The notes under the pieces are model-generated. The model was given only the letters and a program-made list of their open reading frames with translations, was not told where the DNA came from and ran no database searches. From a virus: a stretch of 22,661 nt of DNA. The stretch is from the IMG/VR virus record IMGVR_UViG_3300043446_003824, positions 1 to 22,661 of that record; one strand, given 5' to 3'. The position numbers and the translations under genes were made by a program. Below, one piece after another: positions 1 through 22,661 of the stretch. Position 1 is the stretch's first letter. Each line of letters starts with the position of its first letter.

Positions 1-1
1 T

Positions 2-436
2 AACATTGGAACGGTTTCATTTGACCGTTGGCAATCATTTGATATTCAACAGGAGCTAAAGGCGGTAGGTATGAGAACTGATACTGTTTCTGTTGCTAAA
101 AAACACTATGAAGACCTAGCTATGATGGTATATGAAGAAAGAATTGCAATGCCCATGATTCCTTTACTTCTTGAGGAAATGAGTGAGTTAAAGATTATGA
201 AAAATAATCGTGTAGACCACCCACGCAAGAAATCTAAGGACTTAGCAGATGCCGTTTGTGGGGCGGTATTTGGGGCAATCTCGCATACAAGTAGAGACTC
301 TAATATAGAAATTGAGATTCATACTTGGTCCTCTGCCACTCGACTTGCGGAGAAGCAAAGAGATATGGTAGAATTGGATTCTGGGGAAATTCCTGATAAT
401 GTTCAAGAATACCTTGGGGAATATAAACTAATATAA
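2..436 (+). CDS. Terminase large subunit, C-terminal part (partial at left edge)
   Basis: The frame is open from the first bases of the window, so this is the last ~144 residues of a longer protein. Before the first internal ATG (71) the frame reads FDRWQSFDIQQELKAVG, and further on VDHPRKKSKDLADAVCGAV. These match the nuclease-domain end of phage large terminases, where a 'YDRW.S..IQ.L...G' helix precedes a late 'HP..GSKD.ADA..G' segment carrying an active-site acid. The family packages DNA into proheads, using an N-terminal ATPase (outside the window) and this RNase H-fold nuclease to cut concatemers. The internal ATG at 71 is unlikely to be a true start. Family-level confidence is high. 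Confidence 0.87.
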   Translation, partial: NIGTVSFDRWQSFDIQQELKAVGMRTDTVSVAKKHYEDLAMMVYEERIAMPMIPLLLEEMSELKIMKNNRVDHPRKKSKDLADAVCGAVFGAISHTSRDSNIEIEIHTWSSATRLAEKQRDMVELDSGEIPDNVQEYLGEYKLI

Positions 437-461
437 AATACGATGAATTATAAGGAGAAAA

Positions 462-1583
462 ATGAATTCATTTAAGAAGATCGCTCTTGGTATGGTTGCA
501 GCCATGACCTTGGGCACAATCGTTGCAACACCTGCAAGTGCCAACACAGTATCTGTAGCAGTAACAACAAAAGCTGTTGCTACTGATGATGGTTCTGCAG
601 CATTGCCTCTCACGGTAAATGTTCCTTTTGACAATGTCATTAGTGATACTGCTACTACTACATCAGAGGTACTAACTCTTACTGCAACTGTTCCATCTGG
701 AACTCCAGTAACCTTTGCTACAACTGGTGCAAACACCAAGTTGCTTACAGCAATTGGTTCTACAGTTACAACCGCTTCTGGTGTAACTTCTTTAACAGTA
801 ACTCCAGCATCAACAACTGCTGTTGCATATCTTTATACAACAAGCACTGCTGCTTCTGCAGTTACAGTATCTGTTCTTGGTGCAAGCACAACTCTTTATG
901 TAAAGGGTATTGCTGGACCAGCATTTAATGTTTCACTTTCAGTTCCTGCAACAGGAAATATTGGTGGATCAGTAACTGCTACTGCTCTTGTAACAGATAT
1001 TTTTGGTAACCCAAAGGCAACTGCTCCAACATTTACAGCAATTAACGCAACTGCTGCTACTGCTGTTCAGGATGCACTTGTAACAAATAAGTACACATCT
1101 ATTGTCACACTTCCAGCAACTGGCGGATCTTCCGCTGTTGGAGTATCAATTACAGCACCAACTGCTGTTCCAACTCTTGCTACTGCAGTAACATCTGCAT
1201 CTGCAATTGTTTCAACAGTTGATCTTGCTGCTGCACTTGCTGCTGAAAAGGTTGCTCGTGATGCGGATAAGGTTGCTGCTGCTGCTGCACTTGCTGCTGC
1301 TGTTAAGCTAGAACAAGATAAGGCTGCTGCTGCTGCACTTGCTGCTGCTGCAGATCTAGTTAAGGCTAATGCAGAAATTGCTAAGTTGAAGGCTGATGCG
1401 GTAACTGCTAAGGCTGCTGCAGATAAGGCTCTTGCTGATGCAACTGCTGCTCATACTGCTGAACTTGCAAAAGTAAAGGCAGATAATGATGCTGCTGTTG
1501 CTGCAATGAAGAAGGCATTCAATGCTCTTGCTGCAAAGTGGAATAAGGCCAATCCAAAGGCTAAGGTTGCACTTGTTAAGTAA
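462..1583 (+). CDS. Secreted Ala/Thr-rich protein with C-terminal coiled coil
   Basis: The 373-residue product starts with a clear Sec signal peptide: basic MNSFKK, a hydrophobic core, and a likely cut after ASA near residue 27. Residues ~28-250 are Thr/Ala/Val/Ser-rich and probably beta-sandwich-like. Residues ~255-350 are an Ala/Lys/Asp-rich coiled coil with a duplicated DK(V/A)AAAAALAAA unit, also visible as GCT-rich DNA repeats around 1267-1356. The end is basic. It resembles cell-surface proteins of freshwater actinobacteria, but I cannot name a family. AAGGAG at 452-457 sets the ATG start. It lies directly after terminase and is closed by a strong terminator, so it may be a highly expressed single-gene unit. 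A host-surface role is inference. Confidence 0.8.
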   Translation: MNSFKKIALGMVAAMTLGTIVATPASANTVSVAVTTKAVATDDGSAALPLTVNVPFDNVISDTATTTSEVLTLTATVPSGTPVTFATTGANTKLLTAIGSTVTTASGVTSLTVTPASTTAVAYLYTTSTAASAVTVSVLGASTTLYVKGIAGPAFNVSLSVPATGNIGGSVTATALVTDIFGNPKATAPTFTAINATAATAVQDALVTNKYTSIVTLPATGGSSAVGVSITAPTAVPTLATAVTSASAIVSTVDLAAALAAEKVARDADKVAAAAALAAAVKLEQDKAAAAALAAAADLVKANAEIAKLKADAVTAKAAADKALADATAAHTAELAKVKADNDAAVAAMKKAFNALAAKWNKANPKAKVALVK

Positions 1584-1602
1584 TTAACAAATTAAAGATT
1601 AG

Positions 1603-1632
1603 GGCGCAGAGAAATCTGCGCCTTTTTCTTTT
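1603..1632 (+). terminator. Rho-independent terminator after the secreted coiled-coil gene
   Basis: A perfect 8-bp stem (GGCGCAGA / TCTGCGCC) is closed by a GAAA tetraloop and followed by TTTTTCTTTT. It lies 20 nt after the stop at 1583. This is a textbook intrinsic terminator that separates the gene from the next transcription unit. Confidence 0.93.
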
Positions 1633-1636
1633 ATAG

Positions 1637-1645
1637 TGGTATAAT
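1637..1645 (+). promoter_or_regulatory. Extended -10 promoter for the surface-protein gene
   Basis: TGGTATAAT is a consensus extended -10 element (TGn-TATAAT). No good -35 box is present, because that position falls in the terminator's 3' arm. Transcription would begin near 1652 and give a ~29-nt leader containing AAGGAG at 1668-1673. Confidence 0.65.
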
Positions 1646-1680
1646 ATGCTTATCTAAATAATTAAATAAGGAGAAGCCCC

Positions 1681-3261
1681 ATAAATAAAAAAATTCTACG
1701 CATAACCGCAGTGGTGGGAATTTTATTTAGTACTCTTTTTGGTTTTCCAGAAAATGCATATGCTACTTGTGTAAATTATATTCAATCACAAACAATAGCA
1801 GCAGCATATGAGGGTGATGCAGTTCCAACGGTACATACAATGGATACTTGTGGTGGAGATGATACTTCATATCAAATTCCTATAGCTACAACAATTAATT
1901 TTGATGGTGTTGAATATTCAAACATTTATGCAACAACTAACTCTGTAATTACATTTGGTCAACCAGATGGTACATATTGGGATTATCCACAAACACCATC
2001 TATTTCTTTATATTCTATGGACTGGGTTTCTGGATGGTATAACGCACCTGATACTCTTAATATATCTTATTCTGAGGGTGGTTTTCAACTAAGTCTTCAA
2101 GTTATACCGTTTGGTCAATGGAACACACCAGAAGCAAGTAATATTAATATTCTTGTTGCTATTACCAATACTGGTGGTATTTCTGTGGCATATAGTTATC
2201 AAGGACCAGAATATCCAAATTTAAGAACTGGAGTAAGACTTCATGACGGTTCTATTGTTTCATTAGAGGCTTGGGGTGCCACTCAAATATCAGCAGCAGA
2301 ACCATTGCCAACTCTTCAAGCAGAACCAATTCCAGAACCAACACCAACACCAATAGAGCCACCAGCAACACCAGAAGAAATACAAGCAGAAGTAGCAGAA
2401 GCTACACAACTAGCATCAGAAATATCAGATTTAAATAATTTAATTGCATCTATTAATGGTGAAGAGATAGTTGAAGTTACTCCAGAACCAGAGGTTACTC
2501 CAGATCCTGAACCAACAGAAGAACCATCGAATGAACCAGATGTTATAGTAGAGCCAGAAATTATTGATCCAGAAGATCCAAGGTTTCCTGATAGTACAGA
2601 CGGACAAAATGAACAAGATCCATCCACGAATCCTGAAGATTCTGGAACAATAGACGAGCCATCGGAGAATCAGGAACCTTCACCAGAGCCTGTACCTCAA
2701 GAAGAGGATACAAATCAATCTGAAGATAACCAATCAGAAAGTCTTCAACCATCCGAAGATCCTGTTGTAGTTCCTGATAATAATTCATCTGATAATAATA
2801 GCATAGGTAGTTCAATTTCTGAAGACGAATTAAATAAATTAAATAAATTAATTAGTCAAAATGATGTAAAGTTATTAGCACAACTAACTGATAGCCAAAA
2901 AGAAGTTGTAGCGGATTCTCTTGGTGTTAAAGCTAATGAAATTTTATTAATTGCAGAACTTGCTCAGTCAAATCCAACGGTAGCAAAAGCACTAGAATCA
3001 TTTGCTGAAAAAGCTAAAGAAAATGCAGATGCACCAATGCCATACACGCTGGCAGATGCTATTACAGAAGAAAATATGGAAGCATTTTTAAATAATCCAA
3101 TAGGGGCACTAACTAATATAGATTTAGAAAAGGTACTTAATCCATCTGAGTGGGGTAAAGATATGACAGATGATCAAAGAGAAAAGGTTCAGGAAGTAGT
3201 TATTCCTGTTATTTTGGTAGGAAATATAGTTAGTTCTGTTATGTCATTAAGGAGGTTATAA
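1681..3261 (+). CDS. Surface protein: signal peptide, ectodomain, Pro/Glu linker, C-terminal anchor; probable AUA start
   Basis: No ATG fits. The first conventional start (GTG at 1711) would cut the signal peptide in half. ATA at 1681, 7 nt after a perfect AAGGAG (1668-1673), restores a full signal sequence: basic NKKILR, hydrophobic core, cut after NAYA. From there the product is 526 residues. Residues ~28-205 form a beta-rich Cys-containing domain with IYATTNSVITFG, a pattern seen in lectin- or NIDO-like extracellular modules. Residues ~215-375 are a Pro/Glu/Ser/Thr linker suited to crossing a thick wall. A helical region and a hydrophobic C-terminal segment ending SLRRL suggest membrane anchoring. 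No LPxTG motif is seen. Likely exported to the host surface, function unknown. Confidence 0.75.
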   Translation: MNKKILRITAVVGILFSTLFGFPENAYATCVNYIQSQTIAAAYEGDAVPTVHTMDTCGGDDTSYQIPIATTINFDGVEYSNIYATTNSVITFGQPDGTYWDYPQTPSISLYSMDWVSGWYNAPDTLNISYSEGGFQLSLQVIPFGQWNTPEASNINILVAITNTGGISVAYSYQGPEYPNLRTGVRLHDGSIVSLEAWGATQISAAEPLPTLQAEPIPEPTPTPIEPPATPEEIQAEVAEATQLASEISDLNNLIASINGEEIVEVTPEPEVTPDPEPTEEPSNEPDVIVEPEIIDPEDPRFPDSTDGQNEQDPSTNPEDSGTIDEPSENQEPSPEPVPQEEDTNQSEDNQSESLQPSEDPVVVPDNNSSDNNSIGSSISEDELNKLNKLISQNDVKLLAQLTDSQKEVVADSLGVKANEILLIAELAQSNPTVAKALESFAEKAKENADAPMPYTLADAITEENMEAFLNNPIGALTNIDLEKVLNPSEWGKDMTDDQREKVQEVVIPVILVGNIVSSVMSLRRL

Positions 3262-3262
3262 T

Positions 3263-3505
3263 ATGGACATGGTAAAAAATATAATTAAAAAGATAGGTTC
3301 ACTATCTCTTAAGGCTGCAAAAGGCTTTTTGATATGGCTTAAAAAGGCTTTGATTGAGAGTATTGCTCAGGTATTTACTATACTTGGCTTCTTTATTGCT
3401 TGGCTTACCCTTACAGGTACCGCCCAACAAGTGGTAGGAATAGCAACCATTATCTCAATTGCCCTATGGCTAATTACTATTCCACTTCGTGAAGAAAAGG
3501 AATAA
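3263..3505 (+). CDS. Small two-TM membrane protein, possible holin
   Basis: An 80-residue protein with a basic amphipathic N-terminus (residues 1-35, many Lys) followed by two hydrophobic segments (about 36-55 and 57-75) and a charged tail REEKE. A very strong AAGGAGG (3249-3255) precedes the ATG, 1 nt after the upstream stop. Size, topology and position just before other small membrane proteins and the endolysin fit a holin or holin-associated protein. I do not recognise a named family. A membrane-anchoring partner of the surface protein upstream is another possibility. Confidence 0.75.
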   Translation: MDMVKNIIKKIGSLSLKAAKGFLIWLKKALIESIAQVFTILGFFIAWLTLTGTAQQVVGIATIISIALWLITIPLREEKE

Positions 3506-3507
3506 TA

Positions 3508-3732
3508 GTGAAAGATAAAGTTATTTTTACATTATCAGTAATGGTAGGTCTCGCTATCATTACTGCTATTGTTGGAGATTATGTAACCGCTGCCCTTGAA
3601 ACACAAAAAACAGGTGAGCCAGTAGAAGTATCTGCTGAAGTAATGACCCTTGTACAGACTGCACTTGGTGGTCTTATAGGTATTATTGGTGGATATTTTG
3701 GTGCAAAAGGGTCTAAAAAAGACGAAGATTAA
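3508..3732 (+). CDS. Holin-like two-TM protein
   Basis: A 74-residue product with a GTG start at 3508 just after tandem stops of the previous gene; AAGGAA at 3498-3503 serves as ribosome binding site. TM1 is about residues 5-25, TM2 about 48-68 (ALGGLIGIIGGYFGAKG), and the C-terminus KGSKKDED is charged. This is the architecture of class II holins. Position between membrane proteins and the CHAP endolysin supports a role in lysis timing, but holins diverge too much for sequence proof. Confidence 0.7.
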   Translation: MKDKVIFTLSVMVGLAIITAIVGDYVTAALETQKTGEPVEVSAEVMTLVQTALGGLIGIIGGYFGAKGSKKDED

Positions 3733-3733
3733 C

Positions 3734-3742
3734 TGGTATAAT
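3734..3742 (+). promoter_or_regulatory. Extended -10 promoter, leaderless spacing to lipoprotein gene
   Basis: TGGTATAAT lies directly after the holin-like gene's stop codon (3730-3732). The TATAAT ends at 3742 and ATG lies at 3750, 7 nt later, where transcription is expected to start. A leaderless mRNA is therefore likely. Confidence 0.6.
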
Positions 3743-3749
3743 GGTGGGT

Positions 3750-3956
3750 ATGCTAAGGATAATTGGGATCGCTCTTCTAGCCGTTGTACTGGCTGGGTGT
3801 AACTATGATGGCTCATACCGCTACCCTTGCCAAGATCCAGCAAATTGGGAAAGCGCAGAATGCAAACCACCACTTTGTGATGTAAACAATACATGTCCAA
3901 AAGATTTAAATACTAATATAGAGGAAGAAAAAACGGGGGTAACAACAAATGGCTAA
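3750..3956 (+). CDS. Small Cys-rich lipoprotein
   Basis: From ATG 3750 the product is 68 residues with a lipoprotein signal: hydrophobic core and lipobox LAGC, lipidated Cys at residue 17. The in-frame ATG at 3741 and GTG at 3744 overlap the -10 box and are unlikely starts. The mature part carries a Cys pattern, YPCQDPANWESAECKPPLC followed by NTCP, that recurs in small lipoproteins of aquatic phages. It ends 8 nt inside the next gene. Its place in the lysis module suggests an Rz1-like or superinfection-exclusion role, but neither is shown by sequence. Confidence 0.78.
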   Translation: MLRIIGIALLAVVLAGCNYDGSYRYPCQDPANWESAECKPPLCDVNNTCPKDLNTNIEEEKTGVTTNG

Positions 3957-4392
3957 AGAAAGATTAACGCCACAAGATCTAGATGCTAGATTAAAATTTA
4001 TTTTGGGTATTACATTAGGCTCTATTCTATTTCTTACATCAGTAGGAATTCTTTATGGTCTTTTATTTGTTACCCAGCCAATTGGAGCACAATCTGAAAA
4101 TGATAAGATGTTCTTCAATGTACTAGGTTCTGTTGCTACATTTATTACTGGAACACTAGCAGGTTTGTTAATTGGTCAATCTGGTGCTAAAGATATTATG
4201 AAGGCACAACTTGATAATAAAGAAATGGATGCCAAGAATACACAGGCAGATAAGAAAGTTGAATCTGAAATTAGAATGGCAGAAGAAAAGCTTGATGCTG
4301 AACTTGATGAAGTAAGAGCACGTCTTGCAAAGAAACCTGATGGTGCAATGCCAGTAGAACAACCAGTAGATACAGATTGGGATAAAGAATAA
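3949..4392 (+). CDS. Membrane protein with coiled coil, lysis-associated
   Basis: A 147-residue protein with two hydrophobic segments (about 16-44 and 56-78, the latter glycine-rich: TGTLAGLLIGQSG), then a charged helix of heptad character (about 80-130), then an acidic tail. ATG overlaps the lipoprotein stop by 8 nt, and the stop overlaps the endolysin ATG by 1 nt, so translation is probably coupled. A spanin-like or holin/antiholin role is plausible from topology and position; no family recognised. Confidence 0.75.
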   Translation: MAKERLTPQDLDARLKFILGITLGSILFLTSVGILYGLLFVTQPIGAQSENDKMFFNVLGSVATFITGTLAGLLIGQSGAKDIMKAQLDNKEMDAKNTQADKKVESEIRMAEEKLDAELDEVRARLAKKPDGAMPVEQPVDTDWDKE

Positions 4393-5015
4393 TGACAACA
4401 AATGATTTTCCAGTTCCAGCAGAAACTGCCAAAGCTCCAAAAGGTAGTGCTGCTAGATTAGTTCAAATAGCAAAGTCTCAAGTTGGATATATTGAAGGTC
4501 CAAAAGATAACGAAACAAAGTACGGAGCGTACACCAAGGCAAATTTCCAGCCTTGGTGTGGAAGTTTTGTGATGTGGTGTGCAAACGAAGCAGGTGTCAA
4601 AATTCCAAATACAGTTTATACTCCAGGCGGTGCAGCAGCATTTAAGAAGGCTGGAGCATGGATTGATGGAGATATCGCTGATCCTGAGCCAGGAGATATT
4701 GCCTATTTTGATTTCCCCTCAGATGGCGTTGATCGTATATCTCATGTCGGAATTGTTATTGAAGACAACGAAGATGGGACCGTTTGGTGTATTGAAGGGA
4801 ATACTTCAGGAACTAAAAAAGGAAGCCAAAGAAATGGTGGGGAAGCCTGTAAAAAACTTCGTGCATTTAAGAAAAATAAAGCTGGAGAGCAGATCTCTAT
4901 TGTAGGCTTTGGTCGTCCTAAGTTTAAGAATAGTGCTTCAAAGCCTGCCGAAAAGCCTTCCGAGCCTGTTTCTGAGCAAAAAACATGCCCAACTTGTGGT
5001 CAAACCGTAAAATAA
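4392..5015 (+). CDS. CHAP-domain endolysin with C-terminal zinc knuckle
   Basis: A 207-residue product with a CHAP (NlpC/P60-like) amidase/peptidase domain at about residues 22-170. The catalytic Cys56 lies in QPWCGSFVMWC, His118 in ISHVGIV, and the polar third residue is Glu135 or Asn137 in CIEGNTSG. Such enzymes cleave peptidoglycan peptides or cross-bridges at the end of infection. A Pro/Lys/Glu linker leads to CPTCGQTVK, half of a zinc-ribbon-like knuckle at the very C-terminus. There is no signal peptide, so release through the upstream holin-like proteins is expected. It is the last gene of the unit, and a new promoter follows. Confidence 0.9.
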   Translation: MTTNDFPVPAETAKAPKGSAARLVQIAKSQVGYIEGPKDNETKYGAYTKANFQPWCGSFVMWCANEAGVKIPNTVYTPGGAAAFKKAGAWIDGDIADPEPGDIAYFDFPSDGVDRISHVGIVIEDNEDGTVWCIEGNTSGTKKGSQRNGGEACKKLRAFKKNKAGEQISIVGFGRPKFKNSASKPAEKPSEPVSEQKTCPTCGQTVK

Positions 5016-5022
5016 TATTAAG

Positions 5023-5051
5023 TTGACACATTAAAATCTTAATGGTATACT
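5023..5051 (+). promoter_or_regulatory. Consensus sigma70-type promoter for Ntn hydrolase gene
   Basis: TTGACA at 5023-5028, a 17-bp spacer and TATACT at 5046-5051 form a near-perfect housekeeping promoter. Transcription would start near 5058, giving a ~23-nt leader with a GGGG-containing ribosome binding site before ATG 5081. Confidence 0.85.
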
Positions 5052-5080
5052 AGATAAGTCAATAAAATCTAGGGGTAGGC

Positions 5081-5602
5081 ATGACTTGTATAGCAGCAAT
5101 AATCAAAGACGGTAAATGCTACATGGCGGGTGAAAGAGCTATTGTAGATGAATCACAACAAATGAAAGCAGATCTTCCTAAAGTTTGGAAGTCTGGAGAC
5201 TATTTATTTGGATATTGTGGAACACTTGAAGGCCAAATAATTCAAAATAATTTTATTCCTCCAAAACCAGATGGTAATATTGATAAATTTATGCGTGGTA
5301 AATTTCTTGAATCTATTAAAACTTTTTATGATAAATGGGGTATGCCAGCAGAAAAAGATTCTGAGCTAACATTATTAATATGTGTAAAAGGCAGAATGTA
5401 TGAACATGAAGCATCAAATATGACAATGATTTCCTATGACACAAATTTTGCTGCCGTAGGATCAGGTTCAGCCTACGCAATGGGTTCTTTACATGCCACC
5501 CAAAACTATAAAGATCCAAAGCGTAGGCTGATTCAAGCTTTAGATGCTGCTATTTTATATAGTCCACATTGTTTATATCCAATTGACTTTATTAGCAAGT
5601 AA
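5081..5602 (+). CDS. Proteasome-beta/HslV-like Ntn hydrolase
   Basis: A 173-residue protein starting MTCIAAIIKDGKCYMAGER. After Met removal, Thr would be residue 1, and the other family positions fall exactly right: Glu at mature position 17 (the usual residue is Asp17) and Lys at position 33 (in LPKVW). A later AVGSGSAYAMGS matches the SG-A-G segment of proteasome beta subunits. These are N-terminal-nucleophile threonine proteases that form rings. Phages carry stand-alone members of unknown role; capsid maturation or degradation of host proteins are both possible. It has its own strong promoter. The Glu-for-Asp change leaves activity uncertain, but the fold assignment is good. Confidence 0.8.
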   Translation: MTCIAAIIKDGKCYMAGERAIVDESQQMKADLPKVWKSGDYLFGYCGTLEGQIIQNNFIPPKPDGNIDKFMRGKFLESIKTFYDKWGMPAEKDSELTLLICVKGRMYEHEASNMTMISYDTNFAAVGSGSAYAMGSLHATQNYKDPKRRLIQALDAAILYSPHCLYPIDFISK

Positions 5603-5611
5603 GGATATACT
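5583..5611 (+). promoter_or_regulatory. Promoter with leaderless spacing for 66-residue acidic protein
   Basis: TTGACT (5583-5588), 17-bp spacer, TATACT (5606-5611); the -35 box lies inside the end of the previous gene. ATG at 5618 follows the -10 by exactly 6 nt, so the predicted start of transcription is the A of ATG. Confidence 0.75.
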
Positions 5612-5617
5612 TAGTAT

Positions 5618-5818
5618 ATGAATCATATGCATGAGGGCTTGTCTCCAGAAGAGCAAGAATTTGGTATCTGGCTTGAAAATGGTATTGATAGAGGCTGGGT
5701 ATCTGGTCCATACTGTGCAACGCATGATGGCGGTATGGAATATATGAGTGAAGAAGAAATAGAAGAATGGGAAGCAGGAAGCGACCCATGCCAACACGTA
5801 GTAAGAATAATGATATAA
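5618..5818 (+). CDS. Conserved acidic phage protein (66 aa)
   Basis: A 66-residue, strongly acidic protein with recognisable blocks GIDRGWVSGPYCATHDG and EEEIEEWEAGSDPCQHVVR. I recall similar short proteins in actinobacteriophages, without known function. Cys and His (PYCATH, DPCQH) could bind a metal. It appears to be translated from a leaderless mRNA. It ends 8 nt before the secreted protease gene, so the two are probably co-transcribed. Confidence 0.78.
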   Translation: MNHMHEGLSPEEQEFGIWLENGIDRGWVSGPYCATHDGGMEYMSEEEIEEWEAGSDPCQHVVRIMI

Positions 5819-5826
5819 GGAGAGTA

Positions 5827-6702
5827 ATGAAAAAAATCGCAGTGGGATTAGTTGCAGTTATTGGTCTGTCGTTTTTGCAAACGGTACAAGCAAAAGCAGC
5901 AGGAGAAACAATTGTTATTGTAGATAGCATGGTTGATTCTGCACGTACAGAATTAAAGAACAATATTGTTCATGAAGTATGTATGACAGAGAGCAGATTC
6001 TGCTCTGGAAGAGTTATGCAAGCTGAGGGTGCTGGAGTTGCATCTGCACCAACTAATATTATTTATAAGAGTCCTACTTTGAGACATGGAACAGATCTTG
6101 CTTTGACAATTACAAAGGTAGATCCAAATGCTCGCATTATCTTTATCAGAACAACTGGTACTGATGATAAGGGAAATGTTTCTACTGTATCAAACATGAA
6201 GTTTTTTGAAAAGCCATTTAATTGGATTGCTGATAACAAAAATAAGTATAATATTGTATCTGTAGTATTTTCAATGGGAGTTAGAAACACATCTACATCT
6301 TGCACATATAAGAAAACAGATCAGCCACTCGTTGACTCTATTAAGAAGTTAACTGGTATGGGTATAGCGGTAATGGCAGGAACTGGTAATGATGGAAAGT
6401 CTGATTCAGTTATGTTTCCAGCATGTATTACTGATACCGTTTCAGTTAGCGGTACACCAGATTGGTCAGAAGGAATCTATCCTGGATTTAATAGAAATGC
6501 AGATACAGATTTCTATACAGTAGGATTTTGGAATCTTGCAACTGGAAGACAAATGGGAACATCTTTATCTAATGCTGCTCTTGCTGCATATTGGACAAAG
6601 AACTACAAAGGATCTTTCCAACTAACATATGATTATCTAAAGTTAGTAGCAAAACCAATTACTGGTGTGTCAACAAATTCATTCGTTGATGTAAATAAGT
6701 AA
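5827..6702 (+). CDS. Secreted subtilisin-like (S8) serine protease
   Basis: AAGGAGAG at 5817-5824 sets the start at ATG 5827 rather than an in-frame ATG at 5767 that would overlap the previous gene. The 291-residue product has a Sec signal peptide (MKKIAVG..., cut near VQAKA). The S8 catalytic set is visible in order: Asp33 (VIVDSMVDS), His87 (LRHGTD, the HGT motif), oxyanion Asn188 (AGTGNDG) and Ser246 (MGTSLSNA, the GTS motif). There is no clear pro-domain between signal and Asp, and the domain is small. It would act outside the cytoplasm, for example on host surface proteins or in maturing the exported phage proteins. Confidence in the fold is high. Confidence 0.87.
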   Translation: MKKIAVGLVAVIGLSFLQTVQAKAAGETIVIVDSMVDSARTELKNNIVHEVCMTESRFCSGRVMQAEGAGVASAPTNIIYKSPTLRHGTDLALTITKVDPNARIIFIRTTGTDDKGNVSTVSNMKFFEKPFNWIADNKNKYNIVSVVFSMGVRNTSTSCTYKKTDQPLVDSIKKLTGMGIAVMAGTGNDGKSDSVMFPACITDTVSVSGTPDWSEGIYPGFNRNADTDFYTVGFWNLATGRQMGTSLSNAALAAYWTKNYKGSFQLTYDYLKLVAKPITGVSTNSFVDVNK

Positions 6703-6709
6703 TAGGATT

Positions 6710-6782
6710 TGGGGATTAGCTCAGCAGGCAGAGCGGGAAGCTGTTAACTTCTAGGTCGTAAGTTCGAATCTTACATCCCCAG
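6710..6782 (+). tRNA. tRNA-Asn (GTT)
   Basis: The cloverleaf folds fully: acceptor TGGGGAT/ATCCCCA, D arm GCTC/GAGC, anticodon loop CTGTTAA (GTT), T arm GTAAG-TTCGAAT-CTTAC, discriminator G. CCA is not encoded. First of a four-tRNA cluster, 8 nt after the protease gene. Confidence 0.95.
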
Positions 6783-6786
6783 CAAA

Positions 6787-6860
6787 GGCCCATTAGCTCA
6801 GTTGGTTAGAGCGCTACCCTGTCACGGTAGAGGTCGACAGTTCAAGTCTGTTATGGGTCG
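6787..6860 (+). tRNA. tRNA-Asp (GTC)
   Basis: Acceptor GGCCCAT/ATGGGTC, D arm GCTC/GAGC, anticodon loop CTGTCAC (GTC), T loop TTCAAGT, discriminator G. CCA is not encoded. Only 4 nt separate it from tRNA-Asn. Confidence 0.95.
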
Positions 6861-6864
6861 CTTA

Positions 6865-6936
6865 GTCTCCATCGTCTAGTGGTTAGGACATCAGGTTTTC
6901 AACCTGGAAACGAGAGTTCAATTCTCTCTGGAGATG
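6865..6936 (+). tRNA. tRNA-Glu (TTC)
   Basis: Acceptor GTCTCCA/TGGAGAT (G-U at the end pair), anticodon stem CAGG/CCTG with loop TTTTCAA (TTC), T arm GAGAG-TTCAATT-CTCTC, discriminator G. CCA is not encoded. Confidence 0.94.
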
Positions 6937-6937
6937 C

Positions 6938-7009
6938 GCCTCCCTAGCTCAGTGGTAGAGCATCCGCCTTGTAAGCGGAAGGTCGTCAGTTCAATCCTGA
7001 CGGGGGGCT
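6938..7009 (+). tRNA. tRNA-Thr (TGT)
   Basis: Acceptor GCCTCCC/GGGGGGC, anticodon stem TCCGC/GCGGA with loop CTTGTAA (TGT), T arm GTCAG-TTCAATC-CTGAC, discriminator T. A single base separates it from the previous tRNA and from the GTG start of the next gene. Confidence 0.95.
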
Positions 7010-7010
7010 C

Positions 7011-7376
7011 GTGAAAACATGTAGCAAGTGTAAATTAATTTTATTAGAGTCAGACTTTTCTCCATCAAGTGGGGGTAAATATCTAAGGCCTGAGTGTAAA
7101 TCTTGTGCAAAAAAATTGGCAAAAGAAAGAGAAGATCTTAGAAAAATATATGGGTATCCTCAAAAAGGATATATTTGTCCTATTTGTTTAAAAAATGAAG
7201 AAGAGTTAAAGGGTACTGGAGGAAATGCTAGCGTCTGGGTAGTAGATCATAATCATGAAACAAATACATTTAGAGGACATATTTGCCATAATTGTAATAG
7301 AGGATTAGGTGTTTTTCAAGATAGTATTGATAGACTTAATAGGGCTATTGCTTATTTAGTAAGAGATGTGGTATAA
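7011..7376 (+). CDS. Recombination endonuclease VII-like nuclease
   Basis: A 121-residue product. A treble-clef region has C56xxC59, then DHNH (residues 79-82), then C92xxC95-N96-RGLG and a helix ending AIAYLV: the zinc-bound His-Me-finger core of T4 endonuclease VII, which resolves branched DNA before packaging. An extra N-terminal C4xxC7...C29xxC32 zinc knuckle is common in phage versions. The GTG at 7011 is the only start that keeps the first CxxC; it lies 1 nt after the discriminator base of tRNA-Thr, so no separate ribosome-binding leader exists. The mRNA 5' end may be produced by tRNA 3' processing. Confidence 0.88.
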   Translation: MKTCSKCKLILLESDFSPSSGGKYLRPECKSCAKKLAKEREDLRKIYGYPQKGYICPICLKNEEELKGTGGNASVWVVDHNHETNTFRGHICHNCNRGLGVFQDSIDRLNRAIAYLVRDVV

Positions 7377-7377
7377 T
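7369..7377 (+). promoter_or_regulatory. Extended -10 promoter for hsp20
   Basis: TGGTATAAT overlaps the end of the endonuclease gene, with TTGCTT 18 bp upstream as a weak -35. The mRNA would begin near 7384 and open with the hairpin at 7383-7405. Confidence 0.7.
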
Positions 7378-7382
7378 TTTCT

Positions 7383-7405
7383 TGTACCCGCCAAATGGGG
7401 GTACA
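7383..7405 (+). promoter_or_regulatory. 5'-terminal hairpin in hsp20 leader
   Basis: TGTACCC and GGGTACA form a 7-bp perfect stem around a 9-nt loop at the predicted 5' end of the hsp20 mRNA. It could protect the transcript end or regulate it. It does not cover the Shine-Dalgarno sequence (AAGGAG, 7424-7429), so a classic thermometer is not evident. Confidence 0.5.
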
Positions 7406-7435
7406 TAAATAGAACTCGCTGAAAAGGAGAATAAA

Positions 7436-7876
7436 ATGGTAAGTTCATTTGCATGGGATCTATTCAAGGATCCTTTTTTTATTGGCTTCAATCGTGAGAT
7501 GGAGCGTTTAAGTAATGTACAACTGGCTTCTCGCCAAGTATCTTATCCACCATATGATCTAGTAAAAATTGATGATGATAGTTTTAAGCTAGCATTAGCA
7601 GTTGCTGGATTCTCAAAAGATAACCTTTCTGTTACTGTAGATAATTCAACATTGATTATCAAGGGTGATAGCACTGTAGGATCTGAAGATGAAAAGTCTG
7701 AAGTTCTACATAAGGGTATTGCTAACCGTAAGTTCACAAGAACATTTGCTCTTGGTGAATACATGGAAGTAGTTGGTGCTGAAATTAAGGATGGTATGTT
7801 AAATATTGATATTGAACGTATTGTTCCAGAAGATAAGAAGCCAAAAGAAATAGCTATTAAAGCTACTAAAAAGTAA
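7436..7876 (+). CDS. Small heat shock protein, Hsp20/alpha-crystallin family
   Basis: A 146-residue protein of usual Hsp20 length. The N-terminal arm has WDLFKDPFFIGFNREMERL; the alpha-crystallin domain (about 37-128) has DLVKIDDDSFKLALAVAGF, NSTLIIKGD, RKFTRTFALGE and IKDGMLNIDIER; the C-terminal IxI anchor is IAI near residue 140. It acts as an ATP-independent holdase against aggregation. Hsp20 genes are common in aquatic phages, where a role in virion assembly or host stress has been proposed. AAGGAG lies 6 nt before ATG, with its own promoter upstream. Confidence 0.93.
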   Translation: MVSSFAWDLFKDPFFIGFNREMERLSNVQLASRQVSYPPYDLVKIDDDSFKLALAVAGFSKDNLSVTVDNSTLIIKGDSTVGSEDEKSEVLHKGIANRKFTRTFALGEYMEVVGAEIKDGMLNIDIERIVPEDKKPKEIAIKATKK

Positions 7877-7878
7877 AG

Positions 7879-7887
7879 CGGTATAAT
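7879..7887 (+). promoter_or_regulatory. -10 element in front of the structured RNA candidate
   Basis: GCGGTATAAT carries a perfect TATAAT at 7882-7887 just after the hsp20 stop. With the spacing seen at leaderless genes in this window, transcription starts at about 7893-7894, exactly at the 5' base of the 11-bp stem. Confidence 0.55.
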
Positions 7888-7892
7888 AGAAT

Positions 7893-7967
7893 CCCCGCAT
7901 AGGCCTTGGGATGGATTAGTTACCCATTTTATTAATCGGGCCATTGTGCTTGAATTCCTATGCGGGG
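7893..7967 (+). ncRNA. Putative structured small RNA with closed 11-bp terminal stem
   Basis: CCCCGCATAGG (7893-7903) pairs perfectly with CCTATGCGGGG (7957-7967), bringing both ends of a ~75-nt segment together. The 53-nt interior can form further helices, for example TGGG/CCCA, or GATTA/TAATC with ATGG/CCAT. It has its own -10 box and contains no convincing ORF. The size and CCA shortly after the stem (7971-7973 region, CTTCCA) recall a tRNA, but no D or T arm or anticodon arm can be built. No U-tract follows, so it is not a simple terminator. I know of no matching RNA family. Confidence 0.55.
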
Positions 7968-7982
7968 CTTCCAAAAAATATT

Positions 7983-7991
7983 TGCTATAAT
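7983..7991 (+). promoter_or_regulatory. Extended -10 promoter for HNH endonuclease gene
   Basis: TGCTATAAT is an extended -10. ATG 8002 follows 10 nt after it, so the leader is at most a few bases and no Shine-Dalgarno sequence is possible from this start site. Confidence 0.6.
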
Positions 7992-8001
7992 GATAATTGT
8001 T

Positions 8002-8277
8002 ATGACTGAAAAAGAATTAGCAGTTAAAACAAAGCAGCAGTATAAAAAAAGACTTGCTGAGATAAAACAAGCAAGTGGGTGTGTGGACTGCGGAGAAAAT
8101 AATCATATAGTGCTTGATTTTGATCATATAAGAGATAAAAAGTATAACGTATCTAGAATGATACATGATGGGTTTTCATGGAGGGCAATTATGCGTGAAA
8201 TAGATAAGTGTGAAGTTGTTTGTGCAAATTGTCATAGAATTCGTACATATGCTAGATTGACAATGAAAACTGCATAG
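8002..8277 (+). CDS. HNH endonuclease
   Basis: From ATG 8002 the product is 91 residues. Longer in-frame starts at 7960 and 7990 lie in the RNA stem or the -10 box. The motif set is C27xxC30, LDFDHI (39-43, with catalytic His42) and C74xxC77-H78-R79: a zinc-stabilised HNH nuclease of a type common in phages, with the VSRMI..GFSWRAIMREIDKCEVVC body. Such proteins can be free-standing homing nucleases or packaging-associated nickases. It lies far from the terminase gene, which favours a homing or accessory role. Confidence 0.86.
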   Translation: MTEKELAVKTKQQYKKRLAEIKQASGCVDCGENNHIVLDFDHIRDKKYNVSRMIHDGFSWRAIMREIDKCEVVCANCHRIRTYARLTMKTA

Positions 8278-8279
8278 GA

Positions 8280-8285
8280 TATAAT
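8280..8285 (+). promoter_or_regulatory. -10 box with leaderless spacing for zinc-ribbon gene
   Basis: TATAAT overlaps the end of the HNH region; ATG 8292 follows after exactly 6 nt. Confidence 0.6.
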
Positions 8286-8291
8286 TAGTTT

Positions 8292-8459
8292 ATGCCTAAA
8301 TATGATTATAAATGTAATAAGTGTTACTCTCAAATAGAATTTGAGCGTGGTTTTGGGGAAGATAGGGAGCCATCTTGTTGTGGAGAAATTATGTCACGAA
8401 TATGGAACTCTTTTGGCATACAGTTTAAAGGCTCAGGATTTTATTCAACCGATAAATAG
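8292..8459 (+). CDS. FmdB-like zinc-ribbon protein (55 aa)
   Basis: A short gene encoding 55 residues: MPKYDYKCNKC at the start, a CC pair near residue 29, and SFGIQFKGSGFYSTDK at the end. The opening P-x-Y-x-Y-x-C-xx-C and the closing FKGSGFY-TD are both hallmarks of the FmdB zinc-ribbon family, here shortened in the middle. FmdB-like proteins are putative regulators; the phage function is unknown. The -10 box at 8280-8285 implies leaderless translation. It ends in TAG. Confidence 0.85.
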   Translation: MPKYDYKCNKCYSQIEFERGFGEDREPSCCGEIMSRIWNSFGIQFKGSGFYSTDK

Positions 8460-8469
8460 AAAGTAGATG

Positions 8470-8475
8470 TATAAT
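8470..8475 (+). promoter_or_regulatory. -10 box with leaderless spacing
   Basis: TATAAT, then 6 nt, then ATG 8482. An earlier in-frame ATG at 8467 overlaps this box, which argues against it as start. Confidence 0.6.
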
Positions 8476-8481
8476 AATATT

Positions 8482-8757
8482 ATGGCACGTCCAATAGTTA
8501 AAGATCATCCAAGTGCACAAAACTCTGAAAATATTCAGGAATGGACTCTTAATGCAAATGATCGCTGTGATAGATGTAGCGCACAGGCATATGTAAAAGT
8601 AAATGGATCCACTGGAGATTTATTATTCTGCGGTCATCATTATGACAAAATTATGAATGATCCAAATGCTTATACTAAAATGATGTCGTTTATGCTAGAA
8701 GTAATTGATGAACGTGAACGGTTGATTGATAATAGATCTCAAGGTAAGGATTATTAA
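8482..8757 (+). CDS. DUF7455-like zinc-binding protein
   Basis: A 91-residue product with DRCDRCSAQAYVKV and LLFCGHHYDKI. A CxxC followed ~20 residues later by FCxHH is typical of a small, mostly actinobacterial family that I believe is DUF7455; the function is unknown and zinc binding is likely. The C-terminal part is helical and charged. The stop codon overlaps the next ATG by 1 nt, so it is co-translated with the SNase gene. Start chosen by leaderless spacing, as no Shine-Dalgarno sequence is present. Confidence 0.82.
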   Translation: MARPIVKDHPSAQNSENIQEWTLNANDRCDRCSAQAYVKVNGSTGDLLFCGHHYDKIMNDPNAYTKMMSFMLEVIDERERLIDNRSQGKDY

Positions 8758-9164
8758 TGTATCAATATTATGTAAGAGAAGTTAAGTCAGTGGTTGATGG
8801 CGATACTATTGATGTTGTAATTGATTTAGGATTTAATGTTTTATTTGAACAGCGTGTAAGATTGGCTGGCATTGATACTCCAGAATCACGCACTTCTGAT
8901 AAAGCAGAAAAAGCTCTTGGCTTAGAGGCAAAAGAATATCTAAAAAAACAATTAAAAGATGCAAAGTCAATTGTTATCAGAACAGAAAAAATGGACTCTT
9001 CAGAGAAGTATGGTCGTATTCTAGGTTGGCTTTATATAAATGGTGACTCAGAGTCAATCAATAACAAAATGATTATTGATGGATATGCTTGGGGATATCT
9101 TGGAGAAACTAAAATTAAAGATTTTGAAGTATTAAAAAAAGCTAGAGCAAGGTCTGGAAAATGA
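8757..9164 (+). CDS. Staphylococcal-nuclease-like (TNase) nuclease
   Basis: A 135-residue single SNase domain. VVDGDTIDV opens the OB-fold; RVRLAGIDTPESR and YGRILGW follow. Catalytic residues fall at Arg35, Glu43 and Arg87, the very numbers of the S. aureus enzyme, with Asp40-Thr41 for calcium. The family cleaves DNA and RNA with Ca2+. No signal peptide is present, so it is cytoplasmic here; degradation of host nucleic acid is a likely role. It overlaps the thioredoxin gene by 4 nt (ATGA). Confidence 0.9.
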   Translation: MYQYYVREVKSVVDGDTIDVVIDLGFNVLFEQRVRLAGIDTPESRTSDKAEKALGLEAKEYLKKQLKDAKSIVIRTEKMDSSEKYGRILGWLYINGDSESINNKMIIDGYAWGYLGETKIKDFEVLKKARARSGK

Positions 9165-9415
9165 AAACAGTATATTATTTTACTGCAGAATGGTGCCAAC
9201 CATGCAAAAAAACTCGTCCAATTGTAGAAGAGTTAAATCGTGATCAGACAGTTGCTGGATTTCAAATTATAGATGTTGATTTCAACCCTGAATTAGTTGA
9301 TAATTTTGGCATTAGATCTGTGCCAACTTTTATTTTATTTGATAATGGTAAAGAAAAAAATAGAATTACTGGTGGTAAAACAAGAGAGCAGCTAGAGGAG
9401 TTTATCAATGGATGA
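9161..9415 (+). CDS. Thioredoxin-like protein
   Basis: 84 residues with a redox WCQPC motif (Cys12, Cys15) and the cis-proline SVPTF (Pro55), GGKTREQLEEFI at the end. Short but complete thioredoxin fold; a non-canonical QP dipeptide lies between the cysteines. Phage thioredoxins may supply electrons to ribonucleotide reductase or act in replication; no RNR is in this window. ATGA overlap with the SNase stop, 8-nt overlap with the next gene. Confidence 0.9.
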   Translation: MKTVYYFTAEWCQPCKKTRPIVEELNRDQTVAGFQIIDVDFNPELVDNFGIRSVPTFILFDNGKEKNRITGGKTREQLEEFING

Positions 9416-9734
9416 TCATAGCAGGGATATAATGGATTACTTAATATTGAATGGTGCGATACAGCCAGCAGGTGTATCTGAGACTGGTGAACCTTTGTAT
9501 AACTTTACGCCAGAGCTAAAAAATGTTATGCCTTCACTTTATAATGAACACCTAAATTATGTTAATGCAGAATTAATGAAACTATGGGAAAAGGGGTTCA
9601 TATCAATGAATCTCCTGGATTCAAACCCCACAGTTAGACTAACTGATAAAGCTTTTGATGAATTTCAGATAGCAACATTGTCAGAACAAGACCAATTTTC
9701 AATGCGTGAAATCAAGCGTATATTGATGCAATAA
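9408..9734 (+). CDS. Conserved hypothetical phage protein (winged-helix-like)
   Basis: 108 residues with ILNGAIQPAGVSETGEPLY, FTPELKNVMPSLYNEH, LWEKGFISMN and VRLTDKAFDEF. The helical N-terminus and the 'LTDKAFDEF' ending resemble small winged-helix proteins, and I recall similar proteins in actinobacteriophages. No function assigned. GAGGAG 7 nt before ATG; translation coupled to the thioredoxin gene. Confidence 0.78.
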   Translation: MDDHSRDIMDYLILNGAIQPAGVSETGEPLYNFTPELKNVMPSLYNEHLNYVNAELMKLWEKGFISMNLLDSNPTVRLTDKAFDEFQIATLSEQDQFSMREIKRILMQ

Positions 9735-9739
9735 TCTTC

Positions 9740-9748
9740 TGATATAAT
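9740..9748 (+). promoter_or_regulatory. Extended -10 promoter for modular phage gene
   Basis: TGATATAAT is an extended -10 with no strong -35. Transcription would start near 9755, just before AGGAGG (9761-9766), which is 6 nt from ATG 9773. Confidence 0.65.
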
Positions 9749-9772
9749 ATAATTGTATATAGGAGGATTATT

Positions 9773-10762
9773 ATGCCAGTAGGCGGAGGCGGAAAACCAG
9801 CAGGAGGATACCGTGCTGGCAAAAAAGGTTCATATGGGTGCAAGGGATACCCTACGGTAAGTGCAGATGGAACTGTTCATGGATGTCATCCAACTAAGGC
9901 TGCTGCTGCTGCACAGGCTCGTGCAATTTGGGCATCAGTCAATTCTGAAAAGAAAATTGAAATTAAAGATTTAGAAAAAGCAGCTTTTACAGAGGGAGAC
10001 TTTGTAATTGTTTCTTGTGATGACGAAATTCACGTTGGTCGTGTTGAATATGTTATGACTAACGGTGCTTCTGGACTACCTGGATCAGAATATTATTTAG
10101 AAACATCTATAGAAAGTCCTGCACTTGTAGTACGCACTTTAGAGTTTGAATCCGATGGTCAATACTGGGAAGAAACAATGTACTTAGTTTCAGTTGCAGC
10201 AGAAGAAGCAACTAAAATTGCACCACTTCCACTTGATGCAGAAGCATTGATGGTCAATGGACAACTTGTTCCAGAGCCAGATACTATGCCTGGAATGGGT
10301 AAAGCAGATAAACCAAACTATGGTGATATGATTAAGCCACGTCGTGGTGGATCAGAACCTTCTAATGCAAGACTATATACACAAATTTTACGTGAAGCAA
10401 AAGATAAGTTTGATGTTTATCCATCAGCAGTTGCTAATGCTTGGGTAGTTCAAGAATATAAACGTCGTGGTGGAACATATAAGGCAGAAAAGCGTGAGTT
10501 TTCAACAACAACTCGTGAAAGAATGGCAGAAGCAGGAACAGCAATGCCAGATGGATCTTTCCCTATTGCAAATGCAAACGATCTTCGTAATGCAATTCAA
10601 TCTGTTGGCCGTGCAAAAAATTATAATGCAGCAAAAGAACATATTATCCGTCGTGCAAGAGCATTAGGAATGATTGATATGCTTCCAGAAGATTGGAAAC
10701 CAGGTGTTCGCAAAACAATGTGGGGCGGATCCATTTTTGATTTAAATGGTCTAGGTAGATAA
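9773..10762 (+). CDS. Three-module conserved phage protein (DUF6582-like C-terminus)
   Basis: 329 residues in recognisable modules. Residues 1-57: glycine-rich start, then GCKGYPTVSADGTVHGCH-TKAAAAAQARAIWA. Residues ~70-150: a beta-rich domain (TEGDFVIVSCDDEIHVGRV). Residues ~205-235: DVYPSAVANAWVVQEYKRRGG, a segment common in phage proteins. Residues ~240-315: DGSFPIANANDLRNAIQSVGRAK...HIIRRARALG...LPEDW, similar to DUF6582-type domains often linked to capsid or prohead-protease polyproteins. A structural or maturation role is possible. Strong AGGAGG and own promoter suggest high expression. Confidence 0.83.
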   Translation: MPVGGGGKPAGGYRAGKKGSYGCKGYPTVSADGTVHGCHPTKAAAAAQARAIWASVNSEKKIEIKDLEKAAFTEGDFVIVSCDDEIHVGRVEYVMTNGASGLPGSEYYLETSIESPALVVRTLEFESDGQYWEETMYLVSVAAEEATKIAPLPLDAEALMVNGQLVPEPDTMPGMGKADKPNYGDMIKPRRGGSEPSNARLYTQILREAKDKFDVYPSAVANAWVVQEYKRRGGTYKAEKREFSTTTRERMAEAGTAMPDGSFPIANANDLRNAIQSVGRAKNYNAAKEHIIRRARALGMIDMLPEDWKPGVRKTMWGGSIFDLNGLGR

Positions 10763-10905
10763 TGTCATCTGGTAAGTATAAAACAAAGCATCCATTTAAT
10801 CCTGTTCAAATTAAAAATGGGATGATTGTTCGTTTAAGAAAAGATGGAACAGTAAAGGCTGTTCTTGGTAAATATGGGGAGTATGGCAAAGATGTCAAGA
10901 AGTAA
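10762..10905 (+). CDS. Small basic hypothetical protein (47 aa)
   Basis: ATG overlaps the previous stop by 1 nt (TAATG). The 47 residues are rich in Lys and Gly: KHPFNPVQIKNGMIVRLRKDG followed by VKAVLGKYG. The tandem overlaps on both sides (1 nt upstream, 14 nt downstream) and the neighbours' codon habits support a real gene. It may form a small beta-hairpin protein. Function unknown. Confidence 0.68.
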   Translation: MSSGKYKTKHPFNPVQIKNGMIVRLRKDGTVKAVLGKYGEYGKDVKK

Positions 10906-11326
10906 AATTGTTCAACCATCAGATTTGCACAAGGCAGAAACATATGCGCCAACGGCAGGCATGAAATCAGCAGCACGTCGTGCAATTCGTTGGAAAGAAG
11001 AGGGTAAAGCAAAGGGAGCTGGAACAGCAGTAGGGTGGACTCGTGCAGGACAACTTGCAAGAGGAGAAAATCTAAGTCTTGATACAGTAAAAAGAATGTA
11101 TTCTTTCTTTTCTCGTCATGAAGTGGATAAGCAAGGAAAAGATTTTTATAATACATCAAACCCATCAAACGGAAGAATTATGTGGGATGCTTGGGGTGGA
11201 GATGCAGGATTTTCTTGGTCACGTAAAATTGTAGAACGTGCCAAAAGAATGGATAAAGAAATATTTTCGGGATTTGGACAAGATCAAACCAAATCAACTT
11301 CTTTTAATTCCGTATTTAAAAATTAA
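10892..11326 (+). CDS. Conserved basic phage protein with 'NGRIMWDAWGGDAGFSWS' core
   Basis: From ATG 10892 (GGGGAG 10 nt upstream) the product is 144 residues; ATGs at 10865 and 10883 would overlap the preceding gene more. It is basic, with GMKSAARRAIRWKEEGKA, VGWTRAGQLARGE and SLDTVKRMYSFFSRHEVDK before the tryptophan-rich core. I recall this as a recurrent domain in phage genomes, often beside DUF6582-like modules as here, without known function. Nucleic-acid binding would fit the charge. Confidence 0.8.
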   Translation: MSRSKIVQPSDLHKAETYAPTAGMKSAARRAIRWKEEGKAKGAGTAVGWTRAGQLARGENLSLDTVKRMYSFFSRHEVDKQGKDFYNTSNPSNGRIMWDAWGGDAGFSWSRKIVERAKRMDKEIFSGFGQDQTKSTSFNSVFKN

Positions 11327-11337
11327 CAAACAAGTTC

Positions 11338-11366
11338 TTGACTATATCTCCATCTATTGATATAAT
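11338..11366 (+). promoter_or_regulatory. Consensus promoter for the 11390 operon
   Basis: TTGACT (11338-11343), 17-bp spacer, TGA-TATAAT (-10 at 11361-11366, also extended). It lies in the gap after 11326 and should drive the long run of overlapping genes that follows. Confidence 0.82.
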
Positions 11367-11389
11367 GTATATATGAGGTATGAGTAAAC

Positions 11390-11788
11390 ATGGAATCAAT
11401 TAATCTAATAATATTTTTTGTGTTGACTTTTATTGCTTCATTGGGTATAATTAAGTATAGTCAAAAGCTTAGATCTGAGGGGGTAAAAACTATTATGAAG
11501 AGCCAAAGCTCTATCTATAGCATTACAAGACATTTTACTCCTAAAGCACCTAAGAGTAATGAGCCAGCAAATTCTCAGTCCAGGAACTATGTGTCTGAAA
11601 AAATGATTAGGATTATTGCTATTGACGACAGAGCTTATTGGGTAAAAGATAATAAGTTTTTTAGCGCAGATTTAATTGATGGAAAAATAGATCATGACAC
11701 CACACAAGAAGTTAATACTATAAGTATGTCGCAAAAAGATGTGGACAAGATGTTATTTATACTTGATAGATTAAAGGATGAAGAATAA
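11390..11788 (+). CDS. Membrane-anchored conserved phage protein
   Basis: 132 residues: an N-terminal TM helix (about 5-23, LIIFFVLTFIASLGIIKY), a Ser/Pro-rich linker, and a cytoplasmic C-terminal half with IRIIAIDDRAYWVKDNKFFSADLIDG. The latter looks like a small beta domain. I do not recognise a family. First gene of an operon with its own promoter; its stop overlaps the next ATG by 1 nt. Confidence 0.75.
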   Translation: MESINLIIFFVLTFIASLGIIKYSQKLRSEGVKTIMKSQSSIYSITRHFTPKAPKSNEPANSQSRNYVSEKMIRIIAIDDRAYWVKDNKFFSADLIDGKIDHDTTQEVNTISMSQKDVDKMLFILDRLKDEE

Positions 11789-12138
11789 TGATAATTGCAG
11801 TACAGGGCAGTAAAGACTTTGATGATTACCAGGTGTTTTTACGTGCCATGGGAGTAGCAATGTCAAGCATGAATAAAGATGATAAAGAAATTTATATTTA
11901 TTCAATAGGTCCAACAAGAATTAATTCAATGGTTTTGGAGTTTTGTAATCTATCAGAGCGTGGCATGAAGGCCAGGGGTATGAAGATGAAGAGCTACAAG
12001 GTTCCATCCGAATGGATTCTAGAGAATATGGAACATGTAAATTATTTTGCATTTCTCAGCAAGCCAAAACAATCTGTTTCAAAGTTAGTTTCAGAGGCTG
12101 AGTTAAAAGGAATAGAAGTAGGAATTTTTAGATACTAA
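11788..12138 (+). CDS. Rossmann-like (SLOG/DUF2493-like) protein
   Basis: 116 residues starting MIIAVQGSKDFDDYQVFLRAM, which resembles the first strand and loop of DUF2493/YpsA-type SLOG folds (V-x-G-S-x-D-F-D). Alternating predicted strands and helices follow (EIYIYSIGP, VNYFAFLSK, GIEVGIFRY). SLOG proteins bind nucleotides or their derivatives. The assignment rests on a short motif, so it is tentative; presence as a conserved phage gene is likely. Confidence 0.72.
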   Translation: MIIAVQGSKDFDDYQVFLRAMGVAMSSMNKDDKEIYIYSIGPTRINSMVLEFCNLSERGMKARGMKMKSYKVPSEWILENMEHVNYFAFLSKPKQSVSKLVSEAELKGIEVGIFRY

Positions 12139-12149
12139 AGGATAAAGCT

Positions 12150-12359
12150 ATGATTATTAAAAGTTTAGAAAAAATGGAAAAAATTGTATCAAAAAACAAA
12201 AACCTATCATGGGTTGGTTGGGATGTTGTTGATAGAAAAAGATCTGAGTCTGGGCGCACTGCCGTAAGTGGCGTAAGAGTTGACGGAGTTTGGTATCTTC
12301 AAAGAGTATATCCTGTTAGCCGTAATGGATGGGACATTCCTTATAAGTATAAGGACTAG
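12150..12359 (+). CDS. Hypothetical protein (69 aa)
   Basis: 69 residues with NLSWVGWDVVDRKRS and VSGVRVDGVWYLQRVYPVSRNGWDIP. It is rich in Trp, Arg and Tyr and probably a small beta protein; similar 'W.GWDVV' proteins occur in actinophages by my recollection. AAAGGA precedes the ATG by 8 nt. Function unknown. Confidence 0.75.
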   Translation: MIIKSLEKMEKIVSKNKNLSWVGWDVVDRKRSESGRTAVSGVRVDGVWYLQRVYPVSRNGWDIPYKYKD

Positions 12360-12361
12360 AC

Positions 12362-12649
12362 ATGAAGCAGCATCTTTGGAAAGATCAGTCTTCCTGTTTA
12401 GGTATAGATACAAATATCTTTTTTGATAAATACGAAGAAGATATAAATGCACGTCCAATAGTTGATTCTCTTTGTAAGTCCTGTCCAGTTGCTAAAACAT
12501 GTTTTGCTGTAGGTGTATCTGGAAAAGAGTGGGGAGTCTGGGGCGGTATATATCTTGAGGGTGGAGAAATATCAAAAGAGTTTAACAATCATAAGGATAA
12601 AAAAACTTGGGGTGAAACATGGAAAGCTTTGACAACGGAAACGAAATAA
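12362..12649 (+). CDS. WhiB-family Fe-S transcription factor
   Basis: 95 residues with the Wbl signature: four cysteines (Cys12, Cys38, Cys41, Cys47; C-x25-CxxC-x5-C) to bind a [4Fe-4S] cluster, followed by the GVWGG turn (residues 58-62) and a short C-terminal tail. Wbl proteins bind the primary sigma factor and modulate transcription; phage versions can repress host whiB genes, as known for mycobacteriophage TM4. The basic DNA-contacting tail is short (KDKKTWGETWKA). This is the strongest single indicator of an actinobacterial host. Its gene runs 31 nt into the next one. Confidence 0.92.
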   Translation: MKQHLWKDQSSCLGIDTNIFFDKYEEDINARPIVDSLCKSCPVAKTCFAVGVSGKEWGVWGGIYLEGGEISKEFNNHKDKKTWGETWKALTTETK

Positions 12650-12921
12650 CTAATTTCAGATCAATGTGCTCAATACTATCTGAGCTCTGGATGAACTATA
12701 AAGAAGATAAAGATTTTAAAGAGTTTATTGAGTATAATGATTTAGGCTTACCACTTGCATTTTTAATAGACTCTGAAATTGTTGAGTCAACAGATCAAGC
12801 AGAGCAATATGTTAGTGAAACGTGGAATATATTTTTATCAGCGCTTGGTGTTGAAAAAGATACTGGCTGGGAATCACTTGATGATTTATTTAAATATATA
12901 GAAAAGAAAAATGGTAAATAG
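12619..12921 (+). CDS. Conserved acidic phage protein
   Basis: 100 acidic residues with DFKEFIEYNDLGLPLAFLID, VSETWNIFLSALGV and WESLDDLF. The 'F..NDLGLPLA' block is, as I recall, frequent in actinobacteriophage proteins of unknown function. It overlaps the WhiB gene by 31 nt in another frame and the next gene by 11 nt. Helical content is high; no motif for an enzyme. Confidence 0.77.
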   Translation: MESFDNGNEITNFRSMCSILSELWMNYKEDKDFKEFIEYNDLGLPLAFLIDSEIVESTDQAEQYVSETWNIFLSALGVEKDTGWESLDDLFKYIEKKNGK

Positions 12922-13633
12922 TATGACTAAAATATTAAAAATTATAGCTGAAGAGTTTAATGCTGAAGAATTTATCAATATTTTGCCAGCATCTGAATTT
13001 ATTCCAGAATGGTATAGACAATCTCCTATTAAAACGCCTCAAACCTTTTCAGAATTATCATTGACAGCACAAGGGGCTACAAATTCAACTTATAAAAGAT
13101 GCACTCCATTTTTTGATGCCATGACATCTGGATATATTGCATATTTAACAGCAGATATAGAGATTATACAAAAACCAAATGGGACACCTTTTATTGCTAA
13201 TAGAACAAATAGACTTATTGTTTCAGACCACTCAGAGCAGCAGTGGATTGGTCTGCCAGAGCCAAGTGGATATCACCGTGTAGTATATAAATGGCATAAT
13301 CAATTTTCTTTTAATTCTCCAGAAGGGTATTCACTTCTATTTACTCAGCCAATTAATCGTTTTGATCTGCCATTTTTAACTGTAACTGGAATTGTAGATG
13401 TAGATAAATGGGATCTACAGGTTCACTATCCATTTTTTATTAGACAAGATTTTCATGGAATTATAGAAAAGGGTACTCCAATTGTTCAAATTATTCCAAT
13501 TAAAAGAGAAAATTGGGAAAGAAAATTTGAGCCATATGAAGAAAAAAATACTCGTTCTAAATTAGATAAATTTTATTCAACAATAAAAAGATCTTATAAA
13601 AATAATTATTGGACAAAAAAAGAGTATAAATAA
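12911..13633 (+). CDS. Conserved tailed-phage protein of unknown function (240 aa)
   Basis: 240 residues with ILPASEFIPEWYRQSP, YKRCTPFFDAMTSGYIAYL, GYSLLFTQPINRFDLPFL, VTGIVDVDKWDLQVHYPFF and GTPIVQIIPIKRENWERKF. These blocks recur in a protein found widely in marine and freshwater tailed phages; I believe its function is unknown. The strand-rich pattern (GYI, GYSLLF, GTPIVQIIP) suggests a beta-barrel enzyme or structural fold. A second start at ATG 12923 is possible; neither has a clear ribosome binding site. Overlaps neighbours on both sides. Confidence 0.83.
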   Translation: MVNSMTKILKIIAEEFNAEEFINILPASEFIPEWYRQSPIKTPQTFSELSLTAQGATNSTYKRCTPFFDAMTSGYIAYLTADIEIIQKPNGTPFIANRTNRLIVSDHSEQQWIGLPEPSGYHRVVYKWHNQFSFNSPEGYSLLFTQPINRFDLPFLTVTGIVDVDKWDLQVHYPFFIRQDFHGIIEKGTPIVQIIPIKRENWERKFEPYEEKNTRSKLDKFYSTIKRSYKNNYWTKKEYK

Positions 13634-13863
13634 TGTATACAGATACAATGCGTAGAGCTTTTCATTCTATTACACCGCCAAAAAATTTTGGTATAAATCT
13701 TATTGATAATGATACATTTATTACAATAAAATTAGACGAAAAGTCATTTATTAGAATGACGCATGATGAAAAAATTGAGGCAGTTAAATATATCTCTATG
13801 GTAAAAAAAGCCTTAGAAATGGAAGGCGCAATAGTATTAGTAACAAGAGAACCACTTAAATGA
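13633..13863 (+). CDS. Hypothetical protein (76 aa)
   Basis: 76 residues starting MYTDTMRRAFHSITPPKNFG, with IKLDEKSFIRMTHDEKIEAVKYI and a final IVLVTREPL. Its ATG overlaps the upstream stop (TAATG) and its own stop overlaps the next ATG (ATGA), so it is translationally coupled. No family recognised. Confidence 0.75.
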   Translation: MYTDTMRRAFHSITPPKNFGINLIDNDTFITIKLDEKSFIRMTHDEKIEAVKYISMVKKALEMEGAIVLVTREPLK

Positions 13864-13991
13864 TTAAATATTTATTTATGTCAATTATTTGTAGAATTAA
13901 AGATCATGTCTTGACAGATATAGGTTCTTGCCCTTATACTGGTAAGACGTACAATGTTTGTACGAGATGCCTTAAAACTATGGAGAATTAA
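13860..13991 (+). CDS. Small zinc-finger-like protein (43 aa)
   Basis: A gene of 43 codons between two coupled genes: ATGA overlap on the left, TAATG on the right. The sequence carries C11, C24 and a terminal VCTRCLKTME (C34xxC37), with a His at residue 16, a pattern like other small phage zinc ribbons (CRIxxH ... CxRC). A TTGACA-N18-TATACT lies inside it by chance or as an internal promoter. Confidence 0.72.
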   Translation: MIKYLFMSIICRIKDHVLTDIGSCPYTGKTYNVCTRCLKTMEN

Positions 13992-14479
13992 TGCAAACAT
14001 TTTTAACATCAACCAATAGCTTAGAATGTGCTAATAATCTTGACAATAAAAGATTAAACAAACAAATACTTGAGGGCTATCAAATCCTTAACGTACTCTC
14101 TGGCATGTCTAAAACTGGTGGATGGCGCAATCATCCTGCCGTGTTGATGTGGAAAGGCTATGAGCGTGGTCTTTGGGACTATGTTCAAAGCATGGTGCAT
14201 ATAGCAAACCTGCGTGGTATTAAAACAGAAAATAATGTAAATAATCTTAATGCTTTATATAACCAATGCTGGGAAGACTGGGGAGATGAATATCCAGAAT
14301 TTTGGCGGGATGAAAATAAAGTAATGCGTATTATCACTACACATCGTGCTAATTTATTCAAGAAAGATCCTTTATATTACGTAAAGTATCAATATGCTGT
14401 AGATAGTCCATATAATGCTCCATGCTGTCCAGATAGAAAAGAACCTTGTAAGTATTATTGGCCAACACATGTGTCATAA
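13991..14479 (+). CDS. Pyrimidine-dimer DNA glycosylase-like protein (MSMEG_6728 / endonuclease V type)
   Basis: 162 residues: MQTFLTSTNSLECANNLD, then NKRLNKQILEGYQIL, GGWRNHPAVLMWKGYE and IITTHRANLFKKDP. This set is typical of bacterial and phage proteins grouped with the T4 DenV-like pyrimidine dimer excision family (actinobacterial MSMEG_6728 type). The family is thought to remove UV photoproducts through glycosylase/AP-lyase action, which would suit a sunlit-water phage. The C-terminal CCPDRKEPCKYYWPTHV adds three Cys and a His that may bind metal. Catalytic activity is inferred only. Confidence 0.8.
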   Translation: MQTFLTSTNSLECANNLDNKRLNKQILEGYQILNVLSGMSKTGGWRNHPAVLMWKGYERGLWDYVQSMVHIANLRGIKTENNVNNLNALYNQCWEDWGDEYPEFWRDENKVMRIITTHRANLFKKDPLYYVKYQYAVDSPYNAPCCPDRKEPCKYYWPTHVS

Positions 14480-14512
14480 TGTAGTATACTTACATATGAG
14501 AAGAGGTTTATT

Positions 14513-14932
14513 ATGGATATAGTGGTTGCAGCCTTAATGATGTTCTCTATATCATTTTTTATTGCATATTTACATGCAGCAATTAATCTTAAAAAAACCA
14601 CCGCAATGCTTACAGAAATAATACTAATACACCTTGCAACAACAAACTCTATTCCAGAATCTATTAAAAATCCAATTTCTCCAGATGATATACATAAAGA
14701 AAATTTTATAAAGTTTTTATCAGAATCTCGTGATTGGGCCTATCAATATATTGAAGATGTTCAAAAAGGAATATCTGATTTTGTTTCTGAGGTAGAGCCA
14801 TCAGTTAATTATTTTAATGAATATGGAATAGTTATAGAGGGAATGCCACTATATAATGATATGAAAAAACTATCAGATAGTTTTGAGAAACTAAAAAAAC
14901 TTTTGCCAGAGGATATTGATGATAGACGCTAG
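14513..14932 (+). CDS. Membrane-anchored helical protein
   Basis: 139 residues with an N-terminal TM segment (about 3-26, VVAALMMFSISFFIAYLHAA) and a long acidic helical cytoplasmic or external part ending LKKLLPEDIDDRR. AAGAGG lies 6 nt before ATG. A possible TATACT at 14485-14490 lacks a good -35. No family recognised. The stop at 14930-14932 lies inside the next gene. Confidence 0.73.
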   Translation: MDIVVAALMMFSISFFIAYLHAAINLKKTTAMLTEIILIHLATTNSIPESIKNPISPDDIHKENFIKFLSESRDWAYQYIEDVQKGISDFVSEVEPSVNYFNEYGIVIEGMPLYNDMKKLSDSFEKLKKLLPEDIDDRR

Positions 14933-15134
14933 AGGTATTCCTACATGTACATGCCCTAGCTGTGGTGGCAGTCTTTTTAGAGCATTGGTATCTTTTGATC
15001 CAGATACCTATACTATTGGAATGTATCACTTGGATATTCAATGCCATGATTGTGGTGCGCTTGCTACCGCCCCAACACCAATAGATAATCCAGATAAGGA
15101 TAATGATGATAATTCCAAGACTCAAGAGTTTTGA
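14919..15134 (+). CDS. Zinc-ribbon protein (71 aa)
   Basis: From ATG 14919 (AGAGGA 5 nt upstream; a TTG directly before it is also possible) the product has CTCPSCGGSL (CxC, CxxC) and, 29 residues later, CHDCGALA: a classical zinc ribbon with two CxxC knuckles. The acidic tail DNPDKDNDDN follows. Such small ribbons often bind nucleic acid or transcription partners. It overlaps the genes on both sides (14 and 29 nt). Confidence 0.8.
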   Translation: MIDARGIPTCTCPSCGGSLFRALVSFDPDTYTIGMYHLDIQCHDCGALATAPTPIDNPDKDNDDNSKTQEF

Positions 15135-15273
15135 AGAAAGTTTAAAGTATGACTATGCTGTTTGTGAAGTTGTTTTATGTAGTAAAGAGTCTTACAAACT
15201 TGCTATGACAGAAACAAGGTTTGTAGATTTTTGTGAAGATCATTACAAAATATATATATTGGGGGAAAAATGA
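15106..15273 (+). CDS. Small Cys-rich protein (55 aa)
   Basis: A short gene of 55 codons (ATG 15106; ATG 15103 is directly before it) with AAGGA at 15096-15100. The pattern C20, C25, C43 and H46 (VVLCSKES ... DFCEDHYKIYIL) recalls small zinc-binding proteins with an FC..H ending. It overlaps the upstream zinc ribbon by 29 nt and the next gene by 4 nt (ATGA). A competing frame over 15233-15451 has no ribosome binding site and is discarded. Confidence 0.65.
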   Translation: MIIPRLKSFEESLKYDYAVCEVVLCSKESYKLAMTETRFVDFCEDHYKIYILGEK

Positions 15274-15428
15274 AAGATATATTGTTATCAACAATAACAG
15301 GTTTTGGATGTGGCGTAGTGTTCGCAGCATTCAAATTGCCAGTTCCAGCACCGCCAGTTTTTGCAGGGGTGGCAGGAATAATTGGTCTTTGGGCTGGCTA
15401 TGCTATACTAATAAAGGTTCTATCCTAG
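15270..15428 (+). CDS. XapX-domain membrane protein (52 aa)
   Basis: 52 residues, nearly all hydrophobic: an N-terminal TM helix, then KLPVPAPPVFAGVAGIIGLWAGY and a short tail. The central L-P-x-P-A-P-P...AG..GI.G...GY is the signature of XapX domains, found in short bacterial membrane proteins of unknown function. ATG overlaps the previous stop by 4 nt, and GGGGGAAAA supplies a purine-rich binding site. It precedes another small membrane protein. Confidence 0.83.
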   Translation: MKDILLSTITGFGCGVVFAAFKLPVPAPPVFAGVAGIIGLWAGYAILIKVLS

Positions 15429-15437
15429 GAGGAAAAA

Positions 15438-15689
15438 ATGGAACTAAGTAAGAAAAATAAGGCAATGCTTGCATCATATGCTCGTTCAGTAGTAGGTGCA
15501 GCTTCAGCTCTATATGTTGCTGGTGTAACAGATCCAAAGGATCTATGGGCAGCTCTTGTTGGTGCTCTAATTCCAGTAGCTGTACGTGCAGTAAATCCAA
15601 ACGATCCAGCATTTGGACGTTTGCCAAAAGCATCTGCTGTGGAAGAAGCTCTTAAGGCTGCAAAGCCAAAGAAAAAGAAATCTGAATAA
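15438..15689 (+). CDS. Conserved phage membrane-associated protein (83 aa), holin-like
   Basis: 83 residues: basic start MELSKKNKAML, hydrophobic helices at about 10-28 and 34-52, and the block LIPVAVRAVNPNDPAFGRLP before a lysine-rich tail AKPKKKKSE. The PNDPAFGR block appears conserved in phages. Two short hydrophobic helices and a basic tail suit a holin-like role, but it lies far from the endolysin. AGGAGG at 15427-15432 is very strong, and a terminator follows directly, both signs of high expression. Confidence 0.78.
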   Translation: MELSKKNKAMLASYARSVVGAASALYVAGVTDPKDLWAALVGALIPVAVRAVNPNDPAFGRLPKASAVEEALKAAKPKKKKSE

Positions 15690-15709
15690 TAATCAGATTT
15701 ATATGTGAG

Positions 15710-15738
15710 GCGGATCTAGAAATAGATCCGCTTTACTT
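15710..15738 (+). terminator. Rho-independent terminator closing the long + strand operon
   Basis: 9-bp perfect stem GCGGATCTA/TAGATCCGC with a GAAA tetraloop and TTTACTTAT after it. It has the same design (GAAA loop, long stem) as the terminator at 1603-1632 and separates the 11390-15689 gene run from the glycan island. Confidence 0.88.
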
Positions 15739-15751
15739 ATAGGATAAATAT

Positions 15752-16450
15752 ATGGCAAACTTTGGATCATTGTGGATAGGAAATCCTTTAAGTAAAGTAG
15801 AGCAAACTGCTCTATCTTCTTTCATCCACTATGGACATTCATTTACATTATTTGTATATGATATGTCTATGAAAGTACCTAAAGGGATTATTAAAGAAGA
15901 CGCAAATAAAATTATTCCAGAGTCTGAAATATTTAAAATCCAAAATTCTTACGGACCATTTGCAGATATGTTTAGATACACAATGATTAAAAAAACTGGT
16001 CTAATATGGACAGATACTGACTCTATCTGTTTAAGATCTGATTGGGATTTTGGAGATTATCTTTTTGGTTTTGAAGAAGACAAAAGGTTGGCGAACGGAA
16101 TACTAAAGATGCCACAAGATTCTGACCTAATAAACTTTTTAATCAAGAACTCTGTAAAGTATGATAAAAGTAAAATAGTCTGGTCTGAGATAGGGCCACT
16201 GCTAGTAACAAAGGGTGCTAAAAAATACGGGGTGCTAAAATATGCACAGCCTCCAGAAGTATTTTATCCAGTACATTTCTGGCAATGGAAAAAGATATGG
16301 GATAGGGATTATAAAGAAGAGGTTCTTAATAAGTGCAAAGAAAGTCATACATTACAAATATGGAATCAGTTTTTAAACAGGGGAGGAATTGATAAAAATA
16401 AACTTCCCAAAGGATCTGCTATAGATTATCTTTATAATAAGTTTAATTAG
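15752..16450 (+). CDS. Glycosyltransferase with DXD sugar-binding region (GT32/OCH1-like)
   Basis: 232 residues. SLWIGNPLSKVEQTALSSF near the start and YGPFADMFRYTMIKKTGLIWTDTDSICLR (read as two neighbouring blocks) form the nucleotide-sugar site; TDTD holds the DXD that binds Mn2+ and the donor. The family transfers sugars such as mannose or galactose to glycans or lipids. TAGGAT at 15740-15745 could be a -10 with exactly 6 nt to ATG, or AGGA could act as ribosome binding site. Its stop overlaps that of the convergent gene by 3 nt (TTAG) with no terminator between. Confidence 0.85.
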   Translation: MANFGSLWIGNPLSKVEQTALSSFIHYGHSFTLFVYDMSMKVPKGIIKEDANKIIPESEIFKIQNSYGPFADMFRYTMIKKTGLIWTDTDSICLRSDWDFGDYLFGFEEDKRLANGILKMPQDSDLINFLIKNSVKYDKSKIVWSEIGPLLVTKGAKKYGVLKYAQPPEVFYPVHFWQWKKIWDRDYKEEVLNKCKESHTLQIWNQFLNRGGIDKNKLPKGSAIDYLYNKFN

Positions 16451-17919
16451 ACATATCCAGTCATATCTTGTTTATCAACATTTTGAACAGTAGATCTAGT
16501 TTTATATATATTGCATATGTTTGGTCTATCCATTTTTATAGTATAAACATTTAGGCTATTGTGGTAATAAAGATAGTGATCTATTGGTCTTGACACTGGA
16601 TTTTTTACATCCTCTATTATTTTCTTTGCCCCAGATTTGCTAACTATATAACATAAACATGACCATGACTGATAAACCTTACAAATATTTTCTTTTCCAA
16701 TCATTAAATCTTTGGCATTCTTTTTATATCTTATATTGCCAGTTTCTGGAATATAGACAGTAAACACATCCCAGTCTTCTGGGAGCTCGTCAATATACTT
16801 ATATATCATCTGATTAAAGTTTTTAGAAATCTGTATATCATCCTCCATAAGCATTAGATGATCATATTTAGAATCAACAAAGTTATTCCAAGCAGTATAG
16901 TTGCTAGCCCAAATGCCCAACTCTCCAGGCTTCCATCCGCCATCCTCATGACCTTTAGGATAGATTTTTATTTTAGACTTCTTATAAAAACTTTTAATGT
17001 CCTCTACGTTCTTCATTATAATTGTTGGAGTTTCTAACTCAACAAAGTTTTCTTCAAGTTGTTTTTTTGCACGTTTTACAAGTTTGCTTCTTACCTCAAT
17101 ATCATTATTTTTTTCATCATGAAATATTTTAAAACATATTTTTGGATTTTTAATTTTTTGGGTTAATCCAGCTCCAGTGTCAAAAAACTGTTCTTTAGGA
17201 TATAACTTGCTATTTTTTTCCCACCAACCATCTATGTGCTCTTTTGATCTTGTGTGGAATGTGGAGTGTGATGAGTTAATAGCATGTTTAGTATCAAGTA
17301 TATAGGTAAACAGTGGCATTGAATATGCATTTCCTAAGTTGTACAATATAACATCTGCCGCCTGATTTTTAAAACCAAAACTATTAAAAATATATTTGTC
17401 ACCGATTTTATGATTTTTAACTAAATTTTTAGCATAACTTCTTTTTATTAAATAACATGCAGTAGACCAAGAATAATGTGATTTATCTTTATAATTAAAC
17501 TGTTCTTTTTTATGTAAACTAAACTTAACAGGTTCATTCTGTATCATAATAAATTGAACAATTTCAGCATTTTTAGGAATATTTTTTACAACATAGTTCC
17601 AATCCCATTGCCAATATTGCACGGTATCAAAACTAAAATCATCTTCCATTATTATTGCATATTCAGAGTCTGAGGTATTTAACCAATAATCTAAAGCCTT
17701 GATGTGTGAAGCAAGGCATCCTATTTCGCTAGATTTTAGATTAGGATATTTACCACTAACAATACTAGATAAATCATCTTTTCTTCCATCTACCGCTTCA
17801 ATAATTGTATAGTCAGCTACATCGTATTTTTGAAATTCGTTTTTAGCATTTTTTAATCTATGCTTATGGTCTTTCAAATTTATTAAATATACTGGACCAA
17901 AGTTCTGTAGTTTACTCAT
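16447..17919 (-). CDS. Two-domain glycosyltransferase, tandem GT25-like modules
   Basis: 490 residues. Domain 1 (about 8-225) is a GT25 (LPS beta-galactosyltransferase-type) module: VYLINLKDHKHRLKNAK, EAVDGRKDD, SSEIGCLASHIKALDYWL and IIMEDDFSF (residues 91-94 MEDD). Domain 2 (about 255-475) repeats the layout more loosely: PGELGIWASNYTAWNNFV and LMLMEDDIQIS (MEDD at 358-361), CYIVSKSGAKKII, PIDHYLYYH. Two complete acceptor/donor sites in one chain suggest a bifunctional enzyme adding two sugars. ATG overlaps the end of the upstream methyltransferase by 8 nt, so both come from the divergent promoter at 18495. Confidence 0.86.
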   Translation of the reverse strand: MSKLQNFGPVYLINLKDHKHRLKNAKNEFQKYDVADYTIIEAVDGRKDDLSSIVSGKYPNLKSSEIGCLASHIKALDYWLNTSDSEYAIIMEDDFSFDTVQYWQWDWNYVVKNIPKNAEIVQFIMIQNEPVKFSLHKKEQFNYKDKSHYSWSTACYLIKRSYAKNLVKNHKIGDKYIFNSFGFKNQAADVILYNLGNAYSMPLFTYILDTKHAINSSHSTFHTRSKEHIDGWWEKNSKLYPKEQFFDTGAGLTQKIKNPKICFKIFHDEKNNDIEVRSKLVKRAKKQLEENFVELETPTIIMKNVEDIKSFYKKSKIKIYPKGHEDGGWKPGELGIWASNYTAWNNFVDSKYDHLMLMEDDIQISKNFNQMIYKYIDELPEDWDVFTVYIPETGNIRYKKNAKDLMIGKENICKVYQSWSCLCYIVSKSGAKKIIEDVKNPVSRPIDHYLYYHNSLNVYTIKMDRPNICNIYKTRSTVQNVDKQDMTGYV

Positions 17920-18487
17920 TCTTAGATATCCAGACCTGTCCGTTCTTTATAATCAAAGATAGGTCCTTGCTATACTCGTTTAAAAATCTGTCTATTCCAG
18001 GTTTTGGGGACATTAGAGGGTCGTTAGAGTCATGTGACCATGTATAGTCATCAAAAGCCATGATTCCGCCCTTCTTAAGGCATCTCCAGCCGAATGTGGC
18101 ATCTTTATAGACTTCCTCTGCACGATGATCACCGTCAACATATATAAAATCATAATGTTCGTCTTGGGCATTTTGTAGGAAGTCAGAAGAGTATCCTTTT
18201 ATTTTACAAATATTTTTATACTTAGATACACGTTCATCATAATATGATTCTACATCCTGCCAGTCAAATGTTTTATGAATATTTTCATCTGATCCACACC
18301 ATGTATCAACATCTGTTAGCCAAGATGTTTCATGTGTAATTATATTTTCCATCATCCATTCTGTAGCATCCCCAGTATATGCACCTATCTGTAAAAAATC
18401 TATATAAGGTTTGCCAGCATACCTTTCTGGAAGGATTAGCTGGAAATACTGTATAGCTCCCATTTTAAACCAATTTGGATACCCCAT
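17912..18487 (-). CDS. Class I SAM-dependent methyltransferase
   Basis: 191 residues. IDFLQIGAYTGDATEWM is the SAM-binding glycine loop (motif I), FIYVDGDHRAEEVYKDA the later acidic strand, and KKGGIMAFDDYTW the motif near the active site. This is the layout of Methyltransf_24-type enzymes, which often act on sugars in polysaccharide clusters. First gene of the leftward pair; its ATG is 7 nt from a TATAAT, implying leaderless translation. Confidence 0.87.
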   Translation of the reverse strand: MGYPNWFKMGAIQYFQLILPERYAGKPYIDFLQIGAYTGDATEWMMENIITHETSWLTDVDTWCGSDENIHKTFDWQDVESYYDERVSKYKNICKIKGYSSDFLQNAQDEHYDFIYVDGDHRAEEVYKDATFGWRCLKKGGIMAFDDYTWSHDSNDPLMSPKPGIDRFLNEYSKDLSLIIKNGQVWISKNE

Positions 18488-18494
18488 ATATTCA

Positions 18495-18500
18495 ATTATA
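18495..18500 (-). promoter_or_regulatory. -10 box, leftward half of divergent promoter
   Basis: TATAAT on the minus strand, 7 nt before ATG (18487). There is no strong -35, and the region upstream is occupied by the opposing promoter. Confidence 0.65.
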
Positions 18501-18510
18501 CCCTATCTTC

Positions 18511-18519
18511 TGGTATAAT
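18511..18519 (+). promoter_or_regulatory. Extended -10, rightward half of divergent promoter
   Basis: TGGTATAAT, 5 nt before GTG (18525), so transcription is expected to start at the start codon. The two -10 boxes are 13 nt apart on opposite strands. Confidence 0.7.
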
Positions 18520-18524
18520 TAAAT

Positions 18525-19103
18525 GTGTCTTTAAAAACTATAATTTCTCAAAACCAACTCAATAATGCAAAGCTTTATTCAACAAAGTTTGAGTTTATAA
18601 AATATTTGCCTAAAAATGCAAAAATGTTAGAAATAGGAACGCTTGCAGGCGATTACGCTGAACTATTACTAAATACAAACCCAGACTGCCTTGATCTGGT
18701 TGATGTATTTATGGCAAATGACTGGAAAGATCTTAATAGATTTAATAAAGATGGTCACTACGATTTTGTAAAAAATAGATTTAAAAATAATCCAGAAGTT
18801 AGCCTACATAAAGGATATAGTCACGATATCTTGCCTACGCTAAATAAAAAGTATGACTATATTTATATAGATGCTAACCATGACTATGATCATGTTGCAA
18901 AAGATTTAGAGTATTCGCTACCACTGCTTGCTGATGGAGGTATCATAGGATTTAATGACTATATATATGATGATGCAGACTATATAGTTTATGGTGTAAT
19001 TGAAACGGTATGTGAATTTTTAGATAAAAATAAAGATTGGGAAGTAATAGGTTTTGCATTACAGGAAAGAATGTATGCAGATATTTATATTAAAAAGGTT
19101 TAA
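18525..19103 (+). CDS. Class I SAM-dependent methyltransferase
   Basis: 192 residues with AKMLEIGTLAGDYAELLL (SAM loop), LDLVDVF, YDYIYIDANHDYDHVAKDL and LADGGIIGFNDYIYDD. It is related in plan to the methyltransferase at 17912 but clearly diverged, so an ancient duplication or separate acquisition is possible. GTG start with leaderless spacing and no Shine-Dalgarno. An overlapping ATG two bases earlier runs into a stop at once, confirming GTG. Likely sugar or nucleotide-sugar methylation. Confidence 0.86.
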   Translation: MSLKTIISQNQLNNAKLYSTKFEFIKYLPKNAKMLEIGTLAGDYAELLLNTNPDCLDLVDVFMANDWKDLNRFNKDGHYDFVKNRFKNNPEVSLHKGYSHDILPTLNKKYDYIYIDANHDYDHVAKDLEYSLPLLADGGIIGFNDYIYDDADYIVYGVIETVCEFLDKNKDWEVIGFALQERMYADIYIKKV

Positions 19104-19105
19104 TA

Positions 19106-19762
19106 GTGGATTTTGTTTATATATGTCGTGATGGTGAAAATGAAGAGTTAAGGTATTCTATTAGATCTGTATTGCATTTTTATCCAGATGCCGTAATTCA
19201 TATTTTTGGTGGTAAACCAAAATGGTATTCTGGAAACTTTACTGAAATAAAAGATTTTGGTAATAAGTTTGATAATATGGATCAATGTTATAAAGCTATA
19301 TGTGAAAGTAATATAGAAAATTTTATACTTATGAATGACGATTTTTATATTATAAATAAACCTGATAGTTTTACCTATTACTTTGATGGCCCATTAAGCT
19401 TAAAAATAGAATCTCATATGGCAAAGTATGGAATATCAAAGTATTCTAGAGTACTGTCAGAAGCAAATACAAAATTAAAATCTATGGGAATTGACAACCC
19501 TGTTAACTATGATGTTCATACTCCTATGTTATTTAATAAAGTAAAATTATCTAAAATAGTTGATTTGTCTTCTGCACCTAGATCAATGTATGGAAATATA
19601 TATAATGTTGGTGGAGAAAAAATAAAAGATGTAAAAATATATAAACACACTGATTCTATTTATATAGATGGATATTTTTTATCAAGTGAGGATAATTCAT
19701 TTAATAAAATAAAATCTTTTATTGATAAAAAATTTAGTAAAAAAACCATTTATGAGTCTTGA
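19106..19762 (+). CDS. Stealth-like sugar(-phosphate) transferase
   Basis: 218 residues. DFVYICRDGENEELRYSIRS, HIFGGKPKWYSG, FILMNDDFYI, a HxP block (VHTPMLFNK) and RSMYGN match in order the conserved regions of Stealth-type capsule polymerases (hexose-1-phosphate transferases) or related glycosyltransferases. It is shorter than full Stealth proteins. GTG start 2 nt after the methyltransferase stop, so both are co-transcribed. It probably transfers a sugar or sugar phosphate onto a surface glycan. Its end overlaps a small minus-strand gene by 13 nt. Confidence 0.78.
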   Translation: MDFVYICRDGENEELRYSIRSVLHFYPDAVIHIFGGKPKWYSGNFTEIKDFGNKFDNMDQCYKAICESNIENFILMNDDFYIINKPDSFTYYFDGPLSLKIESHMAKYGISKYSRVLSEANTKLKSMGIDNPVNYDVHTPMLFNKVKLSKIVDLSSAPRSMYGNIYNVGGEKIKDVKIYKHTDSIYIDGYFLSSEDNSFNKIKSFIDKKFSKKTIYES

Positions 19763-19902
19763 CTATTTATTAATTCAATAATTTTTTTTACATATTTTTC
19801 ATAATCAATATCAATAATAAGGTTACCATCAATTAATTTATGGATTTTAACTTCTTTACCTATTTCAAAAAGTATTGATCTTATATCATCTTCAATATTC
19901 AT
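19750..19902 (-). CDS. Small hypothetical protein (50 aa)
   Basis: 50 codons: MNIEDDIRSILFEIGKEVK then LIDGNLIIDIDYEKY and a lysine-rich helix. The composition is protein-like (amphipathic helices, a beta pair). An extended -10 TGCTATAAT lies exactly 6 nt before ATG. It overlaps the 3' end of the convergent glycosyltransferase by 13 nt. Function unknown. Confidence 0.6.
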   Translation of the reverse strand: MNIEDDIRSILFEIGKEVKIHKLIDGNLIIDIDYEKYVKKIIELINSQDS

Positions 19903-19908
19903 AATTTT

Positions 19909-19917
19909 ATTATAGCA
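19909..19917 (-). promoter_or_regulatory. Extended -10 with leaderless spacing, touching tRNA-Arg
   Basis: TGCTATAAT on the minus strand; its first two bases are within the end of the tRNA-Arg gene. ATG 19902 follows after 6 nt. Confidence 0.6.
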
Positions 19918-19988
19918 CCCCTGGCAGGAATCGAACCTGCGACGCAGACCTTAGAAGAGTCTCGCTCTGTCCACTGAGCTACAGAGGT
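19916..19988 (-). tRNA. tRNA-Arg (TCT)
   Basis: Acceptor ACCTCTG/CAGGGGT, D arm GCTC/GAGC, anticodon loop CTTCTAA (TCT), T arm GCAGG-TTCGATT-CCTGC, discriminator G. CCA is not encoded. It reads AGA, a frequent Arg codon in these genes. Confidence 0.95.
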
Positions 19989-19992
19989 CTGG

Positions 19993-20063
19993 AGCGGATG
20001 ACGAGAATCGAACTCGCACCATCAGCTTGGAAGGCTGAAGCACTACCATTATGCAACATCCGC
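19993..20063 (-). tRNA. tRNA-Gly (TCC)
   Basis: Acceptor GCGGATG/CATCCGC, anticodon stem TCAGC/GCTGA with loop CTTCCAA (TCC), T loop TTCGATT, discriminator T. It reads GGA. Confidence 0.95.
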
Positions 20064-20067
20064 AATG

Positions 20068-20141
20068 TGGAACATGTAGGACTTGAACCTACGACGACCC
20101 GATTATGAGTCGGGGGCTCTAACCAACTGAGCTAATGTTCC
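20068..20141 (-). tRNA. tRNA-Met (CAT), or tRNA-Ile with modified CAT
   Basis: Acceptor GGAACAT/ATGTTCC, D arm GCTC/GAGC, anticodon stem CCCGA/TCGGG with loop CTCATAA (CAT), T arm GTAGG-TTCAAGT-CCTAC, discriminator A. The first pair is G-C, so it is not an initiator of the usual mismatched type. Lysidine-type tRNA-Ile is the alternative. Its first base is the last base of the upstream gene's stop codon. Confidence 0.9.
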
Positions 20142-20479
20142 TAATCTTCTAACCTTTTAAGTATATCCCAAGTTCCTGGATCTTTCAACATCTTGTCTAC
20201 AGCTTCCGAAACTTCCTGTCTAACTGGCGGTATAGAATATTTATCATCCTTCGTAATACTATTAAGAAGGTTCATTATTCTTACACAATCATCATGCTTC
20301 CACCATGTATAACAGAATAATTTTTCGTCTGCCTCAATGATGTTAGGACAAGATTTATACTCTTCAACTATTTGATCTATTACTTGCTTTGCAGCTTTTT
20401 TACACCCATTACATGGGCATTTCCAATTACCCCTCTGTGGTGTTTGGTTTGGATCCGCCATTATCTGGAAGCCTTTCAT
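20141..20479 (-). CDS. Conserved hypothetical protein with CPC-GC knuckle
   Basis: 112 residues (ATG 20479 preceded by AAGAGG; ATG 20461, starting MADPNQ, is an alternative). NWKCPCNGCKKAAKQVIDQIVEEY near the start carries three Cys that may form a zinc site; further Cys and His lie in LFCYTWWKHDDC. The rest is helical and acidic. Similar proteins exist in actinophages as far as I recall; function unknown. Start lies inside the upstream gene, and the TAG stop shares a base with tRNA-Met. Confidence 0.75.
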   Translation of the reverse strand: MKGFQIMADPNQTPQRGNWKCPCNGCKKAAKQVIDQIVEEYKSCPNIIEADEKLFCYTWWKHDDCVRIMNLLNSITKDDKYSIPPVRQEVSEAVDKMLKDPGTWDILKRLED

Positions 20480-20681
20480 TCAAACCTCTTGCTATATCAG
20501 CACAAACCATAAATGCTTTCTTTGTTTGTCTGCTTTTAGCTTTGCCGTGAGTAGCCCAAACTTCATATGTATATTCAATATCCATAGCAATTTGTTCTCT
20601 AATTTCTTTTACAGTAAAAACAATAAAATCCCATACCTGCTTTTTTTGTTCATCTGTTAATTCTTCAGTCCAGTTTGTCAT
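20427..20681 (-). CDS. Hypothetical helical protein (84 aa)
   Basis: 84 residues: MTNWTEELTDEQKKQVWDFI, a long helix with EIREQIAMDIEYTYEVW, a basic patch GKAKSRQTKKA and NERLPDNGG. AAGGAA lies 7 nt before ATG. It is downstream of SSB, beyond a hairpin, and overlaps the next gene. No family recognised. Confidence 0.73.
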   Translation of the reverse strand: MTNWTEELTDEQKKQVWDFIVFTVKEIREQIAMDIEYTYEVWATHGKAKSRQTKKAFMVCADIARGLNERLPDNGGSKPNTTEG

Positions 20682-20697
20682 ATATATTCCTTAAAGA

Positions 20698-20730
20698 ATG
20701 CCGTGCCAAACAATGAGTAAGGCACGGCAT
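20698..20730 (-). terminator. Stem-loop between SSB and downstream genes
   Basis: A perfect 10-bp inverted repeat, ATGCCGTGCC/GGCACGGCAT, with a 13-nt loop lies 8 nt after the SSB stop; on the minus strand TTCTTTAAGG follows. The T-tract is short, so it may be a partial terminator or a 3'-end stabiliser for ssb mRNA. Confidence 0.6.
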
Positions 20731-20738
20731 ATCTTATA

Positions 20739-21116
20739 TTATCCCTTTGTCCAAGGATCGTTTTCTGTTGTTGCACTAGCCATTGCAGGCTGTTTCGTAA
20801 TAGTATATGCAGTCAAACCAATTGAGTCTGCAGTTACTTCGTAAGAGGTTTTAGTATTTCCAGAACTGTCTGTCCAAGATTCTTGATAGATAGTTCCTGA
20901 AATAATTACTTCTTGACCCTTCTTTAGAGTCTTCTTTGTTTGTTCTGCAAGAGTCTTCCAAGCTTTAACGGTCCACCATGATGTGTCACGGTCTTCCCAT
21001 TCTCCCTTGTCATTCTTTGCACGATCACTTGTTACAACACGAAGTCGCACTCCACTTGTTCCAATTGATTCTGGATCAGCACCAAGGCGACCAACTAGTG
21101 TTACTTTAGGATTCAT
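20739..21116 (-). CDS. ssb: Single-stranded DNA-binding protein
   Basis: 125 residues with an OB-fold of the bacterial SSB type: VTLVGRLGADPES, VRLRVVTSDR, DTSWWTVKAWKTLAEQ, LKKGQEVIISGTIYQESW and SYEVTADSIG. It coats single-stranded DNA during replication. The tail is very short and ends NDPWTKG; it lacks the usual DDDIPF-like acidic tip that recruits partner proteins, so phage-specific interactions are likely. It has its own promoter (21157-21185), and AAAAGAGAG precedes the ATG. Confidence 0.94.
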   Translation of the reverse strand: MNPKVTLVGRLGADPESIGTSGVRLRVVTSDRAKNDKGEWEDRDTSWWTVKAWKTLAEQTKKTLKKGQEVIISGTIYQESWTDSSGNTKTSYEVTADSIGLTAYTITKQPAMASATTENDPWTKG

Positions 21117-21156
21117 TTTGCTCTCTTTTCTACTAAGTTACGATATCCGTCATACA

Positions 21157-21185
21157 AGCATATCACATGCCTTTTTATTAGTCAA
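21157..21185 (-). promoter_or_regulatory. Promoter for ssb
   Basis: On the minus strand: TTGACT (21185-21180), 17-bp spacer, TGA-TATGCT (-10 at 21162-21157, extended). The -35 lies directly behind the stop of the upstream gene. The leader is about 34 nt. Confidence 0.65.
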
Positions 21186-21434
21186 CTATGACCAATCCTC
21201 TTCATCCCATTTAATCTTATAAAACGTTCCATACTTTTGATAAAAAGGATATGTCAAATCAAATATTCTACAATAGAATTCTGCTCTTTTAGTTTGTCCA
21301 TACTCTTCATAATATGAGCATCTCATTATTGCCCATCCACTGATTTCGCCAAACAAATTGGCGATCCATCGTAATGGTGGGCGGGATTTATGAATAGGCT
21401 CACTATCCCAATCTAATACATCATCTTCATGCAT
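21186..21434 (-). CDS. Hypothetical protein (82 aa)
   Basis: 82 residues from ATG 21434 (a TTG two codons earlier is less likely): MHEDDVLDWDSEPIHKSRPPLRW, then NLFGEISGWAIMRCSYYEEYG and KIKWDEEDW. Rich in aromatic and acidic residues. It overlaps the upstream 56-residue gene by 8 nt. No family recognised. Confidence 0.75.
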   Translation of the reverse strand: MHEDDVLDWDSEPIHKSRPPLRWIANLFGEISGWAIMRCSYYEEYGQTKRAEFYCRIFDLTYPFYQKYGTFYKIKWDEEDWS

Positions 21435-21597
21435 TTGCAATCACCCCACATAAAAACCCTATAATGAATACAGCAATAATAATAGCTCCTGTATATCGTC
21501 TTTCAATGTATTGTCTAATAACATCATTAGCAATAATTTGATTAATTTCTACAGAGTTGTTATCTTCATCTTTTGTAAAATATTTATATCTTTTCAC
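21427..21597 (-). CDS. Small tail-anchored membrane protein (56 aa)
   Basis: A short gene of 56 codons with GTG start and AGAGG 7 nt upstream. An acidic N-terminal part (YFTKDEDNNSVEINQII) leads to a C-terminal TM helix, GAIIIAVFIIGFLCGVIANA, that would anchor the protein with its N-terminus in the cytoplasm. GTGA overlap with the upstream gene and 8-nt overlap downstream show translational coupling. Confidence 0.72.
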   Translation of the reverse strand: MKRYKYFTKDEDNNSVEINQIIANDVIRQYIERRYTGAIIIAVFIIGFLCGVIANA

Positions 21598-21740
21598 TTT
21601 TTACCTCTAGCAATGTTTGCTGCCATCATTCTCATGCCTAAAGCATTCTCTATAGATGGCTTAATTTCAATAGATTCAATCTCTTTTGCTATTTCTTCAC
21701 GCAAATCTTGGAGGTGCATATCTAAAGTTTTTTCGGTCAT
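21594..21740 (-). CDS. Small helical protein (48 aa)
   Basis: 48 codons: MTEKTLDMHLQDLREEIAKE followed by IESIEIKPS and LGMRMMAANIARGKK. The acidic amphipathic helix and basic tail suggest a small coiled or DNA-associated protein. AAAGGAA precedes ATG, which overlaps the upstream stop (ATGA). Confidence 0.7.
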   Translation of the reverse strand: MTEKTLDMHLQDLREEIAKEIESIEIKPSIENALGMRMMAANIARGKK

Positions 21741-21841
21741 TTATGTTCCTTTCTATGTCTATTTAAAGTGTCATGAGCAAAGATGCCCCAGCGCACTTCT
21801 ATTTCTTTTTTGCAAACGTCGCAAATTACAACTCTACCCAT
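21737..21841 (-). CDS. C2H2 zinc-finger miniprotein (34 aa)
   Basis: 34 codons: C7xxC10 and H29xxxH33 with TLNRH between (VICDVCKKEIEV ... HDTLNRHRKEH), the spacing of a single classical C2H2 finger. It may bind DNA, RNA or a protein. Its start is set by a strong promoter with -10 exactly 6 nt upstream, so it heads a leaderless transcript of four tiny overlapping genes. Confidence 0.75.
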   Translation of the reverse strand: MGRVVICDVCKKEIEVRWGIFAHDTLNRHRKEHK

Positions 21842-21847
21842 GTATCA

Positions 21848-21876
21848 AGTATAGCGCAAAGTGGATCTAAAGTCAA
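21848..21876 (-). promoter_or_regulatory. Strong leaderless promoter of the tiny-gene operon
   Basis: Minus strand: TTGACT (21876-21871), 17-bp spacer, TATACT (21853-21848), then 6 nt to ATG 21841. Confidence 0.82.
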
Positions 21877-21919
21877 TCTTTAAAGTTCGGCGAAAAATAG
21901 AAATACAAAACCAACATAT

Positions 21920-21934
21920 GCCCTGAAACAGGGC
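21920..21934 (-). terminator. Hairpin after the 33-residue zinc-ribbon gene
   Basis: GCCCTG and CAGGGC form a 6-bp GC-rich stem with a 3-nt loop, extendable through CATA/TATG and AACC/GGTT. On the minus strand ATATGTTGGTTTTG follows, and on the plus strand GGTTATTTTTCTCT. It may terminate in both directions and isolates the promoter at 21848. Confidence 0.55.
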
Positions 21935-21941
21935 GGTATGG

Positions 21942-22043
21942 TTATTTTTCTCTAATCTTTTTGCCACATCTCCTACAATACATATTATAGCTAAATACTA
22001 ACTTATGTCCTAAATTTTTACACTCTTCTTTTGCAGACTCCAT
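21942..22043 (-). CDS. Small zinc-ribbon protein (33 aa)
   Basis: 33 codons from ATG 22043: C8...H13, then MYCRRCGKKI (C23xxC26), a CxxxxH/CxxC zinc site. TATAAT lies exactly 6 nt before ATG. The frame is open further upstream to ATG 22100, which would give a 52-residue product, but those codons look less protein-like and overlap the -10 box. Confidence 0.65.
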   Translation of the reverse strand: MESAKEECKNLGHKLVFSYNMYCRRCGKKIREK

Positions 22044-22049
22044 ATATAA

Positions 22050-22055
22050 ATTATA
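22050..22055 (-). promoter_or_regulatory. -10 box with leaderless spacing
   Basis: Minus-strand TATAAT with 6 nt to ATG 22043; no strong -35. Confidence 0.55.
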
Positions 22056-22074
22056 TCCTAAAACAGGGGGTATA

Positions 22075-22206
22075 TCAAATATCAATTTTCTCAGCATCAT
22101 CTATATGATCGTCTATATCACGATAAATAGGAAATATCTCTTGTATTATCTGTTTCAACTATTCTCTCCCATCCACATGTATATAAACATCTGTAGAATA
22201 TGGAAT
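22075..22206 (-). pseudogene. Possible broken gene with in-frame TAG
   Basis: One minus-strand frame reads IPYSTDVYIHVDGRE, then TAG (22161-22159), then TTG and KQIIQEIFPIYRDIDDHIDD up to TGA at 22075. Both halves look like protein, and a missense at the TAG (for example from TGG) would join them. No ATG or GTG opens the frame, which is closed by another TAG at 22212-22210. A 27-residue gene starting at TTG 22158 behind GGAGAG is the alternative. The frame overlaps the gene call at 22118 in another frame. Confidence 0.3.
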
Positions 22207-22345
22207 TTTCTAGCTCTATCGTAATATATTGATGTAAATGCATTAGATTATTATAAAGCTTTTTAAGGCGGGTTGCTAACTGATAGGCCAATAAGGAAAT
22301 AGTCAGATTACCTTTAGCAACCCATATGAGCCTTTTATCACTCAT
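22118..22345 (-). CDS. Uncertain hypothetical protein (75 aa)
   Basis: From ATG 22345: MSDKRLIWVAKGNLTISLLA, then YQLATRLKKLYNNLMHLHQY and CGWERIVETD. The N-terminal half looks like an amphipathic helical protein; the C-terminal third competes with another protein-like frame (22075-22206), so a frameshift or chance ORF is possible. There is no Shine-Dalgarno; the bases before ATG are pyrimidine-rich. Upstream in-frame codons to TTG 22408 run through non-triplet repeats and are probably not translated. Confidence 0.42.
   Translation of the reverse strand: MSDKRLIWVAKGNLTISLLAYQLATRLKKLYNNLMHLHQYITIELENSIFYRCLYTCGWERIVETDNTRDISYLS
22270..22323. repeat. Long inverted repeat, 10-bp arms
   Basis: GGGTTGCTAA (22270-22279) and TTAGCAACCC (22314-22323) are perfect complements, with an inner CTGA/TCAG pair (22280-22283, 22303-22306). 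It could fold in RNA of either strand or be a protein binding site. It lies inside the uncertain gene at 22118. Confidence 0.6.
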
Positions 22346-22424
22346 GCTCAGGAGGAGATCCCCAGAAAGGGAGGGACCATTTCTACCCCAGAAAGGGAGG
22401 GTAGACAAGCAATTTCTTGCCTGC
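22346..22424 (-). ncRNA. Hairpin-array leader or small RNA with repeated CU-rich loops
   Basis: A strong minus-strand promoter (22431-22459) predicts a 5' end near 22424. Three stem-loops follow in order: GGCAAG/CTTGTC (22421-22404), CTACCC/GGGTAG (22404-22383) and GGTCCC/GGGATC (22378-22357). The last two have different stems but the same 10-nt loop TCCCTTTCTG. The first and third stems contain G-U pairs in the minus-strand RNA, where plus-strand RNA would have A-C mismatches, so the minus strand is the folded one. CTCCTCC follows before ATG 22345. It may be a small RNA or a regulatory leader. Confidence 0.52.
22360..22401. repeat. Two 16-bp direct repeats, 26-bp period
   Basis: CCCCAGAAAGGGAGGG occurs at 22360-22375 and 22386-22401, separated by 10 nt. 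They form the two loop-sharing hairpins of the RNA candidate. The 26-nt period is not a multiple of three, which argues against coding. Confidence 0.9.
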
Positions 22425-22430
22425 TATATA

Positions 22431-22459
22431 ATTATATCAAATCCCATATATCATGTCAA
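22431..22459 (-). promoter_or_regulatory. Near-perfect consensus promoter, leftward
   Basis: Minus strand: TTGACA (22459-22454), 17-bp spacer ending in TGA, TATAAT (22436-22431). It has consensus -35, spacer, extended -10 and -10 together, the best promoter in the window. No start codon lies at the leaderless distance. Confidence 0.85.
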
Positions 22460-22496
22460 ATAGGGGTATCCACAAATTTGGGCGGTATATAGGAAA

Positions 22497-22505
22497 TGCT
22501 ATAAT
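22497..22505 (+). promoter_or_regulatory. Extended -10 for the rightward end gene
   Basis: TGCTATAAT, 9 nt before ATG 22515; the leader would be at most a few bases. It diverges from the strong leftward promoter. Confidence 0.6.
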
Positions 22506-22514
22506 ATCCCTAGT

Positions 22515-22661
22515 ATGATAACAAACTGTATAACATGTAAGACTAAATTAGTCCCTATCGTATATGATAGATTAGATCCAGAAATCCTAGATATGCAGGA
22601 TAAAGGGTTAATATTGGTTGGATTGAATAAAGGACCAGGAACACCTAATTCATTTTGCCCA
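22515..22661 (+). CDS. Zinc-binding protein, partial at right edge
   Basis: The first 49 codons of a gene cut by the window end: MITNCITCKTKLVPIVYDRL opens with C5xxC8, and a further Cys (SFCP) occurs at the edge, as expected for the second knuckle of a zinc ribbon. The sequence GLILVGLNKGPGTPNSFC lies between. No Shine-Dalgarno is present; near-leaderless promoter upstream. Confidence 0.68.
   Translation, partial: MITNCITCKTKLVPIVYDRLDPEILDMQDKGLILVGLNKGPGTPNSFCP

Follow-up and report, generated by a model that had tools for sequence, protein, structure and literature searches.

The window, by which we mean the whole stretch of DNA that was analysed (22,661 bases, IMG/VR virus record IMGVR_UViG_3300043446_003824), encodes on its minus strand a member of an RNA family with covarying stems and a covarying pseudoknot, constant loops, one copy per record, and a complementarity to Shine-Dalgarno (SD) sequences that is concentrated in one block of phage genes. 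The family comprises approximately 22 distinct phage loci, and it is real, lying far beyond what is expected by chance. With moderate confidence, we read the RNA (hereafter the array) as a trans-acting antisense RNA that would repress the translation of the phage's own gene block.

The features of the array are summarized in Table 1. Its predicted promoter was the top promoter of the scanned part (12000-22661), in agreement with the initial annotation, and the relatives have a -10 box at the same place. Transcription is expected to start near 22424 on the minus strand, and no ORF starts at leaderless distance, as had also been noted. The three 5' stem-loops described earlier, two of which share a loop, were recovered by folding. 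The minus-strand RNA folded better than shuffles (z of -1.93 for 85 nt and -2.66 for 175 nt) and the plus strand did not (z of +0.55), in line with the earlier remark that the G-U pairs of two stems fold only in the minus-strand RNA. A 16-nt repeat occurs twice in the window at a spacing of 26, and two matches to its 15-nt core (up to 3 mismatches) were reached in 1 of 100 shuffles. A TTG ORF (22118-22408) passes through the hairpins; the array as a coding sequence was ruled out, because the hairpins of the relatives are 26 or 27 nt apart, which breaks any frame. The segment at 22327-22266 is a stable inverted-repeat insertion that stands where the closest relative, L019, has its CCUUUCUGUAU tail; it removes the CCUUUCUG tail that most relatives retain, and the 3' end of the window's RNA copy may differ from theirs. 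Both neighbouring genes, the divergent one (22501-22661 plus, start near 22514) and the downstream one (22255-22118 minus, ATG at 22243), have a -10 box near the start codon and appear leaderless-like.

Table 1. Coordinates of the array in the window, its putative target site, and the second RNA type.
Feature	Position	Strand	Basis or remark
Predicted promoter TTGACA-17-TATAAT, TG ahead of the -10 box	22431..22459	-	12 of 12 consensus positions
5' stem-loop	22406..22423	-	Folding and comparison with relatives; sequence and length vary among them
First loop hairpin CUACCC[UCCCUUUCUG]GGGUAG	22383..22404	-	Folding, alignment; loop 22398-22389
Second loop hairpin GGUCCC[UCCCUUUCUG]GGGAUC	22357..22378	-	Folding, alignment; loop 22372-22363
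H-type pseudoknot CUCCUGAGCAUGAGUGAUAAAAGGCUC	22328..22354	-	Both helices covary in 136-170 phage copies
Pseudoknot helix P1	22354-22352 with 22343-22341	-	
Pseudoknot helix P2	22349-22346 with 22331-22328	-	
Segment of about 60 nt, long inverted repeat GGGUUGCUAA / UUAGCAACCC	22266..22327	-	Comparison with L019 and L013
AGAAAGG SD of a 48-aa ORF (21594-21740)	21748..21754	-	No other start site complementary to the loop was found in the window
Second RNA type, copies in relatives	L592:6740-6920, L580:6735-6915, L575:6712-6895, L585:6700-6880, and others		Alignment A2

We collected relatives with the 15-mer CCTCCCTTTCTGGGG, which matched 39 viral stretches. More than 20 of these were true relatives, sharing the promoter, the 5' hairpin, one or two loop hairpins, and the CUGAGCAUGA element, and a broader pattern search raised the family to its present size. 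In alignment A1 (20 two-hairpin copies), CCUUUCUGG was invariant in both loops, and 98.7% of the stem cells were paired versus 40-50% in slid controls. Changes on both sides were found in 10 of the 20 pairs, amounting to 47 double-sided cells versus 11.5 in shuffles. Helix 1 and helix 2 were each paired in 100% of cells, with both-sided changes in 4 of 6 and 5 of 6 pairs, respectively, and CCUUUCUG was invariant in the first loop hairpin. The covariation-like signature that the initial annotation saw within one molecule thus holds across the relatives: the stems change, and the loops stay constant and do not vary as freely as the flanks. A DNA-level repeat or operator was ruled out by the same combination of covarying stems and constant loops. 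Since the loop constancy of the pattern-collected set is partly imposed by the search patterns, relatives were also gathered by two proteins and then searched with a covariance model; this protein-collected set added L607 and L572 to the family, whose stems had not been seen before and whose loops all contain CCUUUCU.

Exactly one array was present in each of 16 of 16 viral records, and no true member was found among 84,980 prokaryote species. A prophage or host RNA was rejected, as none of the 107 prokaryote pattern matches had the full pseudoknot. The pattern CCTTTCTGSN{13,43}CCTTTCTGS proved too loose for viral contigs, and L166 and L167 were discarded as chance matches. A nucleotide search of the INPHARED phages gave no real relative of the array. 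When 30 pseudoknot-bearing records were searched with a covariance model for divergent arrays, the copies examined were standalone pseudoknots. Rfam 15 gave tRNAs only for the window; for the array region, the only hit at E values up to 10 was suhB/mmgR with 14.7 bits versus the 41 required, which is below the gathering threshold. The array family and its pseudoknot are new to Rfam. The tRNAs of the window lie in two clusters (6710-7010 plus and 19915-20141 minus: Asn, Asp, Glu, Thr and Arg(tct), Gly(tcc), Met). A 240-aa protein of unknown function (12911-13633 plus, phrog_7084) has INPHARED relatives mostly in haloarchaeal tailed viruses, at approximately 34% identity. Because the array-bearing relatives have proteins similar to those of Streptomyces and Mycobacterium phages, the host is likely actinobacterial. 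The array-bearing phages form a freshwater group that probably infects actinobacteria.

The 3' element of the array has the consensus XUCCUGRGYAUGAX'..UAAACUGCYC, in which X pairs with X'. The P2 pair R-Y was kept in 136 of 136 distinct copies. The base before UCC paired with the base after AUGA in 133 of these 136, for which the search pattern allowed only C or G at the latter position; among 170 copies collected less strictly, the same pair was G-C in 91, C-G in 54, A-T in 15, T-A in 7, and another combination in 3. The element is an H-type pseudoknot with four-way covariation. The CUCCUCC stretch that had been taken as an anti-SD feature is the 5' side of this pseudoknot and is not conserved, the relatives having, e.g., GCGCUCC, CCCGUCC, or CUAGUCC at its position. 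The pseudoknot alone was found in at least about 120 viral stretches, mostly 7-20 nt past stop codons and between same-strand genes, covering more than 100 phage intergenic sites. It had no match in Rfam 15, and a full-text literature search with its core sequence returned unrelated papers only. The first 50 kb of Streptomyces phage Jay2Jay contained no pseudoknot and one CAGAAAGG. An intrinsic terminator was rejected, as TTTT follows within 12 nt in only 34 of 150 standalone copies. We also considered an exoribonuclease-resistant RNA, in view of the H-type topology of the element and its position past stop codons; such resistance is putative, and our guess is that the pseudoknot protects RNA ends.

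In regards to the loops, CAGAAAGG is the exact complement of CCUUUCUG, and AGAAAGG is the leading SD of the array-bearing phages. In three long records, which were read piecewise (G252, 107.7 kb; G250, 101.8 kb; G258, 73.8 kb), the AGAAAGG SDs clustered in one small-gene block of approximately 10 kb, which for the most part shares the strand of the array gene and sits no more than approximately 13 kb upstream of it. This SD was found at 26 of 73 block genes versus 3 of 363 others (p = 2e-19 in the three long records, kinship being ignored). Loop duplexes below -8 kcal/mol were predicted for 59% of the block start regions versus 10% of others, and shuffled loops matched as well in 2 of 200 cases for the block and 76 of 200 for other starts. 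The reported antisense character of the CCUUU loops is thus specified as a match to the block SD. Phage genes outside the block have SDs of the GGAGG type or a -10 box close to their start. The corresponding block genes of L016 include DUF932, Api92-like (DUF1281_C), and Gp88 proteins. Judged from G250, G252, and G258, the block with most of the AGAAAGG SDs is to be expected past the right-hand edge of the window.

The initial annotation had speculated that the RNA masks the ribosome-binding sites of the host and leaves leaderless phage mRNAs untouched, and the loop is indeed complementary to an SD-type sequence. However, in three small actinobacterial genomes (putative hosts), 7-13% of the start regions matched the loop below -8 kcal/mol versus approximately 10% for shuffled loops, and AGAAAGG was present at 0-1.3% of the starts. 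This absence of a signal argues against host masking, which we regard as highly improbable, and for a target inside the phage, where the matches are found. The part of the earlier proposal that survives is the SD complementarity, which lies in the phage's own block and exceeds that of shuffled loops there; the sparing of leaderless mRNAs would apply, if at all, to phage genes outside the block.

In each of the 48 actinobacterial 16S genes that we read, the end is formed by CACCUCCUUUCU and then an A, so that the SD and the loop both resemble the rRNA tail, and complementarity alone is therefore no proof of contact. It is conceivable, although unlikely, that the loops mimic the 16S rRNA 3' tail as a decoy for a tail-binding factor (a 16S maturation enzyme, an initiation factor, or a ribosomal protein) and do not act on mRNAs. 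CCUUUCU ends each of these 16S genes, as a decoy would predict, but CACCUCC, which is part of the tail, is missing from the loop, the loop carries an extra G that is absent from the 16S gene, and the link observed between loop and SD type among relatives is not expected of a decoy. The predicted pairing of CAGAAAGGGA was -16.0 kcal/mol with the loop versus -9.4 kcal/mol with the 16S tail, and that of CAGAAAGGAA was -11.5 versus -10.3 kcal/mol; A/U-AGAAAGG sites bind the loop and the tail about equally. A C before and a G after AGAAAGG were more frequent among the loci assigned to the array-bearing class (p = 0.001 and 0.013, respectively); this class wrongly included four loci of the second RNA type described below. 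This trend toward coevolution of SD flanks and loop is suggestive overall and carries little weight because of these misclassed loci and because the DUF932 orthologs showed no flanking-base adaptation of the SD to the loop.

We read 80 of the 368 loci of DUF932 relatives. These protein-collected loci contained 28 distinct hairpins with CCTTTCT in the loop versus 0-3 for permuted 7-mers, and such hairpins were present in 29 of 42 loci where AGAAAGG SDs are frequent versus 3 of 38 where they are scarce (shared ancestry being ignored). Many of them are not arrays. A second RNA, unrelated to the array, lies approximately 190 nt upstream of the DUF932 gene; its stems vary, its loop is CUUUCAUCCUUUCUU, and it has a pseudoknot of the same kind. 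Array-less relatives with the second RNA use the same SD, AGAAAGG, and the two RNAs were never found together in one of the protein-collected loci. Relatives with other SDs had no such loops, apart from one hairpin common to L602, L604, and L605, and no compensating loops were found in relatives with the SDs AGAAAAGG, AAAAAGGAG, or AGAAAGAAGG. Some array-less relatives with neither RNA also have AGAAAGG SDs. Two unrelated RNAs with one loop and one SD type constitute the best evidence, drawn from sequence comparison, that the loop would meet the SD. Most copies of the second RNA have an adjoining hairpin with UUCAUGAAAGG, and the complementarity of CUUUCAU to AUGAAAG suggests a kissing pair. 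Other promoter-hairpin-pseudoknot RNAs with different middles were observed (L570:11848-11943, L591:12175-12270, L579, L617, L643:12402-12479, and L629:13178-13306), some of which occupy the region where relatives hold the array.

An RNA that repeats one loop on different stems might also be a sponge, its loops being the sites at which an RNA-binding protein of the host or the phage is soaked up. We consider this improbable, as it leaves unexplained that the loop is the complement of the block SD, and we know of no candidate protein. A cis-acting leader of the downstream gene would accord with the lack of a clear terminator and with the occurrence of the pseudoknot between genes. Nevertheless, the genes downstream of the array are unrelated across phages, and those of the inspected copies are all preceded by a -10 box of their own, a short distance from the start codon. 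This suits an independent RNA gene and makes a leader very unlikely.

For the antisense reading, we infer transcription, pairing in the cell, the direction of the effect (repression), and its timing. A small phage-encoded RNA gene with its own strong promoter would present repeated CCUUUCU loops, antisense to AGAAAGG, on hairpins. The putative target is the SD of approximately a dozen small non-structural genes adjoining the RNA gene. Pairing between loop and SD would keep 30S subunits off the block start sites and lower the translation of the whole block, so that the RNA would serve either to brake it or to switch from one phase of infection to another; the structures at the two ends of the RNA, a 5' hairpin and a 3' pseudoknot, would make it more stable. 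More tentatively, we propose a regulon addressed by SD type, in which a distinctive SD (CAGAAAGG) marks the block and a multi-loop RNA silences all of its bearers at once, with at least two unrelated RNAs having converged on the same loop and both ending in a new, widespread phage pseudoknot.

The array has the repeated CU-rich loop complementary to target SDs that defines the anti-SD small RNA class (LhrC-like). LhrC of Listeria has three UCCC sites able to block an SD; there and in other Gram-positive UCCC-loop small RNAs, copies of a CU-rich motif in loops or single-stranded stretches pair with SD regions and block translation (PMC4132741). By analogy, LhrC indicates that a multi-site anti-SD design can work (PMC4132741). 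Unlike the array, LhrC is bacterial, has another motif and structure, lacks a pseudoknot, and acts on cellular targets. The 6C RNA of Actinobacteria, from the same phylum, also has hairpins with C-rich loops that are thought to pair with several mRNAs (PMC9569102), whereas the array has a CCUUUCU loop with a central U, is phage-borne, and ends in a pseudoknot; the 6C covariance model gave no match to window positions 22200-22520 at E values up to 10. The c4 RNA of P1 and P7 is likewise a phage RNA whose loops pair with the ribosome-binding region of a phage mRNA, and that of P1 may serve as a phage precedent (PMC12197685). It acts on the ant mRNA in temperate-phage immunity (reviewed in PMC12197685), whereas the array would address a whole block through a shared SD, and no copy of the array was found in prokaryote genomes.

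In phage T4, RegB cleaves early initiation regions at GGAG, and RegA is a competitor of the ribosome on approximately 30 mRNAs (PMC3014915). Both are phage-encoded and shut off many early genes by acting on their initiation regions or SDs, as proposed for the array, and T4 suggests by analogy that such a shut-off is needed (PMC3014915); RegA and RegB are proteins, whereas the array is an RNA. The pseudoknot, with no Rfam entry and a wide intergenic distribution, bears separately on phage mRNA ends. If the antisense reading is true, lake actinobacterial phages would possess an RNA counterpart of the T4 RegA/RegB switch, and one gene block could be marked for joint control through the SD alone.
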